Shown: positions 1-64,000 of the stretch, piece after piece
How the letters are laid out: each line of letters starts with the position of its first letter
How positions within the stretch are numbered: position 1 is the first letter of the stretch
Assembly (NCBI RefSeq): GCF_000203815.1
Contig: NW_004457723.1
Coordinates: forward strand, 1,116,001 to 1,180,000
DNA from: Cavenderia fasciculata
Taxonomy: Eukaryota > Evosea > Eumycetozoa > Acytosteliales > Cavenderiaceae
DNA length: 64,000 nt
Direction: 5' to 3'
Translations under genes and position numbers: made by a program
Notes under the pieces: model-generated
What the model was told of the DNA's origin: nothing
The model's database searches: none
What the model saw: only the letters and a program-made list of their open reading frames with translations

Positions 1-209
1 CAATAATAGGCCATCTAAATGGTCCAGGTGGTTCATTCTATTTATAAAAAAAGGGAATAAATAAATTAAAGTGGTTTGTCTTTGTTGGAATAACATCTTT
101 AGATAAAGATATACTATACTAACTATACCTTTTGTGAATAATTTCTTTTCCATATACTGTAAAGTGAACCAATTGTTATTATTAAAACTAAAATGTTTCC
201 AATCATCAT
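1..209 (-). CDS. Cytochrome P450, 5' end only (cut by window edge)
   Basis: Two exons of a second P450 gene are visible. Exon 1 (209-129) encodes a 27-residue membrane anchor beginning MMIGNILVLIITIG and ending NYSQK, followed by a GTATAG donor. After a 91-bp intron, exon 2 starts at position 37 with NEPPGPFRWPII, the proline-rich hinge found after the anchor in microsomal P450s. Exon length, phase 0 and hinge match the complete P450 gene just upstream of it, so the two are tandem paralogues on one strand. P450s are ER-bound haem monooxygenases; the substrate is unknown. The catalytic part lies outside the window, so intactness cannot be judged. The identification rests on the hinge and the shared exon structure. 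Confidence 0.75.
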
Positions 210-822
210 TGTTTATAATACTAATAATATTGTTCGCAACAACTATATATATATATATATAAATCCCAAGTTCAAACAAGATGTTTGTTTGTTCTTCGCA
301 ACATGGGTGCATGATTAAAACATGTCTTCTTGTTAAAAGTTTCCTCTACTAGATATACCAGTACTATAGTATCTTACAAGATAACCAATAATGTTTAGTT
401 CATAAATCAATAAAAGTATTCATGTAATGTATATTAGTAATGATTTCTTTGTAGATCAATTTTAGATCACGAATGAACGAATGAGAACTAACACAACAAA
501 GCAAAAAGATGTGTTTTAAAAAAAAACAATATTAATAAAACACAATTCTTCATAATACACATATTAACATCTACATGTAATTTACAAAGATATAGATCTA
601 GATTTATAAAATAAGTAAATATTATTACTCTTTCCAAAAAGTTTAAAAATATTAAATAAGGAAGGATCCATATTTATTATTTTGGTGGGTATTTTAACAA
701 ATTGAAATAACATTACATTTAATTGCCACCACCTCTCTCTTTACTTTTTAGAATCTAGAATACATAAATATTAATTTATTTTTAAATGATGAATACTAAT
801 TAATCATCATCTATTTAGCTCT
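210..822. other. Intergenic, between tandem P450 genes
   Basis: AT-rich DNA upstream of the partial P450 and downstream of the complete one. It holds a short TA run near 243-261 and A/T tracts. I see no further gene or RNA. Confidence 0.6.
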
Positions 823-1627
823 CTATCTTGTATCTACAGAGACTTGATAAGCAACTGGTGATAGAGTTACACCAAAAATAGTGTCAGTTCCAATTCGTTT
901 ATCACTTTTGAATTTGAAGGTTTTGAATATAGTTGAAATGATTAAAAACAATTCACTCTCGGCCAGAGACATTCCTAAGCATACTCTTGGACCACATCCA
1001 AATACAGTTTTATATTTTGTGGAATCATTGTTTAGGAATCTTGATGGGTCATATTCTTCTGGGTTGTTCCATTCCTTTGGTGACAATCCAGTTGCATAAA
1101 GGTTTTGAATGATTTGATCACCTTTACGAATAGTGTATCCTCTAATTTCGGTGTCTTCCGTTGCAACATGTGTCAATCCAAGTGGTGCCACAGAAAAACG
1201 TCTAAGTGATTCCTTGATGACAGCATTGGTGTATGGCAGAGCTGATTTATCAGTCATGTGTGGCAATCTATCACCAATGACACCATTCAATTCTGAAAAT
1301 AACTTTTCTTGAATATCTGGATTATCACATAACGCCGATATAGTAAATAATATTGTATTGGCCGATGTATCTGTACCAGCCAAAATCAGATCAATCATAA
1401 TGAATCCAATAGCATCTAATTCAATTTCACCCTTTTTGTATCTAACAATGTACTCTTCTAACAAGTCGGTTGGTTCAGTTGATCCATCATACACTTTAAG
1501 TCTTTCATTTACAATTGACATTGTATATTCATGTAATGATTCAAATCTTTCAAAAAATACTTTTGGTCTTCCTACAAATTAAAAAAACAATTAAATAAAT
1601 ATTAATACTCTTATAACCTGGTGTTAT

Positions 1628-1677
<50 letters not shown>

Positions 1678-2467
1678 TTATACTTACCATCTAATAATTT
1701 AGTTAAATAAGGAAAGAAATCTTGAAGGAATGGTCTAGCAGCAATTTGAACGACTTGATTGATTTCAACAACCAATTGATTTGTACTATTATCACCATAG
1801 TCACATCTAATACTTTTACCAAAGAGGAATTTAAATATTATGTTTAGAGCACACGATTTAATGTATTTATGTGGGTCGATGAGTGTTCCACCATTTGAAG
1901 TTTCCTTTAGCGCATCACAAAGTAATTCAATTTCGTGTGAAATGTCTTCTTCCAATTTCTTGAATCTTGATTGAGTGATATGTGACGATGCAATACCTCT
2001 TGCCTTTTTGTGAAACTCTCCACTCGTTGCAATAATACTCATACCTCTGAATGCCTTTTCTCTACTAGCCCTTGGGAAACGAGGTGCGAATATCTCTGGT
2101 TTGTCAACAAATGCCTCTTTGATGGTATCATATTCCGTCAAAAATACAGATGAACAATCACCAATCTGTATTCTAACAACAGGTCCATACTTTAAATACA
2201 AATCCTTTGCAAACAGATGTGGTGCTTTTCCTTTCATCATTAAAAAGTTACCAACAATTGGCCATTTGAATGGTCCTGGTGGTGAGTTCTATTGATGAAT
2301 AAATAAAATCAATCAAATAAAAGAGGATTGTAGTTATTAGATATTATAGATATATAGATGTCTATGATATCATATAAGTAAGTACGTACCTTTCTTGCAA
2401 AGTTTCTATTCCAAACACCTATTAGGAATAGTATTATTGCACATACTAATAAAGTTGATGTGATCAT
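823..2467 (-). CDS. Cytochrome P450, complete
   Basis: Three exons (2467-2390, 2288-1688, 1571-823) join in frame to 475 residues, a usual P450 length. Residues 1-20 form a hydrophobic ER anchor, followed by the hinge NSPPGPFKWPIVGN. The I-helix motif AGTDTS lies near 291-296, the K-helix ExxR (ESLRR) near 347, and the haem loop FGCGPRVCLG carries the Cys ligand near 424. It should therefore be a catalytically complete haem-thiolate monooxygenase of the ER membrane; substrate unknown. The ATG at 2467 is chosen because it opens the anchor exon and matches the start of the tandem paralogue. Intron 2 contains a TA dinucleotide repeat. Confidence 0.93.
1630..1669. repeat. (TA)n microsatellite in P450 intron 2
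   Basis: About 20 uninterrupted TA units inside the second intron. Such tracts are common in dictyostelid introns and are likely length-polymorphic. Confidence 0.9.
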
Positions 2468-3499
2468 GATTGATTGATGATGAAGTTTATTTATATATAT
2501 CTCTCTCTCTCTCTCTCTCTATCTCTTTCTCTTTCTAAAGTAAAGTGTAAAAGGATTGATGGTTTGTGGTTTTTGGTTTGGTTTGGTTGTTATTTTATTG
2601 TTGTTAATAATACAAGGGTTAGGTTGAATAAGTCATTCAGCATCTGATCTGACAGATCCAACCACTCCTTTCGCTATAATCATCCTGAAAAGGCTCACCA
2701 TTATGTTAGTGACTTGAAAGAGAAAGATGGTGATTGGTGTGTTTTCAAAAAAGATAATTTTTGTTGGGTGGTTCAAAGGGATGTTGTTGGGGTGAATCAA
2801 CTGATCGTTCGGTCCTCGACCTGACCACAACGATGAAATTGACCTTCAACTTCCATCAGTATCATCAAAGATGTACGTTGATCAATAAAGAAGAACAAGA
2901 ATACCATTTCATTCTATACTTTTGATACTACATCTTTTAGAGAGAGAGAAGGGAAATACTATGATTCCAAAACTATCTTATCAAATTAATTTACACATAA
3001 ATTCATCGAATTTGACACCCTGAATTGAAATTCACCACTCAAGCACAGAATCACCCGAAATTGATCATAATTTTTTGACATGGTGTCGGTATCATCCATC
3101 TTAAACTATGGAATATTAATATTAATATGCCGAGCATTGATTGATTGGATCACTATAAATATATAGATTACTATATTCATTATTATTATTATTATTATTA
3201 TTATCTTTAAGCTATATATTAATTATTTGATTGGCTAATCCCACCAATAAATTGTAAGTTTAATCTTTCTTTTTGTTTCCCATTTAAAGATCGATAGATA
3301 TGAACCCAAGATAAGATTAATAAATAATAATATTAATAATTGGATTTAAAAAAATATCTTTCTTGTTTGTTTGGAGGATAATTTTTTTTTAATATCCAAC
3401 TATACTTTGCAGCACCTACTCCCCAAAGTATAGTTTTCTTTTTTTATAGTCTTGTTTGTTTCTAATTTATTTAATAACTTTTTTCGATTCACCACCCAC
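2468..3499. other. Divergent intergenic region, P450 / Nudix gene
   Basis: Shared upstream region of two divergent genes. It contains a CT repeat next to the P450 start (about 2500-2520), an ATT repeat (3179-3202) and a T-rich run before the Nudix gene. Short open frames here lack ATG starts or codon bias. No RNA gene was recognised. Confidence 0.6.
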
Positions 3500-4830
3500 A
3501 TGTGTAGTTTAAGTTTAAAGCTAAATAGACTATCATCATCATTATTATCATTTACAACAGCAGCCTCTCGAGTAAACAATACATTAATAACTAATCAGAT
3601 TCCTCATTCTTCACTCTTTTGCTGTAGTAATAGACAACTATCATCATCGACATCATCGACATTCTTTAAACTAGACAATACAAACAATAGTAATAAGAAG
3701 TATTATACAACCTCATCATCATCATCATCAACTCCATCATTTGTTGATTTACAATATAAAATAATGACATCTCAAACCAATACACAAAGACTATTACCAG
3801 TTGAAAAGCAAGCAGACTGGAGATTCAACACTCACGAACTCCCCGGTATCTTTAGAGGTATTCCTGATATTTTCGATGGTATCACTGTCAACGATGACAC
3901 TCAATATCCAAATGATGTTGATACTTTTGAAATTCATCTTAAAAGTATGTTCGAATGATGGATGGATGAATGTAAAGTTATATATAACGCCTTTGATATT
4001 TATTATTCTGTTCTTTTTAATTTATCTAGATAGTATTGAATATTGGGTAGAAAATAAGAGAAGAGGAGTATGGATTAAAATACCAGAATCAAAGTCTGAA
4101 TTCATTCCAATTGTTGTTAGACAAGGATTTTCATTCCATCATTGTCAATCGGATTATATCATGTTGACAAAATGGTTGCCTCAAGACAAGAATAGATTGC
4201 CAGACTATACATCTCATTTCATTGGTTGTGGAGGATTGGTCATCAACGACAAGAAAGAGATTCTTTTAATCACCGAGAAACAACGTCCCAACAAATGGAA
4301 GATTCCAGGTGGTGCTCTCGACTCGGGCGAGGATATTTGTACTACTGCAGTTCGTGAAGTTTGGGAGGAAACTGGTGTAAAGACTGAATTTGTTTCGGTA
4401 CTTGGTTTTAGACAACTACACAACTATCAATTCAATAGAGGTGATATTTATTTTGTTTGTGCTCTCAAACCTCTATCTTCTGATATTAATTTGGATCCAA
4501 ATGAAATTGCTCAATGTAAATGGCTTCCTGTATGTATACATAAAAAAGAACAACAACAACAACAAAAACAAAAGAACATCCCATTCTCATACTCTTATAT
4601 ATATTTATTAGATTGAAGAATTTGTAAAGAACCTTGAAACATTCCCATTACAAAGATCTATTTCAAGATTGGCTTACGAGTATGCATTCAATGGATATAA
4701 AGGTCTCAAGGCATCAGAAGTTTCAAATTCTCTAAAGAATGGTAATTCATTTGTTTATCATGGATCTGATGCTGATTTTGATGATTTGATTTGGGTAAAT
4801 CCAGATAAAAAAACAAATGGTACACATTAA
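3500..4830 (+). CDS. Nudix hydrolase, NUDT6-like
   Basis: Three exons (3500-3944, 4030-4529, 4612-4830) give 387 residues. A Nudix box lies near 243-265: G, five residues, E249, then REVWEETG, with the three catalytic glutamates present. Ahead of it the motifs GFSFHHCQSDYIMLTKWLP and an N-terminal fold resembling NUDT6 (the FGF2-antisense Nudix family) place it in that subfamily rather than among the MutT or Ap4A enzymes. Nudix enzymes cleave nucleoside diphosphates linked to another moiety; the substrate of this subfamily is not settled. The first 90 residues are rich in Ser, Arg and Lys with almost no acidic residues, which suggests a mitochondrial presequence. An internal Met (MTSQTNTQ, position 3764) could start a cytosolic form. 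It converges with the zinc-knuckle gene. Confidence 0.9.
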
Positions 4831-5006
4831 AAAGAAAAAAGAAGAAGAAATAAAAAATGATCCAAAAGAAAAGATAATATTAATTGAATTGTTTCCAATC
4901 ATGTACATATGATTGTTTGTTTTTTTTACTATTTACAATATAAATAATATTATTTCAAGAGAGTTTTGTGTTTTAAATTGATTAGTTATTAATTGATTAT
5001 TATTTG

Positions 5007-7104
5007 TTATAACTCTCCATCTTCGATATCCATTTCATAGTATTCTTGATGTTGAGGTGGTTGATCGGGAGGTGGTGGAGGTGGTGCCTGATAGTATTGT
5101 CGTTCTTGATGGTAATTGATCGGAGGTGACACTTGGTAGTGCTGTTGGGGATGTGGAGGAGGAAGTGGTTGATATACATGAGGAGGAGGTTGATGAGGTG
5201 AATAATGGTGTTGTGGAGAATAATGTTGTTGTTGTTGTGGTGAATAATGTTGTTGTTGTGGAGAATCATGTTGTTGTGGGTATCCATGTTGTGACCGGTA
5301 ATGTTGGGGAGGAGGAGGAGGTTGTAAATGCGCTGGTAAATTATGTTGTTGATAATGTTGTTGTTGTTGGTGATGTGGTGAATACTGTTGTTGTTGTTGG
5401 TGATGTTGTTGTTGTGGTTGATTATGATGTGATACAAATTGTTGGATATAATGTTGGACCATTTGTTGATGTTGTGAAGATCCATGTAAATAGTTGTAAT
5501 GGTATACGTTTTGTGGTGGAGGACTGTAATTACTACTTGGAGAGTATGGTGACTCGTCGACAACCTGCTCATCCAATTCTTTTGGGAATGGTAAAAAGTC
5601 GCTATTATGATCATACTTTTTTAACAATTGCCTACTATTACTATTCTTATTATTATTATTATTGTTATTGGTATCATCTCCATCATTGGAACTACTACTT
5701 AATGTATTTGAACTTCTATTTGGATTCTTTTTAATAATATCAAATGTTGATACAGATTTTATAGGCTGTGGAGTAGTATCATCTGTTATTCCATTTTCAG
5801 TTTCATTGTCGTCTTGGTCTCTTTCTCTTTCTCTTGGTTTGACCTCTTGGTTACCATTACTCGAACTACTACTACTACTACTATTCATTTTCTCTTCTAA
5901 ATTGTCTAATCTTTCTTTTAGTCGATTTAAACTATCATCTCCAGCAGTCGATGCTTTAAAGTATCTTCCTGCTGGTAATGGTTTTTGTTCCATGAATATT
6001 CTTCTATTTCTTCTGATTCTTCTATGATCAACCGGCTAATTATAACAATATCCTTGTTAGTTCAAATCAATTGATTCCAATACTTTTTGTTTCTATTCTC
6101 TACATACATATTGACACTCGGATACGCTATGACCAGTTTGTGAACAATTAAAACAAGTTCCACCAAATTTTTTCTCCTTTTCATCCCTATTGATCGATAG
6201 ATTGTATTAGTAATGAATATACCTTTCTTTTTTGATGTACAACAATTGTATTTAACATACTCATCTTCAACCAAACATTTTCTATCTTTTTCATAGTTTG
6301 GTAGTTTGCCAAAACTATAAGGTATGGAAGTTGTTGCATGAGCCAATTTTGGAACACCCAATCTTGATTGAACAAATAAATCGTCGTAATAGAATATCAA
6401 TGGATTATGATGTTGTTTTGAATCTTGTTGATCGTCGTCATCGTCGTCGTCGTCTTGTTCTCCATCTTCTTTCTTGTATCTACCCATAGATTGATCTCTT
6501 TTCCTCTTATCAGTTGCTATTCGTTCATGACTAGGATAGGTTCTATAGTAATCTGATACAAAATTCTCCAAATCTTTTATCTTTTCTCTAAATATATATA
6601 TCGTAAAGATATTGAAACATTAATGATTTGTTCTCAAACTATATAAATATATATTCTTTTTTTCTTCTCTCTCTCTCTCACATACTCTTGTAAGAATGAA
6701 TGATTCAATGCAAACATTGGAGTTGCATCACTAAAACATATATTCTTTGATTGAAGTTTACGTTTGAGTTGAATGATGGTTGTTTGAAGTTCAATCACCA
6801 GATTATATAGTTGTTTGACAGGATTTACTTTGGTTTGATGATGATCAAATATACTTTCATCGATCTTGTTTATATCATTTTCAGTTATCTCTTCAACCAC
6901 TTCTTCATCGTCGTTCATAACTCTAACTTCACCAAGTTTCTTGTCATAGTATAATCTAACCTTTTTTCTTTGTATTAGTATTTCATCTTCTAAATTATCA
7001 CTATTATTATTATTATCATTATTATTGTTGTTGTAATATTTGCTATTATTGTTGTTATTGTTATCGCTACGAGATGATGATTCTGTATTACTAGTCATCA
7101 TCAT
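5007..7104 (-). CDS. CCHC zinc-knuckle protein, ZCCHC8-like
   Basis: Four exons (7104-6686, 6587-6261, 6186-6108, 6035-5007) close in frame to 617 residues. The order is: an N-terminal Asn-rich tract; a helical acidic stretch; a mid-region ending in an acidic/lysine linker; one CCHC knuckle (CFNCSQTGHSVSEC, C-x2-C-x4-H-x4-C); a basic HRRIRRNRR segment; a short coiled coil; and a long Pro/His/Gln-rich tail. A single knuckle followed by a basic helix resembles ZCCHC8, the scaffold of the nuclear exosome-targeting (NEXT) complex. I cannot see a convincing PSP domain after the knuckle, so this is a family suggestion. The start is the first of three consecutive ATGs; no in-frame ATG lies upstream. 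Confidence 0.7.
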
Positions 7105-7851
7105 TTCGATCAATATGACATAGTGTGTATTATTATTATTATTGTACTTGTTAATCTGATCAGATTTATAAACAAACAAGTGTCAATACAAAGTCTTCTG
7201 TTCACCCTTGAAAAATCATTAAACCATTTATTTATTTTTATATTTATTTATTAATAATAATAAAGTATAATAATTAATTAATTTTTATTAGTATTGGTAT
7301 TCCAATGATTATTATTATTAAATTATTAATAAATAAATAAAAATATTCTTGGGTAAATTAATTGATTTCTGATCATAGTTGATTATTGCCAAACCCATCA
7401 CTTTAGAAAGTAGGTTGGGTTTTAATTTTATTTTATTAATTTTATTATTTTTAATAAATTGATGTTTGTTAATCGATCCGATATCCCAGGTCAGGTGATG
7501 ATACTATGATCCTGCTTGTTAGCTTTCTGTCTGCTAAAGAGAAGCTTTTCATACCCATTTATCTTATTAAAAACAATTTTTTATCTCACCCACCTCCACT
7601 CTCTCACTCTCATCTCACTCCACTCACGCTTGCTTGCTTGCTCATTAAACAAGATACACACTCACACACAACACCAAGAAAGATAAAGAACAACAAGACA
7701 ACAAAGAGGAAAAAGGAAAAGAACTGCTGCTGCTGCTGTTATACATAATATAATAACATTTATATATCATAGTTAATACTCGTTTATATTTACATATATT
7801 TACATACATATATATATATATATATCTTAAAAAGAAAGAAGAAGGAAAAGA
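7105..7851. other. Divergent promoter region, zinc-knuckle gene / RPAP2
   Basis: AT-rich region between two head-to-head genes, with A/T runs and a CT-rich stretch near 7590-7640. No gene was recognised. An open frame at 7506-7748 has an ATG but no family resemblance and a low-complexity end. Confidence 0.55.
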
Positions 7852-9763
7852 ATGGAAATTGACAGTCCACAGCCTGTCAAACCAAAGGTTAGAGTCATTA
7901 AAAAGGTTATCAAGAAGAAGCCTTTGTCATCATCCAACAACTCATCACAATCAACTATAACCACTGCTGGTGTCGCTCGAAAGAATGCTCCCTCCTCTTC
8001 CTCGACGACTGAACCAATCATTCAAGAGGACGGCGTTATGCCTCCCAACCAAGGACTTGAAAGAAAAAAGGAAGAGTTTAGAAAGCAACTGACCGAAAAG
8101 GTCAAGGTTGAAAAGAAGACCTTTGAGATTCAGTCCTATCTTATTGATATCTCTGTTTCTGATGCTGAACTTAAACAATATGTATGTACATAGACCAATA
8201 ATCGTCAATACTTTATAACTAACAAGTTTTGTTCTTTCAATAGGCAATCTTTTTACAACCAAATCATTATGATGATATAGTATTGGAACGTGCTATATCT
8301 AAACTTTGTGGATTTCCAAATTGCAAGAATCAAATCAAACCAGTATGTTTATTCTCATAGAGAGAGATAATCATCAACAGCACTTGCTAACATTCATTAT
8401 CATTGACTTTTTTTTTTCTTCTAGAATCAAAATACACATAAATATATCATATCAACAAAGGATCAAAAAGTATACGACCAAAGTGAACTATCCAACTATT
8501 GTAGTACCGACTGTTTGACAAAATCAAAGTTTTATAGATTTACTCTTGATCCCACACCTGTACATCTTAGAAATATCGACCCTGACACTTTTAGTATCAA
8601 ACCAGAGGATAATATAATTGAAAATATAGAGTATGTTGATATGTCGTAACGAACCAAACCAATATTAGTAATCTAATCACTCCCTTTTTTTTTTAATTGT
8701 AGAAATAATTTAAAGATTGTAGAAAATGAATCAGCGTCCAAGACACCATTAAATATGAAATTTGGTTCAATTAATAGTGATACACCTGTCAATAGTAAAA
8801 TAGTATTAAACAAGCCGCTAGTACCCATTGCTACTCCTGTTGCTCCTGCTGCTGCTGCTGTTGTTGTTTCTACGCCGCCGCCACCACAGATAACGACGAC
8901 AAATATAGTAGTAGAAGATGTAGATATGAAAACAACACCAAAAATGACAAAAAGATTTGGTAATGGAGGTAGTAGCGGGTCACTATCATCATTGCCAAAA
9001 TCGATTATTAGTGACGATGAACATTTGACGGCAGACGATAAATCATTTACCGATGCCATGTCTGATAATATGTCGTTTGGTGGTGAAGACGGCGATGAGG
9101 ATGACGATGACGGCGCCGATGACTACTTGTCAACTGGTGACGACCAAGAATCAGACTCTGAGCAATCAATCTATTGTTTCTACGAGAAACCAATTACCTC
9201 TGTTGGCAAGAAACCAAACCAACCCATATCAAACTATCACTCTGTCTATTCACCACTTTCAGAATGGCGTACCATTGAAACTGAACGATACTTTAAATCC
9301 ACAAATAACGATCATGAACCCGAAACTACAATCCCACAAACTCCTCAAATCAAACAAGCTTTACATCATTATTTATCTTTATAGTAAGTATAGTATAGTA
9401 TAGTAGTAGAAACCAAACAAACAAACATTCAACTAACCATCAATTCCATTTCCATTTATTTATTTTGATTTTAGTTATCCTGCAATTTTAAATGATATGA
9501 ATATACAAGAAACATCATCAAAGGAACATTTAATTGATTTGGTTGATACATTCTCATTGACCAGACCCATACCATCACTTTCAGCGTCACATTGGAAAAT
9601 GGTTGTATTGGTACTTATTTATTCCCTCACTACAAGATTCGCCTCTCTCAAACAACACTTTGACGCCCACCAACAACGTCTTCAAAGACTACTAAAAGAT
9701 TTTGGTTTTGACCAATATTATCTAAAGGTATTTGTCGATTTAGTTATCAATGGCTATCAATAA
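7852..9763 (+). CDS. rpap2: RNA polymerase II CTD phosphatase RPAP2/Rtr1
   Basis: Five exons (7852-8181, 8244-8342, 8425-8630, 8703-9383, 9475-9763) give 534 residues. An RTR1-type zinc module spans about 108-195: CGFPNC (C132, C137) and YCSTDC (C169, C173), followed by KSKFYRFTLDPTPVHLRNID, typical of Rtr1/RPAP2. This family binds RNA polymerase II, removes Ser5 phosphate from the Rpb1 C-terminal repeats and helps Pol II assembly and import. The basic N-terminus (VRVIKKVIKKK) may be a nuclear signal. The middle is low-complexity and acidic. The last exon encodes a helical C-terminal domain such as animal RPAP2 also carries. It is followed 178 bp later by BRF1 on the same strand. Confidence 0.92.
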
Positions 9764-9940
9764 TAAAATTAAAAACAATATATTAAACATCTAAAAAAAA
9801 AAAGTAAATTATTTAAATATTATTTGAGAAAAAAGTGGAAAACCAACGATTTTGATTTTCTCGCGCCTCTTTTTTTTAGCAGTCACTCTAATTAAAGTAC
9901 TATAGTTTAAGTAGTTTCAACTCTAATTAAAGTATTATCT

Positions 9941-12500
9941 ATGGCGAAAGCATGTCCTCACTGTGGATGTACAGTATTTGATACATCACATGATGGTACT
10001 TTCTGTACTGGTTGCAGTCGTGTATGTAGTTAATAGTTCATAGTTAATAGTAGTAGTAGTAGTTTTCTTTCCCCTACTTTGATTCTAATCATCATCATTC
10101 ATTCCCTATTACTATTATATAGGTAATAGATGGATCAAATATTGTATCGGAACTTCAATTCTCAGAGACATCAGGGTTGATGGGTACTTTTGTCAATGCA
10201 CGTGGACAAGTTGGTAGAGGATCATACAGATCGTTGGGTGGTGAATCAAGAGCTCTCTCGACTGAAAATGCGAGAAGAAGAATGCACACTATTGCAGGTC
10301 AAGTTGGATTAAAGGATGTTCATATCGATATGGGTGTCAGATTGTACGAAACTGCAATGGATTTTAAATTCACTAAAGGTCGTAGTACTCAAATCGTCTC
10401 TGCTACATGTCTCTATACTGTTTGTAGAAGAGAATTAACTCCTCGTATGTCACATCATCAATCTATATTATATTATACATTATATATATTAATCATATCT
10501 TTCTTTCTATTTCTTTCTATTTAGATTTATTAATTGATTTTTCAGAAGCAATACAATTAAATGTATTTGTATTGGCTAGTACATTCTTAAAGTTTATTCA
10601 AACACTTGGATTTCAATTACCATTGGTAGACCCTGCTTTGTTTATTCAAAGATTTGCAGTTGGATTAGAGTTTGAGCAAAAGACACAAGAGGTTGCCAAC
10701 ACTGCCCTAAAGTTGGTGGCAAGAATGAAAAGAGATTGGATGAGTATTGGTAGACGTCCCTCTGGTATTTGTGGTGCCAGTTTATTTATTGCTGCAAAGA
10801 TTCATGGTTTCAAGAGAACGGTCAAAGAGATTGTTCAGGTTGTCAAGATTGGTGAAGACACCATTATAAAGAGACTCAAAGAGTTTAAAGATACTCCTTC
10901 TGCCGCACTCACCATTGACGAATTTGATGCAATCGATGTCGAGACTGAACATGATCCACCAAGTTTTATCAAAAATAGATTAAAGGAAATAGATGCAGAA
11001 CAAAAAATCAAATTACAACAAGCAAAGGACGAAGAGAAAAGAATGGAATGGAGTACAAGAGACACACTATTTGATTTGGATTTGGAAACCTATGATACAA
11101 AAGCAAAAGAAGATTTGAAAAAAGGTTTAGAATTAATTAAAGGAAAGGATACTGAAGATGAAGATGATGAAGAGGAGGAAGAAGAAGAAGAAGAGGAAGA
11201 GGTAAAAGAGAAAACAAAAGGAAAAAGAAAAAAGAAAGTTCAAAAGGAGAAACCAAAAAAGAAAAAGAAAAAAACTAGAGCTGAAGAAGAAGAGGAAAAG
11301 GAAGAATTGGAAAAACAAAAGGAATTGGAAGAAAAGGAAAAGGAAGATGGAGACAAAGAGGAAAAAGAAGATGGTGACAAGGAGAAAGAGTCAAGTGAGA
11401 AAAAGGATGGTGATGAAGAAATTAGTGGTACTATTGAACCAAGTCAAGATAAAGATAAAGAAAAAGATAAAGAGGAAAAGGTTGAAAAAGAATTACCTAC
11501 TATTGAAGAAGAAGATGAAGAAGAAGAGGAAAAAGAAAAAAGTAAACCAAAGAAAAAGGTAGCAAAAAAGGTAGCAAAAATGAAAGCAACCAAAAAAGAT
11601 GTAAATAACAACAATAACACTATCATTATCGATCCAATTGAAGATGATATTAGTAACGTTTTAAAAGAAAATAATTTGGAAAATGTTTCCATTCATAATC
11701 TATCTCAAAGTATGTACTATATCAAAATATTCCCTATAGTTTGTTATTATTAATATTTTTCTTTTAGTTCCAACTACACTTTCACAATCATATTTAAAGA
11801 TGTTACAAGAAAGAGCAAGAGAAGATTATGACATGAATGCACCATTACCAGGTTTAGATGAAGTAATCGATGACTATCCAGTTCTTGAGGGTACCACTAG
11901 TACTCAACCAGAACAACCAATCAACCCAGAAGTTTTTGAACCAACTGCCACTTTGGATGATTTAGAAGATGATGAACTTGATCTCTATATTGAAAGAAAT
12001 CAATCAGTTGTATGTAGTAGTAATTGAGATTAAGATTAATACTCATCTAATTTAATCTAATCATTCTTTTTCTCCAGAGAAATGCAAAGGAATTAATTTG
12101 GACAGAATTAAACAAGGAATGGATTGAAAAGAATGCAGCAAGAGAAAAGGAAGAAGAAGAAGCTAGAGCAATGGGTAGACCCATTAGAAAGAGAGCAAAG
12201 AAACAAACAGCTGCTTCTGCTGCCGAGGCAATGGCAGAGGCACTTAGAAAGAGAGTTAAAGATCAAAGAATTCAGAATTTGATTAATAATTTGGTAGGCG
12301 TCCCTGAACCAAAACAAGAAGAGGCTAGACCTAGAATGCAACAAAAGAAACCAACTCCTGCTGCAAACGATCAAGACGATGAAGATGAAGAAGAAGAAGA
12401 TGACGATGATGATGGTCCCGAGAAACAACCCGCTTCAATGGCTTCTCTTCTCGGTCAACAACAATACAATGAATATGATGACTATGAAGATTACTATTAA
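9941..12500 (+). CDS. brf1: TFIIB-related factor BRF1 (TFIIIB subunit)
   Basis: Five exons (9941-10021, 10123-10444, 10525-11709, 11768-12009, 12078-12500) give 750 residues. The N-terminal zinc ribbon has C5, C8, C22 and C25. Two cyclin folds follow (about 75-265), with GRGSYRSLGGESRALS in the linker, VSATCLYTVCRRE in the first fold and RPSGICGASLFIAAKIHG in the second. BRF1 with TBP and BDP1 forms TFIIIB and recruits RNA polymerase III to tRNA and 5S genes in the nucleus. Residues of about 340-500 are an unusually long Glu/Lys repeat insert. The C-terminal part contains RNAKELIWTELNKEW, resembling the BRF homology region that binds TBP. The tail is acidic and ends DDYEDYY. Confidence 0.95.
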
Positions 12501-12934
12501 AGATGGTGATGAAACCCGAAATATATATTAAATATGAATGTTTAATAAATTGTATATATATCAATCAACAAATATCATTAACACTATTGTGTATGACACA
12601 AACCTTTTTGAAATTCGTGAGACGAGTGGACGGGCGAAAATTTAGTTGGCTTAAAATTGAATTTAACGAAAAATCTAATTTTTTGGCACTCACTTGACGA
12701 GTGAGGCTATCCACGACGAAAGGAGCGTTAACAGCAACAGTACTCAATATCCCTGCAGTATCAGTAAGGTGTGTATCTGTGTAGCTATGTAGTTTTATAC
12801 TATAAACCTATAATGTAGAAATATATAAAGAGACATATGTAATCTAACATTCTCCCTTCCTCCTATACCAATCATACGTCGTATCAATCTTCATTATTAC
12901 CTATCATCATTTATCTTATCATTTACAGCCCACA
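12501..12934. promoter_or_regulatory. BRF1-eL32 intergenic, eL32 upstream region
   Basis: A 434-bp gap between two plus-strand genes. It is less AT-rich than most gaps here (around 12600-12770) and carries CACTC and GAGTG half-sites around 12690-12706. It presumably contains the eL32 promoter; a pyrimidine-rich stretch (12850-12870) precedes the start. No RNA gene was recognised. Confidence 0.45.
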
Positions 12935-13429
12935 ATGCCTACCCCAATTGTCAGATCAAAGATCATCAAGAAGAAGACCACCCGTTTCTTCCGTTTCCAA
13001 TCTGATCTCTTCAACAGAGTCGCCGTAAGTGTTTAGCAATACAAACAGATAAGAACAGGAAACGCGTGTCTAACATTCAATCACACCACTTCATTATCAT
13101 CATTCAAATAATAATAGGGAAACTGGAGAAAGCCAAGAGGTATTGATAACAGAGTCAGAAGAAGATTCTCAGGTGCCGCAAGAATGCCAGATGCTGGTTA
13201 CGGATCAAACAGAAAGACCAGAGACGTCGATCCAAACGGTTTCAAGCGTTTCGTCGTCAGAAACGTTGAAGAGTTGGAAGTCCTTCTCATGCAAAACAGA
13301 AGATACGCTGCTGAAATCTTCCACGCTTGTTCTGCCAAGACCCGTAAGGCTATCGTCGAAAGAGCTCGTGAACTCGATATCAAGGTTACCAATGCCAACG
13401 GTAGATTGAGAAGCCAAGAAAGAGAGTAA
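12935..13429 (+). CDS. rpl32: 60S ribosomal protein L32 (eL32)
   Basis: Two exons (12935-13024, 13118-13429) give 133 residues, the usual eL32 length. Conserved signatures include [63 protein letters not shown] and [17 protein letters not shown]. It is a structural protein of the large cytosolic ribosomal subunit. Codon choice is strongly biased to C-ending codons (GTC, ATC, AAG, CGT), as expected for a highly expressed gene and unlike most neighbours. The intron sits after codon 30. The ATG opens the conserved N-terminus directly. Confidence 0.98.
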
Positions 13430-13610
13430 ATTGAATAAAACTCGAGTTTTTACAAATATACACATAAATTGTAGCAATCTTAAAACAGCCAATGGAAGAT
13501 GAAACTATAGAGATAAATCTAGATAATCAATCTTTTACATACTATATCTTATTTCATTTCATTCATATTTTTTTTTTCAAACACTAAGATCGATTGATGG
13601 ATACATTTAT

Positions 13611-16600
13611 TTATTTATTGTTATATAAACAACAATTATTTAAAAAGTTGTAAAGAGTATTTGTTCTAAGTGCTGAATGCAGGTGAAATGGTACAACCAC
13701 CTTGATAACTTCATCTTCCTCTTTTTCTCTTTCTTTACTATATTGTTCAAATGTTTCCATTACAATCTCTCTCATAAATTTAATTGTTGCCTAAATAAAT
13801 AAATAAAGATTAATCTTTGAGTTTTAATAATAAAATATAATTTAATTTACATACCATATATAACATTTCTTCAGCACCAAAAGATTGATCTTCCAATTTA
13901 ATATTGATCATCTTTGTAATATTTCGAATAAAATCGATTGGAAAGGTGGATGGGTTTGAAAAGGTTTGTTGGTTGAGGAGTGTCATTGGACTGACAGCAT
14001 CATCCCTTGGTTGTTTAGAATCTGGATCAAAGTTTTCTCCATATGAAATCTTGACCTGTGGGAATGAGCTGTTTAGTGTTGTATAGGAAGAGACAATGGC
14101 ATTTAGACCACATTGTCTTTGTTTGGCATCAAATGTATCTGGTTGATGTCCACATCCACAATATTTACAATAGAACAGTGGATAGATACCAAGTGTCTTT
14201 TTAACTGTAGTAGTTGGTACAATTGCTGTTTGATTATTATATTGATGATGATGATGAAGTGTATTATTTTGATAATTATTATTATAATTATTATTATAAT
14301 TATTATTGATACCAGAGGAAGAAGGTAATACTGTTGATGAGTTGAATGGTACAAGTTCATTATTGTTATTGATAGTAGTTCCTCCACCTGTTGTAGTTGA
14401 AGTTGTTGTTATTGTTGAAAAAGGAGTTGCAGCAGTTGTTGGTATTGTATGATTATTTTGATTATAAGAAGAACCTGATAAGGGAGCTAAAATTGGATCT
14501 TTTGCCATTGCAGATGAAGGAGAAAATAAAGATAATGTCCATTCTGGTAGGACAATAGGTGCATGTTGTTCTTGGGGAACATGTTCCTTTTCCTTTTTGA
14601 TTTTTGCTTTGGCAGCAGCTTTTGCTTTTGCAGCAGCAGCTCTTGCTTCGGCGATTGCCTTTTTCTCTGCGGCTTCCTTTGCTTCCTTGTCTGCTTTGGC
14701 TTTTGCTTCTGCCTCTTCTTTTTTCTTTTTCTCCTCTTCTTTTCTTCGCTTTTCCTCCTCGTCTTCAGTGATACCACCAGTTTCTGGTAGCTCCTCTGTT
14801 CCATCTTTTTTGTTGCCACCATTTTCATTGTCGATATCATCAGTCATACTAGTATCACCATCTCCATCAATCTTTTTATCCTTTTTACTCAGTGTTCGCA
14901 ATCCTTTAATAATAAGTAATTCTGCCTTTTGTTGATTTGTCAATGGTGTCAATTCATGTTCTCTACACCATCTCTTGATTTCTATAGTCTTGAATTTTGT
15001 TCCAAATTTCAAATTTAATAATTTACCAATAAATTTTGATCTCCTAAACTAATAAATAAATAAATATTAATAAAAAGAGATAGATATTGTTTTTTTGATT
15101 GATTTCATACTTCTGTTAATCTTTGTTTTCCTTCATTCCATTTCATCCATTCTGTTCTTGTTGTTGCTTTACGATACAATTCTTTTTCTTCAATAGTAGT
15201 AGTAGTAGTAGTAGTGGAAGATGAGGGGGTTGTTGTCGTTGAATCCTTTTCCTTTTCCTTTTCCTTTTCCTTTTCCTTTTCCTTTTCTTTTTCTTTTTCT
15301 TTTTCCTTTTCTTTTTCTTTTTCATCTGGTATAACGATTGTATATTTTTTAGCCAGTGTTGTTAAATATTGAGTTACTATTGGTGATTTTAAAGTTAGAT
15401 CTTCTGGTTTGATGATTGGTTCTGGAGGAGGTTTTAATTTTTCTCTTTGTTTTTCAGCTTCTTTTTCCTTTTCCATTTCCTTTACATCGAAAAAGAGTCT
15501 ATCTAGATCAATATCAATTGCAGTTTCACCACCCAGTGTAATGACATCTGGTTGAACTGGCAGCTGATTTAATTTTAGATTGTGAATAATATCGATTGGT
15601 TTGTTTCGATTGTCGTGAAAAAATAATTTGATTCTAATTGGAAATTCTCCCCATCCCCATCGAGTAAGGTGAAATGGTGGATGTTCAATATCAATTGTAT
15701 CATTTGGTGCATAATCATGATGAAGAAAAAATCTAATCTTTTTTATAAATGTTGAAATATCATCCTATGCAAAAGAAATAAAAAGTAAATGTTAATATAT
15801 GATAGAAATAACTTTCTACTACTACTACTATTACTTACACCATCAATACCTCTAACATAAACCATCCATTTATGAGTATGTCCAGTTGATTTTTGATTTG
15901 GTGGTAATTGCATGCAAGTGTTACCAGCAATGATTCTCTTTCTGATATAGAATCTTGAAGGTGATTCGTCGATTTTTGGATGTACAGGTCTAGATGCGCT
16001 ATCTATATTCATTGGATCTAATAATACACTATCACTAACCAATGATGTAGTGATAGTTGGTGATGTTGTTGTCGTCGTTGTTGTTGGTGATGTAGTTGGA
16101 GTCGTCATATTTACAGTTGTTCCACCAATATTATTATTATTATTATTATTATTGATAGTTTCTACATTTTCTTTTGATTGAGCAACAGTAGCAATGAATT
16201 CCTTTATCGATGCCGATTGAAAAGTTCCAAGTTTTTGTTGGAATTGAGGAGGAACATCGCTTTCATTCATTTCTTTGCCACCACAAATCTCTGCTGCCTC
16301 TTCAATACTGGCAAGAGTCAGCTTGTGTCTAATTCTACAATGATTTAAAAATCCAGTAGAGTTTACAAATTCCTGTCTTCCGCATGATGGACAGGTTAGC
16401 AATACATATTTTCCATTCAACTTTTTGTAATACAATTTAGTTTCAATGGTTGCTGGTGGTGGAGGTAGTGGAATTGATGTTATTGGCATTGTAAATGAAG
16501 ATCCAGAAGAAGATCCAGATCCATCAGTTGTCGTCGACGACGATGATGGTTTATGTTTGGTTGATGTTTTTGTTGCTTGTGAAGAAGAGGAGGTCGTAGT

Positions 16601-17407
16601 CGTCGTCGTAGAAGTAGAGGAACCAGTTGATTTTGTCGACGATAAAGATTTATCCTTTTTAGAAGAAGGAGAAGGAGGATGATCCAAAAGTATAGTTGAT
16701 CTTTGTGTTTTTTGTTTAGAGGTTCGAGATGCCTTCATTTGATTCAACATTTCTTTTACTTTAAGTATTCTCGTATCAATCTCTACCAACTCTGTCTCTT
16801 TAGTTTTAATCTCTTGAGGGAATTCTCTTTCAAATATCGATTTTAATTTCTTTATCAATACTTGTTTATCTATAAAACAAAACAAAAGTAAGTAAGGTAT
16901 ATTTGATTTGTCGAATCTTTTCTCTTTTCTTCTTCTTCTTTCTTTACCTTGTTCATCATTTATAATCAACTTTCTCTTTAATTTTGAAAGAGAATCACCA
17001 AATAGTGAAAATGCACTTGATGGTTGTGATGATATTATACTATTTACATTATTATTATTATTATTATTATTATTAAAAGATTCTATTGTTTCATTGATAC
17101 GTTGATCAAATTTACTTTCAAGTTCTTTGATGTGCAGTTCAAGTAAAGTTTGATACTTTTGATTCAACTTGTCTATTTGTATTTGATGAAGTGCTAGTAA
17201 TTGATCTGTGATCAAATTCATTGTTTGATCATTTAATTGTATATTGCCGTTACTATAACTATTACTATTACTATTAGTTGTTGTTGTCGTTGTAGTCGTC
17301 GTCGATTCATCTTGATCATCAAAGATGCTATTACTTTTATTATTATTATTTACATTGTTTAAGGTGTTGTTATTGATTGTATTATCTTCTTTCTGACCAT
17401 TGTTCAT
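13611..17407 (-). CDS. YEATS-domain chromatin protein, YEATS2-like
   Basis: Five exons (17407-16948, 16869-15839, 15764-15111, 15048-13855, 13790-13611) give 1172 residues. An N-terminal coiled coil is followed by a C2HC-like finger at 313-335 (CPSCGRQEF...FLNHCRIRH). The YEATS domain runs from about 461 to 590, with KRIIAGNT, THKWMVYVRG, and PPFHLTRWGWGEFPIRIKLFF. A second Cys cluster (FYCKYCGCGH) lies in the C-terminal half among Ala/Lys/Glu and Asn/Thr low-complexity tracts. YEATS domains read acylated histone lysines. The finger-plus-YEATS order and the long C-terminal extension match YEATS2, a subunit of the ATAC acetyltransferase complex, rather than the short Yaf9/Gas41 or AF9 types. 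Membership of such a complex here is inferred. Confidence 0.88.
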
Positions 17408-17703
17408 TATGCTTATTAATATCTATCTATCTATCAAATTTGAACAAACTAATGATACAAATATGTGAAGTTTCAGATGAGTCGTTGGAGAAAAAAAACA
17501 AACAAGGGCGGGAGTTTTTGAATAATAATTAAATTATTATCTTTGTACTTTTAGAATCAACTACATGAATATTATTATTATTATGTAAATAAATAAATAT
17601 AATAATGAAGGGGATTTATGATATTTTGGGTTGAGGGGACTAATACTACTACTTTATACTTTATACTTTTATTTTATATAAATCCATACTTGGATGTGAA
17701 ATT

Positions 17704-17922
17704 TTATGCGATGAGGGCAAGGACAAGGGCAATCAAACCCAAGAATGGAGCGGCAATGGAGGCACCGGTACCAGTGGTGGTTTCACCAGTGGTGGTGTTA
17801 CCGGTCCCAGTAGAGTTACCAGTTGGAGTTCCAGTTCCGGTAGAGTTACCAGTGGTGGTGTTTTGGGCAGCAGCAAAGGCAAAGAGGGCAAAGAGAGCAA
17901 AGATAATAAGCTTGGCGTTCAT
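17704..17922 (-). CDS. Small secreted Thr/Gly/Ser-rich protein, probably GPI-anchored
   Basis: A 72-residue protein: signal peptide MNAKLIIFALFALFAFAAAQ, a short linker of repeated GNSTGTG/GNTTTG units with several N-glycosylation sequons, then a hydrophobic C-terminal tail (APFLGLIALVLALIA) with no cytoplasmic residues, the pattern of a GPI-attachment signal. It should be a tiny heavily glycosylated surface protein; specific function unknown. Codons are strongly biased to C-ending forms as in the ribosomal protein gene, which suggests high expression. Upstream, a TATA-like element and a likely 5'-UTR intron ending two bases before the ATG support a real gene. Confidence 0.82.
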   Translation of the reverse strand: MNAKLIIFALFALFAFAAAQNTTTGNSTGTGTPTGNSTGTGNTTTGETTTGTGASIAAPFLGLIALVLALIA

Positions 17923-17923
17923 T

Positions 17924-18042
17924 CTAGAGATATTAAAAAGTAAAAAATAAATAAATTAAAAAAAGAATTAGAATTTGAAATATATTTTTAAAACATAAAG
18001 ATAAAGAAGAAGAAGAAGAGAGATAAAGACTTTTAAACATAC
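17924..18042 (-). other. Probable 5'-UTR intron of the small GPI-type gene
   Basis: On the minus strand the sequence AAAGTATGTT (donor at 18042) is followed by a T-rich stretch and ATATCTCTAG, ending two bases before the ATG at 17922. This is inferred from splice signals only. Confidence 0.5.
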
Positions 18043-18102
18043 TTTAGATGATATATTTTTAATTAATGTTGATTTGTATGATTATTTACAAACCAAACCT
18101 AG

Positions 18103-18115
18103 GTCCTTTTATAGG
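18103..18115 (-). promoter_or_regulatory. TATA-box-like element
   Basis: CTATAAAAGG on the minus strand, about 180 bp upstream of the start codon and about 60 bp upstream of the predicted 5'-UTR intron donor. The position suits a core promoter for the small GPI-type protein. Confidence 0.45.
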
Positions 18116-19933
18116 TAGTGATTAGAGGGTTTCTCAAAACAAAAGAATAAAATTTATTATTTAATATTTTATTGTTTTTTATTAAACCCATCGATTGATT
18201 GCCTTGTACGAAAATATTGGCCATCCACAATCCCCAACCACCCATGGGTATACCCAACCAGTATTCGGACACTCTTCAATATCGATTTGTCGGTGGAATA
18301 AGGTACAATTGGTGCCAATTGCAAAAAATATCTTCAATTGCGAGTGAATAAGAGCTCATCTAACGATTTTAAAATGTCTCCCCAATACTGTCTGGATCAT
18401 TTAGTTTCCCATTCTTTTGAAACCTTAGATTCTGATGGCCATCATATTTTTATAACCACCTCGGGAACCACTTCCAGAGTCGGACGATTCTATTCTAAAA
18501 AAAAAATCTGTAATGGTTCTCTAGTTAGAGTTAGAGTTCCTAAAAGGTGTGTCACACATCAAAACTAATCAAATAGATACACGATATTAATAAACTGATT
18601 TTAATTTAAATTAAATCATTTTATTCAATTTATTTCATAATTTATTAAATCATAGTATTATTTAATTTTCCAATATATTATTTAAAGAAAGAAAAATTAG
18701 AAAGTACTTCTTTTTTAATAGGTAGATAGATAATAATTACGATGATCATTCGATAGAAATTGGGATGGCTACCTTGGTGGCAAACGATGGCGAAGTTTTT
18801 TTGGTTCCAACGATCAATAGCATTCGTGTGGCCTTGATTTTTTCACTCTTCAGTATTGGCACCAACTTCCCGTTTTTTTGATCTTTTATTATAAAATTTT
18901 AATGGTGATCTTTTTGTTTTGCGATTGTTGATGGTTGTTGTTCATTGTCGAGGAGACACTGATTCTTTGCATCATGTGTTGCCATTCTATGCCCCGTTGC
19001 GAGTGATCATGATCATTGAGCGAGAGAGAGAGAGAAACCAAGAAGAGAGAATTGATTCTCAAAGAATATTCATTTCCCTTTTAGCACTATTCACACCAAC
19101 ATGTTCACTACTCTGTGCATGTTCACCAAACCCTCGAAATATCCAATCTATCTAACAATCGATCCATTGTATTCAAAGTGATTCATTTAATTGGTTTGTT
19201 GGCATGCCTTAAGAAGATATCTTGATAGAATTTTTTTGAACAATAAATAAATGAAAAAGATAAATAATAATGTAATGTAATAATAAAACAACATCGATAC
19301 AAAGAGATGTGGTAACAACACTACCTACCACAACCACAACCACAAAGTGAACGAGATTTAACCCACCCACCACCAACACCACCACTCGTATAGTCGGTCA
19401 TTCACGGTTCTTCTTGAATTTTTAAATATTCCTTTTCTTTTTATTTCAGAGTGAGTTGAATCACTCACTACCTACACTAATTTTAATATTATATCATTCA
19501 TGATACATATATAAAGCTAGTAATAAAAAGATATTTCCAAAAACAAACAATAAAGGGATACAGACAACCAACAATCAACTGTCAGTTTTTTACCCAGGGT
19601 TTCTTTAAAACGATAGAATTCTTTTCGAAATTCGTGTCGGGCATGATATACAATAACAAACCTACCCCCGTTTTATTAAGCTCAACAACAACAACAACAA
19701 CAACAATATTTATTAAAGTCATATAAATCAAGAGAGAGAGATATATAATATATCTACATTTAACCTTTTACCCTCTCTCTTTTGAATATTATAGCTAGTA
19801 TCTCCCCCCAATATATATATATCACAACAAGAGACAACAGGATATTTTTTGAAGCTTGTTGTTAATCTTTATCTTTCTCTTTCACTTTCTCAGTTCTTCT
19901 TCTTCTTCTTCTTCTTCTTATATAGTCGTCGTA
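18116..19933. other. Long intergenic region, mostly empty
   Basis: About 1.8 kb upstream of the EEP-fold gene and of the small GPI-type gene (divergent). It holds overlapping palindromes at 18240-18255, CCAC/CAACAA repeats (19320-19400, 19685-19710), a GA repeat (19020-19035) and a CT-rich 5' region. Open frames at 18338 and 18919 lack family resemblance; the first starts only with TTG. No RNA gene was recognised. Confidence 0.5.
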
Positions 19934-21454
19934 ATGTTTCAAAGATCTTTAAAGAAACTTATCACTACCTCTGCAAATAGAACCAAACAACTAGAATTCA
20001 CTTCATCATCATCATCGTCATTAAGTTATACAACAAGAAAGTTTGGTAGTTCTTCTTCTTCTTCTTTTTCTCCCTTTTCATCTTCAAACATAATGATGAT
20101 GGATTTTAAAGAGGAAGGGGAGATAACAACAATGGGGAATGACTCTTCCTCTTACTCCTCCTCCTCCTCTTCACCAAGTCTTTCAACATTGATGGTAAAT
20201 TCTACGACTACTGCTACCACTACAACTACTCAACAAACAAGAGAAAGATTCTTGAATACAACAATTGATAGAGATGGTAGTGGTAACAAGACAGTAAACA
20301 ATCCAAACAACAATACAATTAGAATAACGACGTTTAATATACTGGCACCTTGTTATGTCCGAGACAATTCAAAGTATGATGGTCAATTTGGAAACGATCC
20401 AATGAGACGACAAGAACAGATTACACAGATGCTCAAGCAAATCGATACCGATATCATCAATTTGCAAGAGTTTTTTTTTGGTCCAACCTTTCAAACATTC
20501 TACGAGGCTCAGTTGGGCGACACCTACAATCCCATCTATCTCCAACGAACCAATCACAAAAAAGATGGTCTTGCCGTCTTTATAAAGAAAACCCTACGAA
20601 TCAAGAACCGTAAATATATTAAATTTAACGATCAAGGTGATAGAGTTGCTCTATTGTTACACATCATTTCTCCAAATGTAATGAATGAGAATATATAAAC
20701 ATACAATCAATCATACTAACTTTTTTCGTTTATTTCTATATATATATATAGAATGGAGAATTTTTATTATGTAATACACATTTAACATTTCCACATACAC
20801 CTTTTGATGAGCGAGTGCTCAGACTATCACAAATTAAAATGGTCGATCAAACCATTGAAGCATTTATAAAAGAGTAATTAATATTAGATATAGATAAAAT
20901 AGATAGAATGTTGTAGTATTAATTAATTAATTAATTATTTTTCTATATATTTTTATTTATTTAGAAATTCATTAAATAATTTACCTGTAGTTGTTTGTGG
21001 AGATTTGAATACTCCACTTGAAAACTGCGTTGTTAATCAATACTTGAAAAACAAACATTACATGTCCACTTTTAATTTGGTCAATCCACAACAAAAACAT
21101 TTTGTTTCACATTGCAATCATTTGGATCAAGAAGTTGGAGTCGATTTCATTTTCCTCAAAGACTCTCAATATTTGGCACCTCCCATTCAAGATTCACAAT
21201 CCATCTTGGGAATTACTGCTCCTCATCTTTATCCAATCGATTCTTATTTCTTTCCAAGAGATTTAAAGGTTGATGTATGTAATCAAATAAACAAATTTAT
21301 ATATAAATACTCTAAAATTGGTTATATATATTAATTTGTTATATTTTTTTTTATCATTTTCTAGAAATGGCAATCGATGGATGTACCTTTATCCGATCAT
21401 AGACCACTAACAACCACTTTTACTTTTTTAAACAAGAATAATATTAATAACTAA
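19934..21454 (+). CDS. Endonuclease/exonuclease/phosphatase-fold protein
   Basis: Four exons (19934-20677, 20752-20873, 20965-21274, 21365-21454) give 421 residues. After a Ser-rich N-terminus comes an EEP (DNase I-like) domain from about 135 to the end: TTFNILAPCYV with the motif Asn, INLQE with the metal-binding Glu, CNTHLTFPH, VVVCGDLNTP with the Asp-Leu-Asn motif, and PLSDHRPL with the catalytic Asp-His. This fold includes CCR4-type deadenylases, 2'-phosphodiesterases and neutral sphingomyelinases. All core catalytic residues look present, so it should be an active Mg-dependent phosphodiesterase, but the substrate cannot be fixed. The start MFQRSLKKLITTSANRTKQ is basic and Ser/Thr-rich, compatible with mitochondrial import, as in PDE12-like enzymes. 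Confidence 0.85.
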
Positions 21455-21671
21455 CTTATAATAATAATAATAATAATACTCATCATTTATAGTACCGAGA
21501 TATATATAAATATATAAATTGTAATATTCCAGAATAATAATAATAATAATTAATAATAATTAATAATCAATAATAATTGAATAAACCAACATTATTTATA
21601 ACAACATGTTTTATATAAAGAAAATAAACAAAACATACATTTAGGCATAAAATACAAAAATTATTAAATGA
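21455..21671. other. Intergenic, AT-rich
   Basis: Downstream region of the EEP gene with AAT/TAA runs; nothing else seen before the inverted-repeat element. Confidence 0.6.
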
Positions 21672-21744
21672 TTATCTTTCGAGATTCATGAGCACAAGCT
21701 ACTATCTTTTTCTAGCGACCTATGACTCGGCTCGATTGTTTTGC
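21672..21744 (+). repeat. Left terminal inverted repeat
   Basis: 73-bp arm, identical in reverse complement to 22089-22161. Confidence 0.95.
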
Positions 21745-21749
21745 GATCA

Positions 21750-21895
21750 TGATCCCCTGATCAAATGATACCTATCAGATGATACCTATCGCATGATACC
21801 CTGATCAAATGATACCCGATCACATGATCAAATGATACCCTGATCAAATGATACCCTGATCTTATGACATCGATCAAATGATACCCTATCACTTG
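21750..21895 (+). repeat. Degenerate tandem repeat of a 16-mer
   Basis: Copies of TGATCAAATGATACCC and variants (CATGATACCC, TATCAGATGATACC) run head to tail inside the inverted-repeat element. The unit contains the palindrome TGATCA. Confidence 0.85.
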
Positions 21896-22088
21896 ATGAC
21901 TGAACTATAAATATCTCCAATGAGTGACCTATAACCTGTCATGTGCTATAAATAGACGGGAGGACAAACGATACAGGTGGCTGACCGACTGACCTAAACT
22001 AAAAAAAACGACAACAAAAGCCCATAAGTATTTAGCCGACCATTTTTGCCATCAAAGAGTCGTGCTCATAGTAAAATTTCATTCAATT

Positions 22089-22161
22089 GCAAAACAATCG
22101 AGCCGAGTCATAGGTCGCTAGAAAAAGATAGTAGCTTGTGCTCATGAATCTCGAAAGATAA
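22089..22161 (-). repeat. Right terminal inverted repeat
   Basis: 73-bp arm, identical in reverse complement to 21672-21744. Confidence 0.95.
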
Positions 22162-22388
22162 AAGTTGGTGATGTGATTGCATTTTATTTGATAGAAATTA
22201 ATTCTATTGATTGACAGAATCATTTTCCTACATTTCTCTAAATCTTATAAATTTTAATTCAAAAACAAAACAAATCTAAAATAATATTATTGATGGTATC
22301 AATCATATGACAATCGTAAAAATACTTCTATAGTTTTAAGGGGTATACAAAATACAGTTTATTATAAATGATCCTTCAGGTCAGATGA

Positions 22389-24149
22389 TCATGATGATGA
22401 CATTAGGATCATTTTAAATATAGAATTATAACAATTAAAATAACCACCTTCTAAATATTTGTTACTTAAAACAATTATGTGGTTGTGGTGGTGTTGGCTA
22501 GAATTGGAATTGTCTTGTGTTGTTGATTTATCTTTATCTCTTCTGATATAAAAGGTTAAATCCTTTGTTGGTATGGTGACTCTATCTGCTTGTGACAAAA
22601 GATCGACATTATTAAATGAAATGTTGAGGATACTACTACTACTATTATTATTATTATTTTTAATATTTAAATCAATTTCAAAATGATATTTTTGATTTGA
22701 AATATAACGAGTGATGATGAGTGTCTTGAGGAAAGGAGGAAGAAGACAAGTATCAATGTTTTTGTGAAAGTATTCATCCAACTGTAGGTATTTAAGGTTT
22801 GGTGGAAGCATTGGTATCCAAGACAAAAGAGGGAGACTGATAATGGATTGACCAAGAATGAGACGTTTGAGGTTGGTTGGGAGGAACCCCTTGTAAAAGG
22901 GGATATCGTATCGAGATCCAAACTCGAGATGGACAAGTGTTGATGGAAGTACATTGGGGTGGATGAGGCTATGAAAGTGGTTGCCAAAGACGAGGTGTGT
23001 GAGACCTGGTGGGAGGGGGTGTTGGAGGTCGCAGTTGTAGAGTCGTCCAAGAGTGAGATGTGTGAGTGTTTTGGGAAGATAATCGAGTGGGATGGGATGG
23101 GAATAGTCATCAAACAATTCAAGACGGGTGAGATTAGGTGGAAGGATAGGAGGTGGTTGATTGTGTTGGACTACCAACACTAAATGACAAAGTGACTCGA
23201 ATTGTGCCAATGATGGTTTGGCAGTAGTAGTGGTATCGCCGCCTTCACCCACAACCATTGGTAAATGGAGTATATTTCCAATATCCAAATGTGTAAGTGT
23301 ATGAGGGATGGCATTGCAAAGGTCAGCATTACAATATCCAGAATACCCAAATGACAGTGATTGCAGATGTTCACACTCGGTGAGTTTGACCGATGAACAT
23401 TGGTATCCGTCACCAAGACACAGTTGCTTGAGTGATTTGGGTAGATCCTCACTTAACAACGGATAGTTGAAATAGAAACCAAATGTTAGGTTTGTGATCG
23501 AGTCGGGCAACGACCCCTTTTGCAAAGCTTGGTTGTATCTCTTACCAAATACAAGGTGACACAATGTATTGGGTAAAAGACCGGGATAGATTGGATAGTC
23601 GAATTGATCGCTCAACTCGAGATGGACGAGTGCTGGCGGCAACGAGTTTGGTGTCAATGGTTCATTGTACTCTCCGCCGATAAAGAGGTGTGTTACATTG
23701 ACCAGTGTATTGATCTTTAAATGTCCAATAGGATGGTGATCGTTAAACACTACAACCTTTGTTTTCCAAGGTTCCAAGGGTAGTGGCGGTAGAGGTGTGT
23801 TTTTGCGTGTAGCAAAACTATTGATGTCCTTGACAGGTGGTCGTCCCGCTGGCACACGATACACAGTCGACTGAATATATTGATGTGAACTAATAAAAGA
23901 ATGTAAATGAAATGATGTACAATTTAATTTTGATGCATCAATCTTTGAATTCTTCTTCTTCTTCTTCTGATCAATAGTATCCAATCCTCCAAACAATATT
24001 AAACTTGATGACTTTGCATACAAGCTCTTGCAACTAGTCAATAAACATAATCTATCTATATCCTCTTTAATAAATTGTATTATATATAATGCAATATATT
24101 GGTGATTAAATATATGAATAGTATTATTATTATTTTGTTGGTTATTCAT
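22389..24149 (-). CDS. F-box-like / FNIP repeat protein
   Basis: A single exon of 586 residues. The N-terminus (IHIFNHQYIALYIIQFIKEDIDRLC... LTSCKSLYA) resembles the F-box-like head of dictyostelid FNIP proteins. From about residue 150 to 470 there are at least a dozen FNIP-type leucine-rich units of about 22 residues with the core LPxSLxHLxFGxxYNxPL (for example LPNTLCHLVFGKRYNQAL, LPDSITNLTFGFYFNYPL). Such repeats form a curved solenoid used for protein binding, and F-box versions could act as SCF ubiquitin-ligase substrate adaptors. The family is hugely expanded in dictyostelids, so a specific role cannot be given. The neighbouring inverted-repeat element lies 230 bp past its stop codon. 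Confidence 0.9.
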   Translation of the reverse strand: MNNQQNNNNTIHIFNHQYIALYIIQFIKEDIDRLCLLTSCKSLYAKSSSLILFGGLDTIDQKKKKKNSKIDASKLNCTSFHLHSFISSHQYIQSTVYRVPAGRPPVKDINSFATRKNTPLPPLPLEPWKTKVVVFNDHHPIGHLKINTLVNVTHLFIGGEYNEPLTPNSLPPALVHLELSDQFDYPIYPGLLPNTLCHLVFGKRYNQALQKGSLPDSITNLTFGFYFNYPLLSEDLPKSLKQLCLGDGYQCSSVKLTECEHLQSLSFGYSGYCNADLCNAIPHTLTHLDIGNILHLPMVVGEGGDTTTTAKPSLAQFESLCHLVLVVQHNQPPPILPPNLTRLELFDDYSHPIPLDYLPKTLTHLTLGRLYNCDLQHPLPPGLTHLVFGNHFHSLIHPNVLPSTLVHLEFGSRYDIPFYKGFLPTNLKRLILGQSIISLPLLSWIPMLPPNLKYLQLDEYFHKNIDTCLLPPFLKTLIITRYISNQKYHFEIDLNIKNNNNNSSSSILNISFNNVDLLSQADRVTIPTKDLTFYIRRDKDKSTTQDNSNSSQHHHNHIIVLSNKYLEGGYFNCYNSIFKMILMSSS

Positions 24150-24565
24150 TTATCTTTTTTTGATTTTTTAGTTTTTTTTAAATTAAAAAGAGAAAGATGT
24201 TCTATGTGTCTTGTGCACTGCTACTCTTTGTGTACTTATTTATTAAAAGAATGAAAAGAAAAGAAAAGAAAAAGTCATAATTTATAATTAGAGTAATAGA
24301 GAGCATTCATAAGCTAAAAACAAAATGTCAATACCCGATTTGGAAGCCATCACCCACACACTTGCCAACCTCCCTTACCTTTGACTCGAGATTATGAAAT
24401 AATAAGAGGTTTTCATTCGTCCTTTCACACTGTGTCTCTCATCTCTACCTTTTTAATCAATAGATTCAACATCAATCAGTCAATCAACCAATCAGGTACC
24501 AATCTCCTTCACTATCTCTCTCTCTCTACTACTTTCTATTCCGATGCGACATTTTGTTTGTTTGT
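24150..24565. other. Intergenic, FNIP gene / GATA gene 1
   Basis: A 416-bp gap between two minus-strand genes. A 19-codon frame at 24325 with C-ending codons is the only coding-like trace. Repeated GAAAA units lie near 24250. Nothing firm. Confidence 0.5.
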
Positions 24566-26709
24566 TTATTTATGTTTTCTTTTTGACTGATGCTGATTAT
24601 TATTAGGCGGTTGTTGTTTGTTACGTGGTTTTCTTTTAGATTTGGAGGAGGATCGTTGTATTGGAGGAGAAGGAGGATGTTCCTTTACATCATCATCTTG
24701 TTGTTCATCACCATCATCATCATCTTTTATCACTATTACTTCTTGTTCACCTTCTGCTGCTACAGTTGTTGTTACTGCAGTTACTGGAGGTTTAGCATCA
24801 TGTGGATCATTTACAACATTATAAATAGAATGTCTTTGTCTAGCTTCTCTCTCCTTTTTTAATCTTTTTTGGATAAACAATCCACAGGCATTACAGACTT
24901 TACCATGTGCCTCGGAATTCCTCCATTCTGGTGTGTTGGAGGTCTTGCACAAGCCACATACCTCTGGTCTGGCACTTGGGGGACGTCCTCTTTTCTTTTG
25001 TGGTTCCTGCTCTGCTGCTTTGGTGGTTGTTGTAAGTTGGCTCCTTTTCCTTTCTTCCTCTTGTTGGCACATACGAGCAAACTCTTTAAACACTGGAGAC
25101 TCTTCTTTGGGGGGAATCGGTGGCAATGGAGGCGGCTTGAAATGCTTTCGAGGATTTGGATCGGATTCAAATTTAATGACCCTTGGAGAAGGTGGCACAG
25201 AATAGGACGACGAGTCAGAAGATAAAGGAGACTCGGGAGAGAAAGGATTCAAAGAGGTAGACCATACTGGAGTTGAAAAAGGTGTAGATGTTAAAGAACT
25301 TGTTGGTGATGGATGATTTTGATGATGATGATGTCTGTTATAGTCAGATGTAGAAGTAGTAGAAGTGGTAGACGTCGATGTGGTACTAGTTGTAGAGGTA
25401 GAGGTAGAGGTAGAATTAGATGGAGTAGTACCATACCATGGTCTTGGTGAGGTGGTTGGTGATACTGATGGTCTGGATGAATTTGAATTGTATGGAGAAG
25501 TGGTTGTTGGAGATAATGGTGGTGGTGGTGGTAATGATGATTGTGGTGGTGGCGGCGGTCGGTATGGAGAACACAATTGTCCTGTAAGAGACAGAGTAGT
25601 TGGGGATGGAGGACAAGATAAAAAGGATGACGATGATTTTGAAAGGCTACTTGGTGACATTGGCAATAGGGGTTGTGGAGTAAAAGGTCGTGGCTGAGGT
25701 GGAGTAAAGGGTCTGTTGTTGTTGTTGGAAGCAGATGGTAATGTTGGACTGGTCATTGGAAGAATAGGAGACCAACTTGGTGAAATTCGAGGATTGGATT
25801 GGAGCGGAGGCAATAAATAGGACGGCGTCGTCAAATGGAATCTCTCTTGAATCGGAGATCCAGGTGATATAGGCGATAATAAAAGTGTGGCTGATGATGA
25901 TGATGATGATGGTACATTGGAAGATGATGTTATTGGATTTCCTGGAACAGGTGGAAATTTATTATTACTTTGATCCTAGGTATTTATCGATTAAATAATA
26001 TTAAATATATTAAAAAATAATACTAATAATTAATAATTAAAATATCAACATACATTTAAAGATGAATTATTATTATTATTGCTTTGATTCATTTCTGGGA
26101 CCAAATCCATCTTGTTGTTGGAATTTTTACCAACAACAATATTTGGGAGTTTTAATGTTGTAAGTTTAGCTAAATCTAAAGATTTCTCTTGGATCTTTTA
26201 GATAGAAAAAAAAAAATAATTAATCATTGATCCTTTTTTTAAAAATTAATTTATTTTTTAGATCAAAAAATACATACAATCCATTTCGATTCTAGAATAT
26301 CAGTAGAATTATTTAATGTAGGGTTATTATTATTATTATATCTAAATGACTACATGAATATGGACAAAAGGGATTGCAAGTTAGTTTTAAAGGTTTAAAA
26401 AAAAAAAAAAAAAGAATGGAATCATGGAGTGATTAGGGGCTGGAAGGGGGTGGATCATGAATCGAAAGTCTTTTTTTTTTTTTTTTTGTTTAATTCTTAT
26501 TTTACCTTGTCCCAAACTTTTGGTCCATCATTTAGATAGAATGGATTCACCTTTAGATGTTGATGATATGGATTGACATTATCAACAAAATCAAAAGGGT
26601 GATCCAACAGTTGAAGACGATGAGGATGATGGACAAGTTTAAATTCTGCTGAAATCTGCTGATTCTGCTGGCAGAAATCTGCTGGATTGGTTAATAATAT
26701 AGACACCAT
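24566..26709 (-). CDS. GATA zinc-finger transcription factor 1
   Basis: Four exons (26709-26506, 26349-26278, 26194-26054, 25975-24566) close in frame to 608 residues. One GATA-type IV finger lies at 479-503 (C-x2-C-x17-C-x2-C, core TPEWRNSEAHGKVCNAC), preceded directly by an AT-hook-like KKRGRPP. A basic helix and RHSIYNVVNDPHD follow. The rest is Pro/Ser/Thr-rich and probably disordered. It is expected to be a nuclear sequence-specific DNA-binding protein recognising GATA sites. The finger exon is certain. The upstream exons 1-3 are predicted from splice signals and phase, and intron 1 contains long A and T runs. It is the first of four minus-strand GATA genes within 20 kb. Confidence 0.87.
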
Positions 26710-28687
26710 ATTAACAAATATTAACACACACAAATGAATATAAAATTGAACAACAATGACAAAAGTAGGAGAAATAGATAGAGATGGATCAAATTTCCAG
26801 GAAATCTATTTTTTTTGGTTGGTGTTTGTAGCAACGAGCAATCAGCAGATTCTCTTCACTGGCTCATCTTTTGACCTCCTCTTTCTCCTTTTAGGGGTTG
26901 TTTTTTTGGTTTGATGATTGATATTGATTGAAACAAAAGAGAGAATGGGGGGTTTACGATAGAGTTTGGTAATGGTGGTGTGTGATAAACTATGAACAAA
27001 CCCTATTCTCCATTATGTTTCTGTTATAACAATCGATTGACACTTTATAAAAAAAAAAAAAAAAAGATTAAACCACTGCTGATGTGTGATGTCTGGTTCT
27101 TCTCAATCTCTGCCATTCGCTCGCATTATACTGTTTTTTTCATCATCAGATGTCTGCCATTTTGTGCACCAACAGATTTGGCTATTGAAGAAATTGCATC
27201 AATAATATTGATAATAAACATTGTGTTATGGAAATGTGTCTGTGTTTTAAAAAGCATAGTGGATGGTGTGAAATAATAATGGAATGGTCCTCCCTCCTCT
27301 CTTCAATCTATGCAACTTACATATATTCTATTCTACTATTCTACTTGTCAATGGGTAATCTATATTTTGTAAGCTTTTATATTCTCTCTATCTTTGCTCT
27401 CTTGATATATTCTACCTTTTTATCAAAAGTGGTACTAATTAGTTAGACTTGGACAATTAGATATATAAATCAGTAAAAGAGAGATGGAGAGAGAGTTTAA
27501 ACTGCAGTGGTGGAAGAAATGGAAGAAGAAGAAAGGTTGGTGATGGGTGGTGATACATTATTCAATTACTGTACTGGATCAGACAGATTTCTATCTCTAT
27601 CTGTTATAGATAGCCAAACGTTTCACAAATAGATGGCAGGAGTAGCAGAACTGAAACCATTTGATCGATCCTTTTTTGGTAACCTTTTTTTTTTTTTTGT
27701 ATGTGCGTGACACTACTTGAATAGCAACCAACCATTTCAATGGCATTGAATCGATTCGAATTGAATAGTGATCACTTTTTCTTTATACTCTTTCAAGCTA
27801 GAGGTTTCTCAATGAACAGTCGTTCACCCCAGTAATCCGTCCGTCCACATGAATGAGAATCTCTCCATCTAGGTAGTAGGTAGCCAGACCGACCGCCGCT
27901 CAATGATCAACGGTCCGTCTTCTTTTTTCCCAAATATATTGATAAATTGTTCGGAATTTAATAATAGAATAGAAAGTAAAATTTTCCAGCAACGAGGAGG
28001 AACTGGCTACATAAATTTATTTTTTTAGCTAGTTTAAATTTCCATCGATATGTTTGCAGGTCGACAATATGTATCTGCCATACATTACCACTCTATATTG
28101 TTATTTCCCCAAACATTTCTACAAGTAAATATAACATTATTATTTAAACCCACCACACCTCCCACATCCTCATCAATATTTATATATCTGTGGTGGGTGG
28201 GTACGTAATTAAAGTTGATCAATTCGTATGGATAAGCTAATAATGATATAAACCGCCGTTTTCGTAGTACTCACTACTCTCTCTCAATCTCGCACACCAC
28301 ACTTCAACTCTATCCAAATAAAAATAACAATGTTGTACATCTTAGTGTCTAAACACTTGATGAATCATTTCATTCAAATAAACAATCCTGTAGCTAATGG
28401 ATGATGATTTAAAAGAATGGATGTATTGTTTTTTACTATTTATAGTAATATTTTCAATCACCATTTTAGAGGTTATAAGAGTGTTTTCCTGTTTTATTTG
28501 AGTGATCATCATTCCAACAACCACTTACTTTTTTATTTATATCTGTTGAGAAAAACAATCATATCAAATCAAATCAAATCAAATCAAAAAAAACATAATG
28601 GATTTAATAATGGAAAGATTCTTCAAGTTCCACTGTTGTTGTTGTTGTTGACTTGTTTATTTAGGAAATTCTTTGGTTTGTTTGTAT
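26710..28687. other. Long intergenic region between GATA genes 1 and 2
   Basis: About 2 kb. Noted contents: a GC-richer stretch at 27815-27925; a GGTGGGTGGGTAC G-box-like site near 28192-28204; and promoter-like CT-rich DNA (28260-28330) leading to an ATG at 28330 with only 24 codons. The open frames at 26992 and 27228 show no family resemblance. No RNA gene was recognised. Confidence 0.5.
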
Positions 28688-29326
28688 TTAATATAAACAT
28701 TGAATAGAAGAATTGATCGATGGTTTAATTGGTTCCATTGGTGGTGATTGCGATGATAAGGATTGGGCTCTTTCTTGTTTGTTTTTTTTCCAAATTTGAA
28801 GTCCGCATGCATTACAGACATACTCTCCATTGGGTGCCTTTCTCCATTCGGGTGTCGACGTTACAGAACATTTGGCACAACATTCTGGTTTCGATAAAGG
28901 TGGTCTACCTCTTTTTTTAGCTGGTATCATCACTGTATTTTGTGAAAATATTATCATTGATTCTTCGATATCCTTTTGGTAGTCGGAAAAAGGTGAAAGT
29001 GGAGATCGAGGAGGTGGGAGTGGTAGGGAATAATTGGGACTATCCACCTTCATTGGGAATGGTGAATGTCTTTGTACAAATGAATTTCCAACAGATGGTT
29101 CTGACATTTTATCGGCTTTTAATGGATCGTTTTGTGATTGAACTTTAATCTCTGTCAAAAAGGATTGGAAATCTGGTAAACGGATGTCTTCAACTGTCTG
29201 TTGATTTTCTCTCGCATGGAATGGTCCCATATTAACATCTAATCTTGGTAATGGATAGTTTAATTGTACCATTTTAAATGGAGGTGAGGAAGAGGAGGCG
29301 GAGGAGGAGTTTATTAAATGTTGCAT
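28688..29326 (-). CDS. GATA zinc-finger transcription factor 2 (short)
   Basis: A single exon of 212 residues, much shorter than the other three GATA proteins here. The finger lies at 150-174 (C150, C153, C171, C174; core TPEWRKAPNGEYVCNAC), again preceded by the AT-hook-like KKRGRPP at 137-143. The tail after the finger is only about 38 residues and lacks the HSxxxVxNDP motif seen in GATA 1 and 3. The N-terminal part is Ser/Pro-rich with no recognised domain. It is expected to be a nuclear GATA-site binder. With little besides the DNA-binding module, it could act as a competitor of the longer factors; that is speculation. Confidence 0.9.
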   Translation of the reverse strand: MQHLINSSSASSSSPPFKMVQLNYPLPRLDVNMGPFHARENQQTVEDIRLPDFQSFLTEIKVQSQNDPLKADKMSEPSVGNSFVQRHSPFPMKVDSPNYSLPLPPPRSPLSPFSDYQKDIEESMIIFSQNTVMIPAKKRGRPPLSKPECCAKCSVTSTPEWRKAPNGEYVCNACGLQIWKKNKQERAQSLSSQSPPMEPIKPSINSSIQCLY

Positions 29327-30441
29327 GATTTAGGAAATGAACAAACAAGAAGAACCCTTTTTAATCAATGAAATGAATCAATGATTTAAGATAATTAATT
29401 AATTAAATTATTTCAAATTGGAATGAAATAAATAATTATTTGTTAAATGAATCATCTTTGATTGATTAAGATAAACCAACCATACTGTACAATAGAACAA
29501 CAAAAAAAAATATGTATATAATTCATTTAAATTCATTTAGTGGTTGCAATCAAGAATTAAAGTAAATTTGATAGAAAAATATGGCGATGGATGGTAAGAT
29601 GGTGGGTGGTAGTGGTAAGAAAAAAGTCAATTCAGATCACATTGCATCATACCAGTACTACTATATATCTCTCTGGGTGATTCATATTTTTACGACCCAC
29701 TGTTAAACCATTGTTGTTTCCATCGTCAAAATCAAGTAGAAGAAGAAGAAGAAGAAGTCAGGTGTATGGGGGTAATATTAGTGAGAAACACACTGATACA
29801 CAACAATGGTGTCTAAAAAAGATACACTGCAGATGTGTACACATATCAGGTGGGGGGTATACAGAGCTATATATTATTTATTTTATTATTTATTATTTTG
29901 ATTTATGGAAATAGAGAAGTAGTTGAAGAAAAACTATCGTCGACTTTATGTGTGTAGTGTAATGTAGAGTGGCAGTTATATTTAGTATTATTTTTGGGAG
30001 ATCGTCTGATCGTCGTAGGTGGTTTCATATTTAATATATAAGTTTTGTTAAATGTTGAACAAACTCCCCATCTAAAAGTATTATTATTTTTGGGTGGTTT
30101 GTACAAATGAAATGAATGGATGATGACAATGATTGTAAATTGAAATAAATAAATAAATGTATGCAAGATAAATGAGGAAGAGGATGAAGAAGAATTGATT
30201 GGCAAAGTTATAAGGTTATGTGTGATTTGATTTTCTGGGTGGTTATTACTAATGTTACAAAATAAATAAATAAATAAATAAATAATTATATTTCATATCT
30301 GGATTGATTTGTTTCTTCACCACTTGTATCATCATCATCATCATAGTCATCGTCATTATTATTATTATTATTATTATTATCTTGGTCATTGTTGGGTAGA
30401 CATTTTTTATCAATTAGATTATTATCATCATCCGCTAGTCT
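29327..30441. other. Intergenic between GATA 2 and beta-rich membrane protein 1
   Basis: About 1.1 kb of AT-rich DNA with GAA repeats (29735-29756), ATT/TAT repeats near 30355-30380 and AAATA repeats near 30258-30280. Open frames at 29711 and 29903 look spurious. No RNA gene was recognised. Confidence 0.5.
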
Positions 30442-33003
30442 TCATTGATTATTGCTGACTATTCTCTTTTGCTTTTCAAAAAAACCAATGATTTCCTTGT
30501 GGTAGAGAATCGACATGGCAACAAGACCAACAAAAACAGCTGCACCAATGACAATCCCTGCAATGGCACCAGCACTGAGCATAGCCTTTTCAGAGACACA
30601 GTCAAAAGAGACAGTAAGCGAAAAACTATCAAATGCCGATCGCACGTTGCAATCACTATCGATACTGTATCCTTGGTAGGTGGAAATATCTCCATTCTCC
30701 ACATTGATGATGTTTTCTTCATCATATTGCATTGCTTCAACAGTTGTATTACCTTGAAGTTGTTCATAATTAACAACTACAATATCATTTGATCCACTTA
30801 ACAAATTTCTATTAATCATTAAAATAACTCTAGTAGAATTTAATATTAATTTGTTTACATTTACTAGTTAAAATGAAATTGAATTGATTAGGATACATTT
30901 AAATGTAATCTTTTCTTTCTTTTCTTTCTATCTATCTAATTTTTAGCTTACAAATATTAGTTGCATTATTAATATCATTTAAATAAAATACCAAAGTTCC
31001 ATTGGTACTTGATAATTGTCCATTGTTGTTCATTTCCAATTTGTTGAATGGTGAGAATTTAATCTCACCACCTTGGTTGGTGAATGTTGTATTTTGCAAG
31101 TTACCAGAGACGCCTGAAATAACTGAACCGGCAGACACTGTGATGGATGGAGAATCACCACTCATGACAAGAGAAGAGGTTGCTGGATCCATCGCCAAAG
31201 TTCCATTCACCTTTATGGTTCCACTCGTCGATGAAAATTGTCCTTTGATTTTGCTTGATCCATTCAATTCGAATACTGATCCAGTGTCTTCCAAATCATT
31301 GATATCAAATTGACCATTTGAAGTTATCTTGCTGTTTAACGATTGAATACTACTAGTATCTGTGAATGATAATTTACATGATTGATTAATAATAATCTTG
31401 GTTTGTGTTAAATTTAATATTGATGAATTCTAAAAAAAGAGAGAGAAATGATTAATTATATTTATATTTTCATTTTTAAATATTTCTTTTTTTTTAAAAA
31501 CATACAGCAAAGTGAACAAATGAAGCATTATTAATATTAAAAGAAGATTGAGAGAATACAAAATTGGATGAACCATAAATATTATTTGATAATCCACCAA
31601 TAATATTAAGTGTTGATAAATACTTGATTCCAACATTTCCATTCTATAGAAAAATAAATAAAATACCAACAAATATTATTATATTAATAAAAGACTATAA
31701 TATAAACCAACTTGTCTTGACTTTGATATACAAACATTGGCAACTAAATTTTGGATATTAATTGAACTTTGGGTATCAGCACCAACTCTTGAATTCATAA
31801 TTGATAATTTTGATTGATTGGCATTGAGTGATGATCCTACCAATATTTGAATTTCAGAATCATTCTATTAAATTAAATTGAATAATTAATTAACTTGAAT
31901 ATATATATATTTCTTTTCTTTTCTCTTTTTTTGTTACCTCAACATTAATTGGAACATTTGAATTAAAATTAAAATTTGAATTAACTAAACCAGATAATGT
32001 TGATCTACCAAGAATATTCAATGTGGTGGTGGTATCATTAAAGTTGAGTGTAGATGTTTTGAGACCAACCGATGAATTGGTCAACTTGACCAGATTAATA
32101 ATATTCAAATCACTGTTTGTAATGGTGATTGTACTATTGGTTGAAGAGAAACTTGGAATAGAAGCTTGACTTCTCTTATCAACATTAAATATACGTGCAC
32201 CTGAAATTAAAAGAAATGAATTCTATACAGAAATAATAAAATAAAATGTAAATATTAAAAAGAAATAATATATATATAAATATAATATATTGTCATACTT
32301 GAACATCAACAGAGAATAAAGATGATTGTACATATTGAAGAACACCAGATGATGAATACATATATATTGGAACATTATTACCAATAATATTTAAACTTGA
32401 TTTGGAAATGGCAAATGTCGCATTATTCTTAAACTCCATTTCATTTTGTGATGTTACATTTGATTGAGCTAAATTTTATAAATGAATCAAAATAATATTA
32501 ATATTATTGCAAACAAATTGATTGAAAGTGATATGTTTTGAATACATACTAGTTTGAAATAAAGAGTTTTCAAAAAATCTCATTGATCCACTAAACTGTA
32601 CATTGGTAGTATTGACAGTCATTGTAGAATCTAGCAGTGTAGAAGATGATGATGATCCATAAAGGAATGGTCCAGTCGCGGGGTTGAAATAGACTGTAGA
32701 ATTGTCAACGTTAATCTCTTGTTGTGCTGTGAGATTTCCATTCATATCGAGTTGTGAATTTCTTGATATTGTCAGAGTAGACACCTGATATTGACCATTG
32801 ATGAGTACACGTGAATTGGATGTGTTGATATAGACATTGTCAGCTCCCACTGGAACAGACTGCATCGACCACTTGGTTTGATCCGAATACGATCCAGACC
32901 CACCATTCCAAACGATTTCTACAGCCCCTAAACCACCAACTGTAAACAGTAGTAAAAACAATAATAATAATAATGTTTTATTTAAAAAAGAAAGGATTTC
33001 CAT
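30442..33003 (-). CDS. Type I membrane protein with repetitive beta-rich ectodomain, paralogue 1
   Basis: Seven exons (33003-32550, 32468-32299, 32222-31938, 31864-31712, 31643-31506, 31429-30952, 30863-30442) give 699 residues. A signal peptide (LLLLLFLLLFTVGGLGA) is followed by a WNGGSGSYSDQTKW...VPVGADNVYI module, then many short units rich in Asn, Ser, Thr, Val and Ile with alternating hydrophobic residues, the pattern of a parallel beta-helix. Many N-glycosylation sequons are present. Near 656-680 is one transmembrane helix (GAIAGIVIGAAVFVG), then about 19 cytoplasmic residues. It should be a glycosylated surface protein; ligand and function unknown. The gene at 45087-48349 is a clear paralogue in architecture, helix sequence and many-exon layout. 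Confidence 0.85.
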
Positions 33004-33995
33004 TCTACTGCCTTTGGTACAAAATAAAAAAAAGAAGTTGTGTGTTAGTCATGATCGAGATGCCATCCCATCACATGACTCTAGAGACTTACTTTTTGTT
33101 TTGAAAAAGAGAATATATATGTGTGTTCGTTTATAAATAATAATTAATTAATTAATTAGAGATTAATCAATTCAATCGTTGGTTGGTTTGGACTACTCTA
33201 CTGTACTGTAAGTGTATGTAATCTATCTATCTATCTCTCTCTCTCTCTCTCTCTATTCTGTATTGTTGTTATTAATAACTCTTTAAACAAGTGATGTATG
33301 GTTTTGTTGGTTTGGGTTTGTTTGTGGTTGTTTGTATAAATAAAGTTCATGTTCAAACCTACCTACCTATGGAGTGATAGCGAGCACAAGGATGAGGATG
33401 ATGAGGAGAGTGAGATCTGATGAGGAGGAGGAGGAGGGAGAGACCAGCAAGCGATCAACTCTAAATCAATTTAAAGAGACACTCCTATAGTTGCTTTGCT
33501 GCTGCGGTAGCTTTGTCGCTAACCATTGACAATCTTCACACCACCCTTGAACATTGTTGGTACCGATCAATTGGGTTGTTTGAAACAAAGCAACAACAAG
33601 CTAAATTTAATCAGCTGATGCTTGGGAGATTGTCATGTTTTTTTTTTAGCCCCACCATCGATCCATCATGACATGGGCCATACACCCCCATCACCTTGGT
33701 ATGGAATGGGCATCAACCGTCACGACACCCCCTCGTCTCATTGGTCACCAACGATTCAAAACGATGATCCCATCACCTGTCTCTTGGAATCAATCTAAAG
33801 TTCGAAGATCTTTGGTAATGAATACATGAAGTGTCGGTTGATATTCTGATGGATTCATTCAAGCCAAACATATAAGCATATGATACCCATACCCCCTACA
33901 CACATGAACATCAGAATGTCTCACCCTGATTACCCGAATTGATTCATAAAGGTGTGGAGACATGTGATGCGATGTGTTGTTGTTTTCGAGATCAA
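33004..33995. other. Intergenic, beta-rich membrane protein 1 / GATA 3
   Basis: About 1 kb upstream of the membrane-protein gene. It holds a CTAT/CT repeat (33222-33255), GGA repeats (33420-33440) and GC-richer DNA at 33640-33780. No coding frame or RNA recognised. Confidence 0.55.
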
Positions 33996-34373
33996 CTAAA
34001 TCTTTTTATTTATATTTTGGTTTGTGGTTGTTTGGATTGATGATGGGGTAGTAGTCATTGTTGGACTGGTTACTGGGGAATTAATAGTCGTGGTGGTGGT
34101 GATGGATGGTGAAGATGAGGATAGGATTCTGGGATGGTTGTTTTGACCATTTGCCGAACTCGGAGGAGGAGAAGGAGAAGCTACCCTTTTTAATGTTGGT
34201 GGCGATATTAACAACGATGAAGAACCATTGTACAAATTGGGACCTAGTGGTTGTACTAAACCATTATTATTTTGATTATATTCACTATTATTTGTTGTTG
34301 TTGTTGTTGTTGTTGTTATCGTTGTTGGTGGGGTAATAATATTTAAATCCAACAATTTCTTTTGTTTTTTAGA

Positions 34374-34427
<54 letters not shown>

Positions 34428-35732
34428 GTTGTCTAATGGCTTTTTAGTTGGTGGTGGTGGTGGTGGAGAGGGTGGATCATTGATGACAATATCAAGACTG
34501 TGTTTTTGTTTTGATTCCTTTTCTTTTTTGACTCTTTTCATATGTTGGAGTCCACAAGCATTGCACAGGTCTACACCATTTTCTCCTTTTCTCCATTCCG
34601 GTGTCGTTGTCCTTTGGCATAGTGCACAACTCAGTGGTCTTTCTTGAGGTGGTCTACCTCTTTTTTTCTTTGTTGATGGGCTTGGTTTAGCTGGATTTGA
34701 TTTACCCTTTGTTGTTGTTGATGTACTCGTTGAACTTGTTGTGCTGGTAGTGGTGGTGGTGGTTGTGGTGGTTTGTTGGTCTGAGACATTGTCATCAGTA
34801 ATAAATTGTGGGGTTGGAGCTCTCGATGATGAACCTGAAGATTCATTGGTACTCTTGGGCATTAATGGACTAGAATTGGTGGCTTTAACTGTTTGACCTC
34901 TTTGAGGTATTGATGGTGATGATGATGATTCTGTATTCATTTTGACCAAGGTTGGTGGTGAAATGGAAGGTGGTTGAGATGGTCTTTGTAGAAGAGATAC
35001 ATTTGGAGAAGATATCACAAACATGTTGGGAGGTGAACTAGTTGTAGTAGCAGTATTGGCAGTGGAGGTTGAAGTTTGGGGTTGGGTACGTCCAGATGTA
35101 AATGGTGATGAAGGAGTCTTTGTCTTTTTAGTTTTGGTCGATGACGGTGGCGGCGATGTAGAGATGACTGGCATTGGTGGTTGCGTCATTTGATCCATCA
35201 ACTCATCCATATAGTATTCAAGGATAGATACTATCGAGGTTGTCATTGCCAAAGCATCATCGACAGTTGCCACAAGATCCCCTTTGGTTGGCTTGATGTT
35301 TGACTTTAACCTTAACCTTTGAAAATTATCGATCACCTCTATCACTTGTACGGTGTTGGCTTTTACTTGATCGAGAACTTCTCTTTGTCTCATCATGTTG
35401 TAAGTGTCTGATCCTGGATCGGGTGGATATCTGACCGATGATGGATATTCCTCCTCCTCCTCCACTTCCGCCTCCTCTACGAAATTCTGGTCCATGTCTA
35501 TTTCATAAGACTCTTCCACCAAATTGTCAGCCTCTTCAAATACTAGCCTTTTCCGATGGATTGTAGGAGATCGAGGGCGATTCTTTGTAGTATCTGTCTC
35601 TACTGGTATTTTGAGTGTGTTTCCATTCATTGGATTCACCAAGTTGTTCCTGTCAATGTCCATCTCGTCTACGCCTCCCCCTCCTCCTCTCTTACTCTTG
35701 GTGATAGTGATGTTACTGCTAATCGGATTCAT
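33996..35732 (-). CDS. GATA zinc-finger transcription factor 3
   Basis: A single exon of 578 residues. An acidic N-terminal third contains a predicted helical segment at about 112-182 (MMRQREVLDQVKANTVQVIE ... SIVSILEYYMDELMDQ) that resembles one in GATA 4. After long Ser/Thr/Pro tracts come KKKRGRPP and the finger at 369-393 (C369, C372, C390, C393; core TTTPEWRKGENGVDLCNACG). HSLDIVINDPP follows, matching HSIYNVVNDPH of GATA 1. The C-terminus has an Asn run of about 19 and Thr runs. It is expected to be a nuclear regulator. The helical segment is a candidate dimerisation or partner-binding domain. Confidence 0.92.
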
Positions 35733-36343
35733 TCATTTATTTATTCATCCTTTAACTTTTAATTCATTTGATACAAGGATTTATAAAAATAATAATACTA
35801 ATAATAATAATAATAGTAATTATTGGGGTATAATGTTCGGAATGATGAGGTTGGAGGATGTTTGTTATTATCTTTCTGGATTGGATTGGGATTGGGTTTG
35901 TCAAACAAACAATTTGTGAAATGAAATGGATCCATTCATTCATCCACATTAAAATGTTGTTTTGTGGGAGGTTGCTGTTCAACAACAAGAAGCGTTGTTG
36001 TGTTGCCCAACGATTAGATAATGAAGGGGTTTTTGGTTTGGTTTGTAATAATATAAAATATTTATTTGCGTGCGTGCTCATTTACACATGTGGTGGTAGA
36101 GTTTTTTGAAGGTTAGATGCAGGATAAATCGGGAATGGAAAAGAGTAGTGATCACACCCCTCCTCGCAAAATTAAACATATTCTCGCACACACATATAAA
36201 TATTCATTCACTCGTATATATAATTATAACTAATCAAATCAATTCAATCCTATCAAAATGAAATCGAAATCATTTTCTTTGATATTTTTCCCAACAAGAG
36301 GATATCCCTCTAAATTTATTTATTTCTTTGATTTATTATTGAA
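35733..36343. other. Intergenic, GATA 3 / RRM gene
   Basis: Promoter-like AT-rich DNA upstream of GATA 3, with AATAAT runs (35786-35820). An ATG in good context at 36258 opens a 66-codon frame that runs antisense into the RRM gene. I regard it as unproven. Confidence 0.5.
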
Positions 36344-37814
36344 TTATAGGCTCACAATTGATTGTTGTTGTTGCAATAAAGGTAAGAAAAAGGGGTTATC
36401 TGCGTTAAACAAATCACCAATAGTGCAAATTGCTTTGAAATTTTTGGATAAAGAATGAGAAGGAGAGGTAGAAGGAGAATTAGAAGAAGAAGAAGAAGAG
36501 GAGGGAGAAGAGTAAACTTCATTTTCATCAAGTGTATGTGATGAGTATATACTTTGGAATGGAGAAAATAAATAAATTGATGGTGATGATTGTGATATTG
36601 TTATAGGTGGAGATGATGATGATAGTAATGATCTATTATTATTATTATTATTATTATTAATATTATTATTATTATTATTAATATTATTATTATTAATATT
36701 ATAATTATTTAATTTTGGAGGAATAATAAATGATTTATAAGAAGTTGATTTCTTTTTTGAAAATGAACATTGAATATTGACATTGGAGAGAAAGTTATTG
36801 TTGTTGAAAAAATCCATTGCACTTTGAGATGCCATCTCTCCATTTTCAGAATCCTTGAAATGAATGAATCCGTATCCTTCGTAGACACCAGTCTTTGCGT
36901 CTCTTGGAATGTTGTAATGTTTGATCTTTCCAAATTGCTGACATTTTTGACAAACCATTTGATGGAATCCCTCGGGTATATTACCGCTGTTTACATCAAA
37001 TGTGATATGGATACTAGTTCTCTGGTCGCATGAATCGCTCCACTTTACCTTTAGATTTCTTTCACCAAATTTGAATCCATTGAGTTTGGCAAGTGCCTTT
37101 TCAGCGTCATACGACTTTGTGTATCGAATGAATCCATAGTTGTTGATAAACACACATTCCTTTGTTTCCAATTCACCAAAATGTGAAAACAATGCCATTA
37201 CAACACTTCTCTTCATGTTTGGATCAATATTGGTTACATAAAGTGTTGAAATGGGAACTGCCCAAAATACTTTATAATAATTATTTTCTAAAAATGTTCT
37301 ACATTTAATTGATTCATTTTCTTCCTACAATAAAAAAATAAATATTTATTTAAATAATTAATAAATACAAACAGAGAGATATTAAATAATATATATAATG
37401 TATTTACCTGAAATTCTATAAAAGCCAAACAAAAAGATGGATCAATTGGATTTGATTTAAAATTAATGGAAATTGGATTAAACCCTTTAATACTTTCACC
37501 AAAATGATAATTTGATTCCCATCTTTGAATTGTTTCAACATATATTACTCCTATTTTAATAAAATAATAAAAAAATAAATTAATTAATTAATAAATAAAT
37601 AACTAATATTAATAAATAAATAATATTATTTGTTATACTCTAGAATTGTTGATTCCATACTTTTAAAAGCAGGTTTTTTAAATTTATCAATTTCATTATA
37701 GATTAAATAATGATCTATAAAGTTTTTGTGTTTTGGTGATATTGATAAAGAGGAAGAGGAAGAGGAGGATAGTTGTGGTTGTTTTTTCTTTGGATTTCCA
37801 TGATCGGTTGTCAT
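36344..37814 (-). CDS. RNA-binding protein with tandem RRMs
   Basis: Three exons (37814-37661, 37550-37408, 37324-36344) give 425 residues. At least two RRMs are visible. The first is STLYVTNIDP ... CVFINNYGFIRYTKS (RNP2 and RNP1-like), with KALAKLNGFKFGERNLKVKW closing it. The second is SIHITFDV ... EGYGFIHFKD (RNP1) with an FSKKK end. The stretch before them (RVIYVETIQRW ... FCLAFIEFQ) looks like a further, degenerate RRM. The C-terminal 150 residues are Asn- and Ser-rich. It is expected to bind single-stranded RNA; target and compartment unknown. I chose the ATG at 37814 because the frame upstream has no ATG and encodes an unlikely hydrophobic segment. Confidence 0.82.
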
Positions 37815-38777
37815 TTTTTTTGTGTTTTGGATGTTTTTGTTGTTGGAGATTAAATAAATATTTATGATTGGATAAATATAAAAAGAAAGTAGGATAAAGT
37901 AAAATTGAATGGATGATATCGATCGAGACGTCTTTTTATTTCCACTCTTACTCACTCTTTCATTTGTTATTTTTGTTGCTAACAGTTATTATTGGAGATC
38001 TCCAACCACCATACCATTACCACCACCATAAATGAATGCCAACTAGGAACTAGATCTAGTAGTAGTAGTATACGGCTGCCAGGTAACTATAACGATGGTT
38101 GCCATTGTTGGTTTGACATTGTACCAATGCCAAATATAGTAAACAATCGAATTCCAACAGATGATAAGATGACTATTCCCCACTCTCTCTCTCTGCCAAT
38201 CAAACAACAATCCAATCACTTTTAAAAACAATTATTCGTCAACCCCATTCCAACTTTCATTCATTGAGTGGCGGCATTGAACAACACAAAAAGGGGACAC
38301 GAGAGCAGCGGGTGGGTGATGTGGGGTAGTGGGGCAAACAAACAACACTTTTGTTGGTTATTTTTGGGACACGATAAAGCCTTGATATGATTGATGTTGT
38401 ATGACGCTGTGAGGGCATCTACACCATCCCATATTAATTATACTAAAGTAGATTAAAGTAATTCCTTTTTAGAACCTCATTAATCTACCTCGAGATGGTC
38501 TAAAAATCGTTGATTCGAACCCCCATCAACTTTTACCCTTGCCTTCCTTTTAGAGTTTCCCTTGTCCTTACCCTATTAATAGGTATCTTTATATCTATCC
38601 ATCTTGTTGTTGTTGTCTCTATTAGTGTAGCAATATTATATATCCCGTTCTCTGAGAACGAATGAATCACCCATGGGTATTGATCGATTCTTTTAAAAAA
38701 AATGAATATTAAAAAATTGGTAATCAATGCATGTTGTACATTTAATTAATATTGCCCACAAGTTACTTTCTTAAACC
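37815..38777. other. Divergent intergenic region, RRM gene / TLS1-like gene
   Basis: Nearly 1 kb. It contains an inverted repeat GTAGATTAA ... TTAATCTAC (38449-38489), the near-perfect palindrome CGTTCTC-T-GAGAACG (38646-38660) and ACCCATGGGT (38669-38678), both about 100-130 bp before the downstream start. A T-loop-like GATTCGAACCC at 38512 does not belong to a tRNA. No gene was recognised. Confidence 0.5.
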
Positions 38778-39796
38778 ATGTCTGAAAATAGCAACAAAGA
38801 TAATAATAGTAGTAGTAGTAGTAGTAGTAGGAGTAGTGCTACTGTTGGTGAACATCAAAATGATCAAGATACCGAACCGAAACAAACATCATCATCGTCA
38901 TCTTCATCATCTCTATTCAAAAAAAAGATAAAGAACAAACCTTCACTACGAAAGAAAGATGGTGATGATGAATCGTCATTAACAAACGATACATCATCAA
39001 TCGCATCAGAGAATGGAGATGATCAACAACAAGATCTATCAACCATCATAGAGATCACCAAAGAAAGACAAAAGATGAGAGAAAAAGGCAAAGGTATCAT
39101 TGCAGGTGTATTGGCTGAAGGTCCACACATCAAAGCTCATCTACGTGAACTCGAACATAAATTGGATGATTCTTTTACAATTGCAACTGAAAAGAATGAA
39201 ACTAATGTACATTTGTATGTGTTGTGAAATAATAATACTATTACTAGTATTATTAGTATTATTTAATCAACTACTTACTTTTTTTTTTTGTTGTTTGTAG
39301 AGAAAAGTTTCTTGCAAAAGAGATGGAGAAAAAGAAAATAGAAATTAAACATAAATTAACAGGTGGTTTAATGGGAACTACTGAACATAGAAAAGAAGAA
39401 GATGATGAAAATAAACAAACCAAAGATAATAATGCGAATAATACAACAACAAAAATCAAGACAGATGAAGATAGTTTATATGAAACACCAGAACATTTGG
39501 CAGTTAAAAAGACAAGAAAAAAAGAAGAGGATAAGACAAATTGGTTGGCTGGTATATCTGAAGTCAGTCTACCAACAAGTTACAAGATTAAAAATATTCA
39601 AGAAACTGAAGATGCAAGATCAAAAATTAAAGATTCAAAAAGATCTCATTATCAAAATAATCAAAATAATAATCAACAACAACAAAATAACCATGGACAA
39701 CAACATAGATTTACAAGACAACCAAACGAAAATAGAAATGAAAAAGCAACAGATGATGAAGTTTATGAAAGATTCAAGAAAAGATTTAGAGGTTAA
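38778..39796 (+). CDS. TLS1/C9orf78-family splicing-associated protein
   Basis: Two exons (38778-39214, 39301-39796) give 310 residues. The N-terminus is Ser-rich and acidic, then FKKKIKNKPSLRKK. The conserved core includes IEITKERQKMREKGKGI, ELEHKLDDSFTIATEKNETN and EKFLAKEMEKK. The C-terminus ends TDDEVYERFKKRFRG, the typical end of the C9orf78/Tls1 (hepatocellular carcinoma-associated antigen 59) family. Members associate with spliceosomal Brr2 and influence splice-site choice in the nucleus. The splice donor was chosen as GTATGT at 39215, not the nearer GTACAT, because only that keeps the frame. The gene faces the DEAD-box helicase gene tail to tail, 76 bp apart. Confidence 0.85.
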
Positions 39797-39872
39797 AAAA
39801 TAATAATAAATAAATTATTTAAATCCATATATTATGGAATAATATAAATATATATAAAACAAAATCTTTGGT

Positions 39873-42324
39873 TTATTTTCTAGAGCTTTTCTTTTGTCTT
39901 GAAGAGTTTTGAACCTTTTTATGATAAGTTTTCTTTGGAGCAAATTCTGGTTTCTTGTTTTTGTTTTTTTTCTTTTCTGCATTTTTTGAAAGTGGTTTAG
40001 TGATACCACCTGTAGTAGTAGTCGTCGCTGTAGTAGTAGTTGATTTACTCTTATTTTCCTTTTCTTCTTGTTTCTTCTTTTTAATTTCCAATTTAATTTC
40101 CTTTTCTATTGAATCAAAATCATCCAAATCACCATGGAAACCTCTATTCTTTCTCTTGTTATTTTTCTTCATTTCCAAATAATCTCTATTTACTGTTTCT
40201 CTATCTTCTTGTTTAAGTTGTTCTTCATCCTTTACAATTTTTGGTGCTGATTTTCTAACTGGAGTTTTTGTCGTTTCCTCCTCTTCCTCTGATGAATCAT
40301 CCTCACTATCTTCTTCCTCTTCTTCGTCTTCGTCTTCTTCTTGTTTAACTTCTTGATCTTGATCAGCTCTCATTAAAGCCTCAACTTCATCTTCTGATTC
40401 ATCGCTGTCATCTTCATTCTCCTCCTCTTTAACTTGCTTTTTTCCTGTAAGATCCTCCATTTTCAAACCACTAATACTTAATATTTTCTTTACCTTTGCT
40501 TCTTTTTTCTTTTCTCTCTTTTCTTGTCTAGAAATTATAAATAAAATAAAACAAAAATATTAATAAATATATTTTTCTTTTTTCTTTTTTCTTTTTCTTT
40601 TTTTTTTGTATTACTTTTTCTTTGATTCTTTTAATTGTATTAATCTTTTAGCTTCTCTCTTTTTATCAACATATGGAACTTTTTCAATATCCTCTCTGGA
40701 TACACCACTTGCCCATGTGTCGGGGTTAAAGAATCTGAGTTCTGGCATCTTTGGCATTCTCAAGAGACCGTATCCATGAGCGAGTGAACCAAAATCCAAT
40801 TTTCTAGTGACAAAGATGTAGCTGCAAGTGTGTTCTTTGTAGGCACGAGCATACGATACAAAGGCAACGATACTACGCTCCATGATCTGACGATTAGAGA
40901 GAATAACACGACGCATCTCTTTGGTGTAGTGTTCCAATGCGAGGGTGTCTGGCTTGGGTGTCTCGACCATCGACACCTTTCTGAGACGCATAAACTCGAG
41001 GTAATCGTCTTCGGCCTTGGAGAGATAGAGCATGGCGTTACCGGTACGACCCATTCTGGCAGTACGACCAATACGATGAATAAATGTCTTGGGATCTTGT
41101 GGAGCGTCGTATTGGATGACCCAATCAACCGATGGGAAATCAATACCTCTACTGACGAGATCAGTGACAAAGATGACACCACTATCCTTGGCCGAGAACT
41201 TGTCAAATACAAATTTACGACGTTCATGGGGTACCTTTCCATGCAACGAGAAAATGTCTTTAACACGGTCCTTGAATTGTGACATCTTGGTCATCAAAGA
41301 TGAAAAGTAATCAACATCGGCACACGTTAAAAAGTAGACAATGATCTTACTATTGTTCATATTCTTGTCCATGAAATCGGCCAACACTCCAAACTTTTCA
41401 CTTGGTTCCAACATGGTGTATCGGTTCTCAAGTGTCGATGGGATAGCCGATACTTGATTCGTTCCCTTTTGTTGTACTGCTACACTAACTTTTACAGGAT
41501 TACGCATCCCCATTCTTGCCAATTCTTTTAATTCTGTTGTTTGTGTTGCACTAAATAATCCCTATAATAAATTCAACAAACAAATAAAAGTAAGTATGTA
41601 TATTTATGTGTATTTATATATATATTTGTGTTTAACATACAGTTCTTCTTTGTTTTGGTAATCTATCTAAAACAGCATTCAAAGCAGTATCAAACCCCAT
41701 ATCTAAAAGTCTGTCGGCTTCATCAAGGATTAACATTTCAAATTCCTTTAGTTTCATGTTACGTTCAACACGACTCAATACATCTTCCAATCTACCAGGT
41801 GTTGCAACTATAACATTGCCACCATCTTTGTTGAATTTCTGAACATCTTCGTATACTTCAGTACCACCAATTAATAACAATCGTTTAATATGATCTAATC
41901 CATGAACAAATTGTTCTAAAATACCAAATATTTGTACTGCTAATTCTCTAATATATAAAAATATAACAACAATAATGTAAGTAAATTTATCTCTATCTAT
42001 CTATCGATCTATCTACATGTATAGATATATATTTATATCATACCTAGTTGGAGTAACAATAACAGCCAATACTTGATGTTTTGTCAATTCTTCTGGTTGT
42101 TTCTTTAATAGGATTTCAATGATTGGGATGATGAATGACAATGTTTTACCTGAACCTGTACATGCTTCTACCAATACATCTTTGTTTGAAAGGAATAATG
42201 GGATGGTGGCCGATTGAACGGGAGTCATTGTATCAAACCCCAACTTTTTAATGATACCAAGTACATGATCTGATATAGTTGGTCTAACTGTACTCCACTT
42301 TGCTCCTCCTCCTGTTAAATTCAT
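39873..42324 (-). CDS. ddx55: ATP-dependent RNA helicase DDX55/Spb4
   Basis: Four exons (42324-42044, 41947-41641, 41561-40615, 40527-39873) give 729 residues. DEAD-box motifs in order: the Q motif region GFDTMTPVQSATIP, motif I ACTGSGKT, TPTR-EL (split by an intron), ATPGR, motif II DEAD (LILDEADRLLDMGF), motif III SAT, SRGIDFP and motif VI HRIGRTARMGR. The sequence around MTPVQSATIPLFLSNKDV and the C-terminal block from SYARAYKEH to LRFFNPDTWASGV identify the Spb4/DDX55 subfamily, which works in the nucleolus on 60S subunit precursors and 27S pre-rRNA processing. The C-terminal tail is highly acidic then basic, as in yeast Spb4. The start at 42324 (MNLTGGGAKW) precedes the catalytic core by few residues. 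Confidence 0.95.
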
Positions 42325-42499
42325 TCTCTCTCTTTCTCTATTTAACTCTTTTAAAAAAGTAAATACAATCAACACAAAAACACAACAACAAGAGTCTTGT
42401 AAACTTTATAAATTGTTTTCGTTCGTTTTTTTATTTTATTTTTTTTAAATCATTTGTAAGTGTTCTGCTTTGGAAGGAGGTGAATCGATTAATCATTCA

Positions 42500-44134
42500 T
42501 TAATTTTTTATATTACTTTTGTTATTATTGCTATTATTATTATTATTAGTACTAGTATTAAAAGGATGATGAATAGTTGTAGTATATGGTGGTGGTGAGT
42601 TGTTGGGACGGAGATAATTAAAATCTATATAGGGTAGTTGTGATATCACAGGTGGTGGAGGTGGTGTCGTAGTTCGGTTGGTATTATTATTATTACTATT
42701 ATTGTTATTGTTATTTATATATATTGATTCTTCAGGTGGTGTATGATATCTAGGTGATGACTGTGTATAATGTTGGTACGTTTGTAATTGTGGTAATTGT
42801 GGATGTGATGTTTGATATTGTTGATGTTGATGTTGTTGTAGAGTTTGTTGATCGACAGATTGTTCACTCTGAAACTCTAATGAACCATCAACTGGTTGTT
42901 GTTGTTGTTGTTGTTGTTGATATTGAACATGTTGAAAACTACTTAATAGTAAATCAACAGTTTCTTTATCTTTTCTATTCCTCTTCATAAATTGAAGACC
43001 ACAAGCATTGCAAAGATCTATTCCATTCTCTCCTTTTCTCCATTCCGGTGTATCTGTTCTTTTACAACGTGCACAATGGTTTGGTTTCGATTGAGGAGGA
43101 CGACCTCTTCCTCTCTTGGCTCTCATACTAGTACTCATACTCGTACTGTTATCTGGTGCCATGTTGGTGGTGGCGGTGGTGGAGTTGGTCGTACTGGTGC
43201 CATCTGTTAAATGACCCGGCTCTGGAGGGACTTCCTTTACGATATCTGGAGGTTTGGCTGGGGTATCATCCAATTCAAATGGATTTGTTGTTGTTGGACT
43301 GTTGGCCAATCCATATGTAGTAGATCCTCCAAGAATAGCTTGTCTGGGTGAGTCAAATGGCGAATGATGATGATGATCCCTCGGACTAGGAGGTAACTTT
43401 GGTGGAGAATGTAAAAATGGAAGTGGTTGTAATGAAGAATGATGTAATTGTGTATGTAATGGTGGTAGTTTAAAAGATGTCAGAGTCGACAGAGTGGAAG
43501 AGGATAATGTTGGTTGTCCATAAAACTGGTTATTATTATTATTTTGATTACTATTATTATTAATATTATTTGGATTATTTACAGGTGATAAAATAGGAGA
43601 GTTTGTTGGTTTTTTTCGAGACGATGATTCAATATGTTGTTTGGAACTCCTTTGCTTTTTTTGATTGGTGGTTGTTGTACCAGTAGTTTGTGTGGGCTCA
43701 TTGACTGGTTGGCCATTCAATTCACTGCCATATTCTTCAAGTACAGATAGCATGCCTTTGAAAATGGGTGTCAGATTTTCAACTAGCATTCTATAATCGG
43801 CAAGGGTATACCTTTTTTGCGAGTGGGTAATGTCCTTTCGTATTGTTTCAATAGATTGGTTGATCCTAAAAGTCTCGACATGAAGTTGTGATAAAACCCC
43901 TAAACAACGTGACTCTCCCTCACGTTGATCCTTTGTCGTTGAGATATTCCTAATCTCAATGTTCATTCTTGTATCCTCTTCTTCTTCTTCTTCATCATCA
44001 TTTTTGTTATAACAACTGGTATCTCGAACCGGAACTTCATCTTTTATACTATTATTTTTACTACTATTTTCGTCATTATTATTATTATTATTATTCTGAT
44101 TATTAATATTATTATGATTATTATTTGAAATCAT
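42500..44134 (-). CDS. GATA zinc-finger transcription factor 4
   Basis: A single exon of 544 residues. An Asn-rich head and acidic run are followed by a helical segment at about 78-142 (LGVLSQLHVETFRINQSIE ... MLSVLEEYGSELNGQ) resembling that of GATA 3 in position and pattern. After Pro/Ser/His tracts come the AT-hook-like GRGRPP and the finger at 354-378 (C354, C357, C375, C378; core DTPEWRKGENGIDLCNACG). The tail is Gln-, Asn- and Pro-rich. The finger is closest to that of GATA 3 (both TPEWRKGENG-x-DLCNACGLQ). It starts 175 bp downstream of the DDX55 start on the same strand and has no introns, like GATA 2 and 3. Confidence 0.92.
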   Translation of the reverse strand: MISNNNHNNINNQNNNNNNNDENSSKNNSIKDEVPVRDTSCYNKNDDEEEEEEDTRMNIEIRNISTTKDQREGESRCLGVLSQLHVETFRINQSIETIRKDITHSQKRYTLADYRMLVENLTPIFKGMLSVLEEYGSELNGQPVNEPTQTTGTTTTNQKKQRSSKQHIESSSRKKPTNSPILSPVNNPNNINNNSNQNNNNNQFYGQPTLSSSTLSTLTSFKLPPLHTQLHHSSLQPLPFLHSPPKLPPSPRDHHHHSPFDSPRQAILGGSTTYGLANSPTTTNPFELDDTPAKPPDIVKEVPPEPGHLTDGTSTTNSTTATTNMAPDNSTSMSTSMRAKRGRGRPPQSKPNHCARCKRTDTPEWRKGENGIDLCNACGLQFMKRNRKDKETVDLLLSSFQHVQYQQQQQQQQPVDGSLEFQSEQSVDQQTLQQHQHQQYQTSHPQLPQLQTYQHYTQSSPRYHTPPEESIYINNNNNNSNNNNTNRTTTPPPPPVISQLPYIDFNYLRPNNSPPPYTTTIHHPFNTSTNNNNNSNNNKSNIKN

Positions 44135-45086
44135 TTGAGATTGATAATAGATACATTAAGAGGAGGGGGAGAGAGGAGAGAGAGGAGAATGAGTTTTCGA
44201 TTATTATCTGATGATTATCTCTATGTGCATCCCAACAACAACAACACAAGCCTTACCTATAATGAAATGAACAAGTTGGGTCAAGTGAAGAGTAACCCCA
44301 ACTAGCAGTAAGGGGGGGGGGGCTGCCAATTGACAATGAAAAAAAATGATTGGCTTATCTTGTTATGTGTGATTTAAAAGTCGAAAAGATCTAAACTATA
44401 GGGCCACACCCCTCCCTTGAACAAGTTGAAACTTTTTTTTTTTTGTTCATAGTCAAACCATACCTCGAGGCTTTGAATCAAACCGGAGGGCGGTTCAGCT
44501 GAACCACGATAAAAAAGAAAAAAAGGTCGCAACCAGTTTGATCGTTTTGGACTGATGCCCACCATTCCCTGAGTCATGCGCATACGCACCCACAAACAGT
44601 TTTTGGCTATTGCTCAAACCTGCTCTGTTTCATTTTGGACAAAAAAATATCGATTGATCAGGGTGGTACACTGTGTGGCCCATAGCCATAACCGCTGGTC
44701 GCACACTGCTTGCTATGATCTTACTGTATATTTAGCGGTATCTAAGTTTTAGTTCTAAACCATTAAATAGACGGGTGGGTGGAGGTTAGGTTTGGTTTGG
44801 TTGATTTACATGATGTCATTTATTTCGGTTTTAGTTTTGTTTTGTTAGAACAAACAAAAAAGGGTATAATATATATAAAATAAATATATAGTGTAGTTAA
44901 TGTAGCAGAGGATAATAATAATAATAATTATAACAAAATAAATAAATTAATTTTAAATACAATAGTAGTAGAGTTGGTTGGTTGGTTGGTTGGTTGTACT
45001 CTAGTTGGAACCAACCAACTACCTACTATAATCATTGATCAATCAATAATATCTATCTATTATTGTTGATGTTTTTCTTTTTTGTT
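44135..45086. other. Intergenic, GATA 4 / beta-rich membrane protein 2
   Basis: About 950 bp upstream of GATA 4. It includes a run of ten G (44311-44320), a perfect 14-bp palindrome GGTTCAGCTGAACC (44492-44505) and GC-richer DNA at 44440-44700. The open frame at 44374-44595 has no family resemblance. No RNA gene was recognised. Confidence 0.5.
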
Positions 45087-48000
45087 TTAAACTTTTGATT
45101 CGGCAACTTGTTGTGATCCAAATCGTAGCTTGTAATTTTCTTTTGCAATTTGAGAACGACGCTTCTTTAGGTAATAACCAGTACCTCCAACACATCCAAC
45201 AAATACAGCACAGCCAACAGCAATACCGGCTATGGCACCACCAGACAGTTTTTTTTCATTTAGATTACACTGGTCAAAGGATATATAGACACGATCCTCT
45301 TTGGCCACAGGTACAACATTGCATTCGGCAGGTGGTGCAAACTCTTCTGCTCCATGATTGTTGCCGTCATAGATTAGAATATTGGTATGATTGTGATCAA
45401 TGCTAAAAATAGCATAGCTTGGATCTGTCGTATTAAATGTCATCACTGTAAATGTACCATTTTCATTAAACATCTCTCTATTGATCTTTATCAATAAATG
45501 ACTTGCTGGAATTGATACAACTGATGTAAAATTAACTACAAACAATAGTTGTATAAGTATTTGATTTGATTTGTTATTATTTTTACAAGTTTTGATACAT
45601 ACAATGAGTAAAATTAAATTTGGAATCAATAACAATGATTAAAGTTGAATCATTTTCAAGTTGAACAGTCTTTTCAAATACAAGTCTGGATGTAGTGTTG
45701 GCACCGAGTGTTGAATTGGAACCAATGTAAAGGTCAGACTTTATAGTTCCATCGCCTCCAATCGATCCTGCAAATAGGTTGAGACGTGGTTCAGACTTTA
45801 TACTACAATTAAAATTCAATCTAATGGCACTGTCATTGTTACCTGCTTGTCTAATCTGTCCTTCAAAATCTGTTTCAAATTCTAAATATCCATTATTATG
45901 AATATATAACTAAAAGAGTAAAAGAATAATTTAATTAAAGTAAGTAATTGAATTGAATTGATTGATTGATTGATTTGTTAATTTCTATATCTATTCCTTA
46001 CATTTTTAGGATAATTTCCTTGATTAACTGCAAGTGAACCTTCATTTACTATTCTACTTGTAGTAATATTGACTACATCTTTAATGACGATGTTTGTGTT
46101 GGCAAGTTGAAGAGAGCTGTTAAAGGGGATGTGAATGGTAGAGTTGAACATCTCCAACTTGACAGAATCAGTGTAGAGAGCTGGTTCAGTACCAACTTGT
46201 AAAGTAGACACTGACAATGACAATGTTACATTATTGATCAATTCACCATTCAATGCATTACTATCAACCAATTTAGATTGAATCACTTTAATTACTCCTC
46301 CCTAAAAAAATAATTTAACAATTTAATTCATAATGAGTCACGAGTATTATTGTTGGTTTATACATACATTAGAAGAGAAACGACTATTCATTTCTAAAAA
46401 GGAAGAAGTGAGGGTGATATCATTGAATTCAAGTGAGCCAATGACGTTTACACTGTTGGTTAACACCAATGTATCAAATGACAGTGCACCCTCAGAAGTG
46501 AATGAACCACCATCTACCGACAATACAGAATCTGATGTAATACTACTCTTATCATTGATCGTAATCGTTGAGTTTAAAAATGACAATGGTGACTATTTAA
46601 AAGGGTGGTGTGATGGGTGAGAGAGAGAGAGAAAGGAAGAGAAGTGTGATTGTGTTAGTGTTGATGTTCAAAAGAATTTACTTTTTTTTTTTTTCCTTTC
46701 TTGTGGAAGGAGGGGGGGGTTTGTGATGATATTAATATTAATTTGGTTAAATTGATTCTATCCTATTTAGGATATCTTCAAATTGGTTAACCAATTTAAA
46801 ATCAATTTAACACCAAGATATGAAACAAATGAAAAAAAGGGAGGGAATATTATGATACATACTTTTTGGATATTAATTGAAGATAGAACCAAAGAAAAGA
46901 CTGAATTAACAAATGTCATATTTGATGATGATAGTTTAATTTCAACATTATCAAACGGTAATTTACTATCCTTTATATTGATATTCGATGAGTTCTAAAA
47001 ATAATTAAAATAAATAAAAATGATCAAAAATTAATATAAAATACTATTAAAATGGATGGTTGATCAAAAAAATGATTTCTTCTTCTTACACTTGATAAAG
47101 ATGCACGACTAAATATAAAAGTACTATTTTGAATATTAAATATTGAATTTGGAAGGATATTAAATAATCCTATGTATGCAGTTGATAATTCTGAAAATGA
47201 TGTTACTGATATTCCATTAATTGGTATAAAGGGGAATGTACCATTCTCTAAATCATCTGGATACTCTTGTTGGAAACAACTAACTGTATTGATAATATTT
47301 AATTTTGATTGCTAATTGAAAAAAAAAAAAGAATAATAACTATTAGTTTTTTTTTGAAAAAAAAGGATAAAATAGGTAGATATTATATATCAAAATTATA
47401 ATTACATACACTTAAAGTAAGATTATTAAATTGAATTCTTTGAGAATCTAAAAATGTTAGATTTGAATTGATGGCATTTAAAGTACCAGGATAATATTCT
47501 GAGTTTGAAACTTGGAATGAATTTGCTGTATCTACAGTGATATTGATTGGTAGATTTAGTTTTGAATTGGTGATTTTATAATTTGACTGTTTTCCAACTG
47601 TAAATATTCTATTGACCCCTGATCTAAACTTGATAGTTGAATTATCAACTACAAAAGATGCTCCAGTATTTATAATAAATGGTCCTGCAATTCCTACTGA
47701 ATCATCTAAAAATTATTTAATAATATATATATATATATATAGAATAGTTGTAGCGGAGAGGGAGGGAAATAGTTAGTTAGTTATTTATCTTGTTGTATTT
47801 TTATTTCTTTTTCTTTTTCTTTTTTTTTTTAATTTAATTAATCTTACCAAATTGAGTTAAACATGTTGGAGTTGAAATATTATAATATGAAGATAATTGA
47901 AATAATGAATTGATTATTCTAAATTCACCTGTAAAAGATCTGGAAAATCCAATGTCTGATGAGGTGAGGGCATAGTTGTTTTGGATTTTCATCGTTGATG

Positions 48001-48349
48001 GGTAGTAGACCAAGGCACTCGATGCTTGTAATCCCTCTGAATTGATTAAGAAGGTGGAGTTGACGGAGCCATCGAGATTCCCAATCTCGAGAAATGGTGT
48101 GATTGCCAGGGTACCGTTGGTTTCAACAGTGACACCTGTTTTCTTGATCTTTGCTGTACCCCATAACACATTACAGGTCCAACTGGAGATATCAGAGAAC
48201 CGTGATGTGGCACCACCTTGGTAAAAGCAATCTTCCGACAAAACTCTGTTCTCGAATATAAAAGATGAAAATAATATAATATAAAGTAGTACTATTGACA
48301 ATAATGTAGTTGAACTACTACTACGACTATTACTTGATTTACTATTCAT
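45087..48349 (-). CDS. Type I membrane protein with repetitive beta-rich ectodomain, paralogue 2
   Basis: Eight exons (48349-47848, 47705-47410, 47311-47090, 46994-46863, 46592-46368, 46301-46002, 45909-45603, 45535-45087) give 810 residues. A signal anchor-like leader (TTLLSIVLLYIILFSSFIF) precedes CFYQGGATSRFSDISSWTC, the counterpart of the WNGGSGSYSDQTKW module of paralogue 1. Many short repeats with NST/NSS sequons and alternating hydrophobics follow, suggesting a beta-helix. Near 759-784 is one transmembrane helix, GGAIAGIAVGCAVFVGC, almost the same as in paralogue 1. A 27-residue tail is basic, then ends FGSQQVAESKV. It is expected to be a glycosylated surface protein of unknown ligand. 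It is transcribed away from TIG gene 1 across a shared 1.26-kb region. Confidence 0.85.
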
Positions 48350-49607
48350 TTTCTAGATGTTGTGATTTGGAATTAATATTGATGAATAAACAAAACAAAA
48401 AAAGGACAAATATACAAAGATGTGGAGGGGATGTTTAGTTTAAAAAAAAAAATGTTTTGGAAATGGAAATGGAATACTAGGCAGTACTAGGTTGGGTAGC
48501 TTGGTTGACGATTTAAAAAAACAGACAAGAAACTTATGGTTTGGTTGGTTGTTTTGTTTGGTTTGGTTTGAGTATCCAAACAAACAAACAAAAAAAAGAA
48601 GAAGAAAGATTGATTTTAATTTCTACAAAAGTCTTGCATGCTTACACCACCACTACCACCACCTCCACCACTCATATGATGTAGCTCGTTTACTATCACC
48701 ATTAGCGAAGAAGACGTCTATTACCCCGCCACCACCACCATCAGCAGCAGCAGTAGAACAAAAAAAAATCAACACCCGTTGGTTCCAGGATCATATCATA
48801 TTATATCCTATTTATTTAAATAAAAACAAAACAAAATTGGATTTGATTTTCGTCCTACTACTACCACCCCATTCATGATGTTGTGTTATACATCTTTTTC
48901 AAAAAACCGGCGATGTGTTTGGTTCGTTGGGTCCCACCCATTCACTCACTCACTACCCACCATCATCAGCGAATACACAAACACCAACAACATCGACATA
49001 TATCTATCTGTGGGTGTGGGTGGTGTTGACTTTCCTTCAAAACCCAACAGCAGTCTAAATTTAGGATCGCCACGCTGATGGGAATGATGATTGGTGAGAG
49101 GGGGGTGACGTTCATTTCAATTGATTGAAAAATAAATATAACATATGTTGGGAATGGGTTAATGTTGATTGATTGATTGATTTCACGCACACAAACAAAC
49201 ACAAAACAATATTAATATTTAAACTTGTGTGTTGAACAAAATGGATTTGGCTTAGGTAGAATACATCGATTGATCTATTGGCATGGATCACTCCATATAA
49301 TATATGGGTGTGCTGTTCAATATTGTGATCATCACCAAACAAGCAAACATCAATGATGCATCATCATCATCATAATTTGTGATGTTCTATTTTTGTTTAT
49401 AGAGTTATAAAAGTTAGTTGATCTATTATTATAACTTTAAAATCAATAATAATAATAACTTTAAAAATCAACTATAGAGTAAAGTAGAGTGTCCATATAT
49501 ATATGTGTGTGAGTGTGTGTATTAGTATTAGTAGTTGGTAGAAAAAGAGAAGAATCTTATACAATCTAATTTAAATCGCAGAAAGAAAAGGAAAGAAGGG
49601 GAATGAA
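48350..49607. promoter_or_regulatory. Shared divergent upstream region, beta-rich membrane protein 2 / TIG protein 1
   Basis: Head-to-head surface-protein genes share this region. It contains a G/T-rich CTGTGGGTGTGGGTGGTG (49009-49026) that resembles the G-boxes bound by the dictyostelid G-box factor, CA-rich CCACCACTACCACC (48651-48664) and AT-rich start-proximal DNA. Short open frames inside are not convincing genes. The regulatory reading is inference from motif composition. Confidence 0.45.
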
Positions 49608-52600
49608 ATGAAGCTTTCATTGCCATTTTCTTCATCGTTGGTAGCAACATCACTACTACTCTTCTTCTTATTTTGTTTCATTGCATTGATTGATCCTACT
49701 CTATCCCAACGTATGTATCGACATATATCATCATAATCCTCCTCCTCTACATATTGTTGGTATTAACAACACAATTATATGGTTGTTATTTTATTATTAA
49801 TTTAAACATTAATTATTATACCCACAATTTATTAATAATAATAATAATTATTTATTGATTATTTATTTATTTGTCTTTCTAGAACAACCAAATAATGTAT
49901 TTACAATTAATTCAATTGATCCTTCAAGGTTTATATTTAAATTATCGCCAGGAGCAAAGGTTAATTTTGAAACAAATGGTTCTTGGGAAATGAGATTTGC
50001 TTCTACCAAAATACTAAAAAAGGATAGTTTTACAGTGATTGATAGTGTCACTCTTTATCTAAACTTTACAAAGTATTTCGATGTTGTCAACAAGAATGAT
50101 TATACTCAACGTGTCGATCTATTTGATAGTAGTACTGCCACTGTCCCTTCTGCAAGGGGAATGTTGGCATTACCAATGTACATTTATGAAGCAACACCAT
50201 TGAATGTAAATGAAACTGTCGTCACAGTCATTGGTTTTGGATTTTTGAAATCATCAAGACCTAATGCCAAAGTATTGGATGTTCATTTTCTTGATAAAAC
50301 TATGGCCCTTGATCCTAATTTGGTGTCTACCGCATCGGTCAATAAAACAGTGTCCGATACAACCATACTAGCAAATGTTCCTACCACTTTTCAAACTGGA
50401 AAATCTCATAGAATTGTAAATGCTAAAGCAAGTAATGGTGAATCTATTTTTGTTGCTAATCAATCAATCAATTTTTCTTATAAACGTAAATATAAACAAG
50501 TTTAGTTTGTTTCATTTAGTATTTACCAACTAATTGTCTATTTCAATAGCACCAACCATTACAAATATTGTAAAGAATTTAGATAATCAATATTTCACAT
50601 TGACTGGTATAAATTATTTTGCTGGGTGGAATATTACACAAAACAAACTTAAATTAATTATCCCTAATAACCCACCCATCCCAGCCAGCAATACTGCCAC
50701 CTTTATTTCAATCAATGAAAAACAAATCATTCTAAACCATCAATCATTAATGTCAATTGGAAAATATAAAATTCAATTGGATCTTGATTCTAATATTAGT
50801 GAAGAAAAAGAATTTACTTTTAGTATGTTTAAAAGGAAAATAATAATAATAATAAGTTTATTAAACTTTTAATTTATATTTAATTTTTAGATCCAATTGT
50901 AACATTTGTATCAAGTTCACCAAGACAAGGAGGTGATGTAACAATTAAAGGAGTATTCTTTAATAGAACTAAAAATGATGGATCAAATACACCAAGAGAT
51001 ATTTCGGTGACACTTGGAAGTGTGTCATGTCCAGTCGTTGAATCTGCGATTGATTCAGATACGGCTCTAGTATGTAGACTTGGACCAGGAAACAATCTAA
51101 CCGATGTAATGGTCAAGGTGGTGATTGATGGATTCGTGTCCAATACAAATTATAATTTTACTCAAGGTGACCCTGTCATTGTAGAGTGTAGACAAGTGTC
51201 TCCCAAGGTGATTTGTAAAGGATACAACTTTAACAATATCACCGATATAGCAATGCCCGATGGACAAACCTACTCTGATCGTCAATCAAAGGAAACAGAG
51301 TTTACAATCAATCTCGACAGTGTCACGATATTCAAGAGTGGTTCGATTAAAGTTTTGTCATCTTTTAGAGACTCTCCTCTATTCCCTATTATATTTTTAC
51401 CAATTCCAAAGCAAAGTACTACACCTCCAACAACTGGTGGTACCATTACAATCACCGGAAAGGGGTTGTCTCCCAAGACATTTGCCAATGAAAGTATTGA
51501 AGGTTACGGTATATTTTACAATTATCGTGGCAACGAGATGGAATGTAAAAATGTAGTAGAGATTGCCAGTACGACCAAAGTGACTTGTCAAGTTCAACCT
51601 GGTGGTGGTGCCAACTTGCAACTGTATGTTAGAGTATCCAAGGATGGTCTGTCGCGATCCAACAACATCTCTCTCAGTTACAACAAACCAGTTGTCCTAT
51701 CATACTATCAAAAAAAGAATGGGTTCCATCTAAATGGAACTGATTTGGGATCAAGTGATACCAATGTTGGACTAGCAGCAAAATATGGTGGGACGGATCT
51801 ACCAAGTGGTGCAGCTACATTTAACGTTGAAAATGGGACTGAACCTATAGTCTATTTAACATCAGATACACCAAATGGTAAATTATACTTGATTGTTGAA
51901 GGACAACAATCCAATGGAATCGATCTAATAGACATTAAACCAGCCATTGAAAATATCAACCCCATCCCAACTAGAGGTGGTACGGTCACTGTCAATGGTT
52001 ACTTTTTCAATACCCTCGATCCAAAAAACATAACGTTCCTCTCGGGTAATGTTGAATGTACCAATCTAACGATTGTATCAAGTAATCAATTCACTTGTCA
52101 AGCAGCTGGTGGATTTGGCAAGACTAGACCTGTTACACTACGAGTCAACAATAGGAATACATCTGCATTGGATCCAGTTGTTCATCTATCCTATCAACCA
52201 CCAACCATTGAAACCACTACATCAACCAATTACACTGGTGGTCTAGTGACCATCATCGGTACCAATTTCCATATTCAAGTTACCAATGTAACCATTGGTA
52301 CAGAGAATCCAGTTGATTGTGCAGTTAGAAATATTATAGATTACAACAAAATCGTTTGTTATCTAAAGAAATGGAATAATGATGATGGTATACTTAAAAA
52401 TGAAACTTATCTTGTTACTATTACTGTTGGTGATCAATCAATTAGTAAATTAGATTTTAAATGGGGTCGTATGTAAAATAGAAAAAGAAAATAGACACAA
52501 AAACAACAAATCACAAATATAGAATGCATACATTTAACTTGATTCATTTTCTATCTACCAATTTAGTTGAAGGATATAGTTATGGTATGAGTCCAGATAA

Positions 52601-52733
52601 ACCAAAGAAATGGTTGATAGCAGCTATTGTTATACCTGTAGCTGCTGGTGTATTGGCAATTACAGCATTTAGTTTTATTCTATTTAGAAAACATCAAAAG
52701 TTTAAGAAACTTCAATCAATGTATAAAAAATAA
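49608..52733 (+). CDS. IPT/TIG-repeat transmembrane protein 1 (Tgr-like)
   Basis: Five exons (49608-49710, 49883-50485, 50550-50822, 50891-52468, 52567-52733), all introns in phase 1, give 907 residues. There is a signal peptide (TSLLLFFLFCFIALIDPTLS), an N-terminal domain of about 200 residues, then several immunoglobulin-like IPT/TIG repeats (marks: RQGGDVTIKGVFF, TTGGTITITGKGL, PTRGGTVTVNGYFF, NYTGGLVTIIGTNF), many NxT/S sequons, a transmembrane helix at 868-892 and a short basic tail ending FKKLQSMYKK. Layout and length match dictyostelid Tgr proteins, which mediate cell adhesion and, for TgrB1/TgrC1, kin recognition. Orthology to a particular Tgr gene is not shown. Its paralogue lies at 58880-61969 with identical intron positions. 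Confidence 0.9.
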
Positions 52734-53000
52734 CAAAAATAATAATTATTGTTCACCAACACTTCAATCATTATGTACTTTTTTAATTATCTATTCTATA
52801 TGTTATGAATAGAAATATTAATAATATTAACTCCTCTTACATTTGTTTTTAAATTTAAATAATAAACCTTAATTTAATATGTATATATATCTCTTTGTAA
52901 TATTTATTAATAAATATTAAATTCTAAGTATTTTTAAGTTTCAGATTTCTTGAACTCCCAAATCTTCATTCATATTTATTTGCATTTTTTTTACATATAT
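52734..53000. other. Intergenic, TIG 1 / RAD51C
   Basis: 267 bp of very AT-rich DNA. I looked here for an upstream exon encoding the usual RAD51C N-terminal helix-hairpin domain and found none. Confidence 0.5.
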
Positions 53001-54144
53001 ATGTATTTCGATCAATATATCAATGTACATCAGAGTTCACAAGGAGGTGAAGGAGTAAGTGCACTCGATCATTTGGTAGCAGATGCACAACCTCAAAATA
53101 TTATCACCTTTTGTAGAGAGTTGGATAATATGTTGGGTGGAGGTATCCCTCTTCAAAGAATAACAGAGTTTTGTGGTGCTCCTGGTGTAGGAAAGGTAAC
53201 AAACTATATAAATAGATAAATAGATAGATATCACATGAGATATATAGAAATCAAATGAACTAATTTATTATATTATTTAGACACAATTAGCATTTCAATT
53301 AGCAGTAAATTGTTGTATACCAAAGATATTATATGGTGTTGAAGGAAAGTGTATCTTTATTGATACAGAGGGAGGTTTCTATGTTGATAGAGTAAAACAA
53401 ATGGCTGATAGTTTAATAGAACATTTACAAATAATGGGTCAAACAGGAACCGACCAAGAAAAAGATGCTGCCAATCAAATAACAGTAGACTCTATACTCG
53501 AAAATATAATGTACTACAAGATTCACCATTACATTGAACAAGTTGCTTTTATACATCATTTACCTTTAGTTTTGGAAAATGATAGAAATGTAAGAAAGAA
53601 AGAAAAAGAAAAAGAAAGATGGATTGATGTACTACAAGTTCTAACAACATATCTTTCCTAGATTAAATTAATTATAATTGATAGTATTGCATACCCATTT
53701 CGTAGACATTTTAGTGATATGGGAGCAAGAAAGAGAATATTATCATCAATGACACAGAATCTATTATCTATTGCCGAACAATACAATGTGGCAGTAGTCA
53801 TTATGAACCAAGTTACAACTAAAATACTACCAAACAATCAATCGATGCTAGTTCCATGTTTTAATTTAGGCAATTATTGTGCTAACCGTGTATTCCTATA
53901 CTGGAAGGATCAACAACGACATTGTCATATCTATAAATCATCTTTAATACAACCATCTGATGCACCATTTGATATAAATCAAGATGGTGTTCGTGGTTTT
54001 ATTCCTGATGGAGAAGAAGCAGATGATAATGATAATAATGGTGATGGTGATGGAGGAGTAGGAGAAGAAGATGTTATGAATGACCAAGACCACCCAATTA
54101 TTTTACCTATCCAATATTATTCTAATCAAATGGATACTACATAA
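53001..54144 (+). CDS. rad51C: DNA repair recombinase RAD51C
   Basis: Three exons (53001-53195, 53281-53589, 53662-54144) give 328 residues. SALDHLVADAQPQNIITFCRE, LDNMLGGGIPLQRITEFCG and the Walker A GAPGVGKT (split by intron 1 after the Lys) lead the RecA core. Next are CIFIDTEGGFYVDRV, the block IHHYIEQVAFIHHLP, Walker B IKLIIIDSIAYPFRRHF, and MNQVTTKI. These match RAD51C best among RAD51 paralogues; RAD51C acts in the BCDX2 and CX3 complexes in homologous recombination. The model starts about 70 residues later than animal RAD51C, lacking its N-terminal helical domain. The usual ESWGH-like segment reads NLGNYCANRVFLYW. An acidic Asp/Asn/Gly insert lies near the C-terminus. Confidence 0.88.
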
Positions 54145-54326
54145 TATAAAATATAATATAATCTAAATAAACTTGCATACATGTATAAATAATTATAGTT
54201 TCCCGGCATTATTTTCAAAAAAAGTAGTAATTAAATTCGAATCAATCGGTCGTTCATTTGTATATCTCTCTTTTCAAAAATAGATTACAGTATAGATATT
54301 AAGATAGATATAGATATAGATAGAAG

Positions 54327-55196
54327 ATGGGAGACTCTGATGATGATATGAATGATGTTCGAGATATACCACTCGATGAAAAGCATCAAGCATTATTACA
54401 GACATTTATCGATCGAAGAATCATAGAACAATCAACACTAGCTAAAATAGTATCATCGATTAAAAATTATTATAGAGGTATGATTGATTTGAATGAATCA
54501 GATGACATACATATATACACATTCGAATCATATTCTTATTCTATATCTTTCTTCATTTTAGAAACAAATGGAACACCAAATGATTATATAAATAAGATTA
54601 ATAGTTCAATTATTAGTGTCAGTTTAAAGATATCGAATCTTCGTACTGCCAACAAACAATATTGGTGTTTGGTCAATTTAAAGATAGACGAAGGATCAAA
54701 ACTAGCAACTAAATATGCACCTGTTGAAACCACCTATTTCAAGGTAATCGTAGAGGCAATGTTGGCCAATGGGGGTGAAGCTAGAACATCTGCTTTGGTC
54801 GATCTCTCCAAAGGTATCAAAGATATGACAATGACCAAAGCTGAAAGAATCATTAGAATATTTAAAGAAGATGGTTGGCTCAAAGAAACTTCAAACACTA
54901 CCATTTCTCTTAGTGATCGATCAATCATGGATCTTGGTCCACTTCTAGTCGATTTACCTGAATGTTGTTTATGTCATCAACGTGTATTAGTTCAAAATGT
55001 AAGAAACCAAACAACAACAACACATTCAATGGACACATTTATATAATATATATAAATCTAATCACTCTATTATTCTTTATTTATTTAGAATCATATCGAT
55101 GATTGTGAACGTTGTAATGCAAAGATGCATCCACATTGTTTGGAAACCTGGAAAAAGAAAAATAACAATTGTCCTTCATGTAGTCAACCACTTTAA
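54327..55196 (+). CDS. nse1: SMC5/6 complex subunit NSE1 (RING-type E3)
   Basis: Three exons (54327-54477, 54562-54998, 55089-55196) give 231 residues. The first two thirds resemble the tandem winged-helix part of NSMCE1 (HQALLQTFIDRRIIEQSTLAK, YWCLVNLKIDEGSKLATKYAP, EDGWLKE). The C-terminus is an NSE1-type RING-like zinc domain: CCLC, DDCERCNAKMHPHCLETW, NNCPSC. NSE1 pairs with NSE3 (MAGE) and acts as a ubiquitin ligase within SMC5/6 in DNA repair. It lies 182 bp downstream of RAD51C on the same strand, two repair genes side by side. Confidence 0.92.
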
Positions 55197-55797
55197 TAAT
55201 AATAATAATATAATAACGCGTAACATCACAGACAGAGACAGAGAAAAAAGAACAAATTGGATTGGATTGGATAATCGCGAGTATCTTGGTATTATTGGCA
55301 AATTCTGTATATATTTATAATCCAAAAATCAATGGCAAATCATACCAACAACAAATTATTATTTACCCAGTCCAATACAAATACAATACAATACAATCTT
55401 TTTTGAAGATTTATGGAAGAATTACAGTAATTAACCAAAAGTTATATATATATGTGTATTATTTTGGTTTGTTTTTTTAAAAAGAAATAAATGGGTTGGT
55501 TCAACTTCTTGGTTGGGTAGTATTATCTAGAGGTAGTGGCGCATATCAACCATTTTTGGTTTAAATGCATTTATATATATATATGTGTGTTTTGTTCTAA
55601 CTATACAATTGTTGTTTGTTATTGTGTTGTTATGGTTGTAATTGTTTGGTTGGTTGATGGATTTGTTTTTTAAAAAACGCAGTATGATCATCATACTATT
55701 TGTTCCAATCATCAAATAGTATAATGAATGTTTGTTGGTTTAAACCAATTATGTAAGTATATATTTAAAAAAGAAAAAGGGGTGGAGGATATTGTAT
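55197..55797. other. Convergent intergenic, NSE1 / SNARE
   Basis: About 600 bp between converging genes, with AAT repeats just after the NSE1 stop, repeated AATACA units near 55379 and T-rich stretches. No gene was recognised. Confidence 0.55.
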
Positions 55798-56152
55798 TTA
55801 TGTAAATTTTAATACAATTGGGATAATGATAATAGCCAAAATAATTAAAACAACCAATGCAATAATAAGTGTTATCTAATAATAAGAAAAAAGAATGGTA
55901 GATTAGTATAATTGAATAGATAATTCTCTCAATAGTAGTTGTAGTAAGTCATACCTTCATATTTCTGCACCACATCAATCTCTTTACTTCATTTGTCTTT
56001 TTCTTGAATTGAGCAGCACCCTCTTTCATATTTTCACTCTTTTGTTGCAACTCTGATACCTTGGTTTGATTATCGATCATTGTACCGATTGCATTGTGCA
56101 TAACACCTGCAACTTGGTCAACTTGTTGTTGAGTTGAATGTACTTTATCCAT
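55798..56152 (-). CDS. R-SNARE (synaptobrevin/VAMP family), minimal form
   Basis: Two exons (56152-55955, 55875-55798) give 91 residues: a SNARE motif at about 7-62 (QQQVDQVAGVMHNAIGTMID, then NQTKVSELQQKSENMKEGAA, then QFKKKTNEVKRLMWCRNMK) and a C-terminal membrane anchor (TLIIALVVLIILAIIIIPIV). The tryptophan-basic junction before the anchor is typical of VAMPs. There is no longin or other N-terminal domain, as in animal VAMP1-3. R-SNAREs drive vesicle fusion. Aligned to synaptobrevin, the central zero-layer Arg position holds Asn (MIDNQTK where VAMP2 has LERDQKL). An earlier coding exon cannot be excluded, since TATACAG just before the ATG could be a splice acceptor. Confidence 0.85.
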
Positions 56153-57127
56153 GTTTCCGTTATATGTTCTGTATAGAATGATAATGACGACGATTAGTTA
56201 TATTGGTCTCTCTGTTTATTGGTTTGTTTGCTAATATGCCAATGTTATGTTATCTGTATCTATTTATAATACTGTTGTTTCTGTTGTTTGCATGTAACTA
56301 AACATTCATTCTTTTATTCGTTCTCTTCTTTAATAATACATACGACATTTTTTGTTTATGTTATCTCTTTCTCTATGTTATCTAAATTAATTTGATGCAG
56401 GTCAGGTGCTGTCTGTATGAAATAAATTTATTTAAATATTTATATATATATTTAATTTAATATGAATAATAATAATAATAATATTTGTAATTGTGTATTG
56501 TGTGTATCTCTTTTATCTCTCTCTTACTTTTCTACTTTATATTAATGTTGTTTTGTTTTTTAAAAAATTAATTTAATTTAATTAAATTGACATGTTTTTG
56601 TGACGAGGTGGTGTGAGAAGACAGAGGAGAGGGGTTGGAGAATTCGCACTTAAGCGAAAATGCTATTTTGAATGTTACAACAACCTCGATAAAGGCCATT
56701 GTCTTTAAATCTCAGTATACCAAGGTTGTAATGTCCTTATACCACAAAAACAATACAAGTAGAACAACTATAACTATAAGAGAGAGAGGGAGGTTGTGAG
56801 AGGTTGTGAGGAGAGAGGTTGGAATTGAATGTCCTCAAGCAAGAGAGTGAGAGAGGAGAGAAATTAATTTTTGTCAATCTTGATTAGTGTTTCATCTCAT
56901 TTATATTATATTTCACATAAACAATTGTATCTCAATATATTGATCAGATGAGAGAGATAATATATTATATTATTGATAATACTACCCTCATTAATACTTG
57001 TTTTAAAAAATAAATAAAATAAAATAATTAATTTAAAAAAAAAAAAAAAATTAAATTCTCTCTACTGAATCAAAAAACCGAACGAAACGAATTCTATTTG
57101 TATTTTATCAAAGTGTGTAGGAAGAGA
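56153..57127. other. Divergent intergenic, SNARE / GRWD1-like gene
   Basis: Nearly 1 kb. A less AT-rich, fold-prone stretch at 56640-56740 contains TTCGC-ACTTAA-GCGAA and ACAACCT pairing with AGGTTGT. GA-rich repeats occur around 56770-56850 and a poly-A run at 57036-57050. No coding frame was recognised. Confidence 0.5.
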
Positions 57128-58709
57128 ATGGAGAAAAAGAGACAATTTGAAGATATAGAGTTTGAAGACTATGGAGACGATAAAGACGACGAGGAACAAG
57201 ATAATATAGAGGAAAGCGACGATGAATTCGAAGGGGACGAAGTCATCGAAGAGGAACAAGATGATGACCAAACAGGTGGTGGAGAAGAAGGTGGTGATGC
57301 CGAGATGGACGATGAAGAAGAGGGTAAATCAAATGCACCTACCCGTGTATGGCGTCCAGGTGTCGATGCACTCGAAGACGATGAATATCTTACATACGAC
57401 AGTACTGCATACGATATGATGCATTCAATGACTGTCGAATGGCCATGTCTCAGTTTCCAACCTCTCAAAGATACTTTAGGAAATCAAAGAAATAAAGTAT
57501 GTAAACACAAAACTAAACAAACAAAAGAACAAACTAAACGTAGTAGTACAATCAATATTCATATTCATATTCCCTCTTTCTCTACTCTCTCTACTTTCTA
57601 CTTTTTTCTTTTAGTATCCACATACAATGTATATGGTAGCAGGAACACAAGCAGATCAAGCAAAGAATAATAGAATATTGGTAATGAAAATATCTGAATT
57701 ACACAAGACCAAACATGACGAGGATGAGGATGATGATGCATCAGATGTCGACCAAGACGACGATGAAGACGAAAATATAGATACCGACAGAGAGGTTGAG
57801 TTGGTGACCAGCTCCATCCCACATAACGGTTGTGTAAATAGAATTAGAGCAATGGATCAACAATCAAATATTGTGGCCACGTGGTCTGACAGTCGTCAGG
57901 TTTACATTTGGGACATACAAAACAATTTGAAACGTTTGGACACTGACGACAACAAGGCTGTCAAGGGTCAAGGCCCCATCCACGTGGTGTCGGCACACAC
58001 CGACGAAGGGTATGCTTTGGACTGGTCGCCCATCGCTCTTGGTCGTTTGGCCTCGGGTGACTGCGCACACAACATCCACGTCACATCGGCGGCCGGCGCT
58101 GCCTGGAAGACCGACACGGTCGCCTACAAGGGCCACACTGGCTCGGTCGAAGACATCCAGTGGTCGCCAAGCGAAGAGAGCGTCTTTGCAAGCAGTTCTA
58201 CGGACAAGTCCATCAAGATCTGGGATATCCGTCAACACTCCAAGCCCGCCATCTCGGTGCAAGCTCACGACGCCGACGTCAATGTCATCTCGTGGTCGCG
58301 TCGTGTCGAGTACTTGATCGTGTCTGGTTGCGACGACGGCTCCTTCCGTGTCTGGGATCTCCGTAACTTTAAGTCACACGAGCCCGTCTCACACTTTAAC
58401 TACCATACCGGTCCAATCACTTCGATCCAATGGAACCCATGGGACGAGTCACAAGTCATCGTTGCCTCGGCCGACAACCAAGTCACCATCTGGGATTTCT
58501 CACTCGAAGAGGATACCGAAGAATTCCAAGGTGTCAAGGGCGAAAACGACCAAGACGACTACCAAATCCCCCCGCAACTATTCTTTATCCATCAAGGTCA
58601 ATCTGACGTCAAAGAAGTCCACTGGCATCCACAAATCCCCCATGTTGCCGTCACTACTAGTTTTACTGGTTTCAATATTTTCAAGTCTTCAAATGCTGAA
58701 GAACAATAA
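57128..58709 (+). CDS. grwd1: WD40 ribosome-assembly protein GRWD1/Rrb1
   Basis: Two exons (57128-57496, 57615-58709) give 487 residues. A very acidic N-terminus (about 80 residues) is followed by WRPGVDALEDDEYLTYDSTAYD and MTVEWPCLSFQ, the signature lead-in of GRWD1/Rrb1. Then come WD40 repeats with SIKIWDIR, SFRVWDLR and QVTIWDFS ends, and HPQIPHVAVTTSFTGFNIF at the end. The family acts as chaperone for ribosomal protein uL3 in nucleolar 60S assembly, and animal GRWD1 also binds histones. The second exon is markedly GC-rich with C-ending codons (57890-58620), unlike its first exon and neighbours. Confidence 0.95.
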
Positions 58710-58879
58710 ATTAAAAAGTAAAAAAAGAAGTATAGAATATTTTTAAAAAAAAAGAATAGAATATGCGATACTTATTATTTATTATCTTCTTTTGGTAGGG
58801 TGGGTGGGTATATTTGTACAAATAATTTAAAAAATGTGGAGGAGATGGATGGTGATTATTAATTTTTTGATGGTTGTTA

Positions 58880-61064
58880 TTATTTTTTATACATTGATTG
58901 AAGTTTCTTAAACTTTAGATGTTTCTTGTACAAGATAAAACCAATTGCACCAACTGCCAATACACCAGCAGCTACAGGTATAACAATAGCTGCTATCAAC
59001 CATTTCTTTGGTTGTTCTTTTGAAATTCCATAATTATATCCTTCAACTAAAAATAGAAAAAAAGAAAATAATAATTAATATGTATACTATTCTATTTTCT
59101 ATTTTCTTTTTCTTTCTATTTTACTTACGACCCCATTTATAATCTAATTTACTAATTGATTGATCACCAACAGTAATAGTAACAAGATAAGTTTCATTTT
59201 TAAGTATACCATCATCATTATTCCATTTCTTTAGATAACAAACGATTCTATTGTAATCTATAATATTTCTAATTTCACAATTGACAGGTACTTCTTCACC
59301 AATGGTTACATTGGTTGATCCAATATGGAAATTTGAACCGACGATGGTAATTAGACCACCAGTGTAGTTGGCAGAGGTTGTAGAATCAATAGATGGAGGT
59401 TGATAGGAAAGATCTACTATTGGATCAAATGTTGAAGTATTCTTGTTGTTGACTCGTAGTGTAACAGGTCTATTTTTACCAAATCCATCTGGTGCATTAC
59501 AATAAAATTGTTTGGTTGATACAATCGTTAGATTGGTACATTGTACATCACCCGATAGAAATGTTATATTCTTTGGATCGATGGTATTGAAAAAGTAACC
59601 ATTCACTGTAACAATACCACCTCTAGTTGGGACAAGAGTGATATTATCTATAGTTGGTTTAATATCAATCAAGATATCATTTGATTTTTGACCTTCTACA
59701 GTTAAATACATTTGTGCGTTTTGTGATTCCGTCGATATATAGACAATTGGTGGTGGTTCAAGTCCTGAACCAGCAGCAGTATCACTATAGGATACTGTAG
59801 TCAATTCAGTTCCACCATAATTGGCTGTAACATTTACAGCTGCCTCAACCGATCCTAAATTGGTTCCATTAATATAGAACCCATTGATTCTTTGATAATA
59901 GTCTATCATCTTGGGGGCAATATATCCAAATGGAATGGTTTTAGATTGTCCACCGGCAGTTTTAATGTACATGTCTAGATTTATACCTCCACCAGGTTGA
60001 GCATTACAAGATAGATGATCGACACTAACTTGGATGGCACCATCACAAACAACTTCTTGACCATGGTATTTGTAGAAGATTGAGAAACCTGCGACATCTG
60101 AATTGTCAGCTGCCTTTAGTGATAATGCACTTCCAACGAGTTGAATGACTCCTCCAGCAGTTGGACACAGTGACACTGATTTGATAAGTGGGATAAATGA
60201 AATTGGGTATGGTGTAGAGTTTCTAAACTCTGATAATACTTGAATTGGTCCATTCTTTAGTCCAACTAAATTAGTAAAATCAAATGACAATTGATTATCA
60301 CTAGATGTTACAGTGATAACTGTTCCATTAGGAAGTTTAAGGTTGGTAGATGGATTGTTGAAATTATAACCTTGACATGTAACTAGACCAGGTGTTTGTG
60401 AACAACTTGCAATCATTGGAATTCCTTGTGTAAATTTAATATCCAAATTGGAGTCTAATTGTTCTATTGTAACTTTTACAGGTTGATCAACTAACCCCTT
60501 TGCACCTTGTAACATGCATACAATCAATGTATTTGAATCAATTGGAGATTTAACCATCGAGCATGGTTCAGTACCAAGTAATACAACAATATTGGTATTT
60601 GATCCATCATTTCTAGTTCTATTAAAGAATAAACCTTTAATTGTTACTTCTCCACCTGCTTTTGGTGCACTTGATACAAATGTTACAATTGGTTCTAAAA
60701 ATTAAAATTAAAAATAAATAAACATATTTTTAAATGTTTTACTATTATATTATACATACTAACAGATAATTGAGAAATAGGACCAGGATTATCATTTAAA
60801 TCTAATTTAAGTTGATGAGTTCCAACTGTTAGGATTGGTGGAGCATAAACAATCATATTTTTATCATTGATTTGGGTGAATGGTGTTGGGACTAGTTGAC
60901 CATCTACAAAGAGTTTCAAATCTGTAGCTGCTTGTACCCCTGGGTAATAATTGGTACCTGTAATTGTATAAAAATTGGAATTTGTATTCCAAACTATTGT
61001 TGAAATGGTTGGTGCTAAATAATAATAATTATAATGGTAATTAATATTACAAGCTTTGTATGTG

Positions 61065-61152
<88 letters not shown>

Positions 61153-61969
61153 ATACATACGATTAAAAGAAAAGGTAATATTTTCACCTAGATAGATGAA
61201 ATCAGGTCTTTGAACGGTTGCACTTAATACATTGTATAATCTACCAGATTTAATGGTTGAAGGAACATTTGTTGTAAAAGCAGTACTATTGATGAGTGAT
61301 TTGAATTGTGCTGTTGCATTTTCTGTACCAGTGCCAACGGGAAGTAGTGATAAAACGACTTGAGTAGGTAGACCAGAGATTGGTTTCCCAATTCCATAGC
61401 CAATAAATGTTATAGAGGTGGCGCCAATATCTGCATTTTTGGCTTCATAAATAAAAGATGGCACTGTTAATTGTCCGTTGTAATAGTTGGTGGTATCTGT
61501 TGCCTTTGGATAAAAGAAGATAGAGTCTAGTTCATTTGGTGACTGGTCCACTAAATTTGAGTTGACCTTAAAGTTGAAATATATTTCTTGACTCGTATAA
61601 GTAAAATGGGATCTATCCAGCATCTTGCCAGTTTGTTGAAATTGACTACCAAAGACTATGCCCCAATCTAAATCAGTTTGGAAGTTGATCTTGTCTCCAT
61701 TGGAAATGACGATTACAAATTTTATTGCATTTCTAGATTCCACCTTTAATTCTCCTACTGAATTGATGGATGCAAGTCAGTAATAGTAGTAGTAGTCAAT
61801 ATGTTAATATTTATAAATCTAATCTAATCTAACCGAATCAAAGAATAGGATATGATGTCTTACAAATGTCAGATTGAACCACCTGAAAACCACTGATCAT
61901 TAACAAGAGCAACGATAATAGAGACCAAAACCAAACTCTTTTCAACAAGGATTGTTGATAGTAATTCAT
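58880..61969 (-). CDS. IPT/TIG-repeat transmembrane protein 2 (Tgr-like)
   Basis: Five exons (61969-61864, 61757-61161, 61014-60760, 60694-59129, 59046-58880), all introns in phase 1 and at positions equivalent to TIG protein 1, give 896 residues. A signal peptide (WFWSLLSLLLLMISGFQVVQS) leads to a divergent N-terminal domain of about 200 residues, then TIG repeats (PKAGGEVTIKGLFF, PTRGGIVTVNGYFF, NYTGGLITIVGSNF), glycosylation sequons, a helix at 857-881 (KKWLIAAIVIPVAAGVLA, identical to paralogue 1) and the tail FKKLQSMYKK. It is expected to be a cell-surface adhesion or recognition receptor. Intron 2 contains a long AAT repeat. It is divergent from the glycerol kinase gene. Confidence 0.9.
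61067..61150. repeat. (TTA)n/(AAT)n microsatellite inside intron 2 of TIG protein 2
   Basis: About 28 uninterrupted TTA units between a GTATGT donor and the next exon. They would read as poly-Asn if retained; the splice signals and paralogue comparison show it is intronic. Confidence 0.9.
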
Positions 61970-62787
61970 AACTTTTTTCTTTCTTTCTTTTTTTTGAATC
62001 TATAAATAATATTTTAAAATTTACAATAACAAATATTTGAAGAGGAGGTTGAAAATGTATGTAAGAGAGAGAGAGAGAGAGAGAGAATAATTAAAAAGTT
62101 TAATATTAATAATATTATTGATTGACGTTGTACATTAAAAATTGTGTCACACAAACAAACCAATCTAATTTAAATTTAGAGTATCCAAGGTTGAAAATTT
62201 CAACAGCCAATCAATGTATGATGATCAGATTAAGCAGGAGTAAAGGTAGAACAGGTGTATAGGTAGAGCAGGTGGTGGTGGTGGTGATGGTCAGTTGAGT
62301 AGGTGGGTGGTTTGATTGGTTTTCGTTTGTTCTCTACGATCGATCAACCACATGGACACACAAAACTCATTCATTATTATAAATACCCCACCCCCTCTAA
62401 ACACCACACACCAGACACACCACTCAACTTGTCATTTGGTTGCAATGATTGCACCTCTTGAATTGATTCTCCCCAAACCACCATATTTTGTTGTGGTTCC
62501 GACTCATCAACAACGAAAATTCGATGATGATCGATATTCCGACAACATCATTTGGAACTCTTTCTCCCCACTCACTCACCCCCACATCCCCCTTCCTTCA
62601 CTTTTTGCAATATCTTTTATAGATAGATACTAAGATTGTATATATATATATATATATTAAAAGATAAAGAAGACTAGTTAGTGAACTTGAACAAAAGACT
62701 TGAAAAGTTGAACTTTTCAAATCATCATTCATACTTTCCAAGTTTATATATATATATATAATAACAGCACAATCAATCCCCGCTTGA
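61970..62787. promoter_or_regulatory. Divergent upstream region, TIG protein 2 / glycerol kinase
   Basis: 818 bp. It contains G/T-rich GTAGGTGGGTGGTTTG (62298-62313), a GGT repeat (62270-62287), C/A-rich AACACCACACACCAG (62400-62414), a GA repeat (62065-62086) and TA runs. The G/T-rich and C/A-rich elements resemble those of dictyostelid developmental promoters; function is inferred. Confidence 0.4.
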
Positions 62788-64000
62788 ATGTTAGTGAACA
62801 ACACCTTAAGACAACATACCACCACCACCACCACTAGATATTTATTAAAGTCATTGTTGCTGCATCAATCAACTGCAGTAGTATATTACTACTCCTCATC
62901 TTCTTTTATCTTTGAAAAGAACAATCAATCAACTACTTCAACAACAACAAGTATAATAGACAAGAAGAACGAAAGTTCTACAATTCGATTGAACCAACCA
63001 CAACAACAACAATATCGTTATTTTAGTAGTAGCAGTCTTCTTGGTACAAAGAATAAGAAGAATCAATCAAAAGAAAAGATGGTATTTGTAAAACCTTATG
63101 TAGGTGCAATCGATCAAGGTACCTCAAGTACAAGATTCATGTTGTTTGATAGTAATGGTCAAACCGTATTATCTCATCAAATCCTATTACCTCAACACCA
63201 TCCAAATCCTGGGTATGTAAATTATAAAAGTAGAAGTAGAAGTAGAAGTAGAATTACTTTCCAGATTGATGATTAACTCTTTTCTTTCATTCTTTCCTTG
63301 ATTCTTTTTTAGATGGGTAGAACATGATGGTAAAGAGATTATAAAATTTACAAATGAATGCATTGAAAATGTCATGCAAGAGTATTATAGATTGGGATTA
63401 GGTGAAAAGAGTGATATCAAGGCTATTGGTATCACCAATCAACGTGAAACCACCATTGCTTGGAATAAAAACAATGGACAACCATACCATCATGCTGTGG
63501 TTTGGTGTGACACTCGTACCAGTAGTCTAGTATCTAGATTCACTGAAAAGGCTGCTAAACTTGCCAAATACAAGGATCTATCAGACGAAGAAAGAGACAA
63601 TCAATCAAAGAATCATCTACGTCAATTATGTGGTCTACCCATCAATAATTACTTTAGTGCTCTTAAAATGAGATGGTTAATTGAAAATGTAAAAGAATTA
63701 AATCATCTCTCTCAACCAAAAGATCAAAAAGAAGAGGAGGATGTAATAATGGGAACTATAGATTCATGGTTGGTTTGGAATTTGACAGGTGGTGGAGTAC
63801 ATATTACTGATGTAACCAATGCATCTCGTACAATGTTGATGAATTTAAAAACTTTACAATGGGATAAAGATATTTGTGAGTATGTATCAACAAAATGAAA
63901 TCAAAATCAATCAAAAGAAACTATTCATTATCCATTATTATTACGTTTATTAATTTGATTTGTTTTTTCTTTTTCTAGATTTTTAGAAGTACCAATGAAT
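62788..64000 (+). CDS. Glycerol kinase, N-terminal part (runs off the window)
   Basis: Exons 62788-63212, 63313-63879 and the start of a third at 63979. The FGGY-kinase start is clear: YVGAIDQGTSSTRFMLFD (ATP phosphate loop), HPNPGWVEHDGKEI, AIGITNQRETTIAWNK, AVVWCDTRTS, and MGTIDSWLVWNLTGG, all characteristic of glycerol kinase. The enzyme phosphorylates glycerol with ATP to glycerol 3-phosphate. The first 100 residues are a Ser/Thr/Gln/Lys-rich extension before MVFVKPYVG, consistent with a mitochondrial presequence; the internal ATG at 63079 could start a cytosolic form. The last exon and the ATPase half are beyond the edge. Confidence 0.95.

Follow-up and report, generated by a model that had tools for sequence, protein, structure and literature searches.

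The TIG-repeat membrane proteins TgrB1 and TgrC1 of Dictyostelium discoideum are encoded by genes with a common promoter of 523 bp, and the N terminus of TgrB1 is highly polymorphic, according to the available part of PMC5288501. In the portions at hand of the comparative papers, tgrB1 is listed for group 4 only and tgrC1 for D. discoideum only (PMC4931340, Table 3), one-to-one tgrB and tgrC orthologues are confined to the discoideum clade, with homologues in more distant Dictyostelium (PMC12324515), and a tgrC1 orthologue is reported in D. purpureum, which is also a group 4 species (PMC3188802). As a class, IPT/TIG proteins are recorded there in all Dictyostelia examined (PMC4931340), and D. 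fasciculatum is placed in group 1 (PMC4334915). For TLR1 and TLR6, the extract of PMC2077338 reports gene conversion in nine species, which takes in the C-terminal repeats, the membrane helix and the greater part of the TIR domain, on the basis of a codon test comparable to the one used here.

Here, we report that two TIG-repeat genes of Cavenderia fasciculata, A and B, which lie in one window (the whole 64,000-nucleotide stretch of DNA analysed, C7:1116001-1180000), are very probably old paralogues in a convergent inverted repeat whose 3' ends have been exchanged by interlocus gene conversion.

Results

Gene models read from the DNA gave A and B four introns each, all in phase 1, with reading frames that are open throughout when the predicted splice sites are used (Table 1). 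The models bear out the five exons with equivalent phase-1 introns that a sequence-only reading of the window had described.

Table 1. Features of genes A and B and of the related gene C (window positions unless another contig or locus is named)
Feature	Coordinates	Strand	Description
Gene A	49608-52733	+	907 aa, TIG-repeat protein; gene model read from DNA
Gene A, exons 1-5	49608-49710, 49883-50485, 50550-50822, 50891-52468, 52567-52733	+	Predicted from DNA
Outer exons 2-3 of A	49883-50822	+	No Pfam family above cut-off
Weak Ig_TgrO1 region of A	50893-52467	+	Pfam match below cut-off
Gene B	61969-58880	-	896 aa, same plan as A; gene model read from DNA
Gene B, exons 1-5	61969-61864, 61757-61161, 61014-60760, 60694-59129, 59046-58880	-	Predicted from DNA
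A-B spacer	52734-58879		6,146 bp; at least four other genes: Rad51 family, Nse1, synaptobrevin (-), WD40
Alignable 3' stretch	A 51843-52739 = B 59751-58874	A +	BLAST 80.7%, through intron 4
107-bp identical tract	A 52350-52456 = B 59247-59141	A +, B -	A residues 813-849, end of exon 4
59-bp identical tract	A 52600-52658 = B 59013-58955	A +, B -	A residues 864-883, exon 5, most of membrane helix
37-bp identical tract	A 52697-52733 = B 58916-58880	A +, B -	Last 12 residues and stop codon
Gene C	C18:778481-775514	-	878 aa; five exons and four phase-1 introns as in A and B
Weak domain-model region of C	L039:2254-3801	-	Pfam matches below cut-off

The A protein begins with a hydrophobic N terminus, continues with TIG repeats (exon 4) and has a single predicted membrane helix before its short basic tail. 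TIG was the sole Pfam family above the cut-off in A and B, with four stretches per full protein (E 8.4e-23 for A and 6e-20 for B), and scanning exon by exon confined these matches to exon 4; exons 2 and 3 scanned alone gave no family above the cut-off, and Pfam reported neither a Sema nor a PSI domain for A and B. The membrane helix and the hydrophobic N terminus were called from hydropathy alone, each protein having two peaks, the first at the N terminus and the second beginning at residue 869 (A), 858 (B) or 844 (C). There are 22 N-glycosylation sequons in A and 15 in B. Below its cut-off of 27.9, Ig_TgrO1 (PF24612) matched exon 4 of A (E 0.0017, 19.0 bits) and exon 4 of C (E 0.065), and no match was listed for B in the Pfam search by exon. 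Structure prediction was poor for exon 2 (mean pLDDT 31.8) and gave for exon 4 (mean pLDDT 72.4) a row of beta sandwiches, approximately six judging by the strands. The best Foldseek match of the exon 4 model was plexin A1 (E 3.6e-13), with plexin A1 IPT3-IPT6 and Met also listed, at TM-scores of 0.22 or less by query length, and the model also matched other beta-sandwich chains, from cytokine receptors, Dscam and fibronectin. A sequence search of the PDB with A gave a single match, TLP-IPT (E 0.11). Judged by their domains, A and B would be putative cell-surface receptors for adhesion or recognition, like other TIG proteins of dictyostelids, with differing outer tips and a common anchor. Intron 2 of B (window 61015-61160, minus strand) carries a long run of AAT triplets and has 146 bases, against 64 in A.

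The G+C content of the window is 0.28-0.39 per 2-kb step. Within the spacer, a Rad51-family gene and the gene for the SMC5/6 subunit Nse1 adjoin each other (window 53281-55043, plus strand); that genes of recombination and repair families lie between A and B is probably a coincidence. On the other side of gene A, and divergent from it, window 45087-48352 (minus strand) has open frames that may belong to one membrane protein, with a hydrophobic start at 48352 and a helix with a basic tail near 45200; a Pfam scan of the frame 47837-48352 gave no match.

The genome searched for relatives comprised 30,995,898 bases in 21 contigs. TIG is abundant genome-wide, with at least 150 matches (scoring covered 150 of the 449 candidates), and the matches listed for exon 4 of A include, apart from A, B and the gene C described next, 39 places that are 24-44% identical to it, of which 33 are in open frames of more than 600 codons. 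Searches with exons 4 and 5, in which the best candidates were scored, gave one further relative with the full plan, gene C. Its identity to A is 32% in exon 4 and, along 45 residues, 49% in exon 5. When exon 2 of A served as the query, the search returned A, B and a match in C14 (E 0.0069, with an in-frame stop), and did not recover gene C. Weak matches of C to DUF7063 and DUF7055, which we take to be domain models from dictyostelids, were below the cut-off. A, B and C form a small subfamily whose proteins have IPT/TIG sandwiches in series and a single membrane helix at the C terminus, and C was used as an outside yardstick for the divergence between A and B. Elsewhere in the genome, C13:378001-446000 holds long TIG genes that apparently form three head-to-head pairs (minus/plus) in tandem, with a unit of ~24 kb and matching pieces that are 77-97% identical; the orientation of these apparent pairs is closer to that of tgrB/tgrC than the orientation of A and B is.

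The amino-acid identity between A and B is 0.29, 0.28, 0.28, 0.57 and 0.78 of aligned codons in exons 1 to 5, and dS (NG86) is 2.9, 1.7, 0.9, 0.83 and 0.27. The poor alignment of the outer parts that had been noticed by eye thus holds, with an identity of only 0.28-0.29 in exons 1-3. The stem had been called nearly identical, which is too strong: the last TIG repeat (A residues 758-858) matches B at 83% of 98 columns, and the identity in exon 5 is 78%. Sliding windows of 50 codons, the check that had been proposed for silent divergence, showed that dS is stepped along the gene: about 0.5-0.6 in 681-805, lowest at 0.04-0.05 over A residues 806-880, and about 0.3 both at the extreme end and where exon 4 begins.

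The longest identical run had been read as 108 bp (52349-52456 and 59141-59248), of which the first base differs and 107 bp stand; the second, put at about 58 bp around 52600-52658, is present with a length of 59 bp, and we found a third run of 37 bp, which ends at the stop codon. With a match probability of 0.85 over 868 aligned bases (0.80 without the three runs), the 107-bp run is expected 3.3e-6 times by chance (1.1e-8 at 0.80) and the 59-bp run 0.0084 times (0.0004 at 0.80), and the 37-bp run alone is not significant (0.31, or 0.05 at 0.80). A 161-base query around the tract matched two places in the genome, A and B. Next to its identical runs, exon 5 matches in just 25 of 35 and 27 of 40 columns; for intron 4, which has many indels, the count is 70 of 102. 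The tract borders do not follow domain borders, and the 59-bp run (residues 864-883) ends inside the hydrophobic peak starting at 869. The alignable 3' stretch stops just past the stop codon; further alignable pieces are found at 50811-51062 (76%, spanning intron 3) and 51703-51752 in A coordinates, and in the flanks (600 bp upstream and 400 bp downstream) the A-B score was within the range of 200 shuffles. Among the four introns compared, only intron 4 is clearly alike between A and B (z 5.5, with 2.7, -2.6 and 1.7 for introns 1 to 3).

Towards the 3' ends of A and B, third positions have a G+C of 0.10-0.15, and near the internal exon ends this value goes down to 0.03-0.17. Because this inflates silent identity, tests for conversion need correction, and the expectation in our same-codon test was therefore taken from regional codon usage. 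The test was restricted to shared amino acids, with Met and Trp codons and columns gapped in either sequence left out. No excess of identical codons was found between A and B in residues 1-234 (26 of 59, expected 23.0) or 375-680 (62 of 126, expected 54.2, P 0.08), and the excess was slight in 235-324 (18 of 25, P 0.045) and 325-374 (25 of 32, P 0.018). In residues 681-805, 67 of 92 codons were the same with 43.7 expected (P 1.6e-7), and in the last 102 residues, 806-907, 79 of 84 were the same with 47.7 expected (P 1.9e-16). Four harsher nulls weakened the excess in 681-805 (P 4e-6 to 0.001); that in 806-907 held under all five nulls (expected 46-53, P at most 3.3e-13), including one with third positions at 95% A+T (expected 52.9, P 1.6e-13), and one of the harsher nulls used 83 codons there instead of 84, with 78 identical. 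The longest run of identical codons at shared degenerate amino acids was 41 between A and B, a length reached by 0 of 20,000 codon-order shuffles. For A and C, the run of 10 was reached by 3,035 of 20,000 shuffles, and for B and C the run of 6 by 17,048 of 20,000; in the same-codon tests, neither A-C nor B-C was significantly above expectation in any of the regions (P 0.06 at the lowest). Silent-site tests with paralogue C as the control thus support the conversion of the stems that the sequence-only reading had proposed.

That reading had also proposed that selection diversifies the outer domains. The NG86 dN/dS between A and B is below 1 in each of the five exons and exceeds 1 in 2 of 34 windows, 298-347 (0.465/0.32) and 831-880 (0.084/0.05), with dS not computable in 4 of the 34 because the silent sites are saturated. 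On the columns common to all three genes (those gapped in any of A, B and C were dropped), the A-B, A-C and B-C identities are 0.27, 0.24 and 0.15 in exon 2 and 0.28, 0.30 and 0.29 in exon 3. Divided by the distance from C, the A-B distance gives a ratio of 0.60 (0.45-0.94) for exon 2, a rough value because the B-C distance is at the set ceiling of 3.9; the ratio is 1.05 (0.67-1.70) for exon 3, 0.55 (0.42-0.69) for the middle of exon 4, which was not converted, 0.25 for 681-757 and 0.05 for 806-858. Exons 2 and 3 together, at 0.78, are marginally above the middle of exon 4 (a fraction of 0.045 of the bootstrap replicates lies at zero or below), and for exon 2 alone this fraction is 0.25. Diversifying selection on the outer domains is accordingly not borne out, given that dN/dS stays below 1 in the exons and exon 2 is not clearly faster than the unconverted stem. 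A tip that evolves faster than the stem is possible but not established, and exon 3 may be beyond expectation. The three-way ratios indicate that most of the contrast between tip and stem comes from conversion of the stem; the outer exons, mostly unconverted, retain the divergence of the old duplication.

Discussion

Interlocus gene conversion between A and B is well supported by the DNA, since their 3' ends share sequence, silent sites included, beyond what their age elsewhere in the genes and the local codon bias would leave. The shared region extends from about A residue 681 onward and is strongest in 806-907. We consider it highly improbable that strong purifying selection and A+T-rich codon choice near exon ends produced this likeness with no conversion. 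Besides the low third-position G+C near the 3' ends, what speaks for such an account is that in 806-858 the pairs with C also share many codons (A-C 16 of 20, expected 13.8; B-C 14 of 19, expected 13.3) and each match 6 of 8 fourfold sites, so that this control partly favours codon bias. However, A and B are identical at 15 of 15 fourfold sites there and at 14 of 15 in 859-907, where A-C match 2 of 8 and B-C 2 of 7, and A-B beats the bias-based nulls (806-907, P 3.3e-13 or lower) whereas A-C and B-C do not. The account by codon bias only was tested and then dropped, as the excess in 806-907 persists under the harsher nulls.

If A and B did exchange their 3' ends by conversion, a single past event could have swapped one gene's 3' end for the other's with no repetition, and the one contiguous alignable stretch would fit it. 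This is unlikely, because the stepped silent divergence calls for at least two ages or uneven constraint. With an indel-rich intron 4 between near-identical exon pieces, one recent continuous tract does not account for the whole pattern. The intermediate silent divergence in 681-805 rather suggests that conversion was patchy and, judging from this one genome, probably happened more than once. The 107-bp and 59-bp identical runs flank intron 4, and near-identical exon pieces next to differing introns would be expected if a spliced cDNA had been the template; yet if a cDNA template had spanned the junction, intron 4 would have been lost, and both genes still have it, as the sole intron with clear similarity between them. 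There is very little chance that the cDNA explanation is right. Conversion of exons only, via cDNA, was dropped for the same reason, intron 4 being more alike than the other introns. The template of the conversion was most likely genomic DNA, since intron 4 retains more similarity than the others do. The bias towards the 3' end may come from the geometry of an inverted repeat, the inner ends of which are mutually closest and best matched; alternatively, selection may favour a shared membrane-proximal repeat, helix and tail that work with the same partners.

The A-B pair is like mammalian TLR1/TLR6 in that both are linked receptor paralogues with a diverged N-terminal part and homogenised C-terminal repeats and helix. 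In the extract of PMC2077338, the fraction of identical codons in TLR1/TLR6 is 56% for residues 1-436 and 96% for the converted part, and for A-B it is 44-49% and 94%. As in the TLR pair, A and B have in one region an excess of identical codons beyond the constraint of amino acids and codon usage. TLR1 and TLR6, as described there, are tandem genes with leucine-rich repeats and a TIR domain, whereas A and B are inverted, have TIG repeats and a short tail, and were compared in one genome. Because of this precedent, the pattern is already known, and A-B is a new case of it. A literature search, with subscription papers mostly outside its reach, returned no title or abstract opening on the A-B pair.

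TgrB1/TgrC1 and A-B have a common plan of TIG repeats with one membrane helix and a similar length (TgrB1 has about 900 aa in the available part of PMC5288501), and in both, as far as the sources at hand go, recombination acts on the genes; moreover, the outer exons of A and B are the most diverged, exon 3 perhaps beyond expectation. Even so, it is quite improbable that A-B is a kin-recognition locus at which conversion keeps the stems alike, selection diversifies the tips, and recognition is between the two proteins or between matching alleles. Besides the dN/dS below 1 per exon and an exon 2 that is not clearly faster than the unconverted stem, the arrangement argues against it: A and B are convergent, 6,146 bp apart from stop to stop with unrelated genes between them, and not a head-to-head pair with one promoter. 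In the sources as available, the TgrB1/TgrC1 genes are divergent and polymorphic between strains and their products bind each other, whereas A and B are convergent. The listed range of tgrB1 (group 4 only) and tgrC1 (D. discoideum only) in the part of PMC4931340 at hand also counts against this reading. Orthology of A and B to tgrB1 and tgrC1 is contradicted by the distributions in the available parts of PMC4931340 and PMC12324515, and these ranges argue against orthology in a group 1 species but not against a similar job. The chance is slim that a group 1 dictyostelid, outside the clade of the tgrB/tgrC orthologues, has a two-gene recognition system of its own, in which conversion across the inverted repeat maintains a common membrane anchor and the tips diverge under between-strain selection. 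Allorecognition by A and B is possible.

At present, the pair shows a known process in new genes, and these TIG receptor-like paralogues of a social amoeba make a clean example, from one genome, of partial concerted evolution. If sister genomes agree, such conversion would be a simple way of retaining a shared anchor while the outer parts drift, and A and B would be a candidate pair for cell-cell recognition outside group 4.
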